Under the pieces are notes generated by a model. It was not told the DNA's origin, did not search any database, and was given only the letters and a program-made list of their open reading frames with translations. Positions 1-64,000 of a stretch of 64,000 nucleotides of DNA are shown here, piece by piece. Each line of letters begins with the position of its first letter. Position 1 is the stretch's first letter. The position numbers were made by a program, and so were the translations under genes. This DNA is from Nitratifractor salsuginis DSM 16511 (lineage in GTDB: Bacteria; Campylobacterota; Campylobacteria; Campylobacterales; Sulfurovaceae). The stretch spans positions 1,674,001 through 1,738,000 of the forward strand of contig NC_014935.1 of assembly GCF_000186245.1 (NCBI RefSeq), written 5' to 3'.

Positions 1-1
1 C

Positions 2-784
2 TCCAACCACCCCGTCAGTCGGGGGATCGAACGCTATTTGCTGGAGCATTATGAGAATCTGGCCGAGATCAAACTCAGCGAACTCAAGAGCATCGAAGCC
101 AAAGGAGTCACGGCGCTCTGCGACGGCAAAAAGCTGGCCGGGGGCAACCGGGAGCTGATGCAAAGCCTGGGGATCGCCTGCGACTTCGAAAGCGAGCATA
201 CACTTTTCGTCTATGCCGTCGACGGCAAAATCGCCGCAGAATTCGAGCTGCGCGACCGCATCCGCCCCGGTATCCGGGAAGTGATTACCCACCTCAAAGC
301 GATGGGGATCTGGGTGGTGATGCTCACCGGAGATCACGAAGCCAGTGCCAAAAAAGTGGCGGAAGAAGTAGGGATCGAAGAGGTCCACGCCAGGCTCCTG
401 CCCCAGGAAAAGGCGGAGAAGATCCAAGGCTACCACGAAGAGGGGCACATCGTCGTCATGGCTGGCGACGGAATCAACGACGCCGTGGCCCTTGCCTCCA
501 GCGATATCGCCATCGCTATGGGCAGCGGCGCCGATGTGGCTATCGAAGTGAGCGATGTGGTACTCCTGGAAGACAAGCCCGAAAGCCTCCTGGCCGCCTA
601 CCGGATCGGTCGGCAAACCTTCCGCACCGTCAAACAGAATCTTGGCTTTTCACTGCTTTATAACCTCGTGGCCGTCCCTCTGGCGGTGCTGGGCTTCGTC
701 AACCCCCTTGTCGCTGCCCTCTCGATGAGCCTCAGTTCCCTCTTCGTTGTGGGGAACTCGACGAGAATCAAACTAAAGAAATGA
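2..784 (+). CDS. Heavy-metal (copper-type) P1B ATPase, C-terminal part, cut by the window start
   Basis: The reading frame is open from the first bases of the window, so the N-terminus lies upstream. The visible 260 residues begin with an HP dipeptide motif typical of the P1B nucleotide-binding domain. They contain the TGD hinge motif, the GDGIND motif of the phosphorylation domain, and a final pair of membrane helices with the MSxSS...N..R signature of CPx-type ATPases. The protein should pump copper (or a related cation) across the inner membrane. ccoS follows directly, so a CcoI-type role in copper supply to cbb3 oxidase is likely, but the metal-binding CPC helix is outside the window. The TGA stop lies inside the first unit of a 7-bp repeat array. 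Confidence 0.88.
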   Translation, partial: SNHPVSRGIERYLLEHYENLAEIKLSELKSIEAKGVTALCDGKKLAGGNRELMQSLGIACDFESEHTLFVYAVDGKIAAEFELRDRIRPGIREVITHLKAMGIWVVMLTGDHEASAKKVAEEVGIEEVHARLLPQEKAEKIQGYHEEGHIVVMAGDGINDAVALASSDIAIAMGSGADVAIEVSDVVLLEDKPESLLAAYRIGRQTFRTVKQNLGFSLLYNLVAVPLAVLGFVNPLVAALSMSLSSLFVVGNSTRIKLKK

Positions 785-808
785 GGAATGAGGAATGAGG
801 AATGAGGA
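781..808 (+). repeat. 7-bp tandem repeat, four units of ATGAGGA
   Basis: Four exact heptamers run head to tail. The first contains the TGA stop of the upstream ATPase gene. The array is a member of the dispersed 7/8-bp repeat family seen throughout the GC-rich part of the window. Confidence 0.9.
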
Positions 809-818
809 ATTTCGGTTT

Positions 819-898
819 GCGTTGCTTTGCAACGCCTCTATTGGAATCGTCACCGAAGGTGATACCGATTCCCAATGACCGGCGCAAAAATTTGCGCC
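819..898 (+). repeat. Composite intergenic element with three consecutive hairpins
   Basis: Three inverted repeats are visible. GCGTTGC-TTT-GCAACGC is at 819-835. TCACC-GAA-GGTGA is at 850-862, flanked by pairing AATCG/CGATT. GGCGCAAA-AA-TTTGCGCC is at 881-898. The same arrangement, with compensating changes in the stems, recurs at 18854-18950, and the first hairpin alone recurs at 30123-30139. The element sits between the ATPase gene and ccoS. Its role is unknown; RNA-level structure is suggested by the preserved pairing. Confidence 0.75.
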
Positions 899-920
899 TT
901 CGACTAAAAGGAGAACGACA

Positions 921-1160
921 ATGAGCGATTCGATTATGGCCCTGATGCTTGGGGTCTCCACTTTTCTCGGAGCCCTGGGACTCATCGCCCTGCTCTGGGG
1001 ACTGCGCAGCGGGCAATTCGAGGACCAGAGCAAATTCCTCGACGGCGCACGCTTCGACGGTGAAGAGGAGCTCAAAGATGCCGTGATGATGGAACGGAAG
1101 AAAAAAGAGGCGCTTGAAAAGAAGAAGAAAAAAGAAAAAGAGTATCGGCCGGTCGATTGA
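921..1160 (+). CDS. ccoS: cbb3-type cytochrome oxidase assembly protein CcoS
   Basis: This 79-residue protein has one N-terminal membrane helix (about residues 5-25), the characteristic WxLRSGQFED segment right after it, and a very lysine-rich C-terminal tail. Length and the SGQF(D/E)D signature match the CcoS/FixS family, needed for maturation of cbb3 terminal oxidase. The start has an AAAGGAG ribosome binding site. The position after a copper-type P-ATPase matches the ccoI-ccoS order known in many proteobacteria. No oxidase structural genes are in the window. Confidence 0.9.
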   Translation: MSDSIMALMLGVSTFLGALGLIALLWGLRSGQFEDQSKFLDGARFDGEEELKDAVMMERKKKEALEKKKKKEKEYRPVD

Positions 1161-1334
1161 ACCCGATAATTTGTTTCATCTCTTCATTTTTTATTATCCC
1201 ACTCCATAAGATGGGATCTATCTACAATCAAATACATTATGAACTTCTAAATATTCCAATATAAATAATTTGGTTTAATTTTGATTTAACATCTTTTGTG
1301 CGATCATAAAGCGATTCTAAAAAAAGGAGTTAAA

Positions 1335-1997
1335 ATGAGAAGGGTTATATTTTCGTTAACAACAGCTGTCGCATTGAGTAGTTTCGCAATGGCAGGAGGA
1401 GACATCGTTCCTGTCGCTCCCGCACCTGCCGATAGTTGGAGCGGCTTCTACGTCGGTCTGCAGGCGGGAGGAATCTGGGGAAATGCGGATGTAAATATCC
1501 CCGCCTATCCCAGCAATTTCAGCCTCGACCCCGATGGATTCGGAGGTGGAGTTTATGCCGGTTATAATTGGCTGCTGGAGAACGACTTTCTTATTGGCCT
1601 CGAAGTTGCAGGTAATTTCATCTCTGCAGATGATGAAGGCCTTAGTGGTGGTATGGGTGGAGAAAAGTACAAAGTCGAACAGAACTGGGATGCTGCGATT
1701 CTTTTGAGAATCGGTAAAGTGATCGATGATACATGGATGCCTTACGTAACCGGTGGTGTTGCGTGGACAGAGCTGGAAACTTCCTATATTCCCGATGGGG
1801 GGTGGGGTAGCAAAAAGGATACTGTCAACGGATGGACCATTGGCGCCGGTGTAGAAATGAAGCTGACGACAAATATCCATGCCCGTATCGAGTATCGCTA
1901 TACAGATTATGATACGGCACAGTTTGTACATGCCGGTCCTTCTAATGTCGATTATAATGATAACCGGGTAATGGTGGGTATCAGCTACCGTTTTTAA
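1335..1997 (+). CDS. Small outer-membrane beta-barrel protein (Omp25/OmpA-barrel-like)
   Basis: 220 residues. The ATG at 1335 is preferred over an upstream in-frame ATG at 1296 because it follows a good AAGGAG site and starts a clear signal peptide ending SFAMA. The mature protein begins GGDIVPV and continues with WSGFYVGLQAGG and alternating aromatic/glycine strands, ending in the beta-barrel pattern VMVGISYRF with a C-terminal phenylalanine. This fits an eight-stranded porin-like barrel of the outer membrane. The GGDIVPV start is shared with the partial gene at 63853, so the two are probably paralogs. The AT-rich 170 bp upstream should hold its promoter. Confidence 0.82.
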   Translation: MRRVIFSLTTAVALSSFAMAGGDIVPVAPAPADSWSGFYVGLQAGGIWGNADVNIPAYPSNFSLDPDGFGGGVYAGYNWLLENDFLIGLEVAGNFISADDEGLSGGMGGEKYKVEQNWDAAILLRIGKVIDDTWMPYVTGGVAWTELETSYIPDGGWGSKKDTVNGWTIGAGVEMKLTTNIHARIEYRYTDYDTAQFVHAGPSNVDYNDNRVMVGISYRF

Positions 1998-2010
1998 ATG
2001 CAGCTTTCTC

Positions 2011-2040
2011 TTAATTCCACCTGTACTAAGGTGGAATTAA
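2011..2040 (+). terminator. Hairpin after the outer-membrane protein gene, possible terminator
   Basis: Perfect 12-bp inverted repeat (TTAATTCCACCT / AGGTGGAATTAA) with a 6-nt loop, 14 bp after the stop codon. No clean T-tract follows, so termination is plausible rather than certain; it could instead stabilise the mRNA end. Confidence 0.55.
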
Positions 2041-2088
2041 CTACCAATTATCAATTGAGACTCTAATTCCATCCTTTTTTTATATTTC

Positions 2089-3050
2089 GAGCTAAAGCGG
2101 TTTTTCGGGTTGCTAAAAATCCTCTATAGCTTCGGTAATATAGGGTCTAAAAAGGACTTTTTTACAGATGGCTTGTAAAAAAGTGCCCTATATGCGGTTC
2201 CCGGCAGACGAAAAAGAATGGGAAAAGAGCCGGAATTCAGCGCTATTTTTGTTAAAGCTGTCGGCATGGCTTTTCTTCAAGTAGACGTCCTTCCCGAATA
2301 CAGAAACAACTTTTTATTGCCTACTTCTATGAACACCAAACCCTCAAAGCCTTATCCCGGACCTATCATAAGGATCGGGAGTGGATTCAACGTCAGATTC
2401 ATAGCTATGAACCGCAGAAGGCTTTACCTCGTCCCAGGCCGGTCACTTTGGTCATCGATGCGACATTCTTCGGAAAACGGGGAGAAGGCTTTGGTGTTCT
2501 TGTGGCCAAGGATGTTCTGAGTGGCCAACCAGTAGCGTATCGTTTTATTCAGACTGAGACACTCAATGAATATGCGATGATTCGTCAAAGCCTTCTCGAT
2601 CAGGGCTTTGTAATTCAGGCAGCGACCGTCGATGGCCGACGGGGATTATTCGGGCTCTTTGCTGATCTTCCGGTTCAAATGTGCCACTTTCACCAACAGG
2701 CGATATTGACCCGTTATCTTACGCGCAGACCCACCTATCAAGCTTCCAGGGATCTCAAACGTATTGCATCATATCTCGGCAAAACCACTCCCTGTCGTTT
2801 CCGTTATATGCCAGAAGCTTGGCTTCAGAGACACAAGGACTTCTATGAAGAGAAAACGGAAGATGATTCTCCTCGCGGATGGCACTACACCCACGATCGA
2901 CTCCGTTCAGCCTATCGAAGTCTTGAACGCAATCTTCTTTATCTTTTCACTTATAAAACTCATTCTCATCTTGGCATTGCCAATACGACCAATGCTCTGG
3001 ATGGGGGGCTCTTCTCTCCGATGAAATCCTTACTGAAAGTTCATCGGGGT
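2089..3050 (+). mobile_element. Decayed, 3'-truncated copy of an IS256-type element
   Basis: The left end starts GAGCTAAAGCGG, identical to the terminal repeat of the intact copy at 36546-37591, and close similarity continues to about 3050. There the two sequences part, and the right terminal repeat is missing. The copy therefore lacks roughly the last 85 bp. The transposase frame also carries an internal stop. It lies between an outer-membrane protein gene and the 5S end of the rRNA operon. Confidence 0.85.
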
Positions 3051-3071
3051 TCAGTGATACGTTTATATTGA
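2168..3071 (+). pseudogene. Transposase pseudogene (IS256 family, variant Zn-binding type)
   Basis: The frame encodes an N-terminal zinc ribbon (KKCPICGS, then RYFC) followed by the catalytic region with VIDATFFGKRGEGFG, TVDGRRGLFGLF and PVQMCHFHQQ motifs. Compared with the intact copy, a CAA codon has become TAA at 2253-2255, right after the second zinc-ribbon half begins. The C-terminus is replaced from about 3050 by unrelated sequence ending at 3071. As in the intact copy, the only ATG near the zinc ribbon (2168) is out of frame across a run of six A at 2177-2182. Non-functional. Confidence 0.85.
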
Positions 3072-3292
3072 TCAAGCTCGCAACTATCCTGTGAATAGAT
3101 ATGAATCGGCTCAAACACATTCTTTGGCATCTAGAGACTGTCCAACTCCATTGATATGCTTTATATGATATCCGAATAATATGCACAATGGCCTGAACCA
3201 GATTTGGTCAAGAAAAATTATTTTGGAAGTTCTTACAAGTAAAAAACATTATAAATAGAACAATAGGGAGATTAAAAAATAAGAGGATATCT
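3051..3292. other. Gene-free gap between IS remnant and 5S rRNA
   Basis: I see no gene, repeat or RNA here. Read on the minus strand, the sequence directly after 5S contains a short T-rich stretch (around 3270-3285) that could end the rRNA transcript, without a separate clear hairpin. Confidence 0.5.
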
Positions 3293-3412
3293 CAGGGTGG
3301 CGTCGACCTACGTTCCCACAGACGTAGTCTGCAGTATCATCGGCGCTGAGAGGCTTAACTTCCGGGTTCGGAATGGAGCCGGGTGTGACCCTCTCGCCAG
3401 CGACACCACCGA
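3293..3412 (-). rRNA. rrf: 5S ribosomal RNA
   Basis: On the minus strand the GGTGGTGTCG end pairs with CGACGCCACC, closing the 5S helix I. The conserved internal CCGAACCCGGAAGTTAAG and GCGCCGATGATACTG segments are present. It is the last gene of the rRNA operon, about 125 bp after 23S. Ends are approximate to a few bases. Confidence 0.93.
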
Positions 3413-3508
3413 GAGAGAGAAACACATCGTAATGTGCTTGTCTCTCTCGGGAGAGGTAACTTAGTATTGTTAAGAGTCCGGGTAATGCATACACGATCAA
3501 ACGCTCAA

Positions 3509-3535
3509 GATGCACTGGGCAAGGTAGTGCCTAGA

Positions 3536-3546
<11 letters not shown>
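3509..3546 (-). other. 23S processing stem, 3' arm
   Basis: This stretch is almost perfectly complementary to 6429-6466, on the other side of 23S. The pair brackets the gene and would form the long helix cut by RNase III during pre-23S maturation, as known in other bacteria. Confidence 0.8.
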
Positions 3547-6428
<2,882 letters not shown>

Positions 6429-6436
<8 letters not shown>

Positions 6437-6466
6437 AATCTAAGGCACTACCTTGCTCAATGCATC
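6429..6466 (-). other. 23S processing stem, 5' arm
   Basis: Complementary to 3509-3546 across the 23S gene, including the CACTACCTTGC core; the likely RNase III substrate helix for 23S release. Confidence 0.8.
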
Positions 6467-6613
6467 ACGCATCAAACAATGTTGCTTCTGAGTGTTTCGC
6501 TTGGAAGAATTCTTCTTTCGAAGATTTCTGTTTACAGTGTAATTGTTCGCAAATTCTTTTTCAAGTCTTTGCGGCATTACGTCAGACTCTTAACAATGCT
6601 AAGTTAAATAACC

Positions 6614-6656
6614 TTAGACCGAAGTCTAATTGAAATCTTCCGCAAAAGATTTCAAT
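6614..6656 (-). other. Two back-to-back hairpins in the tRNA-Ala/23S spacer
   Basis: TTAGAC-CGAA-GTCTAA (6614-6629) is followed by a perfect 11-bp hairpin with arms 6629-6639 and 6646-6656 and a 6-nt loop. They lie just downstream of tRNA-Ala in the transcript and may mark a spacer processing site. Confidence 0.6.
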
Positions 6657-6667
6657 CAAACTTCACC

Positions 6668-6743
6668 TGGTGGAGAATGCCGGGATCGAACCGGCGACCT
6701 CCTGCGTGCAAAGCAGGCGCTCTCCCAGCTGAGCTAATTCCCC
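6668..6743 (-). tRNA. tRNA-Ala (anticodon TGC)
   Basis: The minus strand gives a full 76-nt cloverleaf with encoded CCA: acceptor GGGGAAT, D-arm AGCTCAGCTGGGAGAGC, anticodon loop CTTTGCACG, T-arm GGTTCGATCCC. It lies 5 nt after tRNA-Ile in the 16S-23S spacer, the usual arrangement. Confidence 0.97.
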
Positions 6744-6748
6744 ATCTC

Positions 6749-6825
6749 TGGTGGGCGTACCTGGACTTGAACCAGGGACCTCACCCTTATCAGGGGTGCA
6801 CTCTAACCGGCTGAGCTATACGCCC
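6749..6825 (-). tRNA. tRNA-Ile (anticodon GAT)
   Basis: A 77-nt cloverleaf with encoded CCA on the minus strand: acceptor GGGCGTA, anticodon loop CTGATAA, T-arm GGTTCAAGTCC. First tRNA after 16S in the rRNA operon spacer. Confidence 0.97.
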
Positions 6826-6854
6826 TCTTTCTCTACTCTCTCAAAGAACACGCT

Positions 6855-6897
6855 GTGATCTTTGACAACCGAATATCGGCTCACAATCAACCGTCTA
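6855..6897 (-). other. 16S processing stem, 3' arm
   Basis: Complementary, with few mismatches, to 8550-8593 in the operon leader. The pair brackets 16S and should form the RNase III stem of the pre-16S RNA. Confidence 0.82.
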
Positions 6898-6948
6898 CCC
6901 TCAGGGCTCTGACGACACTCCCGTGAGAAAGTGCCGTGCGTACTCTTG

Positions 6949-8466
<1,518 letters not shown>

Positions 8467-8549
8467 AATGGACATTCAATCCAGTGTCTCAAGATGAAAT
8501 CACTATTGTGTTTCTATCTCGATTGTTTTTATTGAAAAAAACCTATCGG

Positions 8550-8593
8550 ATAGACGGTTGATTGTTTACTTATATTCGGTTGTCAAAGATCAC
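8550..8593 (-). other. 16S processing stem, 5' arm
   Basis: Leader sequence complementary to 6855-6897 beyond the 3' end of 16S, including TAGACGGTTGATTGT and TCGGTTGTCAAAGATC. Confidence 0.82.
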
Positions 8594-8673
8594 GTTCAAA
8601 CACTCTCAAGATCCCATACTTTGGGTATCTCTCTCAGATCGCTTTCAATCGCTCTCTGTGTTTGAGGACGCGT

Positions 8674-8702
8674 ATTATAGACAATTCTCCACCGCTTGTC
8701 AA
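8674..8702 (-). promoter_or_regulatory. Perfect sigma-70-type promoter of the rRNA operon
   Basis: On the minus strand TTGACA (8702-8697) and TATAAT (8679-8674) are separated by exactly 17 bp, both matching the consensus fully, followed by a GC-rich discriminator. Transcription should start near 8667, about 200 bp before 16S, so the leader includes the processing-stem arm. Confidence 0.92.
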
Positions 8703-8805
8703 GGGGTTTGCAGGAAAATTTACGAAAATATCGAAATTTTTTTTGTACTTACATTATATGAAAGAGAATTTAGACAGGATTCGTGGGTTATTTGTGCATT
8801 TGCGT

Positions 8806-8826
8806 ATTGGTCATTGGGCATTGGGA
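8806..8826 (+). repeat. 7-bp repeat array, three ATTGG-type units
   Basis: Units ATTGGTC, ATTGGGC and ATTGGGA in tandem, upstream of the rRNA promoter. Same family as the other heptamer islands. Confidence 0.7.
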
Positions 8827-8895
8827 GTGTTGAGAGCTGAGCGTTGAGAGGTATTGGACAGTGGCAATTTGAAGTAATTATGGGGGGAATTTAAC

Positions 8896-8927
8896 GGTTG
8901 CTCCGTTACTCGGTTGCTCGGTTACTC
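8896..8927 (+). repeat. 8-bp repeat array, four GGTTNCTC-type units
   Basis: Units GGTTGCTC, CGTTACTC, GGTTGCTC and GGTTACTC in tandem. The array overlaps the stop codon of the minus-strand acyltransferase gene at 8922. Confidence 0.75.
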
Positions 8928-9821
8928 ATTATTCGGTTTCCTCCATCGCTGATAGGCCCACTCCCATTGTGAAGCTTCCCTCCGAATCTGTTTTTCCAGC
9001 ACATTCGTGTAGCATTGGGTGATCGCACGCAATTTCTCATCCGACGCATCAATCTCATCCGCCACATACTCGATCGGTTCATCGATGAGAATGCGAAACT
9101 GTTCCCTGCCTTTGCGCACAGCGAAGATCGGGACCATCAAAGGATCGAATTTCAGCTTCATCTGCGCCATACTTTTGGATGCATAGGCCCTATGGCCGAA
9201 AAATTGAACCTCTATCCCATTGGGAGGCGGAATCATCTGATCGATGTGCATTCCGACCCCTTCCCTCTTTTTCAGAATTCTCGCGATGCTGCGCAAAGCA
9301 CCTTTGCGTTCCACGACACGATGCCCGAAGCGTTGGCGATAGGGTTGGATGATTCGTTCATCAATCAGCGGATTTTTGCTTTGGGCTTTGGCGACCAAAG
9401 TACCCGGGAATCCGTTGATGGCAAAGAACTGGGCCAGAAATTCCCAGTTGCCGTAGTGGGAAACCAGGAAAACGATGCCTCGCTCATTCTGTTTTCTGAG
9501 CGCTTCAATCTTTTCCTGGGCCTCCTTCAGATTGACAATACTCCCTCGATAATCCATTCGATTGGTCAGCATCAGGACCATCTCCGTATAGAAGTGCGCT
9601 TTATGCCATCGATATTCTTCGACCAGACGATCAAGATCTTTTGCCGATTTGTCGGGAAAGGCCAAGGCTAGATGCTCCAGGATGCGCCGTTCACGCCGTC
9701 CTCCGGGGGCATAGCTCCGCTCGACAATCAAACGAGCCAATCCGTAGAGTACCGGGCGGGGCATAAATCGGGAAGCCCCCAGGAGCGTTCTGACGGCATA
9801 GTACTCGAGATGTTTTCTCAT
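8922..9821 (-). CDS. lpxL: Lipid A biosynthesis acyltransferase (LpxL/HtrB family)
   Basis: 299 residues from the ATG at 9821, which follows GGGAG by 10 nt; the frame is open further upstream but without family similarity. The HX4E catalytic motif of the lysophospholipid-acyltransferase fold is seen as SHYGNWEF (His122, Glu127), and a hydrophobic N-terminal stretch fits inner-membrane anchoring. The enzyme adds a secondary fatty acyl chain to Kdo-lipid A on the cytoplasmic face of the inner membrane. Length fits the family. Its last codons and stop lie in an 8-bp repeat array. It is divergent from the exonuclease gene. Confidence 0.9.
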   Translation of the reverse strand: MRKHLEYYAVRTLLGASRFMPRPVLYGLARLIVERSYAPGGRRERRILEHLALAFPDKSAKDLDRLVEEYRWHKAHFYTEMVLMLTNRMDYRGSIVNLKEAQEKIEALRKQNERGIVFLVSHYGNWEFLAQFFAINGFPGTLVAKAQSKNPLIDERIIQPYRQRFGHRVVERKGALRSIARILKKREGVGMHIDQMIPPPNGIEVQFFGHRAYASKSMAQMKLKFDPLMVPIFAVRKGREQFRILIDEPIEYVADEIDASDEKLRAITQCYTNVLEKQIRREASQWEWAYQRWRKPNNE

Positions 9822-9851
9822 AGCGGAAATACTCCCTGTTCTCTGGGCTCT

Positions 9852-9860
9852 TGCTATAAT
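9852..9860 (+). promoter_or_regulatory. Extended -10 promoter (TGCTATAAT) for the exonuclease gene
   Basis: TGC directly before TATAAT, 19 bp ahead of the start codon, with no good -35. The same TGNTATAAT form occurs before luxS, the YbhB-like gene and the 35-kb divergent pair. Confidence 0.65.
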
Positions 9861-9878
9861 TCTAGCGAAAGGCAAACA

Positions 9879-10679
9879 ATGATTTGTATTTTTGACTGCG
9901 AAACCATTCCCGATATCGAACTGATCCGTAAAAACCTCGAGGTGAGCGGGCTTGATGATCTCCAAGCCATCGAAAAAGCCCAAGAACTCTATGCAGAAGC
10001 GCACAACGGCAATACCTTTCTGCCGCTTCCCTATCATCGCGTTGTCGCCCTCTCCGCAGTCATCGCCGATGATTTCGGCAATTTCATCAAAGTGGGAGAT
10101 TTCGGGCACAATTCGGAGGATGAGGCAAAAATCATTCGGCATTTTTTTGACTTCATCGAAGAAAAGAATCCCCGGCTGGTCTCCTTCAACGGCCGCGGAT
10201 TCGATATGCCGATGCTTCTGATCCGTGCCATGCGCTACAACTTCTCATTTCCGGCCTGGTTCGACCAGAACAATCCCCAGCTCAACAAAACCAAATGGGA
10301 AAATTACCGGCAACGCTATGCCGAAGAGTTCCACACCGACCTGCTCGACAGTCTGGGGGGATTCGGCGCCGTGAGGAACCTCAAGCTCGACCTGCTCTGC
10401 ACGATGGCCGGCATCCCGGGCAAATACGATGTGAGCGGTGATCAGGTAACGCAACTTTACTACGAGGGAAAACTGGAACAGATCAGAGAGTATTGCCAAT
10501 CGGACGTGTTGAATACCTATTGGCTCTGGCTGAAATACGAACTGCTCAGAGGCAAACTGACCCGGGAAGACTATGCCCGTTTTCTCCTATCGATGAAAGA
10601 GAAAATGCCGCAGGAACAAGGATATTATCTCCCCTTCGCCGAAGCGATCGAAAAGGAGCTGGAACGCTTGGAGATTTAA
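9879..10679 (+). CDS. Predicted 3'-5' exonuclease, PolB-like DnaQ-fold
   Basis: 266 residues from the ATG at 9879; longer in-frame starts would run into the divergent lpxL gene. Exo I is FDCETIP (Asp6, Glu8), Exo II is in FNGRGFDMPML and Exo III in YCQSDVLNTY, giving the DEDDy set of metal-binding residues. This matches the stand-alone family related to the proofreading domain of DNA polymerase B. The substrate is not known; a role in DNA repair or nucleic-acid turnover is inferred. No polymerase domain is attached. A TATAAT lies just upstream. Confidence 0.85.
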   Translation: MICIFDCETIPDIELIRKNLEVSGLDDLQAIEKAQELYAEAHNGNTFLPLPYHRVVALSAVIADDFGNFIKVGDFGHNSEDEAKIIRHFFDFIEEKNPRLVSFNGRGFDMPMLLIRAMRYNFSFPAWFDQNNPQLNKTKWENYRQRYAEEFHTDLLDSLGGFGAVRNLKLDLLCTMAGIPGKYDVSGDQVTQLYYEGKLEQIREYCQSDVLNTYWLWLKYELLRGKLTREDYARFLLSMKEKMPQEQGYYLPFAEAIEKELERLEI

Positions 10680-10702
10680 CGTTAGCTCCCATTGGATATA
10701 AT
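10675..10702 (+). promoter_or_regulatory. Putative promoter of the hisH operon
   Basis: TTTAAC and TATAAT (10697-10702) are 16 bp apart, starting at the end of the exonuclease gene. A transcript from here would carry a roughly 145-nt leader containing two repeat arrays before hisH. Confidence 0.45.
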
Positions 10703-10723
10703 CGCATACTTACAGAAAGAAGG

Positions 10724-10838
10724 GTGTATTAGTGTATTGGTGTATTGGTATATTGGGAAGAATGGTGAATTCAAGAAAAGCAAAACAAGTTAGCGTCACT
10801 CCACATTTCTCATTTCTCATTCCTCATTCCTCATTTGT
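10724..10838 (+). repeat. Repeat island: 8-bp GTGTATTR units and 7-bp CATTYCT units
   Basis: GTGTATTA, GTGTATTG, GTGTATTG and GTATATTG fill 10724-10755. CATTTCT twice, CATTCCT twice and CATTTGT fill 10804-10838. Both lie in the probable leader of the hisH transcript. The second array is the complement of the ATGAGGA-type family. Confidence 0.8.
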
Positions 10839-10856
10839 TCCCGTCAGGAGAACATC

Positions 10857-11510
10857 GTGATTGGGGTCATCGACTACAAAATGGGGAACCTCGGTTCGGT
10901 CCTGAACGCCTTTGCCAAGGTGGGGGCCCGAGCTGAGCTGGTGAGTGATCCCAAACACCTCAAAAAATACGATCGGATTCAATTGCCCGGAGTGGGAGCC
11001 TTTCCCGATGCGATGGAGCACTTACGCTCGACCGGTATGGACGAAGCGATCCGGGAGTTCGCCCGAAGCGGCAAACCGCTGATGGGAACCTGCCTGGGGA
11101 TGCAGCTTCTTTTTGAAGAGAGTGAAGAGTTTGGAAAGCACCAGGGGCTGGGTTTGATCCCCGGTCGGGTGGTCCGCTTTGATGAAAGCAAATTCGACCA
11201 TACTCTGAAGGTTCCCCATATGGGCTGGAACGAGCTTTTCGTTCAGCGAACGAAAGGAGGGGAAGATAAAAGATGGAAGTCGGAAGATGGAAGATCAACC
11301 CTCTTTGAGGGATTGCCCGACGAATTCTATCTCTACTTCGTCCACTCCTACCATGCGGTCTGCGATGATGAGTATGCTATCGGCAAGACCTATTATGGTT
11401 ATGAATTTGTCTCTGCCGTCCAGAGGGAGAATATCTTCGGCATCCAGCCTCACCCCGAAAAGAGCCACGATAACGGCTTGAAGATCGTCAAAAATTTCAC
11501 GAAACTCTAA
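10857..11510 (+). CDS. hisH: Imidazole glycerol phosphate synthase, glutamine amidotransferase subunit HisH
   Basis: 217 residues with a GTG start after CAGGAG. It supplies ammonia from glutamine to HisF in the fifth step of histidine synthesis. The class-I amidotransferase triad is visible: nucleophile Cys79 in GTCLGMQ, then His199 and Glu201 in QPHPEKS. The family motifs YKMGNLGS and LPGVGAFPDAM are at the N-terminus. Between HMGWNELF and the LFEGLPD block lies an unusual hydrophilic stretch (about residues 134-147) encoded by five degenerate 7-bp units, which looks like an in-frame repeat insertion. hisA follows 69 bp later; hisF is not in the window. Confidence 0.94.
   Translation: MIGVIDYKMGNLGSVLNAFAKVGARAELVSDPKHLKKYDRIQLPGVGAFPDAMEHLRSTGMDEAIREFARSGKPLMGTCLGMQLLFEESEEFGKHQGLGLIPGRVVRFDESKFDHTLKVPHMGWNELFVQRTKGGEDKRWKSEDGRSTLFEGLPDEFYLYFVHSYHAVCDDEYAIGKTYYGYEFVSAVQRENIFGIQPHPEKSHDNGLKIVKNFTKL
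11265..11299 (+). repeat. In-frame 7-bp repeat array inside hisH (GATGGAA type)
   Basis: Units GATAAAA, GATGGAA, GTCGGAA, GATGGAA and GATCAAC, five in tandem. The total of 35 bp is not a multiple of three, but the surrounding frame is intact. It encodes a charged loop not expected at this place in HisH. Confidence 0.75.
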
Positions 11511-11532
11511 AAACCTATTGGTATAACAAAGG

Positions 11533-11583
11533 ATGAATATGACCTCGAACTCCTCACATATTTTTGACAAAGGTCAAAAATGA
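11533..11583 (+). CDS. Possible 16-codon leader ORF coupled to hisA
   Basis: An ATG preceded by AAAGG opens a 16-codon frame whose TGA overlaps the ATG of hisA (ATGA). The peptide, [16 protein letters not shown], has a single histidine and so is not a classical his attenuator. It may serve to open the hairpin over the hisA start by translational coupling, or it may be fortuitous. Confidence 0.3.
11561..11580 (+). promoter_or_regulatory. Perfect hairpin covering the hisA ribosome binding site
   Basis: TTTTTGAC-AAAG-GTCAAAAA: 8-bp arms, 4-nt loop, ending on the first base of the hisA start codon and enclosing its AAAGG site. It could limit hisA translation unless upstream ribosomes open it. 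Confidence 0.5.
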
Positions 11584-12299
11584 TTATCCTCCCCGCGATA
11601 GACCTCAAAGACGGAAAAGCCGTCCGTCTCTCCAAGGGTTTGATGGATTCGGCCAAGATCTATAGCGACGAGCCCTGGCAGGTCGCCAAGCATTTCGAAG
11701 AGCTTGGGAGCGAATGGCTCCATCTGGTGGATCTCAACGGTGCCTTCGCCGGTGAACCGAAGAATCTGGAGCAAATCCGGAAAATCCGTGAAAACTGCAA
11801 CCTGAAACTGGAACTGGGCGGAGGTATTCGGGACGAGGAGACGATCCGAATGTATCTCGATCTAGGGGTCGATCGTTTGATCCTGGGTTCCGTAGCGGTC
11901 AAAGACCCCGATTTCGTGCGGAAAATGGCCGCAAAATACCCCATCGTGGTCGGGATCGACGCTATCGACGGGATGGTGGCCGTGGAGGGCTGGGCCGAAG
12001 TGAGTGAAATGAAGGCCACCGACCTGGCCAGAGCCTTTGCCGACGCGGGAGTTGAAGCGATCATCTGCACCGATGTGGGACGCGACGGAATGCTCAGCGG
12101 TATCAATGTCGAATTTACCCGCTCCATCGCCCACGCCAGCGGCCTACCCACCATCGCCAGCGGCGGCCTCCGAGACATCGAAGATATCCGGCGTCTCATC
12201 GAAGCCGGAATCTACGGAACGATTGTCGGCAAAGCCTTCTACGAAGGGACGCTTGATCTCGAAGAGGCTTTCCGCCTGGCGAAAGGAGCCAACCGATGA
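11580..12299 (+). CDS. hisA: ProFAR isomerase HisA
   Basis: 239 residues, the full length of the (beta/alpha)8 barrel family. The enzyme converts ProFAR to PRFAR in the histidine pathway. The N-terminal catalytic aspartate is in [14 protein letters not shown] (Asp8), the second in [11 protein letters not shown]. Phosphate-binding glycine motifs appear as LELGGGIR and ASGGLRD. Its last four bases overlap the prmA start (ATGA), so the two are translationally coupled. A hairpin covers its ribosome binding site. Confidence 0.95.
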
Positions 12300-13129
12300 A
12301 GGAGCGTTACAGTGAAGTGACCTTTGTCACCGATTCGGCCTATGTGGATCTCCTGGCCGATTTTATCGGCACCGTCAGCAACGAGGCGATCGAATACGGG
12401 GAGGACCGCATCATCCTGCGCACGGAACAGGATACCGGGGAACTAATCGACAAAGTCCGAGCGATGGTTCGTGAAATCTCCAATGACTTTCCCCTGGAAA
12501 TTTCCGAGGAGGAGAAGGAGAACGTCGATTGGATCCAGGCTTATCAGGATTCGGTACAACCCATCGAAGCGGGGCCCTTCTACATCCATCCCGAGTGGTA
12601 TCCTCCCAAGGAGGAGAAGATCAACATCCTGATTAACCCCGCTTTGGCCTTCGGCTCGGGGCATCACGCTACGACTTATAGCTGCCTGGAGGCGATCGCC
12701 GAGTATGTCACTCCCCAGGATCGTCTCCTGGATGTGGGCTGCGGCAGCGGGATCCTGGCCCTGGCAGCCCGGAAACTCGGCGCTACTGTGGAGCTCTGTG
12801 ACACCGACCCCCTGGCCGTGGAGAGCGCCGCCGAAAACTTCCGCCTTAACGATGAGCGGTTTGAGAAAATCTGGGAAGGCTCGGCCCATAAAACCGATCA
12901 AAAATACACCGTCGTCGTGGCTAATATCATCGCGGATGTCCTCAAAGCCATCGCCCCGCAACTAAAAGCAAGAATGGAAAAAGATTCTCTCTTGATTCTT
13001 TCAGGGATTTTGGATAAAAAAGAGGCTATTGTATCGGCGGCATTCCAGGACCTTGAGCTTCTGGAACGCAAGCAAAGAGATGAATGGGTCACCCTGATCT
13101 ATACAAATAAAAAGGACGTCAATGGCTAA
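12296..13129 (+). CDS. prmA: Ribosomal protein L11 methyltransferase PrmA
   Basis: 277 residues. The central SAM-binding domain shows [14 protein letters not shown] (motif I), a motif II acidic residue in [11 protein letters not shown], and the family-specific [14 protein letters not shown] and [10 protein letters not shown] (NxxA-type) motifs. The N-terminal third is the substrate-recognition domain. PrmA trimethylates lysines of L11. It overlaps hisA by 4 bp and ftsH by 8 bp, an arrangement common in Campylobacterota. Confidence 0.94.
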
Positions 13130-15212
13130 GAAACCCAACGACAACAAAAACAATAAGAATTTTTTCAATGACAACCCACTGCTGGCCTTCGCCCTCTTTT
13201 CCATCGTCATTATCCTGGTTTTCAAACTCCTGATTGGCGATCAAGCCGGTGGGCTGAATCAGATGATGATGCCTCAGGGACAGGGCATTGTCGCGACCAA
13301 AAAGGTCACCTATTCCGCTGTGAAAAACCTGGCCAAAGAGGGCAAGATCCAAAAGGTCAAGATCACCCCGACCACCATCGAGGCGATCGGGGAAGAGGAT
13401 GGACGCACCCTCCGGTATATCGCGGAGAAAATTCCCGCCAATGACCCCGATTTCATCAAAATCCTCGATGAAAAGCATATCGAATACAGTGGGGTGATGG
13501 GGAACGGCTTTGTCAGTGAAATGATCAGTATGCTTCTGCCCATCTTTATCTTTTTCGCTATATGGATTTTCCTGGCAAAACGTATGTCCAAGGGAATGGG
13601 CGGCGGCATTCTAGGTGTCGGCAAGGCCGGTAAACTGATCAACAGTGAAAAGCCCAACGTCAAATTTGATGATGTCGCCGGAGTCGATGAGGCCAAAGAA
13701 GAGGTCAAAGAGATCGTCGACTTTCTCAAGTATCCCGAACGCTACATCGCCCTGGGAGCCAAGATCCCCAAAGGGGTCCTGCTGGTGGGCCCTCCGGGGA
13801 CCGGAAAAACCCTGCTCGCCAAAGCGGTAGCCGGAGAGGCGAGTGTCCCCTTCTTCTCCGTCAGCGGATCGAGCTTTATCGAAATGTTCGTCGGGGTGGG
13901 GGCAAGCCGGGTCCGTGACCTCTTCGAGCAGGCCAAAAAAGAGGCACCTTCCATCATCTTCATCGACGAGATCGATGCCATTGGAAAGAGCCGGACAGCC
14001 GGAGGCCCGATGGGCGGCAACGACGAGCGGGAGCAGACCCTCAACCAGCTTCTGGCGGAGATGGACGGTTTCGGTTCGGACACGCCGGTCATCGTCCTGG
14101 CGGCGACCAACCGCCCCGAAGTCCTCGACCCGGCGCTCTTGCGCGCAGGGCGCTTCGACCGGCAAGTCCTGGTGGACAAGCCCGATTTCGAGGGACGTCT
14201 GGCGATCCTGAAGATCCACAGCCGGGATGTCAAGCTGGCCCCTGATGTCGACCTGGAGGAGGTGGCCAAAGCCACAGCCGGACTGGCGGGGGCCGATCTG
14301 GCCAATATCATCAATGAAGCAGCCTTGCTTGCCGGTCGTCAGAACAAGAAACAGATCGAACAGTCCGATCTGATGGAGGCGATCGAACGGGCCTTTGTGG
14401 GACTGGAAAAGAAGAACCGCAAGATCAACGACCTGGAGAAGCGTATCGTCAGTTACCACGAAAGCGGCCACGCCCTGATGGCGGAACTGACCGAGGGAGC
14501 GACCCGGGTCACCAAGGTTTCGATCATCCCGAGAGGGCTCGGGGCTCTGGGATACACTCTGCACCTGCCTGACGAAGAGAACCGCTTCCTCAAGCAAAAA
14601 CATGAACTCCTGGCCGAGATCGATGTCCTGCTGGGGGGACGGGCTTCCGAGGAGATCTTCATCGGAGACATTTCCACCGGTGCCGGCAACGACCTGCAGC
14701 GTGCCACCGATATCATCAAGGATATGATCACCAAATACGGTATGAGCGATGTAGCGGGGCTGATGGTCCTGGAGAAAAATGCCGGCGGCGCCTTCCTCAA
14801 CGGTGGACAAGTGATCAAAGATTACAGCGAAAAGACTGCCGAAGCGATCGACGAAGCGGTCAAAAAGCTCCTCGATGAGCGCTACAAGCATGTCAAGAGC
14901 ACCCTCAAGGATTATGCGGAGGCGATCCATGAAATGGCCAAGGTGCTCCTCGATGTCGAAGTAATCGAGGGATGTAAGGTCCGGGAGATCATCGAAGAGT
15001 TTGAAAAGCGCCACAATCTCCCCAGCCGCCTGGCCCATAAAGACAAGGTCGAAGAGGAGCGCTGTGCCCGGGAAGAGCGGGCGGAAAAGCGCGCCGAAGA
15101 GCGGAAAGGGAACACGGCTGAAAAGCCGTCAGATGAATCTTCTTCCGAGAGCGAATCATCCGGAGAGAACGATGAAAAACAACAAGACCCGAGCGGACAG
15201 AATGAGGGTTAA
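13122..15212 (+). CDS. ftsH: Membrane-bound ATP-dependent zinc metalloprotease FtsH
   Basis: 696 residues. Two membrane helices (about residues 20-37 and 134-152) flank a small periplasmic domain. The AAA module has Walker A GPPGTGKT (about 223-230), Walker B IIFIDEID and the second region of homology ending in RAGRFDRQV. The peptidase domain has zinc motif HESGH (about 446-450) and the distal acidic ligand in the [10 protein letters not shown] region. The C-terminal tail after about 640 is charged and low complexity. FtsH degrades membrane and short-lived cytosolic proteins. It overlaps prmA and precedes pssA by 21 bp. Confidence 0.97.
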
Positions 15213-15233
15213 CGCTCTGGATAGGAGCTGCTG

Positions 15234-15950
15234 ATGTCCCAATCAAGACTGGCCTATGTCCTGCCCAACCTCTTCACCGCGGCATCGATCTTTACCGGGG
15301 TTCTGAGCATGATCAAAGCCTCCCAGGGAGATTTCGTCCAGGCGGCGTGGTTGATCTTCCTCTCCCTGGTCTTCGACGGCTTGGATGGACGGGTCGCCCG
15401 CCTGACCCGGACCACCAGCCGATTCGGTGTAGAATTCGACTCCCTGGCAGATATCATCGCTTTTGGCGTCGCTCCGGCGATGCTGATCTATTTTCAATTC
15501 GGCCACAACTATGGGAGATTCGGCGTCCTGGTCAGTGCGCTCTATGTGATCTTCGGAGCCATTCGCCTCGCCCGCTTCAACGTGACCCACGGAGCGGGAG
15601 ATCCCAATGTCTTTATCGGGGTACCCATTCCCACCGCCGCTGTCTTTGTCGCCTCGACGTCCCTGCTTTTGACGGAACACCCCTCTTTGCGGCTTCTGGA
15701 AGGAACCCTGCTCGTTCTTTCACTCCTGGTGGCTTTGCTGATGGTCAGCAATATCCGTTACCCTTCCTTCAAAAAGATCGATCTGCGTCGTCCCCTCGTC
15801 CTCAAGACACTGATCGTCCTGACGCTTCTTGGATCATTGCTCTATCTCTACCCTGCGGAAGGTTTTGCCGCTATCATCCTCGGCTATATTCTTTACGGTC
15901 CTCTCCGCGCTTTGAAGCTCAAACGTCTAAGAATCCACTCAAAAGAATAA
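15234..15950 (+). CDS. pssA: CDP-diacylglycerol--serine O-phosphatidyltransferase
   Basis: 238 residues, polytopic membrane protein with 6-8 hydrophobic segments. The CDP-alcohol phosphotransferase signature DGLDGRVARLT, then RFGVEFDSLAD, is complete, with all aspartates and the glycine spacing kept. It condenses CDP-diacylglycerol with serine to phosphatidylserine, the precursor of phosphatidylethanolamine. The start follows AGGAG. Last gene of the hisH-hisA-prmA-ftsH-pssA run, facing mscL. Confidence 0.93.
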   Translation: MSQSRLAYVLPNLFTAASIFTGVLSMIKASQGDFVQAAWLIFLSLVFDGLDGRVARLTRTTSRFGVEFDSLADIIAFGVAPAMLIYFQFGHNYGRFGVLVSALYVIFGAIRLARFNVTHGAGDPNVFIGVPIPTAAVFVASTSLLLTEHPSLRLLEGTLLVLSLLVALLMVSNIRYPSFKKIDLRRPLVLKTLIVLTLLGSLLYLYPAEGFAAIILGYILYGPLRALKLKRLRIHSKE

Positions 15951-16049
15951 TCCCTGGGCAAATACCTCGGTTAAACTTTCAAAAAAGATTGGAAAAGGAA
16001 TCAGATAAAAGGGGATGAGACTTCAAGTGTCCCGTTTCCCGAAAGAAAA

Positions 16050-16484
16050 TCAGGGCTGCATAGATTCGCAGTAGGGGCACTTTTTGGCTTCGATGGGAAT
16101 TTCCATAGCGCATTCGGGACACTTTTTGGTCGTGGCCTCTTCGACAACCTCTTCTTTCTTCGTCAGGCGGTTGTAATAGCGCACGAAAATGAAGACGACG
16201 AATCCCAAAATAACGAATGAGACGAAATCGTTGATAAACAGACCGTATTTGATGGCGGGCGCACCGGCCTTGTCCAAAGCTTCAAGATTCGGATAGTGTT
16301 TGCCGTCGAGGGGAATGAAAAGTTGGGAGAAATCGACCTTGCCCAGAAGCAGGCCCAGCGGCGGCATAATAATATTGTTGACCATCGATTTGACGACGGT
16401 AGCAAAAGCCGCACCGAAGATGAAGCCCACAGCCATATCGACCATATTCCCTTTGATCAGGAATTCTTTGAAATCTTTCCACAT
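16050..16484 (-). CDS. mscL: Large-conductance mechanosensitive channel MscL with C-terminal zinc ribbon
   Basis: 144 residues from the ATG at 16484 (AAGGA site upstream; a longer in-frame start at 16526 lacks one). The N-terminal amphipathic helix, TM1 (VDMAVGFIFGAAFATVVKS), the periplasmic loop and TM2 (about 88-101) match MscL, the turgor-release valve. After the second helix and a short acidic linker comes a four-cysteine module, Cys122/125 (CPEC) and Cys136/139 (CPYC). This reads as a zinc ribbon replacing the usual C-terminal helical bundle sequence. Single gene, convergent with pssA. Confidence 0.92.
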   Translation of the reverse strand: MWKDFKEFLIKGNMVDMAVGFIFGAAFATVVKSMVNNIIMPPLGLLLGKVDFSQLFIPLDGKHYPNLEALDKAGAPAIKYGLFINDFVSFVILGFVVFIFVRYYNRLTKKEEVVEEATTKKCPECAMEIPIEAKKCPYCESMQP

Positions 16485-16583
16485 TTGTAATCCTTTGTGT
16501 AGTTTCAAGAATCTTATCCTAATCAATGGAATAGCTTGCTGAGGATAAAAGGAACGACACCGGAATAATTTTAATCTCGGATC

Positions 16584-16892
16584 TTAAAGCCCTATCTCAT
16601 CCAACTCTTTGAATTTGAAGGCTTCGACGATCAACTCCAGGGTATCCTGACCTTCGCGGCGCACGAGAACCATCATTCCCGCTTCCATCAAATCCATATA
16701 GTTCTCGAATCGGTTTTCAAGCACGGCAAAATCGATCCAATCGGCACCCGTCTCTTCCCACGTAGGATGGAAGGTCACTTCGCGGACGGCTCCCTCATCG
16801 AAATCGATCAGCGCCCACTGTTCAGCCTCGGAGCGGGAAGCGATCTGCGCCTTTTTGGGATCCGAACCTTTGACGGGGACCAAGATCAGCAT
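16584..16892 (-). CDS. Conserved-looking 102-residue protein co-translated with luxS
   Basis: I do not recognise the family with certainty. The 102-residue acidic protein starts [13 protein letters not shown] and is compact, without signal or membrane segments. The pattern of a first strand followed by a variable loop and [16 protein letters not shown] slightly recalls NifX/NafY-type RNase-H-like folds, but that is only an impression. Its start overlaps the luxS stop by 7 bp, so translation is coupled and a shared function (methyl cycle, sulfur or metal handling) is possible. Confidence 0.6.
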
Positions 16893-17401
16893 GTCGCCCC
16901 TTTGATCTTCTCGGGATCGAGCTTGAGCTCTTCGTTGTTCATCACGCCGATTCCTCGATCCAGCACCCGGCGGGCGATCTCCTTGGCCTCATCCAGGGAG
17001 TGCATCTTGCAGCTGCCGCACTGGTAGATATTGAGCTCGGGGATCGCCTCCTGAGCGGGAACTTCCAATACATCCCGCATCGAAGCTTCCCAGGCTTTGG
17101 CCACTTCCTCTTCGTCCGGTGTGCCGATCAGGGACATATAGAATCCGGTCCGGCATCCCATCGGAGAGATATCGATGATCTCCACCCCCTCCCGGTTGAG
17201 ATGTTCCCGCATAAACCCGGCGAAAAGATGCTCGAGGGTATGGATCCCCTTCTCACTCATCATCTCTTCGTTGGGGCGGCAGAAACGCAAATCGAAGACA
17301 GTGATCGTATCCCCACAGGGAGTCTGCATCGTCTTGGCGACCCGCACCGCCGGGGCGGGCATCCGGGTGTGATCGACCATGAAGCTATCGAGCATCGGCA
17401 T
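16886..17401 (-). CDS. luxS: S-ribosylhomocysteine lyase LuxS
   Basis: 171 residues from ATG 17401. The metal site HTLEH (His54, His58) and the later Cys128 in YQCGSCK are present, as is the catalytic cysteine region MGCRTGFYM (Cys83). The enzyme splits S-ribosylhomocysteine to homocysteine and the AI-2 precursor DPD. The frame is open upstream, but a TGCTATAAT promoter at 17427-17435 just before this ATG argues for the short form. A small ORF of unknown function overlaps its 3' end. Confidence 0.96.
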
Positions 17402-17426
17402 AAACAATCCTTTGATTTTTGGAAGG

Positions 17427-17435
17427 ATTATAGCA
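17427..17435 (-). promoter_or_regulatory. Extended -10 promoter (TGCTATAAT) of luxS
   Basis: Minus-strand TGC-TATAAT, 26 bp before the luxS ATG, without a good -35. Same form as at 9852 and 35216. Confidence 0.65.
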
Positions 17436-17528
17436 TTTTCATCCCTGCCGGCTGAGAAAAAAGTCACCCGGCGTCTCCGGATCATGCCTCTGCTCAGTAC
17501 GATCTCTCCTTGACCGAAGCGGAAAGAT

Positions 17529-18794
17529 TTAGCGGACTTTTGTATCCAGGGGCTCCTTGTGCAAAACCCTGGCACGAAGGCGTGACTGGGCATCGGTCAG
17601 CTGAAACTCCATCTCCGGATCGAGGTGCTCCAGAGGCACCCTCCGGCCATCCAGGCTCACCTCGGCCCAGCCCTCCCGGGTGCGTTGTCTCGGATTTTGA
17701 AGGCGCAGTTGCTCTTCGAGTATCTTCACCCGCCCCTCCTGGCGTGCCAACTGACGCCGGATCGTCTCGTCACAGCGACGTTGCAGGGGAAGCAACTCCC
17801 CCTCGAATTGGCTGAGACGGTATCGGATCACTTCCCGATAGTCTCGCCGGAGCCGAGCAAACTCTTCTAAAGCGCTTTGCAGTCGGCTCAAAATCGAAGC
17901 ACGTTTCAGTGCCTCCTCTTCCCGGCGCAGGCGTTCTTCGCTGCTTCGCAACAGCTCCCGCATCCTTCGCCGCAGGCGATCGGCCCGCTCATCCAGGGTG
18001 CGGAGCAGCTCGTTTTGATCGGGTAGGATCATCTCCATCGCCGCACTGGGGGTGGGCGCTCTCAGATCGGCGACGAAATCGGAGATGAGGGTATCCACCT
18101 CGTGTCCGACCGCACTCACTACCGGAGTCTGGGCTTGGAAGATCGCTTCGGCTACCGCCTCTTCGTTGAAGGCCCAGAGATCCTCGGCACTCCCCCCGCC
18201 CCGTCCGGTAACGATGATGTCGGCTCCCAGAGTGTCGGCGTAGGCGATGGCCCGGGCGATGGACTCCGCCGCCCCCTCCCCCTGCACCAGGGTATCAACG
18301 ACGATGAGTTCCGTCAGAGGCCAGCGCCTTCGGGCGATCTTGAGCATATCCTGCAGCGCCGCCCCTCCCACTGCCGTCACCAACGCGATGCGTCGCGGGT
18401 AGCGGGGAAGTGGCTTTTTGCGCTCGGCGGCGAAATAGCCCTGGGCTTCCAAACGCTTTTTGAGCTGCTCAAACGCCACGGCCAAAGCCCCCCGTCCATA
18501 CGGTTCCACACTCACAGCGATCATCTGATACTCTCCGCGGGGCGTATAGACCCCCACCGAGCCGTCGATCACCACGTGCGCCCCCTTCTCCAGACGGAAT
18601 TTCAGTCGCGCGGCATTGGAACGCCACATCACACAGCGCAGGGTGCTGCGATCATCTTTGACGGAAAAGTAGATATGCCCGCTGGAATGATAAGTCACCG
18701 AAGCGATCTCCCCCTCCAGGCGGATATGCATAAAGGTCGCTTCGAGGAGGGACTTGATTTTTTCGTTGAGGGCGGAAACGGTTATTAAATTCAC
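17529..18794 (-). CDS. xseA: Exodeoxyribonuclease VII large subunit XseA
   Basis: 421 residues with a GTG start. The N-terminal OB-fold (about 1-95, including [25 protein letters not shown] split over its strands) is followed by the catalytic core with the [14 protein letters not shown] and SAVGHEVD motifs, then a long arginine/glutamate-rich coiled coil. With XseB it degrades single-stranded DNA from both ends in repair. xseB is not adjacent. A perfect 10-bp hairpin covers the GTG start, suggesting translational control. Confidence 0.95.
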
Positions 18795-18812
18795 GGAAAT
18801 CTCCGTGAATTT
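18787..18812 (-). promoter_or_regulatory. Perfect hairpin over the xseA start codon
   Basis: Arms 18787-18796 and 18803-18812 (AAATTCACGG / CCGTGAATTT) with a 6-nt loop. On the minus strand the GTG start lies in the downstream arm and the GGAG site at the arm/loop edge, so folding would hide both. Confidence 0.55.
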
Positions 18813-18815
18813 TTA

Positions 18816-18978
18816 ATGAGGAATGAGGAGTGAGGAATGAGGAGTTTAGGTAAGCGTTGCTGTGCAACGCATTTATTCAAATCGTCGCCGCAGGCGACCC
18901 CATTCCCCAATAACCAATAGACCAATACACCAATAACCGGTGCTCCAAATTGCCCAATGCCCAATGCCCAATGCCTCA
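18816..18978 (+). repeat. Composite repeat island: ATGAGGA array, two hairpins, CCAAT-type arrays
   Basis: ATGAGGA, ATGAGGA, GTGAGGA, ATGAGGA occupy 18816-18843. Hairpins GCGTTGC-TGT-GCAACGC (18854-18870) and GTCGCC-GCA-GGCGAC (18884-18898) follow. Then ACCAATA-type units and three GCCCAAT units run to 18978. The order and several blocks match the island at 781-898, so both derive from one composite element. It fills the space between ubiE and xseA. Confidence 0.8.
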
Positions 18979-18997
18979 TTTATTTACGCACTACCCA

Positions 18998-19717
18998 CTA
19001 TCTTTTCTGCGCAACAAACAGTGTGCTGATCCCCATCGAAAAGGGTTTGACGTAGCGGATTTCGAAGCCGGCTTCTACGAGCTCTCTGCTGAGCATTTCG
19101 GTGGTGAGAAACTGCTCGATGGAATCGGGCAGATAGCGGTAGGCGGCATAGTTTTTGCTCACCAGGCCGCCGACGGTGGGGAGGATTTTTTTCATATAGA
19201 GATCCACCAGGGGGGCGGTGAGCCCCTTTTTCTCCTGCTTGGTAAACTCCAGGATCACCACCATCCCTCCGGGTTTGAGGGCGCGGTGAAATTCGGAGAG
19301 TGCCTCCTGGCGGTCGACGACGTTGCGGATACCGTAGCTGATGGAGATGATCTCCGTGCTCTCGTCTTCGAGAGGGAGTTCCTGGGCCTTTCCCTCCACG
19401 AAACGGGCGAAATCCACCTTTTTGCGTGCCACTTCCAGCATCCCGCCGGAGGGATCGATGCCGACATAATCCTCCACATCGATTCCCTTGAGCGCGGCAC
19501 GGTCCCGCCAATGCAGCAGCAGATCTCCCGTCCCGGTAGCGACATCGGCGATCCGCTCGACCTTTTGCTTGCCCAGGAGTTCATAAGCCTTGTCGCAACC
19601 TTTTTTGCGCCACTGCACATCGATGCCGAAGCTGAGCACCCGGTTGGCCAAGTCGTAGGTCTCGGCGATCTCGTCGAACATATGGACGATCTTGTCCTGT
19701 TTTTCCTTGCTATTCAA
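18998..19717 (-). CDS. ubiE: Demethylmenaquinone methyltransferase UbiE/MenG
   Basis: 239 residues from a TTG at 19717 that has GGAG six bases upstream; an ATG at 19744 is an alternative. Motif I of the SAM-binding fold is IADVATGTGDLLLHW. The UbiE signature MFDEIAETYDLANRVLSFGID and the ISISYGIRNV segment are clear. It performs the last methylation in quinone synthesis; in Campylobacterota the product is a menaquinone. It overlaps the end of ribD by 8 bp. Confidence 0.92.
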   Translation of the reverse strand: MNSKEKQDKIVHMFDEIAETYDLANRVLSFGIDVQWRKKGCDKAYELLGKQKVERIADVATGTGDLLLHWRDRAALKGIDVEDYVGIDPSGGMLEVARKKVDFARFVEGKAQELPLEDESTEIISISYGIRNVVDRQEALSEFHRALKPGGMVVILEFTKQEKKGLTAPLVDLYMKKILPTVGGLVSKNYAAYRYLPDSIEQFLTTEMLSRELVEAGFEIRYVKPFSMGISTLFVAQKR

Positions 19718-20720
19718 AACGGCTCCAGAGTATGAGATCCACACCGATGGATGCGTGGTGTAGATACTTCAATTTTTGATCGACATTATAGGATAAGGGG
19801 TGCGCACTCAGCTTAGGGGTCTGATAGAGAAGGAGCCAATCGATACGATCCTGCAGCGCTTTGAGCATCCCTTCACCCCCCTCGACGAGCAGGAAGGAGG
19901 GACGATCCAGGAGAGGCTCTATGTCATCGGTAATACGCACCTGGCGGTCGGAAACCCCAAAAAGCGGAATGGAACGGTCAAACTCATTTTGACGGGAGTA
20001 GATGCAGACATTAGGAGCCCGCTTTTGATCGACAAAACGGCAATCAAGCGTCGGCCGATCGGTGCGGACGGTGGACCCACCAATGAGCAACTCGTCGACC
20101 ACGGCTCTGAGACGGTGAACGTGCTCCAGGGATTCGGGGGAACTCAGATACCCTCCCCCGATGCGTCCATTGGTGGTCTGGGCCAGCTTGAAGAGGACAA
20201 AGGCCCGCTCCTGCCAAATCAAAAAAGGCTCCAAGAGTTCCCGGGCCTCCTCCTCACAGACACCCGTTGCCACTTCGATCCCGTGATCGGCCAGGATCTC
20301 CAAGCCGCCGCCGTGGCCGGGGATCGGATCGGCAGTGGCCACCACCACCCGATGCAGGGGAAAGCGGCTCAAAGCCCAGGCACACGAGGGGGTGCGGCCG
20401 TGGTGGGCGCAGGGCTCCAGGGTCACATAGAGGCTCACCCCCCGAAAGAGCTCTTCGGGGACCGTTTGCAAAAAGTCGTAAACCGCGTCGGCATCGGCAG
20501 AATCCACCGCTGCTTCACGCCCCTCCAAGGCTTCGTAGGCCGCCAGCATCGCCCACAACTCCGCGTGGGATTCCCCCGCCTTGTGATGCGCCTCCACCGC
20601 CAGGATGCGCCCCTCTTTGACCACACAGCACCCCACCGCCGGATTGGGATAGGTCAATCCCTGGTAACGCCACGCCTCACCGAGTGCCAACTGCATATAG
20701 AATCGGTCATCGATCTTCAT
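19710..20720 (-). CDS. ribD: Bifunctional riboflavin biosynthesis deaminase/reductase RibD
   Basis: 336 residues. The N-terminal deaminase half has the zinc motif SHAELWAM with PCAHHGRTPSC; the C-terminal half is the NADPH-dependent reductase (TTNGRIGG, DELLIGGSTVRTDRPTLDCR). It converts the pyrimidine from GTP cyclohydrolase II to the ribityl precursor in riboflavin synthesis. The spacing of the deaminase motif is longer than usual by a loop after the HAE block. It is translationally coupled to ubiE. Confidence 0.92.
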   Translation of the reverse strand: MKIDDRFYMQLALGEAWRYQGLTYPNPAVGCCVVKEGRILAVEAHHKAGESHAELWAMLAAYEALEGREAAVDSADADAVYDFLQTVPEELFRGVSLYVTLEPCAHHGRTPSCAWALSRFPLHRVVVATADPIPGHGGGLEILADHGIEVATGVCEEEARELLEPFLIWQERAFVLFKLAQTTNGRIGGGYLSSPESLEHVHRLRAVVDELLIGGSTVRTDRPTLDCRFVDQKRAPNVCIYSRQNEFDRSIPLFGVSDRQVRITDDIEPLLDRPSFLLVEGGEGMLKALQDRIDWLLLYQTPKLSAHPLSYNVDQKLKYLHHASIGVDLILWSRFE

Positions 20721-20758
20721 AAAATTTGCCTTTCATTTTAGTCGCACGTCGCAAGCAC

Positions 20759-20889
20759 GGGGCTTCGCCCCTCAAGTCGCAAGCGTTTAGTCACTGGTCA
20801 TTAGTCATTGGTCATTGGGGATTGGCAAAAATTTCTCAATCCAAAATCCAAAATCCAAAATCCAAAATTTTTATTCCTCATTCCTCATT
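20759..20889 (+). repeat. Composite repeat island: GGGGC hairpin and three 7-bp arrays
   Basis: GGGGC-TTC-GCCCC at 20759-20771; GGTCATT-type units at about 20790-20826; AATCCAA units, four, at about 20838-20866; CATTCCT units at about 20873-20889. The last array contains the stop codon of the DUF72 gene at 20878. Three different heptamers thus occur side by side. Confidence 0.8.
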
Positions 20890-21618
20890 CGCCAAAAGCT
20901 CTCTCAGCCTCCGTGCGTCCCTCACCGCATTTCCCTCCATATCGTTGTTGAAATAGACAAAGACAGGGCGGTTATGGTTCAGCTCTTTTTGGAGGCGCTC
21001 GGCCCAGTGCTGGAGGGTCGCGTCATCATAGCTGCCGCGGTAGTGGCCCGAAGGGCCGTGCAGGCGCAGGTAGGCGAACTCCGCCGTGCTCACATCGGGC
21101 ACGCTTTTGCGGCCGTAATCGTGCCAACAGAGGGCAACCCCGTGATGGCGCAAGATCACATAGACCGCTTCGTCATACCAGCTTTCGTGACGGAACTCCA
21201 CGACGAAACGCCACCCGCCCCCGTGGGGGAGCTGCGCCAGGAAATCCCCTAGAAGCTCATCGTTACGGTGGAGCGAGGGAGGCAGTTGGAAGAGTACGGC
21301 GGCGAGTTTGTGTTTGATGGGTTTAAGCAGATGCAAAAAACGCAGAAGCTCTTCTCGGGTATCGGCAAGCTTTTTGTAATGGGTGATCCCCCGATGGGCT
21401 TTGAAAGCGAAGAGGAAACCTTCCGGGGATTTCTCATCCCAATGTGTGATGGTCTTGGCTTTGGGGAGATGGTAGAAGGTGCTGTTCATCTCCACCGTGT
21501 CGAATCGGGTGGCGAAATACTCGAACCAGCGGTTTTTGGGCAAATCCTCCGGATAGAGCACTCCCCGCCAGTGTTCATAGTAGAACCCCGACGTTCCGAT
21601 ATAGGCGCGGGTCTGCAT
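20878..21618 (-). CDS. DUF72 (YecE-like) family protein
   Basis: 246 residues. The family hallmarks are visible: YIGTSGFYYEHWRG at the start, FDTVEMNSTFYHLP, FAFKAHRGITH, then EFRHESWYD and YFNNDMEGNAVRDA at the end. The fold is a TIM barrel; the biochemical function of the family is not established. The ATG lies 4 bp after the stop of the YbhB-like gene, forming a two-gene unit. The protein ends LANEE, with the TGA inside an ATGAGGA repeat. Confidence 0.88.
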   Translation of the reverse strand: MQTRAYIGTSGFYYEHWRGVLYPEDLPKNRWFEYFATRFDTVEMNSTFYHLPKAKTITHWDEKSPEGFLFAFKAHRGITHYKKLADTREELLRFLHLLKPIKHKLAAVLFQLPPSLHRNDELLGDFLAQLPHGGGWRFVVEFRHESWYDEAVYVILRHHGVALCWHDYGRKSVPDVSTAEFAYLRLHGPSGHYRGSYDDATLQHWAERLQKELNHNRPVFVYFNNDMEGNAVRDARRLRELLANEE

Positions 21619-21622
21619 CGGC

Positions 21623-22141
21623 TTAGCGGGGATAGATCCCCATCAGCTCCGCCTCGGCCAGCAGATGGTCCTTCATCGCCGCCAGGAGGGTGTTGCGATC
21701 GATACCCGGTTCCAGCGGCAACGGCACATCCAGAGCGAAGAGTCGGATGAAATAGCGATGGGGACGGTCCGGGGGACAGGGGCCTCCGTAGCCGATCTTG
21801 CCGAAATCGTTGATCCCCTGTCGGATCCCGTACTCCAGTTCGGGAGCGGGCGGAACCCCCTCGGGCAATCCCCTCACCGTGGCGGGCATATTGTAGATAA
21901 CCCAATGGACGAAGAGTCCCATCGGGGCATCAGGGTCCTCCATAATCAACGCCAGGGACTTGGTCCCGTCGGGAATATTGCCAAACTCCAGAGGAATCGA
22001 AACATCCTCCCCGTGGCAACCGTATTTGGCCGGGATCTCTCCACCGTTCTCAAAGGCAGGACTCTTGACGAACATCTTTTCACCTCCTGTTAACAATGTC
22101 ATACTCATCACCCATGCAATGATCATTACGAGAAATCTCAT
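21623..22141 (-). CDS. YbhB/YbcL-type phosphatidylethanolamine-binding-like protein with signal peptide
   Basis: 172 residues. A hydrophobic N-terminus (about residues 2-18) looks like a signal peptide, so the protein is probably periplasmic or membrane-anchored. The PEBP core shows IMEDPDAPMGLFVHWVIYNM and GYGGPCPPDRPHRYFIRLFALD, the ligand-pocket motifs of the bacterial Raf-kinase-inhibitor-like family. The ligand is unknown. An extended -10 promoter lies 31 bp upstream. Confidence 0.9.
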   Translation of the reverse strand: MRFLVMIIAWVMSMTLLTGGEKMFVKSPAFENGGEIPAKYGCHGEDVSIPLEFGNIPDGTKSLALIMEDPDAPMGLFVHWVIYNMPATVRGLPEGVPPAPELEYGIRQGINDFGKIGYGGPCPPDRPHRYFIRLFALDVPLPLEPGIDRNTLLAAMKDHLLAEAELMGIYPR

Positions 22142-22171
22142 CGGTGATCCTTTTTGCTTACTCTCCAGTCT

Positions 22172-22180
22172 ATTATAACA
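22172..22180 (-). promoter_or_regulatory. Extended -10 promoter (TGTTATAAT) of the YbhB-DUF72 pair
   Basis: Minus-strand TG-T-TATAAT, 31 bp before the ATG at 22141, in the divergent gap with the DMT transporter gene. -35 is poor. Confidence 0.55.
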
Positions 22181-22217
22181 CTCCCGGGAGTAGAATACCG
22201 CTTCACAAGGATGAACA

Positions 22218-23102
22218 ATGCAAGAGCCCAGACAAGCGACCCTCTTCTATCTGCTGATGATCCTGGCTATGGTCGGATGGGGCGCTTCCTGGGTGCACGT
22301 CAAATACCTCAGCAGCTTTCTGACGATCCACGAAATTATCTTCTACCGTTACCTCTTGACCGCCCTGAGTATGATCCCGGTGCTTCTCTGGCTCGGCCTC
22401 TCCTGGCGGATCGAGCTCAAAAGCCTGTTGCTGACCCTGGTGAGCTCGGGGATCATGATCCTCTACACCTGGCTCTTCATCGCCGGGACCAAGCTGGGCA
22501 CCGCCGGGCTGGGCGGCGCTTTCGTCACCACCCTCATCCCGATCCTCACCTTTCTCCTCAGCGCCCTGATCGCACACAGGCGGCTGACACGGCGGCAGCT
22601 CTTCGCCCTGGGGCTGGGGGCATTGGGCGTGATGACCATCCTCAATGTCTGGAGCTTTCGGTCCGGGGATATCTTTCGCCTGGAAAATCTCTACTTCGTC
22701 CTGGCGGCTCTATGCTGGGCGATTCTCACCCTCGTCAGTGCCAAAATCGCCGGCAGGATCGAACCCCTGGTCTACAGCTTTTATATGTATCTGGGGGTGA
22801 CGGTACTCGAAGCACTCTTTTTCACCGAATTCAGTACCGATCTGGGCACTCTGGGGACCCTCCCCTGGGCCAACCTCCTGCTGCTGGCACTCTTTAGCAC
22901 CACCTTCGCCACTTCGATCTACTTCATCGGCGGCAAAAAACTGGGGGCTGACCGCATCAGCAGCTTCACCTTCCTCGTGCCTTTCAGCGCCATCGGACTG
23001 AGCGCCCTCTTTTTGGATGAGCCGATCACCTGGGGGATGGCACTGGGCACGCCCCTGGCGCTGGCGGCGATCTGGATGCTGCAGTGTTCCTCCTCCCGCT
23101 GA
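22218..23102 (+). CDS. EamA-family (DMT superfamily) transporter
   Basis: 294 residues with ten hydrophobic segments arranged as two EamA repeats. The first starts ILAMVGWGASWVHVKYL and the second ILTLVSAKIAGR, both typical of RhaT/YdcZ-like drug/metabolite transporters of the inner membrane. The substrate cannot be read from sequence. An AAGG site precedes the ATG. It is alone on the plus strand, followed by its own downstream promoter for the next gene. Confidence 0.88.
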   Translation: MQEPRQATLFYLLMILAMVGWGASWVHVKYLSSFLTIHEIIFYRYLLTALSMIPVLLWLGLSWRIELKSLLLTLVSSGIMILYTWLFIAGTKLGTAGLGGAFVTTLIPILTFLLSALIAHRRLTRRQLFALGLGALGVMTILNVWSFRSGDIFRLENLYFVLAALCWAILTLVSAKIAGRIEPLVYSFYMYLGVTVLEALFFTEFSTDLGTLGTLPWANLLLLALFSTTFATSIYFIGGKKLGADRISSFTFLVPFSAIGLSALFLDEPITWGMALGTPLALAAIWMLQCSSSR

Positions 23103-23139
23103 TCCCGGCGATTTATCCCTCATCCTTTTTCAAAAAAAC

Positions 23140-23148
23140 TGTTACAAT
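23140..23148 (+). promoter_or_regulatory. Extended -10 promoter (TGTTACAAT) for the FAH-family gene
   Basis: TG-T-TACAAT, 51 bp ahead of the start codon; no convincing -35. Confidence 0.5.
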
Positions 23149-23199
23149 CACTCTGAAAATCTCCCCGAATATAGGCAATAAAAACCGCAAGGAATATTG

Positions 23200-23808
23200 A
23201 TGAATACGATCCAAATGGGAAAAGAGCTCCTCACCCCGAGCAAAGTGGTCTGTATCGGCCGAAACTACGTCGAGCATATCGAAGAGTTGGGCAACGAAAT
23301 GCCTGAGGATATGGTCATCTTCAACAAACCCAACTCCGCCGTCACCGATACGCTGCGCGCCTTCAGGCCCGATACCCGTTTCGAAGGGGAGCTCTGCCTT
23401 TTGATAAGAAGCGGCGAAATCGCAGGGATCGGCTTCGGCCTGGATTTGACCCACGCCGAGATCCAAAACCGCCTCAAAGCCAAGGGACTACCCTGGGAAC
23501 GGGCCAAAGCCTTCGACGGGGCGGCGGTATTGAGCCATTTTGTCCCCTTTGAGGGAAAACTGGAGGATCTGCGTTTCGAACTCTATCACAACGGAAAATT
23601 GGCCCAACACGCCTCTTATGACCTGATGATTTACAAACCCCAGAAGATGCTCCGGGAGATCCAAAGCTTTATGACCCTGGAGGATGGAGACATCATTATG
23701 ACCGGAACGCCAAAGGGTGTTTCAACCTATGAGCGGAGCGACCGTTTCATCGCGACGGTCTATGAAGGAGAGAGGGAAATCGTACAGGCAGAGTGGATCT
23801 GCCAATAA
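23200..23808 (+). CDS. Fumarylacetoacetate hydrolase (FAH) family protein
   Basis: 202 residues from the ATG at 23200 (a TTG three bases earlier is possible). The conserved N-terminal block is VVCIGRNYVEHIEELGNE, the metal-binding acidic residues are in FEGELCLLI and the DLT-containing strand, and the C-terminal GDIIMTGTPKGV is diagnostic. Members hydrolyse C-C bonds in diketo acids or act as oxaloacetate decarboxylase; the actual substrate here is unknown. The length is that of the short, single-domain members. Confidence 0.9.
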   Translation: MNTIQMGKELLTPSKVVCIGRNYVEHIEELGNEMPEDMVIFNKPNSAVTDTLRAFRPDTRFEGELCLLIRSGEIAGIGFGLDLTHAEIQNRLKAKGLPWERAKAFDGAAVLSHFVPFEGKLEDLRFELYHNGKLAQHASYDLMIYKPQKMLREIQSFMTLEDGDIIMTGTPKGVSTYERSDRFIATVYEGEREIVQAEWICQ

Positions 23809-23863
23809 GCCCCCGTCCTCCCGAAGCTCATCAAAAACTTTTTACCTGCCCTTTCGCTCTTCG

Positions 23864-23872
23864 TGTTATACT
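23864..23872 (+). promoter_or_regulatory. Extended -10 promoter (TGTTATACT) for the purine permease
   Basis: TG-T-TATACT, 34 bp before the TTG start at 23907; -35 weak. Confidence 0.5.
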
Positions 23873-23906
23873 TTTTCTCTCCCTACCCTTTTAAAAAGGA
23901 TCGCCC

Positions 23907-25205
23907 TTGCTCCAACGTTTCAAACTGGCTGAAAAAGGAACCAACGTACGAACCGAGCTGATTGCCGGCTTGACCACCTTTTTGACCATGATGTATATCG
24001 TCCCGGTCAACGGATTCATCATGGCCGACGCGGGATTGCCTATGCCCGCGGTGATCACCGCCACCGCCCTCATCACCATCCTCGCCACCGCTTTCAACGG
24101 CTTTTGGAGCAACACTCCTGTGGCAATGAGCGTGGGGATGGGGCTCAATGCCTACTTCACCTACGGCCTGGTTCTGGGGATGAAGCTCCCCTGGCAGACG
24201 GCTCTGGGAATCGTCTTTCTCTCCGGGGTGATCTTCGTGCTCCTCTCCTTTACCCGCTTTCGGGTTTGGATCATGCACTCGATCCCTATGGACCTGCGCC
24301 GAGCCATCAGCGCGGGAATCGGGGCTTTCATCGCCTTTATCGGCCTCAAGCAGCTGGGCATCATCGTCCCCAGTAAAGCCACCCTTGTAAGTCTGGGACA
24401 TTTGGGATCTCCCGAAGTACTACTGGGGATCTTCGGACTCTTTTTGACGCTGATCCTCTATATCTACCGGGTCAAGGGGGCTTTTATCCTCGGTGTCCTG
24501 CTCACTTCCGTCGTCGCCTGGGTCACGGGGCTTGGGAAACTGCCGGAGGGGCTGCTGAGTATGCCCGCCTCCATCGCACCCATCGCCTTCAAGCTCGATG
24601 TGGTCTCCGCCCTCAGTCTCTCCCTTTTACCGGTCATTATCACCTTTTTGGTAACCGATATGTTTGATACTCTGGGAACCCTCACCGCCGTCGGAGCCCG
24701 GGCGGGGCTTTTCCAGGAGGGAGATGACCCCGACAGAGCGCTGGAAAAAACGTTTGAAGCCGATGCCGTCGCCACGGTCACCGGGTCGCTGCTGGGGGTT
24801 TCCACCACGACCAGCTTCATCGAATCGGCCAGCGGAGTCGAAGCGGGCGGACGCACCGGCCTGACGGCTATCTTTACCGCCGCTTTCTTCATCCTGACCC
24901 TCTTTATGCTGCCGATCTTCAAGGCGATCCCTGGACCCGCCATCTATCCCGTCCTGGTCATCGTGGGGATCTTGATGTTCACCGAGCTGGGCAAGATGGA
25001 CTTCGGCGCCATGGACCTCGCTACCGCCAGCGCTGCCTTTTTCACGGTGCTGCTTATGCCGCTGACCTACTCCATCACCAACGGTCTGGCCGCCGGGTTT
25101 GTCGCTTATACACTCCTCAAGCTGGCCCAGGGGAAATTCTCCGAACTCAATGTGGGGGTCTACCTCATCACTCTGATCAGTCTGATCGTTTTCATCCTGC
25201 ATTAA
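23907..25205 (+). CDS. NCS2-family purine permease (AzgA-like)
   Basis: 432 residues from a TTG start preceded by AAAAAGGA. The AzgA/GhxP subgroup markers are present: RTELIAGLTTFLTMMYI, NTPVAMSVGMGLNAYFTY, VTDMFDTLGTLTAVG and STTTSFIESASGVEAGGRTGL (split over two helices). About 12-14 membrane segments. It should import adenine, guanine or hypoxanthine by proton symport. The next gene, 13 bp later, is a purine-type phosphoribosyltransferase, so the pair makes a salvage unit. Confidence 0.93.
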   Translation: MLQRFKLAEKGTNVRTELIAGLTTFLTMMYIVPVNGFIMADAGLPMPAVITATALITILATAFNGFWSNTPVAMSVGMGLNAYFTYGLVLGMKLPWQTALGIVFLSGVIFVLLSFTRFRVWIMHSIPMDLRRAISAGIGAFIAFIGLKQLGIIVPSKATLVSLGHLGSPEVLLGIFGLFLTLILYIYRVKGAFILGVLLTSVVAWVTGLGKLPEGLLSMPASIAPIAFKLDVVSALSLSLLPVIITFLVTDMFDTLGTLTAVGARAGLFQEGDDPDRALEKTFEADAVATVTGSLLGVSTTTSFIESASGVEAGGRTGLTAIFTAAFFILTLFMLPIFKAIPGPAIYPVLVIVGILMFTELGKMDFGAMDLATASAAFFTVLLMPLTYSITNGLAAGFVAYTLLKLAQGKFSELNVGVYLITLISLIVFILH

Positions 25206-25218
25206 AGGGCAGGACCCA

Positions 25219-25665
25219 ATGGATAAATACTACTACGGATACGAAGAGTTCCTCTACGATATCCGCACGCTTCATCAGATGATCCGCTCTTATGGGCCCG
25301 ACACCCTCCTGGCCGTGGCGAGGGGAGGATTGACGATGGGGCATTTCCTGGCCAACGCTATGGATACGCGACGCCTCTTCGCTCTCAACTCCATCCACTA
25401 CAACGGCACGAAGAAGCTCGAAACCATGGAAATCTTCAACATCCCCGATCTCTCTGACGCCAGGAAAGTCCTCATCCTCGACGACATCGCCGACAGCGGA
25501 GAGACCCTCGTGGCAGTCCTGGAAAAGCTCCAAGAACGCTACCCCGAAGTCCAATTCAAAATCGCAACCCTCTTTCACAAGCCCGAATCCCTCATCCGCC
25601 CCGACTTCACCCTCAAAGAGCCTCCCGCCTGGATCGACTTTTTCTGGGAAGTGGACCCGCTCTAA
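25219..25665 (+). CDS. Purine-type phosphoribosyltransferase
   Basis: 148 residues. The PRPP-binding loop is VLILDDIADSGET with the paired aspartates, and LAVARGGLTMG is the pyrophosphate-binding loop, as in Gpt (xanthine-guanine) and related enzymes. The C-terminal IDFFWEVDPL resembles Gpt ends. It would capture imported purine bases as nucleotides. The position directly after the NCS2 permease supports this. Exact base preference is not readable. Confidence 0.88.
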   Translation: MDKYYYGYEEFLYDIRTLHQMIRSYGPDTLLAVARGGLTMGHFLANAMDTRRLFALNSIHYNGTKKLETMEIFNIPDLSDARKVLILDDIADSGETLVAVLEKLQERYPEVQFKIATLFHKPESLIRPDFTLKEPPAWIDFFWEVDPL

Positions 25666-25799
25666 TGCGTTTTCCCTTCCCCAACGAGGGCGTAGGGGAT
25701 TTTTTCACAACAATTGTAAAGCTTATTCCAAATTATTAGCTTTGTTTAACCCAAATCATTCTAAACTAAAGCGTCAACCATCAATCAAAGGAGAATCGT

Positions 25800-26816
25800 A
25801 TGATGAAAAAATTACTCAAGCTCTCCGCGGTCGCCGCACTGGCGACTGCGACCCTGGCGACGGCCGGAACTCTCGATGACGTCAAAAAGGCCGGCATCCT
25901 CAAGTGCGGGGTCAACACCGGACTCCCCGGCTTCAGCGAAGCCGATTCCAAGGGTCAGTGGCGTGGACTGGACGTAGACTACTGCCGGGCCCTGGCCGCC
26001 GTCGTCCTGGGCGACGCTTCCAAGGTCAAGTATGTCCCCCTCAACGCCAAAGAGCGCTTCACCGCACTGCAGAGCGGTGAGATCGATGTCCTCTCCCGGA
26101 ATACTACCAATACCGAGACTCGGGATACTTCTCTGGGGATCAATTTCACCGGCGTAATGTACTACGACGGTCAGGGCTTTATGGTTCCCAAGTCTCTGGG
26201 AGTCAAAAGCGCCAAAGAACTCGACGGTGCCACCGTCTGTATCCAGGCCGGTACCACAACCGAACTCAACCTGGCCGACTATTTCCGCGCCAACCATATG
26301 AAGTTCAAGGCAATCACCTTCGATACCAACGATCAGGTGACCAAAGCTTTCGAAGCGGGACGCTGTGACGTTCTCACCACCGATGCTTCCGGCCTCTACG
26401 CCACCCGGACCAAGTTGGCCAACCCCGAAAAATATGTCGTTCTTCCCGAGATCATCTCCAAAGAGCCCCTGGCACCTGCCGTCCGTCACGGTGATGATCA
26501 GTGGTTCGACATCGCCAAGTGGACCCGCAACGCTCTGCTGACGGCGGAAGAGAAGGGAATCACTATGGCCAATGTCGACGAAGCCAAAGCCAAGAGCACC
26601 GATCCCGAAGTCAAGCGCCTGCTCAGTGTCGAGGGCAAAATGTGTGACAACCTCAAACTCGAGAAAGGCTGCTTCTACAATGCCATCAAGCAGGTCGGCA
26701 ACTACGGAGAGATCTTCGAGCGCAACGTCGGCGTCAAAACCCCGCTCAAGATCCAGCGCGGCCTCAATGCCCTCTGGACCCAGGGCGGCCTGCAGTACTC
26801 TCCCCCGTTCCGCTAA
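25800..26816 (+). CDS. aapJ: General L-amino acid ABC transporter, periplasmic binding protein (AapJ/BztA)
   Basis: 338 residues with a signal peptide ending TLATAG. The AapJ/BztA signature follows: LKCGVNTGLPGFSEADSKG, then WRGLDVDYCRALAAVVLGD and LSRNTTNTETRD. Length is right for this long subgroup rather than the ~250-residue HisJ type. It binds a broad range of polar amino acids and hands them to AapQM. AAAGGAG precedes the ATG. Two cysteine pairs are likely disulfides. A hairpin and repeat island separates it from aapQ. Confidence 0.94.
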   Translation: MMKKLLKLSAVAALATATLATAGTLDDVKKAGILKCGVNTGLPGFSEADSKGQWRGLDVDYCRALAAVVLGDASKVKYVPLNAKERFTALQSGEIDVLSRNTTNTETRDTSLGINFTGVMYYDGQGFMVPKSLGVKSAKELDGATVCIQAGTTTELNLADYFRANHMKFKAITFDTNDQVTKAFEAGRCDVLTTDASGLYATRTKLANPEKYVVLPEIISKEPLAPAVRHGDDQWFDIAKWTRNALLTAEEKGITMANVDEAKAKSTDPEVKRLLSVEGKMCDNLKLEKGCFYNAIKQVGNYGEIFERNVGVKTPLKIQRGLNALWTQGGLQYSPPFR

Positions 26817-26818
26817 AA

Positions 26819-26932
26819 TTCCACGCCCCTGCGGGGCTTGGAAAATTAGGAATTAGTAATTAGGAAGTAGGAATGAGCCCAAAAAGTCTCATTTGCCAAA
26901 ATTCCTAACTCCTAATTCCTAACTCCTAATTC
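26819..26932 (+). repeat. Hairpin plus inverted pair of 7-bp arrays between aapJ and aapQ
   Basis: TTCCACGCCCC-TGC-GGGGCTTGGAA forms a stem at 26819-26845. Heptamers of the TAGGAAT/TTAGTAA type (about 26846-26876) and CCTAACT/CCTAATT (about 26900-26932) follow, which are complementary to each other and would fold into a long imperfect hairpin closed by ATGAG/CTCAT. In the aap mRNA this would protect the aapJ message or reduce read-through. Confidence 0.75.
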
Positions 26933-26945
26933 ACAAAGGATTCAC

Positions 26946-28100
26946 GTGCCATCATTTTTGCGCGACGAAAAGATCCGCGGTATTCTCTACCAGATCATCG
27001 CGATCACCCTCTTTGTCGGCTTTCTCTTCTACATCGCCCAGAATACCGCTCACAACATCGAGCAGCGGGGGATCAAGACGGGATTTGCTTTTCTCCATGA
27101 CACGGCCGGATTCGACATCACCGAATCGCCGATCCCCTTCACCCCCGCCAGCACCCATCTGAAGGTCTTCGAAGTCGGTCTACTCAATACCCTCATCGTC
27201 TCTTTCTGGGGAATCGTTTTCAGCTCCCTTATCGGCTTGCTCATCGGTATTTGGCGCCTCTCGCCCAACTGGCTCATCAACCGGATCGCCGCCGCTTACA
27301 TCGAAACATTCCGGAACATCCCCGTGCTCCTGCAGATCCTTTTCTGGTACAACGTCGTTTTGGCCACCCTCCCCTCCACCCGGCACAGCCTCAACTTTTT
27401 CAATGCCGTTTTCATCAACAACCGGGGCTTCTTTATGCCCAAACTCGTCTTCCAGGATGGAGCATGGATGATCGGAGCCGCCATCGTCGCGGCGATCATC
27501 GGGATCATCTTCGTCCATCGCTGGGCGAAAAAGCGCCAGGAGGAGACCGGGGAGCAGTTTCCTGTCTTCCTCACAGGGATCATCCTCCTCATCGGCCTGC
27601 CTCTACTGGCTTACCTCATCGCCGGACGTCCCGTCACCGCCGTCTATCCGGAGCTCCACGGCTTCAACTTCAGGGGAGGCAAAACCTTTACCCCCGAATT
27701 CCTCGCCCTCCTCTTTGCTCTGAGTATCTATACGGCTACCTTCATCGCCGAAGCGATCCGCAGCGGAATCGAAGCGGTCCCCAAAGGGCAAAAGGAGGCG
27801 GCAACCAGCCTCGGACTCTCTCCCCTGCAGCAGCTGCGCCTGGTGATCCTGCCCCAAGCGGTGCGCATCGCCATCCCCAGCATCATCAACCAGTACCTCA
27901 ACCTGATCAAAAACTCCTCTCTGGCCGCCGCGATCGGTTATCCGGAGCTGGTGACGATCTTTGCCGGTACCAGTCTCAACCAGACCGGCCAGGCCCTGGA
28001 GATCCTTTTGATCACGATGCTAACCTATCTGCTCATCAGCCTGATCGTTTCGCTGATCCTCAACTGGTTTAACGCCAAAATGAAAATCAAGGAGCGCTAA
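26946..28100 (+). CDS. aapQ: General L-amino acid ABC transporter permease AapQ
   Basis: 384 residues, GTG start with AAAGGA site. Eight or so membrane segments; the C-terminal half carries the HisM-type permease domain with the EAA loop EAIRSGIEAVPKGQKEAATS, which docks to the ATPase. The insertion between the early helices and the core is typical of AapQ/BztB, longer than HisQ. Begins 129 bp after aapJ and ends 1 bp before aapM. Confidence 0.93.
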   Translation: MPSFLRDEKIRGILYQIIAITLFVGFLFYIAQNTAHNIEQRGIKTGFAFLHDTAGFDITESPIPFTPASTHLKVFEVGLLNTLIVSFWGIVFSSLIGLLIGIWRLSPNWLINRIAAAYIETFRNIPVLLQILFWYNVVLATLPSTRHSLNFFNAVFINNRGFFMPKLVFQDGAWMIGAAIVAAIIGIIFVHRWAKKRQEETGEQFPVFLTGIILLIGLPLLAYLIAGRPVTAVYPELHGFNFRGGKTFTPEFLALLFALSIYTATFIAEAIRSGIEAVPKGQKEAATSLGLSPLQQLRLVILPQAVRIAIPSIINQYLNLIKNSSLAAAIGYPELVTIFAGTSLNQTGQALEILLITMLTYLLISLIVSLILNWFNAKMKIKER

Positions 28101-28101
28101 G

Positions 28102-29190
28102 ATGGCCGTCTATCCTCCCAAGCAGGCCAAAGAGCCGCCTCTGGTCGAACGCGGGCCCATCGCCTGGGTTCGTCACAACCTGCTCTCCAGCCCCTTCAAC
28201 ATCGCCTTTACCCTTCTGGGGCTGGCGATCCTCTACTGGACCATTCCCCCCTTCGTCAAATGGGCTTTCATCGATGCCCATTTCGCCGGACACAGCAAAG
28301 CCGACTGCGCCGGCGGCGGGGCGTGTTGGGTCTTTATCAAAGTGAAGCTCGATATGTTCCTCTTCGGCTTCTACCCCCACGATCAGCTCTGGCGCCCCAA
28401 AACGGTGCTTGCCTCGGCCGTGGCCCTGGTCGCTTTCGCCAAGTTCGTCAAGGGGCTTCATAAATTCAAACTCCTTTTGATCGTGCTTTTCCCGATCTAT
28501 GCCTATATCCTCCTTCACGGCGGCTATTTCGGCCTGCCTGTAGTGGAAACAAGCAAATGGGGCGGTCTGCTCCTGACTCTGGTGATCGCCTCGGTGGGGA
28601 TCGTCCTCTCCTTCCCTATCGGGATCCTTTTGGCACTGGGACGTCAATCGAAGCTCCCCATCATCAAGAGCCTCAGCGTCTTCTACATCGAATTCGTCCG
28701 GGGCGTTCCTCTGATCACCGTCCTTTTCATGGCGTCGGTAGTCCTGCCCCTCTTCTTCCCCGAAGGGGTCAACTTCAACAAACTCGCCCGGGCGCTGATC
28801 GGGATCACCCTCTTCGAAGCCGCCTATGTAGCCGAGAATATCCGCTCCGGCTTCCAGGCCATCCCCAAAGGCCAATACGAAGCCGCCGACGCCCTCGGAC
28901 TGGGCTATTGGCAGAAGATGGCGCTGGTCATCCTTCCCCAGGCGATCAAGGTCACCATCCCCAACCTGGTCGGAACCTTCATCAGTCTTTTCAAAGACAC
29001 CTCCCTGGTGATGATCATCGGCCTCTTCGACCTGCTGGCGATGGTCAACGTCACTGCCAACGACCGGGATTGGTTGGGTATGGATACCGAAGGTTACGTC
29101 TTCGTCGCCTTCGTCTTCTGGATCTTCACCTTCAGCATGTCGATGTACTCCAAGCGGCTGGAGAAAAAACTTGATACCAACAAACACTAA
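28102..29190 (+). CDS. aapM: General L-amino acid ABC transporter permease AapM
   Basis: 362 residues. It has the same permease fold as AapQ, with EAA loop [20 protein letters not shown] and the preceding [17 protein letters not shown] signature. The N-terminal region of about 100 residues before the core is typical of AapM/BztC. Forms the heterodimeric inner-membrane channel with AapQ. The ribosome binding site lies inside the end of aapQ. Confidence 0.93.
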
Positions 29191-29201
29191 AGGCGCGAAC
29201 C

Positions 29202-30065
29202 ATGGCGAAAGAACAAAAAACGAAATCAACGATTGAGACTCAGGAAGAGAATAAAAAGGCCGAAAGCCGACTCCCGGCCCAGGCCGCAGAGGAGAAGAAG
29301 GGTGACAAGCCCAAAGAGAAGCAGCTGGGTGAGCCGATCATCCAACTGCAGAATGTCAACAAATGGTACGGGGATTTCCACGTCCTCAAAGATATCAATC
29401 TCGACGTAAAAAAAGGGGAGATCGTCGTAGTCGCCGGTCCCTCCGGGTCGGGAAAATCGACGATGATCCGCTGTATCAACCGCCTGGAAGAGTATCAGGA
29501 GGGCAGCATCAAGGTCAACGGGATCGAAGTCAACAACGATGTCAAAAACCTGCGGCAGGTCCGATCCAACGTGGCGATGGTCTTCCAGCACTTCAACCTC
29601 TTCCCCCACCTGACCATCCTCGAAAACCTCACTCTCGCCCCCGTCTGGGTCTACAAAAAACCCAAAAAAGAGGCGATCGAAACCGCGATGCACTACCTGG
29701 AAAAGGTCAACATCGCCGAACAGGCCAACAAATACCCCAATCAGCTCTCCGGGGGCCAACAGCAGCGGGTCGCCATCGCCCGGGCCCTGTGCAAAAACCC
29801 CGACATTATGCTTTTTGACGAGCCGACCTCGGCGCTGGACCCCGAGATGATCGGCGAAGTCCTCGATGTCATGATGAAACTCGCCGAAGAGGGCAAAACC
29901 ATGGTCACCGTCACCCACGAAATGGGCTTCGCCCGCAAAGTGGCCGACCGGGTCATCTTTATGGACGCCGGACAGATCGTCGAAGAGAACGATCCCGAGA
30001 CCTTCTTCCACCACCCCGAAAGCGAACGCCTCAAACTCTTCCTCCAGCAGATCCTCAACCACTGA
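29202..30065 (+). CDS. aapP: General L-amino acid ABC transporter ATP-binding protein AapP
   Basis: 287 residues. Walker [11 protein letters not shown]-loop [10 protein letters not shown], signature LSGGQQQR, Walker [13 protein letters not shown] and switch histidine in VTHEMGFA are all intact, as in HisP/GlnQ. About 42 extra residues at the N-terminus, nearly all charged or polar (K, E, Q), precede the usual start of the domain at [13 protein letters not shown]. Last gene of the aap operon, 11 bp after aapM. Confidence 0.94.
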
Positions 30066-30122
30066 CGATCCGGGAGATCGGACTTGCGTGTTATGTGCTA
30101 TGCGTTAAGTGCCAGGAAAAAA

Positions 30123-30176
30123 GCGTTGCAAAGCAACGCCTACCATAATTTCTCATTTCTCTTTTCTATTTTCTCA
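30123..30176 (+). repeat. GCGTTGC hairpin and TTTCTCA-type repeat
   Basis: GCGTTGC-AAA-GCAACGC at 30123-30139 matches the hairpins at 819 and 18854 apart from the loop. Loose TTCTCAT/TTTTCTA units follow to about 30176. It may end the aap transcript or belong to the repeat family. Confidence 0.65.
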
Positions 30177-30196
30177 TTCAGCAATCAGGAAAAGCC

Positions 30197-30805
30197 ATGC
30201 TGCTCCTGATCGCAGAATATCTCGGCATCGCCGCCTTCGCCGCCAGCGGCTTCTACATCGCCGTACGTCATCGTCTTGACCTGTTGGGGATCTATCTGAG
30301 CAGCTTTCTGACAGCCCTGGGGGGAGGGATCCTTCGCGACCTGCTCGCCGATCGCCTCCCCTACTCCCTGACCCACTCCCTCCCCGCTTCCACGGGCATA
30401 CTGGTCACCAGCCTGCTGGTCTGGAGACGAATGCATCAGCACCCCTGGGAATCCCGGACTCTTTTTGTCTTTATCGACGCGTTGGGAATGGTCTCTTTCG
30501 CTATCTCGGGTGCCCTTGCAGGCTTGCAAGCCGGGTTCAACATCGCCGGCGTCACCCTCCTCGCCTTCACCACCGCCGTCGGAGGCGGAATCCTCAGGGA
30601 CATCCTCATCAACAAAGTCCCCTACGTCCTCCACGGCGGCTTCTACGGCATTATCGCCATCGGGATCGGGCTGATCCTCTGGCTTCTCCACCGACTCGGA
30701 TGGGACCACCCCCTCCTCCTGACGCTGCTCTTCATCACGGGAGTCGCGATACGTATGATCGCCTACCGTCGGAGCTGGGAATTGCCAAGGCTCTATGAAC
30801 GATAG
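30197..30805 (+). CDS. TRIC-type (UPF0126) cation channel family protein
   Basis: 202 residues, seven hydrophobic segments. Two internal repeats each contain the motif GGGILRD (TALGGGILRDLLADRLPY and TAVGGGILRDILINKVPY), diagnostic of the YicG/YadS family, whose archaeal and bacterial members form trimeric potassium-permeable channels. Its physiological role in bacteria is unsettled. The C-terminus nearly meets that of the HprK-like kinase on the other strand (10 bp apart). Confidence 0.88.
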   Translation: MLLLIAEYLGIAAFAASGFYIAVRHRLDLLGIYLSSFLTALGGGILRDLLADRLPYSLTHSLPASTGILVTSLLVWRRMHQHPWESRTLFVFIDALGMVSFAISGALAGLQAGFNIAGVTLLAFTTAVGGGILRDILINKVPYVLHGGFYGIIAIGIGLILWLLHRLGWDHPLLLTLLFITGVAIRMIAYRRSWELPRLYER

Positions 30806-30815
30806 GAAGCCTAAT

Positions 30816-31700
30816 CTATCTTTTCTCTATCCCCTCGAAATGAGCCGTAACGGCTTCATGAACCTCCGGAAGCCGATTCCTATCCCAGGGCACGGCAAGC
30901 CGATAGACGGGAAGTGCTCGGGCCATATCACTGAAATAAGCGAAACGTTCCCGCTTCAGAAAATCAAAATCGACGAATGCACTCTCGTAGAGCGCTTTGA
31001 ATTTCCCGATGCCCTGTAACGCTTCGATCTCTATATCGGTTCCGGTATTGATTCGCTCCAGCCTATAGAGAGCCCGGATCTCTGCAGGTCCCGAAGCGAA
31101 GTTTCCGGCCTGTTCCCCCAACGATTCGACTTTTCGGTAGGGTCGATGAAAAGGGTAGGAGGGAATGGCATAGTAGGTAGAATCTCTTTTTTCTATCGCC
31201 AAAGCATCGTCGGAAAAGAGCCTATGCCCCCGTTTCAGAAAATAGCCGGTCAAGGTCGATTTGCCACCGTAGGATGGAGCAGTGAAAACCAAAGCGCTTC
31301 CCCCCACACTCACCGCACCGGCGTGGAGCATCCGCCATCGCCCCTCCAGTTCGAAGACCAGTGGCAAAAAGGCATGCAGCACCCAGTAGCGTAGTTTTTG
31401 GGAGGTAAAGTGTTTTCCTCGGATGTACTCGACCCTCCGCTCTTCCGGTTGCCAGATCAATGTGACGAGATCCTCGATCTCCAATCCCCAGCCCAGTAAC
31501 GGATCGGCCGCATGGATGGGCCGGTCACAGAGATAACGGGCCCGGCGCCCCCACAACTCGACCCAGGGGCTTTTGAGCAAAAAAGGCTTTTGAAGCATGC
31601 TCCGCTCCCGCACCTGCAAAAGTGACATCTCTCCATCATCGTTGGAAGCAGTCAAAAGGGATTCATCCCCAAAACAAACTACATAATTAAAACTCTTCAC
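30816..31700 (-). CDS. HprK-related kinase
   Basis: 294 residues from the GTG at 31700; an ATG at 31784 would overlap the small Tat-peptide gene completely out of phase and is less likely. The C-terminal half has the features of the HPr kinase fold: a P-loop in APSYGGKSTLTGYFLKRG (about residues 141-149) and an acidic LFSDDALAI strand. There is no HPr gene nearby, and the N-terminal half is unlike HprK of Firmicutes. This fits the HprK-related kinases found in loci with NTP_transf_5-type nucleotidyltransferases and small peptides. The substrate is unknown; the Tat peptide and the upstream proteins are candidates. It begins 34 bp after the peptide gene. Confidence 0.72.
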   Translation of the reverse strand: MKSFNYVVCFGDESLLTASNDDGEMSLLQVRERSMLQKPFLLKSPWVELWGRRARYLCDRPIHAADPLLGWGLEIEDLVTLIWQPEERRVEYIRGKHFTSQKLRYWVLHAFLPLVFELEGRWRMLHAGAVSVGGSALVFTAPSYGGKSTLTGYFLKRGHRLFSDDALAIEKRDSTYYAIPSYPFHRPYRKVESLGEQAGNFASGPAEIRALYRLERINTGTDIEIEALQGIGKFKALYESAFVDFDFLKRERFAYFSDMARALPVYRLAVPWDRNRLPEVHEAVTAHFEGIEKR

Positions 31701-31734
31701 ACTTTCTCGTTCTCTGAGCTTTGAGAAGTACTTA

Positions 31735-31944
31735 TTACGGAAGCCAGCCGCCGAAGGGAGGCGGAGGCGGCCCACCTGTTCCATCGGCGTGCGCCACCTC
31801 CGGTTTGGCCAATTGCCCCAAAGCGATCAAAGACGGCGCAGACCAGGCAGCTCTCTTCAGGAAGTGACGTCTCGACCTGGAAAGTTTTTCTCCTTTTCTT
31901 CCCGAAACTTTTTCCGTAATCCCTAAAGCCTTTTTAGGTCCCAT
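31735..31944 (-). CDS. Small twin-arginine-signal peptide, 69 residues
   Basis: The N-terminal 30 residues are basic. They are followed by SRRHFLKR, a good twin-arginine motif, a hydrophobic stretch (AAWSAPSLIALGQLA) and a probable cleavage site after AHA. What would remain is only DGTGGPPPPPFGGWLP, a glycine/proline tail. Two stops in tandem end the gene. It overlaps the upstream lipoprotein gene by 11 bp and precedes the HprK-like kinase gene. The unusual size of the mature part suggests a precursor peptide or a cargo whose tail is modified, but no function is known. The extra 20 residues before the RR motif are longer than usual for a Tat signal. Confidence 0.7.
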   Translation of the reverse strand: MGPKKALGITEKVSGRKGEKLSRSRRHFLKRAAWSAPSLIALGQLAKPEVAHADGTGGPPPPPFGGWLP

Positions 31945-32713
31945 CCTGATTCCCTTTTATTGTTGGAGGCTTGCTCAGATCAAACTTGACCTTCTTCTCT
32001 TGCCTTATGCGTTCTACCCTCTTCCACAGGCTTGAAGTTCCCTTTTCCTCTGATACGGCAGCTTCGGTAGCCATATTTTCTTCAGTCAAAAGTTCCCAGC
32101 GAAAGGTCCGGCTGTGGCTTCCAGTCATAGCGAATGTGATGGAGTTCATCTTTCCCTTCGTTATCACCGGGACTGTTTCTCCGCTCTTCATGTCTACCAC
32201 CCGCATCTTTTTCAGGAGAGGATTGGTCAGAGATCGGTGTTCCCGATAGCGAATGCGCCCCGTTTCGTCTGTATAGGACTCTAATACATAGAGCCCTCGC
32301 CAGCTCAGCGACACTTTGCCGCTGTAGTCTGCATCCGCTCGAACGGTAAAGGTCCATTCATCGGTTTGCCCGGGCACACTCTCATGAAAGCTGCTCTTGT
32401 ATTCGCCGGGCTCCACACCATCGGGATCGACAAAGACGATATCGAGATAGCTTCCGCCAAAGGGACTCAAGGCTTTGAGGGTATGTCGCTGTTCAGCGTC
32501 GCCCTCCTCCACAGCACCCAACTGGGCATCGGCCGACTGAAGCCCCCGTTCATCCCGTGCCACCAATCGAACGGACCACTGGGAAGCCTCTTTCTCCACC
32601 GTTACGAGTTTGCCCGATCTTTTCGGAGCATCGCCGGCGGTATTACCTCCCCTACCACATCCAACGAGCAGGACCACACTCAACACGATAATAAGAGATA
32701 TTACTTTTTTCAT
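31934..32713 (-). CDS. Predicted lipoprotein of unknown function
   Basis: 259 residues with a lipobox LVGC at residues 16-19. After a short linker there is a beta-rich middle with SGKVSLSWRGLYVLES and many charged residues, and a helical, lysine-rich end. I do not recognise the family. It lies 7 bp after the large lectin/LamG-like gene and overlaps the Tat-peptide gene, so all four minus-strand genes are likely one transcript. It probably sits in a membrane facing the periplasm or outside. Confidence 0.72.
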   Translation of the reverse strand: MKKVISLIIVLSVVLLVGCGRGGNTAGDAPKRSGKLVTVEKEASQWSVRLVARDERGLQSADAQLGAVEEGDAEQRHTLKALSPFGGSYLDIVFVDPDGVEPGEYKSSFHESVPGQTDEWTFTVRADADYSGKVSLSWRGLYVLESYTDETGRIRYREHRSLTNPLLKKMRVVDMKSGETVPVITKGKMNSITFAMTGSHSRTFRWELLTEENMATEAAVSEEKGTSSLWKRVERIRQEKKVKFDLSKPPTIKGNQDGT

Positions 32714-32720
32714 CGGTGTT

Positions 32721-35105
32721 CTACTCCTTCGGGATCAGTAGTTTGATCGTTTTACCCTTGCTCGGGCCGTGCAACTCCACCCAGAATCCCTTGTAGGGTT
32801 CGAGTTTACAACTACCCGGAGTCGTATCGTCACAGGTGGTGTACCCATTACTGTCGGCATTGCCGTCGCCGGGATTATATTGCCAAATCTGTTTAGAACC
32901 GTACCCCGCATTTTCAAAAGCACTCGGCGTATAAGCAGCCCCGTCGACGATAAAACGGCAGTCAGCCCAATCCACAGGCGACTTGCCTACAAAACCGGTC
33001 ATATTGTATCGATAAGGACCCGTCCCATCATCGGGATCATTGTCGGGAGGGCCGAAATTCAGTGAAACGCTTTTGAGGTCAATTTCGACGCAGCGGGCAG
33101 CGGGGCAGTCGGGGTTGGTCGAATTGTAATCGACCGCCACTGCACCGTTTTCGCTCCAACGACTGTCCAGTTTACTCCCCAGCCAATAGGCTTTTCCGAA
33201 TTCCAGCGGATCATTGGTGTCAAGAAAGGTATACGAGGATGAGTTATTGCTGTCACTGTAGTCCCTACGATAGACCCGCCAATCTGTCCCATACGTTCCG
33301 TTCATATCATCACCGAAAATGTCCGCGACTGTCTTTTTGGTATTGTTCGGGTTTCGGAAATCGGCGGGAATACCGACCAGCTCCCAGGTATTAGCCGCGA
33401 TGGAAGCGCTGCAGCTCACCGGCTCCCTGCTTGTGCCATCATAATTCTTCCCGCTGGATTCGTTATTGTAAATTTCCTGGATCTCCTGGGCACTCAGTGC
33501 CCGATTCCAGAGTTTAACCTCATCGACTTTTGTTGAAAGAGTTTGTCCCGTTACATTATCATCACTGGTGAAAAGATACATAAAATCACCATCGGTTCCC
33601 AGATCTATGGAGTCGATGAATTGACCGTTTATATAAAGATCGGTAGTATCGTCACTATGTTTCACAAAAGTAACCATCTTCCAACCAGCATCGTTGATAC
33701 TGTCATCGAGATCCTGTACAGTCAAGTCTCCATCTTCATCATATACTGCCCATCCCAAATCTGTACCATCAAGCGTAAAGGCCGGGAGGTCCCCTCTCCC
33801 ATTCAATGAACCGGTCGAAAAATAGTAATCAAAACCCAATGAATCACTTGAAAAGTCCTGATGCCCTGCTGCATCAAGTGGGAACTTCATCCAGAGAGAA
33901 AAGGTCCATTCCGATGAGATTGAAATCGAATTTTCTGTTTGTGCATAACGATCTGAAACGAAATCACCGCTGAAATTCACAATAGCATCGTTCCGGTCTG
34001 GCTGTGCATCGTTGTAGGCTTCCGCATCGTTCCCTCCAACCGAATCGATCACATCGAAATTGCCGCTTCCCAGCCAGTAACACTCATCAAGACGGTATTC
34101 GGCACTTAAATCACAATGTGTTGTATTGACGGTTGAATCGTAGGTGAAATCTTCAGAAAATATGAGCAGTCCCGCATTTTCACCTTTTCCGTGTTTCCGG
34201 TTCCTATACACATCCTCATCCACGGTCACCCCGATTTGGGTTTCGCTGAGACTGCACCGTCGCAGCCAACCCCCATCTCCTCCATTTCTTGTCTGCATAT
34301 TACCGATCACATTGGGAGCGCTGCTATAGGCCTGGTTAAAATCCTGGATATAACATCCGTTATCCCACCCTTTCACATCCGTTATCAAATCCGTTTCATA
34401 AGCGATTTTCCGACAAGTGCCATTGCTGTCATAGAACACTCCGGATACGCCTTCCGGTATAGCCAGATAGGCAATCGTTTCGTTGCTTTTTATCGTACCC
34501 TCATCTGTTTTGACCATATCCAGAGCCGTATCAAAACCATCCAAATCGATATTACTTATCGCCGTCACCATCCAGGGAACGGAAACATCCCCAGGAATTT
34601 GATTCTGCTCGTTATTCACCGTTTGGATCATCCCTAGGACAATCGGGGTCGATGCAAAAGAGGAGGAAAAAGTTACCGTTTCCCAACTCCTTCCCGAAGT
34701 GTTTTTCCCCTGATGCGCGGTGGTATCAACTGTCCCCGCTATGATCTTCGTGCCATCCGGCAGTGTATGCTCTCCCGCATCCATTGCCAAATAGTGAATG
34801 GGCATCATTTCGGGGTGGGGGCCATCCTGCCCCTCTGCTTCTACCTGCACGATATCGAAGCCCGTAGTCGTTACATTTTTGATGCGCAGTGCCGCCGGGT
34901 CATCCCCGTCATAGCCGCTCCCTTCGTTGGGCATGGCAAAGACCAGCGGCGCAGCATCATAGCTCTGCTTGAAGGTCACGTGCTGCCACGTCGTCGAACC
35001 CGTTGTCGTCTCGGGAAGGGTAATCGTCCCACTCTCCATTTTCCATCCAAAGAGTGATAAAGGGAGTAGTACCAGAATAAAAAGTAATGTGATAATTTTT
35101 TTCAC
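32721..35105 (-). CDS. Large secreted protein with MshQ/H-lectin-like repeats and a LamG domain
   Basis: 794 residues with a signal peptide ending PLSLFG. The first 320 residues hold three similar beta modules with the pattern HVTF..SY.AAPLVFAM, RIKNVTTTGFDIVQVE, resembling the H-type-lectin-like modules of MSHA MshQ proteins. Around 390-560 is a LamG/concanavalin-like domain (WTFSLWMKFPL, TDLYINGQFIDS, VDEVKLWNRALSAQEIQEIYN). The rest has paired cysteines and a repeated aromatic pattern (ANTWELVGIPADF, GKAYWLGSK, YKGFWVELHG). A surface adhesin or pilus-tip-like role is inferred. First gene of the four-gene unit. Confidence 0.78.
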   Translation of the reverse strand: MKKIITLLFILVLLPLSLFGWKMESGTITLPETTTGSTTWQHVTFKQSYDAAPLVFAMPNEGSGYDGDDPAALRIKNVTTTGFDIVQVEAEGQDGPHPEMMPIHYLAMDAGEHTLPDGTKIIAGTVDTTAHQGKNTSGRSWETVTFSSSFASTPIVLGMIQTVNNEQNQIPGDVSVPWMVTAISNIDLDGFDTALDMVKTDEGTIKSNETIAYLAIPEGVSGVFYDSNGTCRKIAYETDLITDVKGWDNGCYIQDFNQAYSSAPNVIGNMQTRNGGDGGWLRRCSLSETQIGVTVDEDVYRNRKHGKGENAGLLIFSEDFTYDSTVNTTHCDLSAEYRLDECYWLGSGNFDVIDSVGGNDAEAYNDAQPDRNDAIVNFSGDFVSDRYAQTENSISISSEWTFSLWMKFPLDAAGHQDFSSDSLGFDYYFSTGSLNGRGDLPAFTLDGTDLGWAVYDEDGDLTVQDLDDSINDAGWKMVTFVKHSDDTTDLYINGQFIDSIDLGTDGDFMYLFTSDDNVTGQTLSTKVDEVKLWNRALSAQEIQEIYNNESSGKNYDGTSREPVSCSASIAANTWELVGIPADFRNPNNTKKTVADIFGDDMNGTYGTDWRVYRRDYSDSNNSSSYTFLDTNDPLEFGKAYWLGSKLDSRWSENGAVAVDYNSTNPDCPAARCVEIDLKSVSLNFGPPDNDPDDGTGPYRYNMTGFVGKSPVDWADCRFIVDGAAYTPSAFENAGYGSKQIWQYNPGDGNADSNGYTTCDDTTPGSCKLEPYKGFWVELHGPSKGKTIKLLIPKE

Positions 35106-35174
35106 CTTTTCTCCTTCTTTCCCCGCACACCTTCAAAGAATTAATAACTCAAATTCTCTTCCAGCCTACAGAAT

Positions 35175-35183
35175 ATTATAGCA
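35175..35183 (-). promoter_or_regulatory. Extended -10 promoter (TGCTATAAT) of the lectin/LamG operon
   Basis: Minus-strand TGC-TATAAT, 70 bp before the ATG at 35105, with TGAGAC as a weak -35 17-18 bp further up. Back to back with a plus-strand copy at 35216. Confidence 0.6.
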
Positions 35184-35215
35184 AAATCATACAAATCGTC
35201 TCATCGACACCCCCC

Positions 35216-35224
35216 TGCTATAAT
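35216..35224 (+). promoter_or_regulatory. Extended -10 promoter (TGCTATAAT) of the nucleotidyltransferase-like gene
   Basis: TGC-TATAAT on the plus strand. Transcription should start near 35231, at or after the first possible ATG (35230), which supports a downstream translation start. Confidence 0.62.
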
Positions 35225-35261
35225 ACCGGATGCAAACCGGCCCATCCAACCCCCAACCTAA

Positions 35262-35289
35262 AATCCAAAATCCAAAATCCAAAATCCAA
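35262..35289 (+). repeat. 7-bp repeat, four units of AATCCAA
   Basis: Four exact heptamers lie between the promoter and the preferred GTG start of the nucleotidyltransferase-like gene. If the ATG at 35230 were used they would be translated as NPKSKIQNPKSK-type sequence. Confidence 0.85.
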
Positions 35290-35292
35290 GAA

Positions 35293-36531
35293 GTGCACAC
35301 TCTCTCCCGGGAGCTCCGTCTCCTCATCGCCTGCTGCCAGGCAAAGCCGTCACAAGACGACATCGATTTGATCCTCGACACGATCCGGGACCCGAAATTC
35401 GACATTCAAAATCTGCTGGAGCTCTCGAGCCGGCACGGGGTCCTTCCCCTGGTTTACAAAAATCTCAAAGCGATCGAGAAATCGATCCAAACCTCTTCAT
35501 CCCAGAATGACACACCCCCAACCCAAAATCCAAAATCCAAAATCCGGAATCTCCTTATCGAGCTCAAGCCACGATACTTCGCCATCGTCCAGAGAAATAT
35601 CCTGATGTCCGCAGAGCTCATCAAAATCTTTCGCCTGCTCCGAGAGAACGACATCGAAGTACTGGCTTTCAAAGGCCCTACCCTCGCACAGATCGCCTAC
35701 GGCGATATTACTCTGCGACAGTTCGGAGACCTGGATATTCTGATCCACCGCAAAGATTTCCGAAAGATCGCTTCACAAATGACCGAAAAAGGGTATGAAC
35801 CTCGTTTTCCGATCGAAACATTCACGGGGGACAAAGTCATGTTCGAGATGAACAATGACTGCCCCTTCTATGACAGGAAACGCGGCCTGGCCATCGAAAT
35901 CCACTGGGATTTTTTTCGCAAGCTGGCCCTGTCGACCCAGAAACTCCAACCCTGGGAAGAAACGGCTCAGGTCACCATCAACGGCTCGGCGATCCCAACG
36001 CTCCGGTACGAAACTCATCTACTCTATCATTCACTCCATGGCTCCAAACATATCTGGGAACGCATGTGCTGGATCGTCGATATCGACCGTTTCATCCGCA
36101 ACGTACCGGATCTAGACTGGGACGACATCATCGACAGGGCCAAAGAGCTGGGAGCGCTGCGGATGTTCCTCCTCGGCCCGGCGCTTGCCCGGTATTTTTT
36201 CAACACGCCGCTGCCTGAAAAAATAGAAAAACTCTGCCGACAAGCCCGTTTCGACAACCTCATCGCTTTCGTCGTCGACGAATTCAAGTGGGAGAACCCC
36301 ACACCCGAAGACAGTCTCGTCAAACTGAAAAAGGTCATCGCCCTGCGCGACAATCTCTATTATAAGACTTTTACTCTGCTGGAGTTTCTCTTCCGTCCCG
36401 GGATCAACGAACGCAGAACGATCGTTCTAGCGGACAATCTTTTCTGGCTCTACTGGCCCCTGCGGCCGATCGGAATGGTGTATCGTTTCCTCTTCTGCCG
36501 TCTTATGAAACTGTGCGAACAGCGAGATTGA
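35293..36531 (+). CDS. Nucleotidyltransferase-like protein (NTP_transf_5 type)
   Basis: 412 residues from the GTG at 35293, chosen because the promoter's -10 ends at 35224, leaving the ATG at 35230 almost at the transcript start. The MNT-like core is visible as VLAFKGPTLAQIAYGD followed by RQFGDLDILIHRKDF (GDxD metal motif near residue 145); a basic, aromatic C-terminal half follows. This matches the poorly characterised family often found next to HprK-related kinases. Three AATCCAA heptamers are read in frame at 35527-35547, giving QNPKSKIRN inside the protein. The gene is divergent from the lectin/Tat-peptide/kinase unit and ended 3 bp from the glycosyltransferase stop before the IS entered. 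Confidence 0.78.
   Translation: MHTLSRELRLLIACCQAKPSQDDIDLILDTIRDPKFDIQNLLELSSRHGVLPLVYKNLKAIEKSIQTSSSQNDTPPTQNPKSKIRNLLIELKPRYFAIVQRNILMSAELIKIFRLLRENDIEVLAFKGPTLAQIAYGDITLRQFGDLDILIHRKDFRKIASQMTEKGYEPRFPIETFTGDKVMFEMNNDCPFYDRKRGLAIEIHWDFFRKLALSTQKLQPWEETAQVTINGSAIPTLRYETHLLYHSLHGSKHIWERMCWIVDIDRFIRNVPDLDWDDIIDRAKELGALRMFLLGPALARYFFNTPLPEKIEKLCRQARFDNLIAFVVDEFKWENPTPEDSLVKLKKVIALRDNLYYKTFTLLEFLFRPGINERRTIVLADNLFWLYWPLRPIGMVYRFLFCRLMKLCEQRD
35527..35547 (+). repeat. In-frame 7-bp repeat inside the nucleotidyltransferase-like gene
   Basis: AATCCAA, AATCCAA, AATCCGG, with a CCCCAACCC-rich lead-in. The 21-bp length keeps the frame and adds about seven residues, QNPKSKI. Confidence 0.85.
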
Positions 36532-36537
36532 GATTTA

Positions 36538-36545
36538 TCTTTTCT
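36538..36545. repeat. Target-site duplication, left copy (TCTTTTCT)
   Basis: Eight bases identical to 37592-37599, immediately outside the left end of the insertion sequence. Confidence 0.92.
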
Positions 36546-37591
36546 GACTTAAAGCGGGTTTTCGGGTTGCTATTTCATTGCTTTTTCTAGGAAATCAGTG
36601 ATGAGTTTCTTCTTCATAGAGTCTCCAATACCCCGATGGATTTTCAATAAAGCTTTCATAGGAGAGAAGAGTCCACCATCCAAAGTATTGGTTGTATTGG
36701 CTATGCCAAGATGAGGATGGGTTTTATACGTGAAGAGATAAGGAAGATTGCGTTCAAGACTTCGATAGGCCGAGCGGAGTCGATCATGGGTGTAATGCCA
36801 TCCACGTGGAGAATCGTCAGGGGTTTTCTCTTCATAGAAATCTTTGTGCCGTTGGAGCCAGGCTTCCAGCATATAGCGGAAACGGCAGGGGGTTGTCTGT
36901 CCAAGATAGGAAGCGATACGCTTGAGATCCCTAGAGGCTTGATAGGTAGGTCTGCGCGTCAGATAACGAGTGAGAATGGCTTGTTGATGGAAATGGCACA
37001 TTTGAACCGGAAGGTCGGCAAAGAGCCCAAACAATCCCCGTCGGCCATCGACGGTGACGGCCTGGATGATAAAGCCCTGATCCAGAAGGCTTTGCCGAAG
37101 CATCGCATATTCATTGAGCGTCTCAGTCTGAATGAAACGATACGCTACCAGTTGGCCACTCAGGATATCTTTAGCTACAAGAACACCAAAGCCCTCTCCC
37201 CGTTTTCCGAAGAATGTCGCATCGATAACCAAAGTGACCGGTCTGGGATGTGGTGAAGTCTTTGGCGGTTCATAGCTATGAATCTGACGTTGAATCCACT
37301 CCCGATCCTTATGATAGGTCCGGGATAAGGCTTTGAGGGTTTGGTGCTCATAGAAGTAGGCAGTAAAGAGTCGTTTTCTGAGGCGGGAGGGACGTCTACG
37401 AGAAGAGAAGCTCTGCCGGCAACTTTGGCAAAAATAGCGCTGAATTCCTGCTCTTTTACCATTCTTTTTCGTCGCTTTTGAACCACAGATAGGGCACTTT
37501 TTTACAAGCCATCTGTAAAAAAGTCCTTTTTAGGCACCATATTACCGAAGGTTTAAAGGATTTTTAGCAACCCGAAAAACCGCTTTAGCTC
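36546..37591 (-). mobile_element. Intact IS256-type insertion sequence (1046 bp)
   Basis: Terminal inverted repeats of about 27 bp begin GACTTAAAGCGGG (left) and GAGCTAAAGCGGT (right, read inward) and share TTTTCGGGTTGCTA. A perfect 8-bp direct repeat flanks the element. One transposase frame fills it on the minus strand. Size, repeat length and 8-bp duplication suit the IS256 family. Recent insertion is implied by the perfect duplication. A truncated relative lies at 2089-3050. Confidence 0.93.
36570..37511 (-). CDS. Transposase, IS256 family variant Zn-binding type
   Basis: The frame is open over 313 codons from the codon at 37511. It encodes a zinc ribbon (KKCPICGS ... YFCQSC) and then a DDE catalytic domain with VIDATFFGKRG, VDGRRGLFGLF and MCHFHQQAILTRYL. 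No ATG, GTG or TTG exists in this frame before the zinc ribbon. The nearest ATG (37512, MACKK) is in another frame and joins correctly only if one A of the six-A run at 37498-37503 is skipped. The remnant copy has the same run, so slippage may be part of expression. It ends in the left terminal repeat. Confidence 0.85.
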   Translation of the reverse strand, partial: WLVKKCPICGSKATKKNGKRAGIQRYFCQSCRQSFSSRRRPSRLRKRLFTAYFYEHQTLKALSRTYHKDREWIQRQIHSYEPPKTSPHPRPVTLVIDATFFGKRGEGFGVLVAKDILSGQLVAYRFIQTETLNEYAMLRQSLLDQGFIIQAVTVDGRRGLFGLFADLPVQMCHFHQQAILTRYLTRRPTYQASRDLKRIASYLGQTTPCRFRYMLEAWLQRHKDFYEEKTPDDSPRGWHYTHDRLRSAYRSLERNLPYLFTYKTHPHLGIANTTNTLDGGLFSPMKALLKIHRGIGDSMKKKLITDFLEKAMK

Positions 37592-38425
37592 TCTTTTCTT
37601 GTAATACTTCGCCATAATCACCAGGCGGTCCATAGCCACATCCCGGCGTTTTTCCATATAGACTTTATTGAACGGTGTTTGAGCGTGCAAGACTTTGAAT
37701 CCCTCATTGTATACCGTTCTCAGCACTCCTTTTGCCCGGCTAAAAAAGTCGGCGTGGTCCAGCCGTTTGATCCGCGCATCCCACCCCACGAGCTTCAGCC
37801 GCTGGGTCCTGGCGATATAAAAGTTCGCCACTTTGTCGTAGACAGGGAAACCGCCTAGTAATGCCCCTTCCGGTAAAACCGATTCCCCCGAAGTCGGATG
37901 CAGGCCCGCCTTCCTGTAGTCGGCAGACTTGAAAGAGGGTAGGTTGACAACCGTTCCGCCCATAATATCTATGGCCTCATTCGCTTCCATCGCTCGCATC
38001 GCCGGTTCCAGATCGGTCTCCCCATAAAAGACGAAATCATCATCGAGCAGCAAAACATAAGAGGTCTCTACGGCTTCAAGCGCCGCCTGCCTTCCCGCAG
38101 AAACACCGCTATCATAGGGTAGGACGATCCTCTTTACACCTTCGAGTTCCAGCGGCTCACGGCTATCGTCCACGACGATGACCCTCATATTCGGATAGAA
38201 GCGCTTGATACTCTCCAGCAAACGCGTTACAGTCTCGGGGCGTTCAAAGGTCTTGACGATCGCCGTCAATTTTTCATCGACCAACGACGTCGGCCCAAAA
38301 TATTTATTTCTATCTTTCCATCGCACATAGCCAAGCTCCATCGCGATCAGCGAGTTATAGAGGGGCTTGCCGAGAAAAGTGAGTTTTCCGTGCTTCAAGT
38401 GATGTGACAGAGTGCGACCGACCAT
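37553..38425 (-). CDS. Family 2 glycosyltransferase, 3' end altered by IS insertion
   Basis: 290 residues. GT-A features: LTAIVKTFERPETVTRLLESI, VIVVDDS and the metal-binding LLLDDDFVF, with a later FYIARTQ and KRLDHADFFSRAKG block, as in B4GALNT-type transferases. The last 12 residues (ELKRFFGLLKIL) are encoded by the IS terminal repeat. Removing the IS and one duplication copy makes the original end KYYKKR followed at once by TAA. Last gene of the polysaccharide operon; 6 bp after wecB. Confidence 0.88.
   Translation of the reverse strand: MVGRTLSHHLKHGKLTFLGKPLYNSLIAMELGYVRWKDRNKYFGPTSLVDEKLTAIVKTFERPETVTRLLESIKRFYPNMRVIVVDDSREPLELEGVKRIVLPYDSGVSAGRQAALEAVETSYVLLLDDDFVFYGETDLEPAMRAMEANEAIDIMGGTVVNLPSFKSADYRKAGLHPTSGESVLPEGALLGGFPVYDKVANFYIARTQRLKLVGWDARIKRLDHADFFSRAKGVLRTVYNEGFKVLHAQTPFNKVYMEKRRDVAMDRLVIMAKYYKKRELKRFFGLLKIL
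37592..37599. repeat. Target-site duplication, right copy (TCTTTTCT)
   Basis: Identical to 36538-36545; lies in the last three codons before the original stop of the glycosyltransferase gene. Confidence 0.92.
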
Positions 38426-38431
38426 CGGACT

Positions 38432-39583
38432 TTATCCCTGCGCTTCCAAAAGCGCATCCAAGCACCTTTGGGCAGTCTGTCCATCCCACAATTCGGGTCT
38501 TTGCGGCTTTCGTGTGCTTTGCGAAAGTTCTTTATAGGCTCGGCGTATTTTATCGACGGCATTGCCGACAAGGATCGACGCTCCTCCGTGCTCCCGCAAG
38601 GTAATGGGCCGTTCGGTATTCCAGCGCAACGTCATGCAGGGCGTTCCAAGTACGCAGCACTCTTCCTGCAAACCTCCGCTGTCTGTCAGCATAGTGTTGG
38701 CTTCCATATTCAGCTTGAGCATCTCATAGTAATTGACGGGATGCAACAAAATAAGGTTCGGCTCAGCCGTCACCCGGTCCCAGAGCCCGAATCGCTCGAG
38801 CTGTTTGCGCGTCCTCGGGTGTATGGGCCAGATCAGCACCTCCCGCGCACAGACTTCATCCAGGAGGAAATCGATGATCGGTTCGAGCACCTCTTTGCGA
38901 TCGACATTGGAGGGCCGGTGCATCGTCAGAATGGAAAAAGACTCCACCTTGTCGGGAAGTTCCGTCCGTGATTCCAGCAGGTTGTCGCGAATGATCGTTC
39001 CGACATCCAGTGCCGCGGCTTTTTGCCTATTGGCTTCGAGGGTATCGATCATAATGTTTCCGACAAATCGGATCTTCTCCTCCGGCACACCTTCTTTACG
39101 CAGATTCTCATTGGAAAGCCTGTCAGGAGTCAGCAAAAGATCAGAGAGCCTATCGGTTACCAGACGATTGATCTCTTCGGGCATATCCATATCGCCCGAA
39201 CGCAATCCCGCTTCGATATGGCACACCCTGATATGCTCTTTTTTAGCCGTCACCGCACAGGCAAGCGTGGCATTGACATCCCCGACGACCACGACCCAGT
39301 CGGGGCGTTCCTCCCGAAGTACTTTTTCAAAAGCGATCATCGTATTCCCCACCTGCTCCGCGTGGCTTCCGGAACCGATCCCCAGATGGATGTCCGCTTC
39401 TGGAATCCCAAGCGATTCAAAGAAAACTTTGGACATACGCTCATCATAATGCTGCCCGGTATGAACCAAAAGATGCTCTATCGCCTCATTGCCGGTATTC
39501 ACATTATGTTTTCTGATCGCATTGATAAACGGAGCGATCTTCATAAAATTTGGACGAGCCCCCACTACGGAGATGATTTTCAT
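38432..39583 (-). CDS. wecB: UDP-N-acetylglucosamine 2-epimerase (non-hydrolysing)
   Basis: 383 residues. The family starts with VVGARPNFMKIAPF. Other WecB marks are VHTGQHYDERMS, HIEAGLRSGDMDMPEEINR, TMHRPSNVD, MLTDSGGLQEECCVLGTPCMTLR and NTERP. The enzyme makes UDP-ManNAc for the surface polysaccharide. The nucleotide-sugar dehydrogenase at the other end of the operon could oxidise it to UDP-ManNAcA. Overlaps the next upstream gene by 4 bp. Confidence 0.94.
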   Translation of the reverse strand: MKIISVVGARPNFMKIAPFINAIRKHNVNTGNEAIEHLLVHTGQHYDERMSKVFFESLGIPEADIHLGIGSGSHAEQVGNTMIAFEKVLREERPDWVVVVGDVNATLACAVTAKKEHIRVCHIEAGLRSGDMDMPEEINRLVTDRLSDLLLTPDRLSNENLRKEGVPEEKIRFVGNIMIDTLEANRQKAAALDVGTIIRDNLLESRTELPDKVESFSILTMHRPSNVDRKEVLEPIIDFLLDEVCAREVLIWPIHPRTRKQLERFGLWDRVTAEPNLILLHPVNYYEMLKLNMEANTMLTDSGGLQEECCVLGTPCMTLRWNTERPITLREHGGASILVGNAVDKIRRAYKELSQSTRKPQRPELWDGQTAQRCLDALLEAQG

Positions 39584-40800
39584 TGTTCCCTCTCTCCCAC
39601 TTGTTCGATAATTTTCAACATTTTCATTGCCAGGCCTTTTCGGTCAAAGTCTATCGCGAGTTTCTTACACCCCTCCACACAGGAGCGATAAAGCGCCTCA
39701 TCCTCTTTGAGCCGCATCAGCTTCTCCAGGAAATCCTTTTCGTTCTCCGGTTCGAAACAGAGCCCGGCACCGTAACGCTCGATGATCTCCTGTGCCTGCC
39801 CTTCGACGCCAAGCAGAGTGGGTTTTCCCATAGCCGAGGCTTCGAAGATCTTGGAGGGGATGACGGTTTTGAACGTCTCGGACTTTTTCAGCGGAGCAAG
39901 GGAGACATCGACAATGCTCAAATACCGAGGCACCTCTTCTTTGGCGATAGGATCAAGCAGTGTAACATTCTCCAATCCCAGTTCATTGACAGCTTCGACC
40001 AGACCCGCCTTGGCCGCACCGCTTCCCACAAAAAGGAAATGGATCGAATCGTCCTTTACCTTCGCGACGGAGCGGATGATAAAATCGAGACTGTGCGCCA
40101 TACCGTGGGTTCCGATATATCCGACAACGAATTTTCCTTCCAATCCAAGGGCAGAGAGCAGTTCTTCATCTTTTTCTCTCGGCTCATAGAGCTCGAGGTT
40201 GGCGCCGTTGGTCACGACCTCCACCTTCTCCGCATCGATACCCCTGTCGATAAGATTTTGTTTGAAGGCATCGGTCACCGCCACGACTTTGGCGGCATCT
40301 CTGTAAAGCCAAAGCTCCACCCTTTCCAGCCAATCTAACGCACGGCTCTGTTTCATAGCCCCCACGGTACGGATGGACTCCGGCCAGAGATCACGCAGTT
40401 CGAAGATCCAGGGTTTTCGGCGTATCTTTGAAAGTGCCAAGGCTGTCCAGGTCGTAAAAAATTGCGGAGAAGTGGCGATGATCACATCATAGTTTTGAAA
40501 GAGCCCTGCCCAAAACGCCGTAAAAGCGAAACTGAAATAATCCATTACGCGTTTGGCAAATCCCTCGTTGGCCGTGATATAGCTCCAGACACGGATGACT
40601 TCAATGCCATCGATATATTCTTTTTGATAAAACCTGTTCTTGTACCCCTGGTAAACTTTGCCCTGCGGAAAATTCGGTGCACAGGTAACGACGGTCACCT
40701 CCACTCCCTCCTTCACCCACTCTTTGCAATGCTCATAGGTCCGCGTTGCCGGGGCGTTGGTTTCTGGAGGGAAGTTGTCGGTGATGAAGAGGAGTTTCAT
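39580..40800 (-). CDS. Family 4 glycosyltransferase (WbuB-like)
   Basis: 406 residues of GT-B fold. It starts LFITDNFPPETNAPATRTYEH as in WbuB/WcaI-type enzymes. The C-terminal donor site shows GTHGMAHSLDF and EASAMGKPTLLGVEGQA, with EX7E spacing. WbuB-type proteins transfer an N-acetylated fucosamine or related sugar onto the lipid-linked primer. It directly follows the polysaccharide-deacetylase-like gene without a gap, and marks the return to GC-rich sequence. Confidence 0.88.
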   Translation of the reverse strand: MKLLFITDNFPPETNAPATRTYEHCKEWVKEGVEVTVVTCAPNFPQGKVYQGYKNRFYQKEYIDGIEVIRVWSYITANEGFAKRVMDYFSFAFTAFWAGLFQNYDVIIATSPQFFTTWTALALSKIRRKPWIFELRDLWPESIRTVGAMKQSRALDWLERVELWLYRDAAKVVAVTDAFKQNLIDRGIDAEKVEVVTNGANLELYEPREKDEELLSALGLEGKFVVGYIGTHGMAHSLDFIIRSVAKVKDDSIHFLFVGSGAAKAGLVEAVNELGLENVTLLDPIAKEEVPRYLSIVDVSLAPLKKSETFKTVIPSKIFEASAMGKPTLLGVEGQAQEIIERYGAGLCFEPENEKDFLEKLMRLKEDEALYRSCVEGCKKLAIDFDRKGLAMKMLKIIEQVGEREQ

Positions 40801-41724
40801 CTATTCTCCAATAAAATAAGTATTTAATGAGTATACTTCAATTTCTGTAAGCCACTCCTCTAGTGCAGATTTGAATAGTGTGTTATGATTTATTACTTCA
40901 TAATTAAAATATTTTAATATTTTTATGAAAGGTTTTTCGAAAAAAAAGTATTTTATATTATGTTTCAATATATTATCATGATTTTCTCGAGCAAACCGAT
41001 TCGTAAAAACAGAGAAACTATGGAAGTTTATATTAACATAGTTACTATTATCAATATATTGCCTCATACTGCTATATGTGAAAAAATCAGGTGAAAGATT
41101 AACGATCTCTCTTTTTCTTTTTATAGATTGTATAAGCAAAGATGTAACAGGATATTCTTTTATATTAAAATAGCTTTCATATGGTTCTTCTATATTTATT
41201 TTATGTTCCATTGTATCAATATGAACTGTATCTTTTTTCATAATAGAACTGAATTGATAACCTGCTCTGGATAAGGCTTCATAATATTGTTTATTTACAC
41301 TATAACCACCTGGTCTAAAAGAATCAACCTTGACTCCATGTCTTTCAAAGACTCTTTTGGCCCATATCAAAGCAGAGACCTGTTGATCTAAAGTATAATC
41401 TGAAAACTTATCGCTCTTTGTATTGAATTCCATAGGTAAATTTTTCATATGCATATGAGGCTGAAGCTTTATATTATCAAAGGGCAGCAATAGTTCAATT
41501 AGATAATTAATATTTTCAAAATAATCATCATAACCAAGGTCATCTGTTTTGGGAGATAGGCTTATGAAAAATGTGGCCTTCAAATCCCTATTTTTTAATT
41601 CTTTTGCGATATATAGTGCACCAAGCAAAATATTAGTGTAAAAATTTGGATTATAGCTCATACGACTAGTAATTGTCTCAATATCAAATGTTAAATATAT
41701 TTTTCTCATATTGTCACTTGTCAT
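40801..41724 (-). CDS. Polysaccharide deacetylase-like (CE4/NodB fold) protein
   Basis: 307 residues. The CE4 pattern is visible: IYLTFDIET (catalytic aspartate region), KATFFIS, a histidine pair in LQPHMHMKN and FRPGGYSVN. A later NINFHSFS supplies the final histidine. It is likely to remove an acyl group from a sugar or lipid-linked intermediate, but the exact reaction is unclear. AT-rich codon use, like its neighbours down to 54 kb. Overlaps the formyltransferase gene by 11 bp; an ATG 15 bp downstream is another start option. Confidence 0.75.
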   Translation of the reverse strand: MTSDNMRKIYLTFDIETITSRMSYNPNFYTNILLGALYIAKELKNRDLKATFFISLSPKTDDLGYDDYFENINYLIELLLPFDNIKLQPHMHMKNLPMEFNTKSDKFSDYTLDQQVSALIWAKRVFERHGVKVDSFRPGGYSVNKQYYEALSRAGYQFSSIMKKDTVHIDTMEHKINIEEPYESYFNIKEYPVTSLLIQSIKRKREIVNLSPDFFTYSSMRQYIDNSNYVNINFHSFSVFTNRFARENHDNILKHNIKYFFFEKPFIKILKYFNYEVINHNTLFKSALEEWLTEIEVYSLNTYFIGE

Positions 41725-42502
41725 AATATCGTTCTATTCTTTTTATCAAGGAAACATTTTTAAGGTTTTTTTTTATCCTAAATAAACCAATAAAATCCTT
41801 TAATAATGTCCTGTCTTTTGCCAAGTATAACTTTCCTTTTTCTGTTTGTTTTTCACCAGGTAGAATTCTATGTTCAGAATCAATTTTTTTTATGATTCTG
41901 CACATTTCATTAGTTGCGTACTCAAATGTTTTTGCAGAAACAGTAAACTCGTCGTCAGTTGATTTAATGTCTGGATAGACTTTAGCAAGGATATCCCCAC
42001 TATCAACTTTTTCAATCATATAATGTAAAGTAGCACCAGCTTTTTCTACTTCGCCATTATAAAGTGCCCAAAAAATGGTATTGCCACCCTTGTAGTCTGG
42101 AGAAATACCGCCATGTAAGTTTATGGCACCAAATTGTGCCAAATTCATAATCCTGTTTGAAATGATTGGTGTACCAAAAACAACTATAAGATCAGGACCA
42201 AAATCACTTATTAAATCAAATGTTTCATCTGAATTATAACTTTCAACAATAAATTCATCAGGTATTTTGTTTATTTTAAAATAAACTTTTTCTCTTAGTT
42301 TCCATTTAACAAAAGTATAAAAAATATATTTACTAACTCTATTAAAAAATGTTACTGGTGATTTAATCATCATGTTCAACAATCTATTTTTATTGACCCT
42401 TCTATGCGTCAAGCATAAATAGTCATGTGAGGGAAGACTTGATACCTTCTGTGCAAAATACGCATGCCTCGGATCAGGTCCTTTTAAAATACATATCTTC
42501 AT
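41714..42502 (-). CDS. Formyltransferase family protein (sugar N-formyltransferase candidate)
   Basis: 262 residues. The formyl-THF-binding motif is seen as FGAINLHGGISPDYKGGNTIFWAL, with the preceding PDLIVVFGTPIIS strand and the later DSGDILAK, all as in methionyl-tRNA formyltransferase and sugar formyltransferases. The N-terminus differs from Fmt, and the setting makes an N-formylated amino sugar likely. It overlaps the CapK-like gene by 4 bp. Confidence 0.82.
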   Translation of the reverse strand: MKICILKGPDPRHAYFAQKVSSLPSHDYLCLTHRRVNKNRLLNMMIKSPVTFFNRVSKYIFYTFVKWKLREKVYFKINKIPDEFIVESYNSDETFDLISDFGPDLIVVFGTPIISNRIMNLAQFGAINLHGGISPDYKGGNTIFWALYNGEVEKAGATLHYMIEKVDSGDILAKVYPDIKSTDDEFTVSAKTFEYATNEMCRIIKKIDSEHRILPGEKQTEKGKLYLAKDRTLLKDFIGLFRIKKNLKNVSLIKRIERYYDK

Positions 42503-43803
42503 TTGCTGTCTAGTTTCCTATTGATTTCAGAATAAAAATGTTTTATTTTTCCAGAAGATGGTCTATTTATTTTATCTACTTGATTTACAATAATTTTAAG
42601 TCCTGGTTCCAGGTATTCTGCGACACTATACTCCAATTCTTCTATGTCTTTTTGAGATATTTTCTTGTCTGATACTACATCAAACTCAAATGTATCCAAG
42701 GCTGTTTGTCGAATAATAAATTCTTTTAATACTCCAGAGGATTCAAGCAATGCACGTGACACATAATAAAACGTTAGTCCAGGTGATTGCTTTCCACTTG
42801 GAAGAAGTGCAACATCATTTGTTCTCCCTTCCAATTTGGAAATATATCTGTTTCTATTGCCACAAGTACACTTTTGATTTTCCAAGGAAGCAATATCTCC
42901 AATATTATAGCGAATCATAGGAAATGACTTATTTGACAAATCGGTCACTAATAATTCATTTCTATCATTGGTTTCAAAATAAAGATTTTCTTCTAATAAG
43001 TGAATATGTCCCCTGTCACACTCAAAGCCAAAAATTCCTGCTTCTGCTGATCCATATTCATTCCTTACCTTTACTCCTGTTGCTTTTTTGATGATTGCTT
43101 TGTCCTCTACACTGCATGTTTCTGATGTCACTATGACAAGTTTTAATGTTGGACATATTTCCTTAAGAATCAATCTTTTTTTTATCAAATATCTCGAGAA
43201 TAGAACGATGGCACTTGTATATCCATATATGTACTCAAATGCTATTCTTTTAAATCTCTTAATCCATTCTTCAAATATTTCATCAGAGAATTCAAAAACG
43301 ACAAAGCGGTTTCTGTTCAATATGAAATCTTTTGTTTTTTGAATTATCTTACCTTTAAAACTTTTTGGCATACCATAAAATCTAGCCTCTTTAGAAGATA
43401 ATGTTAGTCCATGTTGAGCCAAAAAATATTTTTTATATGCCCAAACCCTAGCTTGTGTGTAATAACTTTTTGTAAACGTCAAAGGGTGACCAGATGAACC
43501 AGAGGTGTTATTAATATAAAGATTTTTTATATTGTATGGCTTTGAAATAAGCCTATCTAAGTCTATTTGAAGATCTGATTTTGTGATAATCGGAAGTTCC
43601 TCCCATTTTTCCGGAAACACATCGCCTACATAATCACGATAAAAAGTATTGTTATCATAGAGATATTGCGCAATTTCCCACTTCTTTTTCTCCTGCCACT
43701 GCAAAAAATCTTCTTTGGGAAGCGATCGTAACATTTCGATCTCTTTAACGATAGTATCGATATTATAATATCGCCATTTATAGATCAGCTCGAACAACGA
43801 CAT
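42499..43803 (-). CDS. CapK-like adenylate-forming enzyme
   Basis: 434 residues of the phenylacetate-CoA-ligase/CapK family. The ATP-binding loop NNTSGSSGHPLTFTKS is clear, as are VRNEYGSAEAGIFGFEC and PMIRYNIGDIASLENQKCTCGN, with a zinc-like CxC. Such proteins in capsule loci activate an acid for attachment to sugar; the acid is not known. It starts directly at the end of the next upstream gene. Confidence 0.85.
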   Translation of the reverse strand: MSLFELIYKWRYYNIDTIVKEIEMLRSLPKEDFLQWQEKKKWEIAQYLYDNNTFYRDYVGDVFPEKWEELPIITKSDLQIDLDRLISKPYNIKNLYINNTSGSSGHPLTFTKSYYTQARVWAYKKYFLAQHGLTLSSKEARFYGMPKSFKGKIIQKTKDFILNRNRFVVFEFSDEIFEEWIKRFKRIAFEYIYGYTSAIVLFSRYLIKKRLILKEICPTLKLVIVTSETCSVEDKAIIKKATGVKVRNEYGSAEAGIFGFECDRGHIHLLEENLYFETNDRNELLVTDLSNKSFPMIRYNIGDIASLENQKCTCGNRNRYISKLEGRTNDVALLPSGKQSPGLTFYYVSRALLESSGVLKEFIIRQTALDTFEFDVVSDKKISQKDIEELEYSVAEYLEPGLKIIVNQVDKINRPSSGKIKHFYSEINRKLDSK

Positions 43804-44820
43804 TTAACTCTCCTTCCCATCAAGCAGCCTCATCCACTTGGCTTTGATATGTTCCCAAGAAAAAGTTTCAGCTTTTTTCCTGGCATTTTTAGAGATTGAT
43901 GCAGCCAAGTATGGATCAGAAAGAAGGATATCTACTTTTTGCGCCATATCTTCATCATCGGCCCTGGACAACAATATATTTTCATTGTCATTCCAGATAT
44001 ATGGTATTTCACCGACATTTGTTGAAACAACAGGTATACCGCAAGCCGCAGCCTCAATCACAGCCATACCAAAGCTTTCATAACGCGTTGTATTCAAATA
44101 GACTGCGTGGGTTTGATAATATCGATAGAGCTCTTCATTTGGGATTCTTCCGACAACTTCAACGTGATCATCAAGCTCCAATTCGATGATCAGCTTCTCA
44201 ATCCCTGGCAAAAGACCATGATCCGGCCCGATCATTGTCAACTTGATATCCGGATATTTCGTTACTAATTTGCCAATGGTCCTGACAGCCAATTCAGGTT
44301 GATATATCTCAGCAAAGGCCCGTACCCAAAGAATAGTATTTGGATGTACGTTGTCGCGATTATAGTTGAATCTATCAATTTCTATAAAATTCGGCATATA
44401 ATTTACATTGAAACCTTTCCGTTTAAAAAAATCTATCAGGAACAATGATGGTGATTGTAAAATATCCGCACGTTCAAACACTTTCTTCATTCTTGAAGGA
44501 TATCGTTCATATTCTTCGTGCAACATCCCACCACGAAGGGTCATTATTAATCTTTCCTTTTTAGCCTTGGCTATTCTTGACGCTATATCGGCATAATAAA
44601 ATGCTTTATTACTAAAAACATCAATATGTACAATATCAAATCTGCTGCTTAATAAAGTCCATATAATATCCATTGAACGCAAGGCCAAATTTTCATAACG
44701 TGATACCAAAACTACTTCGTATTTATCTCTTAACAATATTGAAATCTTCTCAGAAATCCCTTTTGTACCTCTCTTATCGGAGAGATGACTGCCCACAAAA
44801 ACTATTCTCTTTTTATTCAT
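43804..44820 (-). CDS. Family 4 glycosyltransferase
   Basis: 338 residues. GT-B with IVFVGSHLSDKRGTKGISE at the N-terminal acceptor side, ILWVRAFAEIYQPELAVRTI at the domain boundary, and the donor motif YESFGMAVIEAAACGIPVVSTNVGEIP. Probably adds one sugar to the lipid-linked repeat unit. AT-rich; overlaps the next upstream acyltransferase gene by 8 bp. Confidence 0.88.
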   Translation of the reverse strand: MNKKRIVFVGSHLSDKRGTKGISEKISILLRDKYEVVLVSRYENLALRSMDIIWTLLSSRFDIVHIDVFSNKAFYYADIASRIAKAKKERLIMTLRGGMLHEEYERYPSRMKKVFERADILQSPSLFLIDFFKRKGFNVNYMPNFIEIDRFNYNRDNVHPNTILWVRAFAEIYQPELAVRTIGKLVTKYPDIKLTMIGPDHGLLPGIEKLIIELELDDHVEVVGRIPNEELYRYYQTHAVYLNTTRYESFGMAVIEAAACGIPVVSTNVGEIPYIWNDNENILLSRADDEDMAQKVDILLSDPYLAASISKNARKKAETFSWEHIKAKWMRLLDGKES

Positions 44821-45334
44821 ATCTTTTTATACTCCGGCAGGGTGCTCCCGCACAAAGTGTTTGATCTTGCATCTTCCCTTTTACGACACTATTCGCCGCT
44901 ACAACCACACCCTTTCCTATGTCACTACCGGCAAGAATGCTACACTGTGCAGCTATCCAACTTCCTTCTCTTACAGTTATGGGTTTTTTTCTTGGCATAC
45001 CATATCTAAATGAACCGTTGACTTTTGTATGATCAGAAGAAGCAAATACGCAGTATGGTCCTATGATCACCTCATCTCCGATCGTGATTATTTCTCCGGC
45101 AGAGAACCATGTGCCATATGCAATATAAACATCTTCACCTATATGAATATTTTTAGGGTTGTAAAAAATTACGTTTCTTCCTAACCTTAAATTTCTCCCA
45201 CATTCACCTAAAAAAAAATGGACCAAATATCCCCGAATACGCAATACAGGTACAATGTCAGGTAACCAATTTGTCAAAAGTAATGCAAAATGCAAAGGTA
45301 TGTCATAACGCAGTAATCTTCTAATGTTGCGCAT
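44813..45334 (-). CDS. Left-handed-beta-helix acyltransferase
   Basis: 173 residues. Repeats of the hexapeptide type occur from about 50 on (IHIGEDVYIAYGTW, ITIGDEVIIGPYCVFASSDH, SWIAAQCSILAGSDIGKG). The catalytic histidine is in the SSDH motif of acetyltransferases of the WbbJ/maltose type. The end is GAPCRSIKRYE. It likely O-acetylates a sugar of the polysaccharide. Confidence 0.87.
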   Translation of the reverse strand: MRNIRRLLRYDIPLHFALLLTNWLPDIVPVLRIRGYLVHFFLGECGRNLRLGRNVIFYNPKNIHIGEDVYIAYGTWFSAGEIITIGDEVIIGPYCVFASSDHTKVNGSFRYGMPRKKPITVREGSWIAAQCSILAGSDIGKGVVVAANSVVKGKMQDQTLCAGAPCRSIKRYE

Positions 45335-46517
45335 TATCAGAATAATCCTTCATAATATCAATCATTTTTTTTATTTGAATTTCCATAATATTGAGCTTTG
45401 CGAGATCATATCCATTGATAATCAAGCGTTTCCGTAATCTTTCATCTTCCAATAATCTTTTAACAGCTCCGGATATCTGCCTGGGATTGGACTGCTCGAC
45501 CAAAAGAACATCTTCTCCCTCGTTAAGCATATCTGGGATAGAACCAACTCGAGTCGAAATTATCGGCATACTTTGTGCCATAGCCTCCCATATCGTTCGA
45601 GGAAACCCTTCGTTGCCTTTCGATGCGACAATAAATATATCGCAACTTCTATAAAATGAAAAAAGCTCTTTCCCAACACGCTTTTTCCCATGAAAAAAAA
45701 CAAGATCTTCCAACCCTTTCTTTTTAATGTTGAGTGTCAAGTCTTTTAAATACTTCCCTTCAGCAGAAGGATCCCATCCAGCTATATGTAATTCCACATC
45801 AATTCCATCTCTTCGCAAGAGTTTTAAAGCATCAATGATATCATCAATACCTTTTGCTGGTTCAATCCTTCCGGCATAGGCCAGTTTTATAGGAAATTTT
45901 ACACAAGTATCTTCTCTTTTAAAAAAATCATTGACGGTCAACGTGGTCGTTCTAATCTCAAAAACATTATTATGTTTTTCATTATATTCATCATAAACAA
46001 CCCTATTGTTGGCAAATATTAAAGCATGGCGAGCATAGTGGTCCTGTAATGTTTTATTGATTTTATAAAAGGACCATAGTGAAAATTTTTTAAGTGGATG
46101 TCTAATATTGGAACCAGCCAAGCTTTTGAGATAATCACCAACCAACAAAAAGGCATAGAGGACATTATTTTTTTTACACATTTTGGCCACAAACGGCAAA
46201 AGTGGTGACGGTCCCCGAATCAACATCAAATCGACAGTTGAAAGATATGGCTTGATCCTGGAGGTGTGTTTCCTATAATTCAGGACCCTATTAAACATAG
46301 TGTCGTGTATGCCAAGATTTACCAAAGAGACATTATTTTCTTTTATCATGTAATCCATCGAATCAAGTTCGCTTTCCAAAGGCCTGTGTAAAAAACAAAT
46401 AACTTCTTCACATTCTTTGGCAAGCGATTCAATAAATACACCCAAATACCCAGGCATGTATATTTTTCCATCTGATTTTTTTATCGCTGGTATATGATAA
46501 TGAAATCCCAATGTCAT
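45321..46517 (-). CDS. Family 4 glycosyltransferase
   Basis: 398 residues. GT-B: FPIKLAYAGRIEPAKGIDDI opens the donor domain, followed by IAGWDPSAEGK and the EX7E region KGNEGFPRTIWEAMAQSMPIISTRVGSIPDM (in two halves). Sugar specificity not readable. Overlaps the acyltransferase by 14 bp and the Wzy-like gene by 4 bp. Confidence 0.88.
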   Translation of the reverse strand: MTLGFHYHIPAIKKSDGKIYMPGYLGVFIESLAKECEEVICFLHRPLESELDSMDYMIKENNVSLVNLGIHDTMFNRVLNYRKHTSRIKPYLSTVDLMLIRGPSPLLPFVAKMCKKNNVLYAFLLVGDYLKSLAGSNIRHPLKKFSLWSFYKINKTLQDHYARHALIFANNRVVYDEYNEKHNNVFEIRTTTLTVNDFFKREDTCVKFPIKLAYAGRIEPAKGIDDIIDALKLLRRDGIDVELHIAGWDPSAEGKYLKDLTLNIKKKGLEDLVFFHGKKRVGKELFSFYRSCDIFIVASKGNEGFPRTIWEAMAQSMPIISTRVGSIPDMLNEGEDVLLVEQSNPRQISGAVKRLLEDERLRKRLIINGYDLAKLNIMEIQIKKMIDIMKDYSDNAQH

Positions 46518-47776
46518 GATAAATGCCTTCTACGTTGAGTCAACGTTAACGCAAGTCCTAAAAAAAACCAAAAAAGTGTTCCCATAGTCGTCACCAAAAT
46601 AAATCCATAAAATATTAATGCGACAAAAGGAACATAAATATATATTTCCGCATTATTCTTGAAAGTCCTTATATAGTAAAAGCCTTTCCATAAAATATTT
46701 AAAATTACAAATAAAATACTCGTCAATGCCAATATACCATTTTCCGCCAATATCATCAAATATGAATTTTGAGCAGAAGTTCTATTGTATTTAAGTTCAT
46801 TCCCATGCAACCAACTGCTTACAGAGTCTATATCAAGGGAAGTGTAATATCTTGTAAAATTACCTGGGCCAACCCCAAAAAATGGATGCTCTTGGAATAT
46901 TCTCTCTCCTTTTTGAATCATAAGTTTTCTAATAAGAAATGATTTATCACGATCAAAAACGTTTTCCTCCATCCTTAACGTATGGGCAATCTTTGGACTA
47001 TAGTCTTCTAAAATATCTGCCAGGTCTAGTTTTGCTTGTCGGATATCATAATCATATACATTGGCAGAGACCATAATGATAATAGGTAAAGAAAAAACAC
47101 CGACGATCAATGAAACTTTTTTCAATTGACTGTTTCCCAAACTCAACAACATTATTAATTCAAATACAATCAAAGCAGTCCCTGTTCTCGAACCGGAGTA
47201 CAATACCCCAAGTACAAAACCGATTGATATCAGTATAACCATAGGAACACTAAAACGCTTCATAGCATAATAATACCCGAGTGGCATAGCAACAACTATA
47301 ATATATGCGAATGAATTTGGGTAAAATACATGAAAAATTGGATTTAAAAATACATAATAAAAGATATCAATAATTGATGCGTAGAATATATACCTTGACA
47401 AATTATAAAAACTATAGTTATAAATCCAAGTTTTTACGAATAACGCCAGTGTAACCCAATATACATATTGTATCGGGAGTTTCAAGATAGAAAAAATGCT
47501 CCTGTCACGATAGGTAACTTCCGACAAAAATGCCGAAATTAAAACAAAAATCAGAAACAACATCAAGAACAAGTCCGTCCATTGTGTGATTCTAAATAAT
47601 TTCTTTTTATTTTTTAAAAACTTATATACAATAACTATAAAAATGAAAAATGTTATTGAAATACCAGAGATCTTTATAAGTGGGAATACGGAAAAAAACG
47701 CAAATATATTTAAATATTTTTGCGTAGACAAAAACAAATACTCTGTATCTACATGCGCACCATCATTTGAGATCAA
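46514..47776 (-). CDS. wzy: O-antigen polymerase/ligase-like membrane protein (Wzy candidate)
   Basis: 420 residues, about 10-12 hydrophobic segments with a large loop around residues 240-330. This loop contains HPFFGVGPGNFTRYY, the G.G.GNF element typical of the Wzy_C/WaaL domain. In this locus, with Wzx, Wza and Wzc, the polymerase role is the better choice, but ligase cannot be excluded. Very AT-rich. It overlaps both neighbours. Confidence 0.82.
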   Translation of the reverse strand: MISNDGAHVDTEYLFLSTQKYLNIFAFFSVFPLIKISGISITFFIFIVIVYKFLKNKKKLFRITQWTDLFLMLFLIFVLISAFLSEVTYRDRSIFSILKLPIQYVYWVTLALFVKTWIYNYSFYNLSRYIFYASIIDIFYYVFLNPIFHVFYPNSFAYIIVVAMPLGYYYAMKRFSVPMVILISIGFVLGVLYSGSRTGTALIVFELIMLLSLGNSQLKKVSLIVGVFSLPIIIMVSANVYDYDIRQAKLDLADILEDYSPKIAHTLRMEENVFDRDKSFLIRKLMIQKGERIFQEHPFFGVGPGNFTRYYTSLDIDSVSSWLHGNELKYNRTSAQNSYLMILAENGILALTSILFVILNILWKGFYYIRTFKNNAEIYIYVPFVALIFYGFILVTTMGTLFWFFLGLALTLTQRRRHLS

Positions 47777-48776
47777 TTTCTGTTTCCCTTCTCCACCGAG
47801 TATCTTCGAGATAAGATGAAAGAATTTTTCTATCTTTTAACGCTTTATTTATACCACTTGCATATCCTTTTATCAACTCTTTCCTACTCGTGCTGGGATC
47901 TATCAGATAATTCATACCCATTCCGGTAAAACGCCAAAGCATATACCAAATATAATGCAATAAGACAAAATTTTTGGGGACATTCGATAGTCTACCATAT
48001 TCGAATGATAAATATAGTCTCGAATAGGCGACACGCCTACCGTAACTTTCAAGGTCCATCGTATAAGTACTGTCTTTTTGGTCGTTATGATAAAAAGATC
48101 TTTCTGGAATATAAACGATTTTACCCTGTTTGGATAATGTATACCCTAGCAAAACATCTTCGCCCATTCCCATTTTCTCTTCAAATAGATCAAATAGTCG
48201 AAAGTTAAAGTTTTTATATAAAGCTGAGCGCTTTGCGACAAAAGCACCGCCGTGAACCCACTGAGTCTCTCCTCCTTCTGGTGGCTGCATCCCCCTAATG
48301 CCGCATAACCAGAATTTGCCTGGTTTCAAATAGGGATGACCTGAGAAAGCTTTTAAAATGCGCCTGAAATAACCAGGCCGCTTTGGATTGCCAAATTTCG
48401 ACTTTGGTATTTTTGAATTTAAAAATTCATTATCGTTAGCGAATGCCATAGCGACTCCGACTACAGAGGCTTCCGAGAATGCTTTCTTTATCTTATCCAT
48501 CCATCCGTTATCTATAAGCTCCATATCATCATCCAGAAAAATCAATATATCTGCATCCGATGCGCGGTATCCAAGATATCTCTGATACGGTTGATTGGCA
48601 TGGGACGATCTCACATAAAGCACCTTTTCCATAACTTGAATCGGCTTATTTTCATCCCGTGAAGAATCTATCACTATGATTTTATTGAGATCAGCATTAG
48701 AATCAAGGAGTTTTGCAACGACACCCTTGAGGCTTTTTGGACGGTTATAAGTTGCTATAACAACATCAATTTTCAT
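47763..48776 (-). CDS. Family 2 glycosyltransferase
   Basis: 337 residues, GT-A fold. IDVVIATYNRPKSLKGVVAKLL at the start, metal motif in ILIFLDDDMELID, and further VQWVH-type acceptor loop GETQWVHGGAFVAKRS. The C-terminal part has basic and aromatic residues suited to membrane association. Overlaps the Wzy-like gene by 14 bp and the next upstream transferase by 11 bp. Confidence 0.88.
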   Translation of the reverse strand: MKIDVVIATYNRPKSLKGVVAKLLDSNADLNKIIVIDSSRDENKPIQVMEKVLYVRSSHANQPYQRYLGYRASDADILIFLDDDMELIDNGWMDKIKKAFSEASVVGVAMAFANDNEFLNSKIPKSKFGNPKRPGYFRRILKAFSGHPYLKPGKFWLCGIRGMQPPEGGETQWVHGGAFVAKRSALYKNFNFRLFDLFEEKMGMGEDVLLGYTLSKQGKIVYIPERSFYHNDQKDSTYTMDLESYGRRVAYSRLYLSFEYGRLSNVPKNFVLLHYIWYMLWRFTGMGMNYLIDPSTSRKELIKGYASGINKALKDRKILSSYLEDTRWRRETEIDLK

Positions 48777-49956
48777 CTAAAACTTTCTTGTAAAGATCAA
48801 TATTCTTCTTCAACCATTTTTCATATGAAAATATTGTCTGTACACGTTTTTGCCCCTCTCTCGCCAACTCCTCCGCTTTGTCTGGATTCTCAAAGAGAAA
48901 CATGATCTTTTCTGCTATATCTTTGGGATCCTTTGGGTCACAAAGCAAACCAGAAACACCATCTTCAATTGCTTCTGGACCAGATGATGACTTTGTAAAC
49001 ACAACAGGCTTTCTTAAAGCCATAGCTTCAAGGGGTGCATATGAAAATGATTCTACATATGAGGGAAAACAACACACCTGAGCCATAGACAAAAGTGGAA
49101 ATAGTTCTCTCTCCCTATCAATGGCACCTAGGAAATTAATTGATTTCTCATATTTTCTATCATCCAACAATGACATAAGATATTCATCGTATTTTTTATC
49201 ATTCATCCAGCGATTATTTTTACCGGCAAGAATCAATTTAGCTTCAGGGAACTTTTTAAGTATTATATTCATAGATAATATAAGTTCTTCAACACCTTTA
49301 TTTCTAATAATTGATCCGGAAAAAACGATTAAATATGGTTCTACATCTACTTTTGTTAGATTTTTATGATATATTGATTTAGTGATTTTTACTGAATTGT
49401 AAATAGTTATAAAATTTCTTTCAGTTTTTAATACATCTAACGTCATCTTTCCCACAAAACTAGAAACAGACACCAACTGATCACTAAACAATAATTGTGA
49501 TTTTTCCATTAGTGATGTAAATCTGGAGTATGGTCTATTTAATGTTTTGCCTAAATATGCCTCACCCCCATGAAAACGCGTAATCAAAGGAACTTTTCCT
49601 AACAGACCAAATGGTAACCATCCTTGATTCTCTGGTGATTCGATAATGTCTATGCCCGTTTCTTTTATCGTGCTTAAAACAAAACGCAACAATTTCAATC
49701 GCTGATATAACGCATTTAAGTGTTTTTGATTCATCCTATTTTCAAAAGGTAATCTATAGATCTTAACACCTGATATTTTCTCAATGGTTATTTTATTGAG
49801 ATCTAATATATGAGGTAAATACATTCCTATTACACTTACTTTAAAACCAGCCTGTACCAAACCTTCTGCAAGATCTTTCGTAAATGATCCTATTCCTCCG
49901 TGATTGCAAGGGGGATATTCATGACATATGAAGCCTATATGAGGTTTCTTATCCAT
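48766..49956 (-). CDS. Family 4 glycosyltransferase
   Basis: 396 residues. The N-terminal GFICHEYPPCNHGGIGSFTKDLAEGL motif (seen in two pieces) binds the acceptor side. The donor side shows LIVFSGSIIRNKGVEELI and PSYVESFSYAPLEAMALRKP with EX7E. Overlaps its neighbours by 8-11 bp. AT-rich. Confidence 0.89.
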   Translation of the reverse strand: MDKKPHIGFICHEYPPCNHGGIGSFTKDLAEGLVQAGFKVSVIGMYLPHILDLNKITIEKISGVKIYRLPFENRMNQKHLNALYQRLKLLRFVLSTIKETGIDIIESPENQGWLPFGLLGKVPLITRFHGGEAYLGKTLNRPYSRFTSLMEKSQLLFSDQLVSVSSFVGKMTLDVLKTERNFITIYNSVKITKSIYHKNLTKVDVEPYLIVFSGSIIRNKGVEELILSMNIILKKFPEAKLILAGKNNRWMNDKKYDEYLMSLLDDRKYEKSINFLGAIDRERELFPLLSMAQVCCFPSYVESFSYAPLEAMALRKPVVFTKSSSGPEAIEDGVSGLLCDPKDPKDIAEKIMFLFENPDKAEELAREGQKRVQTIFSYEKWLKKNIDLYKKVLDEN

Positions 49957-51289
49957 TTTTTATCTCTTCCGCTATACGTTGGGCAGCCCTGCCATCGACA
50001 ATACCTAAAATTTCAGGTAAACCTTCCTGCCCGCCAGTCTGTCTCAAAAAGTTATCTATACTTTCCAAGCACTCTTTGCAGCTTTTGACCAGAGAAACGT
50101 CCTGGCGATCCAGAAGCGACTTATAAAACGGTGCTTCTGCCATAGAAAGCAATAAACGTGATGGTCTATCGTCATGATCGAACGCCACTGTGATCACAGG
50201 TTTGCCCAGCATCAGAGCCTCCAAGGCGACCGTGGAGGCGGCTCCTATGTTCATAGATGAATAATATAGAAGATCCATCCATTCGTCTTCTCCCTCAATA
50301 CTTTGAACGAAAAAGTCATTGTCCTTATCTCTTTCGGAAAAGTGATCAGCAACACTAATAGCTTCATGATCTGCAAAATATTTCAAGAGTTCTTCAGAAG
50401 GATCAAATGGATTTCTGCGTACGACAATTTTAGGTCTGACCGCTTCATCATACTTTTCCAACAAAGCATCACCTATCATCCCGATGATGACATGTTCCTT
50501 TGAATATCTATCAGGATCAAGCATAGTGTAAAGTAATATAGGCTGAGAAGGCTTTATTGAATACTTCTTTTCATAATATGAACGAGAATATTTCGGTTTA
50601 TATTTATAGAATCTGTCAAACACGGGGTTGCCATACGCATATACCTTTGAAGGATTCAGATGTGTATTCAACGACAAATAATTGTGTTTCATCTCCTCAC
50701 TCCAGACGAATAGCCCCGAAGGTGAAAATGGCACAAATTCGTTGATGTAAAGATCTTTCCAGCTATTGACCAATACCCATACATTGATGTCATTTGATAT
50801 TGCGTTCACAGCAAAAGCTATACTCGCTGTCGAAGAGTATCCGGAAATAATAATATCAGTCACTTTATTTTCTTTAAATAGCTTTACTATCTGTTCATCA
50901 CGATAATACCTAGGGATGATCGACAAAACAAGTGTTCTCAAAATATTATATATTACCATATTGCCTTTGATATGATCTCTTATACTTATTTTATTGATTT
51001 TCATGTTATAGTTCTTAAATATCCCTATTTTCTTCAATGTCATACGTGATTGTCTAACTGATTGGAATATATCTTCTATAAAATTACGTTTTTTTTCAAA
51101 AACAGAGCGATTTACTCTTTTAGTTTCTAAAATATATTTCTCTATGTAATCAACAAATAATGAGCTGTTGAGATTCCTCTCGAAAACTATATGATTTGGA
51201 AATTGATTACTTAAACCACTAAGAAAGAAATTGCGATATTCTACTCCATAATTTACGATGAATAGATATTTCTTATTTTCTTGTTTCAT
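49949..51289 (-). CDS. Predicted GT-B-like surface-carbohydrate transferase (CDP-glycerol transferase/epimerase-like)
   Basis: 446 residues without membrane segments. Family is uncertain. The C-terminal half carries MDLLYYSSMNIGAASTVALEALMLGKPVITVAFDHDD, the DxxxxxSTxxxEA pattern shared by CDP-glycerol glycerophosphotransferases and related GT-B enzymes. The start (KKYLFIVNYGVEYRNFFLSGL) and the ILLYTMLDPDRYSKEH segment are also typical of sugar transferases acting on surface polymers. It may transfer a glycerol-phosphate-like or sugar group. A 76-bp gap separates it from the next upstream gene, the longest in the operon. Confidence 0.65.
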   Translation of the reverse strand: MKQENKKYLFIVNYGVEYRNFFLSGLSNQFPNHIVFERNLNSSLFVDYIEKYILETKRVNRSVFEKKRNFIEDIFQSVRQSRMTLKKIGIFKNYNMKINKISIRDHIKGNMVIYNILRTLVLSIIPRYYRDEQIVKLFKENKVTDIIISGYSSTASIAFAVNAISNDINVWVLVNSWKDLYINEFVPFSPSGLFVWSEEMKHNYLSLNTHLNPSKVYAYGNPVFDRFYKYKPKYSRSYYEKKYSIKPSQPILLYTMLDPDRYSKEHVIIGMIGDALLEKYDEAVRPKIVVRRNPFDPSEELLKYFADHEAISVADHFSERDKDNDFFVQSIEGEDEWMDLLYYSSMNIGAASTVALEALMLGKPVITVAFDHDDRPSRLLLSMAEAPFYKSLLDRQDVSLVKSCKECLESIDNFLRQTGGQEGLPEILGIVDGRAAQRIAEEIKNG

Positions 51290-51365
51290 ATTGATAGGTT
51301 ATCCAAACCAAATTGTTTTATTCGTGATAAGCAAAAACACGCTTTGAACTTTAATTGGCTCCAAT

Positions 51366-52358
51366 TCATCGTTCACCAGTAGATATTTTTCTTAAAATTT
51401 TTAAAGCTGATATTAGAACCTTGTGCCTTTTTTTATATAGTCTATCTATTTTGACATATTTAGATGAATATATTGCTTCCTTGATTTCAAAACCCTTCAA
51501 ATATAGAATAGATAGAGCAAAATATTCTTTATGTCTTAATGCTTCGATTTCATCATTATATTTATTGGTATAAAACTTATTCCATTCCTCATGATTATTC
51601 ATTCTATTTCTAATGTGTAAGATTTTACTCGTTCTATCTTTTTTTAGATTGGAGGTTACACCTCCCGTGTGTTTGCGATAAACACCAAAAATCTGATTCA
51701 TATATCTACCTTTACCAAACTGCATCAGATACATCCACAATTGTTTATCTCCTGCCCAATATCTTTCAAATGGAATTTTGGAATAATCTTTTACTATATT
51801 ACGAAATGAAGCTGTCAGTGTCGCAACTGGACTAGTATCCAATACCATAAGTTCTTTTACTGAAAAATCAAAGTCTCTGGAAAAATTCTTGTGTATTTCT
51901 TTTTTCACAAAACCATCTTTTTCGTATGCTATTTTAGTATTGGCACTTACCAATATATATTCATTGTTCTCTTCTAGAAAGCCTATTTGTTTTTGTAACT
52001 TTAAAGGGTCAGTCCAATAGTCGTCTCCCTCACATAATGCAATATATTTACCCTTTGCTCTATTTAAATTCTCTATGAAATTTGACATCATGCCAACATT
52101 TTGCTCTCTCAGGTTTGCTTTTATTATATTCGGGAATTTCTCGACATACTTTCTAATAATATCAGGTGTTTTGTCTATAGAGCAGTCATCGTCAATAACT
52201 ATTTCAATAGGAAAATCCGTCTCTTGCATAAGAAAACTGTCGAGTGCTTCCTCAATGAAATTCTCATGGTTGTAAGTAATGGTGCATATACTGACAGTAG
52301 GTGATTTTATGTCACCTCGCCAATTTTTCATTATCTCTTGCTCAGTTCTATTAATCAT
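51366..52358 (-). CDS. Family 2 glycosyltransferase
   Basis: 330 residues, GT-A. PTVSICTITYNHENFIEEALDSFL opens the domain; IVIDDDCSIDKT and YIALCEGDDYWTDPLKLQKQ (DxD-type) follow. A tyrosine-rich, basic C-terminus is present. It overlaps the flippase gene by 4 bp. Sugar specificity unknown. Confidence 0.89.
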   Translation of the reverse strand: MINRTEQEIMKNWRGDIKSPTVSICTITYNHENFIEEALDSFLMQETDFPIEIVIDDDCSIDKTPDIIRKYVEKFPNIIKANLREQNVGMMSNFIENLNRAKGKYIALCEGDDYWTDPLKLQKQIGFLEENNEYILVSANTKIAYEKDGFVKKEIHKNFSRDFDFSVKELMVLDTSPVATLTASFRNIVKDYSKIPFERYWAGDKQLWMYLMQFGKGRYMNQIFGVYRKHTGGVTSNLKKDRTSKILHIRNRMNNHEEWNKFYTNKYNDEIEALRHKEYFALSILYLKGFEIKEAIYSSKYVKIDRLYKKRHKVLISALKILRKISTGER

Positions 52359-53818
52359 ATTTTTATCCTACTATATATTTTTTTACAAACTGGCATTGCC
52401 TCAGATATGAAATAAACATATGATCGGATTCCAAGATATTTATTTAGGATCAAATATAATAAGGAGAACATCAGTCCTTCAAAAACAAGCTTGGTAAATG
52501 GTTGAAAGAATAAATATTTATTTAATGACTGAACGATCAAGACTATACCCAAAGTCAAAACCCCTTGTATCAAAACTGGCCTTATGATCTTCCATATCGG
52601 TATAAATATTTCCTTATGAACAAATGTAACATTCAAATAGACAGCCAGGCTCATAGCAGCCAAATAACCATATAAGTATCCTTCAATTCCCCATCGAAAT
52701 GCTATAATTAAATTTAATAATCCAATGATCTTCTTATAGATCTCTAGACGTAAAAAAGCTCTAGAATTTCCCCTGCTGCTCAATACATTAACCAATAAAG
52801 CGCTTACCGGGTATCCAAAGCTGCTCAAGACCAGTATTTTAAAATAATCTACCGTCTGTAACCATTTCTGACCATAGAGCAAAAGGATCAATTCGTGGGA
52901 AAGGACATATAATAGTCCTATCAGAAAAAAAGAAATAAAAACTATAATTCCAAGTGATTTTAGAAATATGTGTTGAAATCTAGGCAGATCTCTTTGAACT
53001 TTGGCTAAAATAGGAAAAAGTACAGACATCAGGCTTCCAGAAGAGTACTTCACTATCATGCGATCTAAAGATTTCGCTCTATTGAAGAATCCAAGATCCG
53101 CAGCAGAAAAAAGCTTTCCGATCACAAGAGTGTCCAGACGTGTGAATATCGATTCCATCAATCCGGAAAGGAACATTCGAAAACCATATCCCCACAACTG
53201 TGTAAGAGCTTTCCACGAAAAATTTAGTGATGGCCTCCACTTGCTCTTGGACCATATAAATATATTGAACAACAAACCTTGAAGCAGAGACTGCACAACC
53301 AAACTCCATACACCAAAAGATGCAAAGGCCAGAGAAACACTTACCACCCCACTCATTAGCGAAGAAATCAATGTGATCTTTGTCAACAAAGCATAGTTCA
53401 ATTCTCTCCGCAATTTAGTACGCTGCACACTGCTGAAAGCATTTATGATAAATGTTAGCGAGATAACGCGAATAAGAACACTCAATGCATCATTATTGAA
53501 GAAACCTGCAATAGAATTAGAAGCAATACACACGATTATCGTGAGTAAAAGAGAGGAAACAAGATTAAAATAAAACACAGATGAATAGTGAATGGGTAAT
53601 ACTTTTCTCCGTTGGATCAGAGCCGACCCCAATCCCATATCGGCAAAAATACTCGCTATGCCAATAAAAACCGCAGCCAAAGCTATGAGCCCAAAATCCG
53701 ACGGTTCAAGTAGTCTTGCCAAAATGACAGAGATCACAAAGCTCATACCATGTTTGGCAATTTTACCTGTAAAATCCCAAATGAAAGCTTTGGCTCCTTG
53801 CTGCCTGAGATTACTCAA
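52355..53818 (-). CDS. wzx: Wzx-type lipopolysaccharide/capsule flippase (MOP superfamily)
   Basis: 487 residues, about 12-14 membrane helices. The WzxC-like pattern is seen in GAKAFIWDFTGKIAKHGMSFV and ARLLEPSDFGLIALAAVF, then RRKVLPIHYSSVFYFNL. It should flip the lipid-linked repeat unit to the periplasmic face. Overlaps its neighbours by 4 bp on each side. Confidence 0.9.
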   Translation of the reverse strand: MSNLRQQGAKAFIWDFTGKIAKHGMSFVISVILARLLEPSDFGLIALAAVFIGIASIFADMGLGSALIQRRKVLPIHYSSVFYFNLVSSLLLTIIVCIASNSIAGFFNNDALSVLIRVISLTFIINAFSSVQRTKLRRELNYALLTKITLISSLMSGVVSVSLAFASFGVWSLVVQSLLQGLLFNIFIWSKSKWRPSLNFSWKALTQLWGYGFRMFLSGLMESIFTRLDTLVIGKLFSAADLGFFNRAKSLDRMIVKYSSGSLMSVLFPILAKVQRDLPRFQHIFLKSLGIIVFISFFLIGLLYVLSHELILLLYGQKWLQTVDYFKILVLSSFGYPVSALLVNVLSSRGNSRAFLRLEIYKKIIGLLNLIIAFRWGIEGYLYGYLAAMSLAVYLNVTFVHKEIFIPIWKIIRPVLIQGVLTLGIVLIVQSLNKYLFFQPFTKLVFEGLMFSLLYLILNKYLGIRSYVYFISEAMPVCKKIYSRIKI

Positions 53819-54393
53819 GAATCTCGATCCTTAATATTGTCTCGAAATAATAAACCTATACGTTCTCTCTCTGGCAATCTTTGGAATTTTTCATAATTTT
53901 TCAAGATTTCTTCCTTATTTCTCCTGCCTATACATCTATTCCCAACATAAATACCCCATGGCTCCAAATCTTTAGTCACAACAGAGCCGGCACCCACTGA
54001 TGCCCCTTCTCCAATAGTCACCCCGGGTAATATCACGCTATTGGCCCCAATAATTGCAAATCTTTCTATATGAATCTTGGCAGTTTTGATATTTCTAAAC
54101 TCATTGGAAATCGTTGAATTTCCAAATCCATATTCCTTAAAATCATCTGTTCCCGTCACAATACGGCAACCTGATGAAACTGCACTAAAATCTTCCATTA
54201 CTAATTCTCCGCCACCACTGATTGAGGTGAAAGAAGCGATATGCACATAATTGCCTATTCGTATATTATCCTTGGCATAGATGAGCACAAAATCATCGAT
54301 GATGATATATTTCCCAAAATCAATATTTTCGATTCCGATAATTTTAGTAAATTCAAAAGTTTTCACATAGGGAATTTGAAATTTATCCATCAA
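53815..54393 (-). CDS. Left-handed-beta-helix acetyltransferase
   Basis: 192 residues. Hexapeptide repeats run from about 30 to 150: IRIGNYVHIASFTSISGGG, then SAVSSGCRIVTGTDDF and AIIGANSVILPGVTIGEGASVGAGSVV. The setting, directly after a DegT-type sugar aminotransferase and RfbAB, suggests N-acetylation of a dTDP-amino sugar, as in FdtC/VioB-like steps; O-acetylation is possible. Overlaps the aminotransferase gene by 4 bp. Confidence 0.86.
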   Translation of the reverse strand: MMDKFQIPYVKTFEFTKIIGIENIDFGKYIIIDDFVLIYAKDNIRIGNYVHIASFTSISGGGELVMEDFSAVSSGCRIVTGTDDFKEYGFGNSTISNEFRNIKTAKIHIERFAIIGANSVILPGVTIGEGASVGAGSVVTKDLEPWGIYVGNRCIGRRNKEEILKNYEKFQRLPERERIGLLFRDNIKDRDS

Positions 54394-55463
54394 AGCACTT
54401 TCTTAATTATATTCAGAATTTCTACTTGTTCAATCTCACTCAATTCTGGATACATAGGCAGAGCCAAAATTCGATTTGACACATCTCTTGATATGGGACA
54501 ATATTGCTTTGGTTCAATATAACTTAGACTATCAAGTGATGGGAAAAAATAACGTCTTGGAAAAATCTGTGCATCATTAAGAGCTTTTTTTACTTTTAAC
54601 ATTTGAAGTTCGTTTTTGAAAATAACTGGAAAATAACTGTAGTTTTTTGTAGCATCTGGGTTTTTGCACTGAAACTCCACAACCCCATCCAAACCTTTTT
54701 CATACCGCTCATAAACATTTTTTCTTCTCAATAATATCTCTTCCATCTCATCGAGCATACAAAGCCCCATCGCCGCTTCGAACTCGTTCATCTTGGCATT
54801 GATCCCCAGCTCGGGAATGGACTCTGCATTTTTGATACCGAAGTTGATTAGATACCTCGCCTTTTCAACTAATCGGTCATCGTTGATGATCAAAGCTCCA
54901 CCTTCAATGGTATGGAAGAGTTTCGTCGCATGAAAGCTCAATGTCGAAATATCGCCATAGTTCAGCAGACTCTTTCCTTTATACTTTACGCCGAAAGCAT
55001 GCGCCGCATCATAGATCACCTTCAGACCATGACTTTTTGCGATCGCATCGATCACTTCGACTTCGCAGGCATTACCGAAAACATGCACCGGCACGATGGC
55101 AGAGGTGTGTGGAGTAATAAGCGGTTCAATATTATCGGGGTCTATGTTGAGGGTTCTAGGGTCGATATCCGCATAAATCGGAAGAATCCCATTGGTGACC
55201 AAAGAGCTCGTCGTCGCAACAAAACTGAAAGGAGTGGTGATGGCAAAACCCTTGATATCCAATGTCCGGTAAGCGATCTCCAAAGCCGCTGTGCCGTTGG
55301 CTACCAGAACTACATTTTTAACCTCAAGGTATTCGGCAAGTCTTTTTTCGAGCATTTGGACCAGTGGGCCATTGTTCGTCACCCACCCATTGGCATAGAT
55401 CTCATCGACATACTGCTTGTACTTCTCTTTGTTTGGGAGATAAGTTTTAGTCACGTTGATCAA
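54390..55463 (-). CDS. DegT/DnrJ/EryC1/StrS-family sugar aminotransferase
   Basis: 357 residues, PLP-dependent. The N-terminal YLPNKEKYKQYVDEIYANGWVTNNG, TTPFSFVATTSSL, the PLP-ring aspartate in VIYDAAHAFG and the lysine region LSFHATKLFHTIEGG are clear. It probably aminates a dTDP-4-keto-6-deoxy sugar from RfbB; the isomerase needed for a 3-amino product is not seen, so a 4-amino-4,6-dideoxyhexose is the simplest reading. Overlaps rfbB by 17 bp. Confidence 0.92.
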   Translation of the reverse strand: MINVTKTYLPNKEKYKQYVDEIYANGWVTNNGPLVQMLEKRLAEYLEVKNVVLVANGTAALEIAYRTLDIKGFAITTPFSFVATTSSLVTNGILPIYADIDPRTLNIDPDNIEPLITPHTSAIVPVHVFGNACEVEVIDAIAKSHGLKVIYDAAHAFGVKYKGKSLLNYGDISTLSFHATKLFHTIEGGALIINDDRLVEKARYLINFGIKNAESIPELGINAKMNEFEAAMGLCMLDEMEEILLRRKNVYERYEKGLDGVVEFQCKNPDATKNYSYFPVIFKNELQMLKVKKALNDAQIFPRRYFFPSLDSLSYIEPKQYCPISRDVSNRILALPMYPELSEIEQVEILNIIKKVL

Positions 55464-56523
55464 TGTATTTCTCCAAATACCAGTCGATTGTTTTTATAAT
55501 GCCTGTATCAAAATTCTCATCCGCTCGCCAACCGAGTTCGCTCTCGATTTTTGTCGCATCGATGGCATAACGTCTATCATGACCGGCGCGATCCTCAACA
55601 AAGACCAAAAGATCTTTATAGTTTTGGATGGTTGATCTTGGATCTGAAATCGAAGGATTATCCTTAACCGGATAAATTTCATCCAGTCTTTTACAAATGG
55701 TATAGGCGATCTGAAGATTGGTCCGCTCATTACGACCGCCGATATTGTATGTCTCACCGCTCTTCCCTTTGTGGTAGACAAGGTCTATCCCCTTACAATG
55801 GTCAAGGACATAGAGCCAATCCCTGATATTCTTTCCGTCACCGTAGATGGGAACAGGTTCTCCAGCCAGAGCTTTGCGGATAATAGTGGGGATGAGCTTC
55901 TCGTCATGTTGTTTCGGACCGTAGTTGTTGGAACAATTGGTAATGACGCAATTCATACCATAGGTCTTTACATAACTACGCACGATCATATCACTGGCTG
56001 CCTTGCTTGCACTATAGGGGCTATTGGGTGCATAGGGCGTCTCTTCGGTAAATAGGTCGTTGGAGTCGTCGCCGAGGCTTCCGTAGACTTCATCGGTCGA
56101 GATATGATGGAATCTACATCCCTCATATTTAACCTTGAAAACAAAGGGACTCTTCATCCAATGTTTGTAGGCGACATCGAGCAACGTGAACGTTCCATTG
56201 ACATTTGTCTCGACAAAGACTCCAGGATTTTTTATGGAGTTGTCCACATGAGACTCAGCGGCAAAGTGAATAACACCCTTTATATCATATTCATCAAATA
56301 TAAATTCTACGAGTTTACGATTACAAATATCCCCTTTGATAAATTTATATCGTGGATGATTTCCGATCTCTTTTAAATTATCAAGATCACCGGCATAAGT
56401 CAGTAGGTCAAGATTGACAATATTGTAGTTGTCATATTTTTCCAAAAAGTAAGGAACAAAGTTACTACCTATGAATCCTGCACAACCAGTGACCAAAATG
56501 TTCTTTTTATCATTGGAGAGCAT
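55447..56523 (-). CDS. rfbB: dTDP-glucose 4,6-dehydratase
   Basis: 358 residues, SDR fold. NAD motif TGCAGFIGSN (residues 12-20), HFAAESHVDNSI, the STDEVYGSLG signature and the YxxxK motif in YSASKAASD are all present. It produces dTDP-4-keto-6-deoxyglucose. RfbC and RfbD are not nearby, so rhamnose synthesis is not implied; the DegT aminotransferase is the natural next step. Next to rfbA with no spacer. Confidence 0.96.
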   Translation of the reverse strand: MLSNDKKNILVTGCAGFIGSNFVPYFLEKYDNYNIVNLDLLTYAGDLDNLKEIGNHPRYKFIKGDICNRKLVEFIFDEYDIKGVIHFAAESHVDNSIKNPGVFVETNVNGTFTLLDVAYKHWMKSPFVFKVKYEGCRFHHISTDEVYGSLGDDSNDLFTEETPYAPNSPYSASKAASDMIVRSYVKTYGMNCVITNCSNNYGPKQHDEKLIPTIIRKALAGEPVPIYGDGKNIRDWLYVLDHCKGIDLVYHKGKSGETYNIGGRNERTNLQIAYTICKRLDEIYPVKDNPSISDPRSTIQNYKDLLVFVEDRAGHDRRYAIDATKIESELGWRADENFDTGIIKTIDWYLEKYIDQRD

Positions 56524-57396
56524 TTAAATATTTTCCTTCGCTATATCCAGAAGGTATTGACCATAGCCCGTTTTTTTGAGTGGTTCCGCCAAACCGATTA
56601 ATTGTGACCTGTCAATCCATCCGTTACGGTAGGCGATCTCTTCGATACAGGCAATTTTGTAGCCCTGCCTCTGTTCAACCGTTTGCACAAAGAGCGAAGC
56701 CTCCATGAGAGAGTCATGGGTACCGCTATCCAGCCAGGCGAAACCTCTTCCCAATAGCTCGACTTTCAGCTTACCTCTTCTGAGATACTCTTCATTGATG
56801 GATGTAATCTCCAGTTCTCCCCGCTCTGAAGGCTTGATGGATTTGGCGATCTTCACTACATCGTTATCATAAAAATAGAGTCCGGTCACCGCGAAGTTCG
56901 ATTTTGGCTTTTCCGGTTTTTCCTCGATGCTGATGGCCCTTTGATTCTCATCGAATTCGACGACACCAAAACATTCAGGATCCTTGACCTGATAACCAAA
57001 GACGATTGCTCCCTCCTCCAATGAAGCCGCTTTTTTCAGAAGGGGTGTAAAGCCCTGTCCATAAAAAATATTGTCACCCAAGATCAAGGCCACCCTGTTA
57101 TTACCGATAAAATCATCAGCCAAGATGAATGCCTGCGCCAATCCTTTGGGACTTGGTTGCACCTTGTAGAAAAACTTCATTCCCAATTGCGATCCATCAC
57201 CCAGTAACTCTTCAAAACGAGTAATATCATTGGGCGTAGAAATAATCAAAATCTCTTTAATGCCGGCTAGCATAAGAACGGACAATGGATAATAGATCAT
57301 CGGTTTATCATACACCGGCAATAACTGTTTGCTAATACATTTTGTGAGAGGATAAAGACGTGTACCGCTTCCCCCAGCCAATATGATGCCTTTCAT
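56524..57396 (-). CDS. rfbA: Glucose-1-phosphate thymidylyltransferase
   Basis: 290 residues from ATG 57396 (GGAG upstream; an earlier ATG at 57444 overlaps the previous gene). The nucleotide-binding start is [17 protein letters not shown]. Others are [28 protein letters not shown] and [15 protein letters not shown]. It makes dTDP-glucose from glucose-1-phosphate and dTTP for RfbB. Length fits the RmlA family exactly. Confidence 0.96.
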
Positions 57397-57415
57397 ATCG
57401 ACTCCATCAACCTTA

Positions 57416-58699
57416 TTACAGCCTTCCATCCACTCTCTTACCATCGAGCATCGACTTGATATCGTAGACTACTCGATGCTCATCACTCTCGAGATCCAAA
57501 TTCTTAAACTCATTATGAGCAACCGCAAGCACAATTGCATCGTAAGCATCGAGCTGTAAACTCTCTTCGGGAACAAGAGAGATGCCATACTCGTGCTTCA
57601 CCTCTTCCGGATCGGCCCAGGGGTCAAAGACATCGACCTGGGTGCCGAACTCTTGCAACTCTCTAATAACATCAATGACACGAGAGTTGCGGATATCGGG
57701 GCAATTTTCTTTGAAGGTGATGCCCAGGACCAGCACTTTGCCCCCTTCGATTCTTTGCCCTTTTTTGATCATCAGTTTGACGACCTGATTGGCGACATAG
57801 ATCCCCATCTGATCATTGAGCCGGCGTCCGGCGAGGATGATCTCGGGATAATAGCCGACTTCTTGCGCTTTGTGGGTCAGATAGTAGGGATCGACCCCGA
57901 TGCAGTGGCCACCCACCAGACCCGGCCGGAAGGGGAGGAAGTTCCATTTCGTCCCCGCCGCCTCCAGCACCGCCTGGGTATCGATGCCGAGTTTGTTGAA
58001 AATGATGGCCAGTTCGTTGACGAAGGCGATATTGATATCTCTTTGGGAGTTTTCGATGACCTTCGCCGCTTCGGCCACTTTGATACTGGGAGCCAGGTGG
58101 GTTCCGGCAGTAATCACGCTGGCGTAGAGCTCATCGATCTTTTTGGCGATCTCGGGGGTGGAGCCGGAAGTGACTTTCAGAATCTTCGTAACCGTATGCT
58201 CCTTGTCGCCGGGGTTGATACGTTCGGGGCTATAGCCGCAGTAGAAACCATTTTCGGTCGTTGGTGAGTCGGATGAGATATATTTCAGACCGGAGACTTT
58301 TTCGAGGATGGGGACACAGACCTCTTCGGTGGCACCGGGGTAGACGGTGGATTCGTAGATGACGATATCGCCGGGCTTGAGCACCTTTCCGATCGATTCA
58401 CTCGCTTTGATCAGAGGGGTGAGATCGGGGCGCTTGTGTTTGTCGATGGGGGTCGGTACGGTCACGATGTAGACATTGCACTCCGCAATCTCATCGAGCT
58501 TATTGGTAAATTGCATTCCGTTGGCGATCGCCTCTTTGACTTGCGCTTCACTCAGCTCCAGCGTCCGATCGTAGCCGCGGCGTAGCTCATCGATCCGCCA
58601 TTGGGCGATATCGAAGCCTGTCACCGGATATTTTTCACTAAAGGCATGTGCCAGCGGCAAGCCGACATACCCGAGCCCTATTACGGCTATTTTTGCCAT
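57416..58699 (-). CDS. UDP-N-acetylhexosamine 6-dehydrogenase (WbpA/WbpO/TviB type)
   Basis: 427 residues. The NAD fold starts [17 protein letters not shown]. The catalytic cysteine is in [16 protein letters not shown], with [26 protein letters not shown] and the [16 protein letters not shown] substrate part. The pattern is that of UDP-GlcNAc/GalNAc or ManNAc dehydrogenases rather than UDP-glucose enzymes. First gene of the minus-strand polysaccharide operon; divergent from wzc across a 210-bp AT-rich gap. Confidence 0.92.
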
Positions 58700-58909
58700 T
58701 CAAATCTCTCCCATCCTATATTTAAGCGTAGAGTACTCTCTCTTGACTGAAAAATAAATTATATGTTTTTAACCAGAATACTAGCTGGCTTCAAGCATTG
58801 AGAAATTGTGTTTATGAGCTGATTATAAGCTATTCTATATATAATCTGTCTATTTTAATAACCGGATTTATGTTTGATAAGAGATCTGGGCAGGGGATGA
58901 GTGTAGTTG
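58700..58909. promoter_or_regulatory. AT-rich divergent control region of the polysaccharide locus
   Basis: The gap separates the 20-gene minus-strand operon from the plus-strand wzc group. On the plus strand TATAAT is at 58840-58845, without a good -35. The region is far more AT-rich than the flanking genes and holds short palindromic pieces (TATATATA, AGCTGATTATAAGCT). It is the obvious place for shared regulation; exact sites cannot be named. Confidence 0.45.
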
Positions 58910-61252
58910 ATGAATAAAACGGTACATACCCAAAAAGACGAAGACGAACTCGATCTTCGACAGCTGATCACTACGGTATGGCGACACCGCTGGGTCATCG
59001 CCATCTCCACCATTCTCGGACTGCTGATCAGCGCCTATGTCGCCTATTTCAAGCCCAACATCTATCAAACGACGGCCACGGTTGAAGTGCAAGTAAAAAA
59101 CCCCTGGGGATGGGGGCAGCGAAGCGCAGTCAACGTGGCACTCACCGGAGGGACCGTGAGCAGCCTGGCCACGGAAACCAAAATTATTCGCTCCCGATTC
59201 GTCGTCGCTAAGGCACTCAAACAGGTCGATTTCGCCCATCACTATTTTGTAAAACATGGTTTCAAACTCAAAGAACTCTACAAAAAATCCCCCTTTACAG
59301 TGGAGTTGACCCGGGGATATGGGATCTTCTTTACCCTTTATCCCATGGATGAGAACCGTTTTCGACTCGAAGCCAAACTTCCGGGTGGAGGCCATTATAG
59401 TGCCGTACACCATTATGGCAAAGAGGTGCGCACTTCCCACTTTACTCTCGTCGTTCGCAGAAAGCCCGGGGACAAGCTGAAGGAGGATCACTACTTTTTC
59501 AGGGTGGACAACCCTCGGAAACTTCCCGCACAACTCAGCGGCCGGGTCGATGCCAAACCTGCCGGAAAACGGGCCTCCATCATCGAAATATCCTTCAACG
59601 ATACGGTGCCTCTGAGGGATCAGGAATTTACCAATGCCCTGGCCAAAGCTTATCTGGAGCAAAACATCGAACGGCGGACTCTGGAAGCCGAAAAGACCCT
59701 GGAATTCATCGATTCCCAACTCAAGACACTGGCGGAGAACCTGAAAATCTCCGCCGCGAATCTGGAACGCTTCCAACGGAAAAACAAAACCATCGATATC
59801 GATAAGAAAGTGGAGCGCCTCTCCAAAGAGCTGGGAGAGTATGAAGCGCAGTTGGCCACGCTGCAACTGCAGGGGGATATCCTCGATTCGATGCTGAAGA
59901 AGGTGAGGAAAGGGAAAAATCTGGAAACCCTCACCCTGGCCGGCCTGGGGGTTGAAGATGATTCTCTGGCGGGGATCATCGGGAACCTCCGCGAAGCGAT
60001 CCTCAAGAGAAAAGAGTTGCTCCGGGATTACACATCGGCCTATCCCGAGGTCAAAAAGCTCACATCGCGGATCAATCAGCTTCGACAGATCATCATTCAA
60101 TCCGTAGGCAACCTCTACCACTCCATCAGAGAGAAAGAGAAATTTCTCCAGGCTCATATGGACAAGCTTCGTCGGCAGCTCGCTTCGCTCCCGGAAGACC
60201 AACGAAATTTCCTGGCCCTGCAACGGCGATTCGCCTCCAACGAGAAGTTCTACTCCTACCTGATGGAAAAGAAGACGGAAACGGAGATCCGAAAGGCTTC
60301 GACCGTGAGCGCCAATCGGATCCTGGATACCGCCCTCTATCCATCTTCTCCGGTCCGCCCCAAGAGAAAGATCATTCTGATCGTAGGGCTTCTGCTGGGG
60401 CTCATTGCAGGCATCGCCTATGCCTTTATCCGGGAATTGCTCAACGATAAAATCTATAGCGAAGAGGAGATCTCCGAGGCGACACAGGTTCCCAAACTCG
60501 GAGTCGTACCCCTCTTTCCGAAAAATGCACCCGAAATGGTGGTTTTGGAAGATCCGAAATCGGCGGCGGCGGAGGCTTTCCGGAGTATCCGGACCAATCT
60601 ACTCTTTATGAACCCCAGAGAGAACGGGCAGGTGGTGGCCGTCACTTCGACGATCGAAGGAGAGGGAAAGACGACGATCTGTACCAACCTGGGAGCCATT
60701 ATGGCGATGGCGGGCAAGCGGGTGATCATCCTGAATCTGGATATGCGCAAGCCCACCCTTCATCAGAAGATGAACCTTTCCAACCAAAAAGGGATGAGCA
60801 ACCTGCTCTCCGGACATGCCAAACTACAGGAGGTGATCCAGAAGAGCAGGATCGAAAACCTGGATATCATCCCCTCCGGCCCCACACCTCCCAACCCCAG
60901 CGAACTCATCGGCGGGGTAATCCTCCCGGAAGCGCTGAAGGTCCTGAGACAACACTATGACGTGGTTATGCTGGACACTCCGCCCGTCGGCCTCGTCACC
61001 GATGCGAGACTGATCATGCGACTCTCGGATATCACCATTTATCTCTTTAAGGCGGGGTATTCTCGGAAACCCTTTGTCAAGCTGATGAATGAGCTCTATC
61101 AAGCCAACGGGAACAAAGGGCTCGGCTACATTTTAAACGCCTTCAACCCCAAACACCATGCCGGCTATGCTTATGGTTACGGCTACGGATATGCTTACGG
61201 ATATGGCTATTATGGGGAAGAAGACAAAAAGGGTAGAAAGAAGAAAAAGTGA
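58910..61252 (+). CDS. wzc: Polysaccharide co-polymerase/tyrosine autokinase Wzc
   Basis: 780 residues from ATG 58910 (a TTG 3 bp upstream is possible). The Wzz-like part has helices at about 28-47 and 485-505 around a periplasmic coiled-coil region. The BY-kinase domain has Walker A in TSTIEGEGKTT (about 584-589 for GEGKTT), Walker A' VIILNLDMRKP and Walker B VVMLDTPPVGLV. The tail is a run of GY and AY dipeptides with at least ten tyrosines, the autophosphorylation cluster. It regulates chain length and export together with the phosphatase that overlaps it by 4 bp. Confidence 0.95.
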   Translation: MNKTVHTQKDEDELDLRQLITTVWRHRWVIAISTILGLLISAYVAYFKPNIYQTTATVEVQVKNPWGWGQRSAVNVALTGGTVSSLATETKIIRSRFVVAKALKQVDFAHHYFVKHGFKLKELYKKSPFTVELTRGYGIFFTLYPMDENRFRLEAKLPGGGHYSAVHHYGKEVRTSHFTLVVRRKPGDKLKEDHYFFRVDNPRKLPAQLSGRVDAKPAGKRASIIEISFNDTVPLRDQEFTNALAKAYLEQNIERRTLEAEKTLEFIDSQLKTLAENLKISAANLERFQRKNKTIDIDKKVERLSKELGEYEAQLATLQLQGDILDSMLKKVRKGKNLETLTLAGLGVEDDSLAGIIGNLREAILKRKELLRDYTSAYPEVKKLTSRINQLRQIIIQSVGNLYHSIREKEKFLQAHMDKLRRQLASLPEDQRNFLALQRRFASNEKFYSYLMEKKTETEIRKASTVSANRILDTALYPSSPVRPKRKIILIVGLLLGLIAGIAYAFIRELLNDKIYSEEEISEATQVPKLGVVPLFPKNAPEMVVLEDPKSAAAEAFRSIRTNLLFMNPRENGQVVAVTSTIEGEGKTTICTNLGAIMAMAGKRVIILNLDMRKPTLHQKMNLSNQKGMSNLLSGHAKLQEVIQKSRIENLDIIPSGPTPPNPSELIGGVILPEALKVLRQHYDVVMLDTPPVGLVTDARLIMRLSDITIYLFKAGYSRKPFVKLMNELYQANGNKGLGYILNAFNPKHHAGYAYGYGYGYAYGYGYYGEEDKKGRKKKK

Positions 61253-62004
61253 TCGGCCGATGGTTCAAAAAAAAGAGGATGGACCGGACAGAGGATAACG
61301 GAGAGAAAGTCGTACTGCCCTTCGTGACCGATCTGCATTCCCATCTCTTGCCTGGCATCGACGACGGGGCAAAAACCCTCCAGGAGTCTTTGAAGCTTTT
61401 GAGCGGGTTGGAAGCATTGGGATATCGGAGGATTTACACAACCCCGCACATTATGAGCGACAGCTACCGAAACAGCAGCGAAACGATCAGAAAAGGTTTG
61501 GAGAAACTACGAAGCGCAGCCAAAGAGGAAGGCCTCACCCTGAAGATCGATGCGGCTGCGGAGTATTATCTGGATGAACTGCTCTTCGAGCGTCTCGATC
61601 AGGGGGATGTCCTGACCGTTGGAAACCGCCTCCTGCTCTTTGAAACCTCCTACTACAATGAACCCCTGCAGTTGGAAGAGCGTATCTACGAAATCTCGGC
61701 CAGAGGGTATCAGCCCCTGATGGCTCACCCCGAACGCTATCGATATGTCAAGGATCCCGAAAATTTTTACGGCAGACTCAAATCCCTTGGGGTCCTCTTT
61801 CAGGTGAATATCAACTCACTGGGGGGATACTATGGAAAAGATGCCGGTGACAAGGCATTATGGTTGGCAAAAAGAGGATGGATCGATTATCTGGGAAGCG
61901 ACATGCACGGAACGAAACATTTGGAATTTTTGCAAAAAAGCTTTGGAGCAGAAGCCTTTAAAGAGGCCATAAGCAATAATTGTATATTAAATGATACAAT
62001 TTGA
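61249..62004 (+). CDS. PHP-type tyrosine-protein phosphatase (CpsB/YwqE family)
   Basis: 251 residues, GTG start overlapping the wzc stop (GTGA). Metal-binding motifs of the PHP fold: DLHSHLLPGIDDG, TTPHIM, a glutamate in AAEYYLDE, AHPERY and DMHGTKH. It removes phosphate from the tyrosine tail of Wzc, replacing the low-molecular-weight phosphatase Wzb of enterobacteria. Cytoplasmic. Start chosen by coupling to wzc. Confidence 0.92.
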   Translation: MIGRWFKKKRMDRTEDNGEKVVLPFVTDLHSHLLPGIDDGAKTLQESLKLLSGLEALGYRRIYTTPHIMSDSYRNSSETIRKGLEKLRSAAKEEGLTLKIDAAAEYYLDELLFERLDQGDVLTVGNRLLLFETSYYNEPLQLEERIYEISARGYQPLMAHPERYRYVKDPENFYGRLKSLGVLFQVNINSLGGYYGKDAGDKALWLAKRGWIDYLGSDMHGTKHLEFLQKSFGAEAFKEAISNNCILNDTI

Positions 62005-62028
62005 CGATTTGTAAAAAGTGAGGGTAGG

Positions 62029-62760
62029 ATGTATAGAAAAATAGTGCTGGGAATGCTTGGTCTTGCAGTGCTTTTTGCCGTTTCGGGGTGTGGACGGGAC
62101 CGCACACTCCTGCAAACCGATCAACCGGTCGTGATCAAAACGAAGGGAAAGATCTCTTACGATTACCGGATCAAACCGAACGATCGGGTGGCGATCACCG
62201 TCTATAAATATCCGGAATTGACCCCCACGAGCATGAGTGAAAAAGGAATTTTGGTCGATTCCCAGGGGTATGTATCCCTCCCTTTGATCCACCGGGTCCA
62301 TTTGGCTGGCTTGACCCAGACCCAGGCGGCGAAGATGCTGGAGCGTCGTTACGGGAAATATCTGAAGGATCCCTCTCTCAACCTGGAAGTGATGAACAAA
62401 CGCGCCTATATCCTGGGTGAAGTCAAAAAACCCGGTCCAGTGCCGCTGGATCGGGAAAAGACCACTGTTTTCGAAGCCATTGCGATGGGAGAAGGCTTGA
62501 CCGACGATGCCGTACGGGACAATATCCTGGTCCTCAGCCATGACAGCCGAGGCAATCTGGAATTACGGCGTATCGATTTGAGCAATTACCACAATATCGC
62601 GCTGAGCAATATCACCATCAAGCCCGACGATGTGATTTATGTACCGCCCAGCAGTTGGAAAGAGTTTCGGATCAACAGTCAAAATTTCACCTCGGTCTTC
62701 AAAACGATCTCCGACATCGCCCAACCCTTCGTCACCCTGCATTATCTCTTCGACGATTAA
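62029..62760 (+). CDS. wza: Polysaccharide export lipoprotein Wza
   Basis: 243 residues with a lipoprotein signal (VSGC at about residues 18-21). The polysaccharide-export domain starts YDYRIKPNDRVAITVYKYPEL and is followed by SLBB-type segments (AYILGEVKKPGPVPL, IKPDDVIYVPPS). It forms the outer-membrane channel for the polymer. Shorter than E. coli Wza, with one clear SLBB module, as in many Campylobacterota and Bacteroidetes. 24 bp after the phosphatase. Confidence 0.92.
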   Translation: MYRKIVLGMLGLAVLFAVSGCGRDRTLLQTDQPVVIKTKGKISYDYRIKPNDRVAITVYKYPELTPTSMSEKGILVDSQGYVSLPLIHRVHLAGLTQTQAAKMLERRYGKYLKDPSLNLEVMNKRAYILGEVKKPGPVPLDREKTTVFEAIAMGEGLTDDAVRDNILVLSHDSRGNLELRRIDLSNYHNIALSNITIKPDDVIYVPPSSWKEFRINSQNFTSVFKTISDIAQPFVTLHYLFDD

Positions 62761-62763
62761 ACC

Positions 62764-63780
62764 GTGCAGCTTGCGGCAGTACTCTTGACAAGTGCCCTGG
62801 CGGCCGGGCTGACGGCTGTGACGATTCCCCTCCTGATCAAACAGGCTGAGGCGCTTTCTCTACTGGACACCCCCTGCCAACGCAGTGTCCATTTTCGACC
62901 CGTTCCGCGCGGGGCCGGGATTGCCTTTGTCGCCTCTTCCCTTCTGGTGCTCGCCCTTTTTGACAAAAACCATCTTAACGGTTTTTGGTGGATCTATATC
63001 GCAATGCTTGTCATATTGGTGACAGGGATTCTCGATGATCGTCACGAATTGACACCAAAAATAAAATTTTTGGGAATCCTCGCCGCGACAGCGCTGATCT
63101 GGGAAGGCGGCTTGCGCATCGATCAAGTGGGCAACTATCTCGGCTTCGATCTTTCCCTGGGCTGGTTGGCTTTCCCTTTCACCTATTTTGCCGTGGCAGG
63201 GTTTACCAATGCCCTGAACCTGATCGACGGTCTGGACGGCTTGGCCGGAGGGATCGCCTGGATGATCCTCGCCTTTTTCTTTTGGCTGGGGTGGGTTCAC
63301 CACGATCATTTTCTGATCATTTTCTCTTCGGTATTTTTGGCAAGTGTGACTGTTTTCCTCTTTTTCAATTGGCATCCGGCAAAAATTTTTATGGGAGACA
63401 GTGGATCGCTCAGCCTGGGTTTTCTCATCTCCGTTCTGTCGATTTATGCTCTAAAATACATTCCCTCGGTGTCGGTACTCTTCATAGGTCTCTACCCGAT
63501 CGTCGATACACTCGTGGCGATGATTCGGCGAAAAAGATCCGGACGTTCCGCCAGCCAACCCGATCGCTGCCATATCCACCATCTGATTCTCAATCGCTTC
63601 GGCAGGGTGCCTCAGAGTGTGCTGTTGATCATAGTCCTGCAAACGTTTGGATTGCTTACGGCAGTGTTGATACCTGAGGGAACGAATCAGGCTCCACTGC
63701 TTATCTTTTTCGCTTTGATCCTTTGGCTCACTTATCGTTGGGTCCTAAAAGAGATCCGTCGCCAGGGGCTTGAATGTTGA
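62764..63780 (+). CDS. WecA-like undecaprenyl-phosphate sugar-1-phosphate transferase
   Basis: 338 residues, about 10-11 membrane helices, GTG start. The magnesium-binding aspartates ILDDRHELTPK, the NLIDGLDGLAGG loop, MGDSGSLSLGF and the HIHH nucleotide-sugar motif in DRCHIHHLIL are all present. It starts the repeat unit by moving HexNAc-1-phosphate to undecaprenyl phosphate at the inner membrane. Right after wza. WecA, TagO and WbpL members cannot be told apart by eye. Confidence 0.9.
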   Translation: MQLAAVLLTSALAAGLTAVTIPLLIKQAEALSLLDTPCQRSVHFRPVPRGAGIAFVASSLLVLALFDKNHLNGFWWIYIAMLVILVTGILDDRHELTPKIKFLGILAATALIWEGGLRIDQVGNYLGFDLSLGWLAFPFTYFAVAGFTNALNLIDGLDGLAGGIAWMILAFFFWLGWVHHDHFLIIFSSVFLASVTVFLFFNWHPAKIFMGDSGSLSLGFLISVLSIYALKYIPSVSVLFIGLYPIVDTLVAMIRRKRSGRSASQPDRCHIHHLILNRFGRVPQSVLLIIVLQTFGLLTAVLIPEGTNQAPLLIFFALILWLTYRWVLKEIRRQGLEC

Positions 63781-63817
63781 AAAGTTTGATTGAATAATCT
63801 ATAAGAAAACTTACGTT

Positions 63818-63823
63818 ATACTC
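63818..63823 (+). promoter_or_regulatory. Possible -10 (TATACT) for the last outer-membrane protein gene
   Basis: TATACT lies 29 bp before the ATG at 63853; TTGAAT upstream is 21 bp away, too far for a standard -35. Confidence 0.35.
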
Positions 63824-63852
63824 GAATCAGACTATTTGGGGAGAGGGAAAGT

Positions 63853-64000
63853 ATGCAAAAAAAGATCAGAAAGTATGTGGGAGGATGGGTAGTTTTGTCC
63901 TCTCTGCTGCTTGCGGGCGGTGACGTCGCACCCGTGCCTGTCGTGCCGGTAGAGAATGGAACAAGCTGTCTCTATATCGGTGGAGGAGTCGGTGCACGCA
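63853..64000 (+). CDS. Outer-membrane protein of the GGDxxPV type, cut by the window end
   Basis: The ATG follows GAGAGGG. The 49 visible residues comprise a signal peptide ending SLLLA and the mature start GGDVAPVPVVPVENG, then LYIGGGVGAR, which looks like the first strand of a beta-barrel. It closely matches the layout of the gene at 1335 (GGDIVPV...). The rest is outside the window. Confidence 0.75.
   Translation, partial: MQKKIRKYVGGWVVLSSLLLAGGDVAPVPVVPVENGTSCLYIGGGVGAR

Follow-up and report, generated by a model that had tools for sequence, protein, structure and literature searches.

Why would a bacterium dedicate a complete twin-arginine (Tat) signal to a cargo of 16 residues? Tat is normally the pathway of folded proteins, and it accepts cargo that has been finished post-translationally. 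The question is raised by a small gene of Nitratifractor salsuginis, a bacterium of marine vents (genome of a single contig, 2,101,285 bases), located in the stretch of 64,000 nucleotides that we analyzed, hereafter the window. We favor, with moderate confidence, the reading that this gene encodes a RiPP-like precursor, which would be read at its leader by a PqqD-family protein, modified by an HprK-like kinase, exported by Tat, and cut after its AHA site.

The small gene and its surroundings

The gene is an ATG-initiated ORF of 69 amino acids on the minus strand, located exactly at positions 31735-31944 and ending in TAATAA. Its translation, MGPKKALGITEKVSGRKGEKLSRSRRHFLKRAAWSAPSLIALGQLAKPEVAHADGTGGPPPPPFGGWLP, has no match in Pfam or NCBIfam. 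The sequence features of a Tat substrate are present: a twin-arginine motif (SRRHFLKR, with R25-R26 at 31867-31872, minus strand), a hydrophobic region (residues 32-45), and an AxA site (A51-H52-A53, 31786-31794, minus strand), the predicted signal peptidase I site. What follows is a tail of 16 residues, DGTGGPPPPPFGGWLP (residues 54-69, 31738-31785, minus strand), the putative core peptide, with a Thr at its position 3 (31777-31779, minus strand). The same genome encodes TatC (E 2e-70) and signal peptidases of the Peptidase_S26 family (E 2e-34). An earlier note on this DNA had described the Tat motif, the hydrophobic segment, the AHA site, and the 16-residue tail, all of which the ORF bears out; it missed the RRE motif, the HprK-like kinase, and the family described below.

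Directly upstream lies the gene of a lipoprotein (31934-32713, minus strand), whose stop codon shares bases with the ATG of the small gene (ATGGGACCTAA). Since AAAAGGGA is also located 5' of this ATG, translational coupling between the two genes is plausible. The AF2 model of the lipoprotein has a pLDDT of 84.8 and found no fold match in the PDB. Next comes a secreted surface protein (32721-35105, minus strand) with Pfam matches to an H-type lectin and a LamG-like domain, and with a C-terminal domain that is conserved across cassettes and for which a fold search gave no convincing match. As the small gene overlaps that of the lipoprotein and the GTG start of the kinase (position 31700) lies just downstream, a single operon seems to comprise the genes of the surface protein, the lipoprotein, the small peptide, and the kinase. 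We recognised neither a receptor nor a response regulator or sensor kinase in the cassette. The divergent neighbor (35230-36531, plus strand) is a nucleotidyltransferase (NTP_transf_5, PF14907, E 5e-65). In relatives, this gene is part of the cassette form found in EPS loci, and nucleotidyltransferases (PsmN, LppN) accompany the kinase in known phosphopeptide clusters; its membership in the window's own cassette is uncertain. The beginning of its ORF (35230-35560) has NPKSKIQ-type repeats that look as if an intergenic repeat had been included in the reading frame; the gene may really start at a more internal position.

Elsewhere in the window, there are two copies of an IS256-variant transposase of the Zn-binding type (2218-3071 and 36570-37486), each apparently split over two frames, and an rRNA operon with 16S, two tRNAs, 23S, and 5S (3295-8465, minus strand). 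Between 40001 and 56000, where a polysaccharide gene cluster lies, the G+C content is down to 33-41%, compared with about 50-57% around it, which suggests that this cluster was horizontally acquired.

The small gene has two paralogues in this genome and, like each of them, adjoins its own HprK-like gene. We searched for further members with the small peptide within Campylobacterales and with a kinase alignment in named genomes, and then read the loci. The scan with the kinase alignment led to 56 loci, and a first genome scan with a single kinase sequence alone gave no match. The loci examined hold 42 distinct members, mostly from Sulfurovum and other Campylobacterota, the remaining ones being in MAGs labelled Thermodesulfobacteriota and Proteobacteria. 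This list was gathered with a motif filter, and the founding alignment mainly by similarity. When small Tat-like ORFs near kinases were scanned without the filter, 37 had the motif and 9 lacked it; the latter, judged by eye, look spurious. In plasmids, tblastn found no match to the small peptide of locus L023 and seven partial matches to the window kinase (23-45% identity). The geometry of the family is conserved: an RRxFLKK motif, a [Y/W]xxPx[L/I/V]xxxG block that begins nine residues from the first Arg, and an AxA 20 residues from the Tyr or Trp of this block. The latter spacing is held in 33 of the 42 members, with the cut placed by a scoring rule that favors AxA. The twin arginine is invariant in alignment A1, and a single one of the 42 members (L027) has KR in its place.

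The loci are of three types. Type A, that of the window, has the surface protein, the lipoprotein, the Tat peptide, and the kinase, often with PqqD. Type B has the Tat peptide, the kinase, PqqD, and NTP_transf_5, and, wherever we read its surroundings, lies in a polysaccharide locus; the lipoprotein and the surface protein are missing from these EPS-locus cassettes, which retain peptide, kinase, and PqqD. Type C consists of true lasso clusters. In two loci, a Tat peptide and its kinase are joined to lasso genes, with two HprK-like kinases in each: L023 (9558-16565, genome G141), which also has a lasso precursor and PqqD, and L040 (4077-12944), which has no PqqD in 13 kb. Three polysaccharide-locus cassettes (L068, L069, and L075) encode a further Tat peptide, of at most 151 amino acids, with the same motif, and these additional peptides are partly rich in Asn/Gly/Ser or Thr/Gly repeats.

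Leader block, kinase, and PqqD partner

Within its hydrophobic part, the Tat signal has the sequence WSAPSLIALG (residues 34-43, 31816-31845, minus strand). This block corresponds to [Y/W]xxPxLxxxG, the leader motif of lasso-type RRE (PqqD) binding, an identity that we took from the literature on lasso and linear polyphosphorylated peptide (LPP) precursors. P37, L42, and G43 are invariant in the alignment. The block is absent from all 44 Tat signals used as controls, in which even a [Y/W]xxP is lacking from that region; the effective number of controls is lower than 44 because most of them are paralogous redox enzymes. The two kinds of leader can be seen side by side in the cluster of L023, where the Tat peptide has YAAPALVTLG, and a lasso precursor has YAQPKLIVMG ahead of a lasso-like core; two kinases, the leader protease B2, a cyclase, an ABC exporter, and a single PqqD lie in this cluster as well.

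The neighboring kinase (30816-31700, minus strand) is HprK-like, of the type that tailors lasso peptides and LPP. It has the C-terminal domain of HPr kinases, although its matches to Hpr_kinase_C (E 2e-4) and HprK_rel_A (TIGR04352, E 3e-8) both stay under the respective cut-offs, the latter with 33.2 bits where 200 are required. The His, GGKST, and DD of HPr kinases are conserved. In a tree made without four rows of uncertain assignment, the window-type (type A) kinases form a 100/100 clade of 21 sequences plus the kinase of a lasso locus, L049. Aside from the latter, window-type and lasso-locus kinases are in separate clades.

The genes co-occur across genomes. Among 397 genomes of the phylum, 12 have the peptide (our reading of the match list, small proteins kept), 20 have the kinase, and 47 have PqqD. 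Each of the 12 peptide genomes has both partners (p 5e-18 for the kinase and 2e-12 for PqqD, with no correction for kinship), including three where peptide and kinase are on separate contigs (G005, G041, and G251). The lasso protease B2 is absent from 11 of these 12 genomes, and none was found in that of N. salsuginis. Hence, PqqD and the kinase need another substrate in these 11 genomes. Eight genomes have the kinase without the peptide. Six of them have lasso genes in the short flanks of the kinase, and in a seventh (G206) the kinase looks the same, by length and overlapping ORF, as that of lasso locus L066.

These data bear on the simplest alternative, an ordinary Tat stub that is exported unmodified or serves as an N-terminal anchor, with the kinase acting on the lipoprotein or on the surface protein. 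The Tat signal is well formed, TatC is present, and both proteins are conserved neighbors of a peptide whose modification we infer. Yet, a stub would hardly account for the sequence conservation of the motif in the hydrophobic region, which sets it apart from the control signals, nor for the presence of kinase and PqqD in every peptide genome even when unlinked, nor for EPS-locus cassettes in which peptide, kinase, and PqqD persist without the lipoprotein or the surface protein. We find this explanation rather unlikely.

There is no PqqD within the 64-kb window. The genome encodes two, one in a paralogous cassette about 1 Mb away (L021) and the other 0.14 Mb away, so that PqqD would have to act in trans on the window peptide. 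In many relatives it adjoins the cassette. The PqqDs match the solved RREs of lasso and LPP systems, namely TbiB1 (6e-21), PbaB1, TfuB1, and LppB, and the columns of LppB D70 and F74 are invariant in all 14 PqqDs compared. D70 of LppB hydrogen-bonds the leader Tyr (numbering of PMC13381572). Between a Tat-peptide locus (L044) and a lasso locus (L060, whose precursor has WVTPQI), the PqqDs share 95% identity. In Tat-peptide and lasso loci alike, a thioredoxin-like protein with a signal-like N-terminus is encoded directly 5' of PqqD (L036 7182-7931, L041 4077-4880, L043 9017-9763, L044 2531-3295, L060 11742-12542, and L062 11488-12273).

The block might also be a peculiarity of Tat signals in this lineage, associated for instance with a Tat proofreading chaperone. 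Its likeness to lasso leaders would then be coincidental, and PqqD and the kinase would come from lasso clusters, present or lost. The combination of both systems in L023 and L040, as well as the position of the L049 kinase inside the Tat-peptide clade, could be explained in this way. However, the 11 peptide genomes without B2 have both kinase and PqqD, the two sorts of kinases are otherwise separated in the tree, and PqqD directly follows the kinase in peptide loci that have no lasso genes (L022, L024, L037, L038, and most of L068-L077). This makes a coincidence quite improbable in our view.

Tails, selection, and the proposed pathway

The window-type tails are short, contain Pro and Gly, and have a Trp in 19 of 25 cases. 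The earlier note had proposed a comparison of the tail in related genomes. We made it, and obtained a pooled pN/pS of 0.35 for the tails (Fisher p 5e-7) over five pairs of relatives that we had chosen; other pairs in the same groups gave values between 0.12 and 1.5 that rely on very few sites. As judged from the sequences, the family, including its tails, is under purifying selection and is more than a chance ORF.

A Ser or Thr is favored at core position 3: 14 of the 25 window-type tails have one there, compared with 29 of the 287 other positions scored (p 1.7e-7, which overstates the support since many tails come from related genomes). One of the 25 tails has no Ser/Thr. Kinases of this type are known to modify peptides. 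HprK-like kinases phosphorylate the C-terminal Ser of paeninodin and pseudomycoidin (PMC9266682), and there is experimental evidence of phosphorylation at core Ser3 for BsfA by BsfK, for which the YxxPxL motif is dispensable (PMC10368454), and for LppA by LppK, which rejects the S3T variant (PMC13381572). Since the window tail has Thr3 and LppK refuses Thr, the window kinase may have another preference, may act at another site, or may not phosphorylate the peptide.

Short, variable, Trp-containing tails with inferred export, co-encoded with a lectin-like surface protein and a lipoprotein, would also suit a pheromone- or ligand-type signal whose activity resides in the released Pro/Gly/Trp tail, modified or not. 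We regard this as very improbable, given that no receptor or regulator was recognised in the cassette; such a role would in any case be compatible with the RiPP-like reading and does not exclude it. Finally, the remnant or frameshift of a larger Tat protein, which the earlier note saw as what would undo its reading, and likewise an untranslated chance ORF, are hardly credible: short length is their sole argument, against 42 distinct members of like design and small size with conserved tails under purifying selection.

Among the four options raised in the earlier note, we thus favor the modified RiPP-like peptide, considering the adjacent kinase, the PqqD/RRE in all peptide genomes, and the RRE motif in the signal; the ligand, the pheromone-like product, and the membrane-anchored stub are less favored. 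The RiPP-like pathway could proceed as follows. The PqqD-family RRE protein would hold the precursor by the [Y/W]xxPxLxxxG block of its hydrophobic region, and, together with the HprK-like kinase, would modify it in the cytoplasm. The most likely modification is a (poly)phosphorylation of a Ser/Thr among the first core residues, possibly at Thr3 in the window copy. The whole N-terminal segment would then serve as a Tat signal, the modified precursor would leave via Tat, and signal peptidase I would cleave after AHA. The product would be a linear Pro/Gly/Trp peptide of 16 residues, released next to the lipoprotein and the lectin-like surface protein of the same cassette. A kinase that consumes ATP in the cytoplasm has to complete its work on the peptide before the latter leaves, and export by Tat is in keeping with this order. 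As the hydrophobic segment overlaps the RRE motif, PqqD binding and the use of TatC would have to be sequential. We give an even chance to the more specific idea that the RRE leader and the Tat signal are one and the same, with RRE binding retaining the precursor until the kinase is done and then releasing it to Tat.

If this is true, there is a Gram-negative route for cytoplasmically modified linear phosphopeptides that requires neither a dedicated protease nor an ABC exporter. It suggests an explanation for the 16-residue Tat cargo, a peptide that is probably first modified with ATP in the cytoplasm, and it supplies a candidate substrate for the pairs of HprK-like kinase and PqqD that lack lasso genes. 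In the open-access literature (subscription papers were mostly beyond reach), we found no description of Tat signals combined with RRE motifs, RiPPs, PqqD, or HprK-like kinases. The Tat export of a RiPP-like, modified small peptide is thus a combination for which we found no earlier description.

Comparison with known systems

The Tat signals of redox enzymes are held by maturation chaperones, such as NapD and TorD, until cofactor insertion is complete. In these systems, too, a cytoplasmic protein binds the Tat signal; here the cargo has 16 residues and the proposed binder is an RRE. A pairing of an HprK-like kinase with a PqqD-family partner is also typical of the HprK-related kinase A/HPr-rel-A PqqD and SynChlorMet systems (TIGR04352, TIGR04353, and TIGR04249), for which we found no paper in the open-access literature. 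However, the present kinase scores far below the curated cut-offs of HprK-related kinase A (33 vs 200 bits).

The phosphorylated lasso peptides, i.e., paeninodin (PadeK/ThcoK), pseudomycoidin (PsmK/PsmN), and Bsf, are closer, since they have the same type of kinase, the same type of RRE, and the same leader block. They differ by their B2 protease and cyclase, both absent from the present cassette, and by precursors that are not headed by a Tat signal. The Asp/Glu at positions 7-9 that closes the lasso ring is also missing, the window tail having no acidic residue after D1.

The other close system is that of the LPP (LppA/K/B/S/D/N), reported in 2026 (Nat Commun) and only from Bacillota (PMC13381572). 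Both have a linear precursor without cyclase, a discrete PqqD-like RRE, an HprK-like kinase whose gene adjoins the precursor, and a [Y/W]xxPx leader motif, and both are often encoded at polysaccharide loci together with an NTP transferase. The phosphosite of LPP, core position 3, is where the present tails favor a Ser/Thr. Yet, the LPP leader YxxPxVLxHQxIxFETxxS is not found here, where only [Y/W]xxPx[L/V/I] is common to both, and the present leader is a Tat signal with a Gly at motif position 10, which is lasso-like and unlike LPP. LPP systems have a dedicated LppS, whereas the cut at AxA is here predicted for the housekeeping signal peptidase: the best match of our genome to a SipW/archaeal-type LppS has 19 bits, for a cut-off of 51.85. 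Similarly, window-type cassettes have no MsbA-like ABC exporter, except those fused to lasso clusters; signal peptidase I would stand in for LppS and Tat for the exporter. Taxonomically, the members of the present system come from Campylobacterota and, in a few cases, from other Gram-negatives. As it lacks the LPP leader motif, LppS, and LppD on one side, and the lasso B2 and ring acid on the other, we class it apart, as a variant rather than as a member of either. By analogy, it would work like the LPP pathway or like a phosphorylated lasso pathway minus the ring, and, if our reading is true, it extends phosphorylated linear RiPPs beyond Bacillota.
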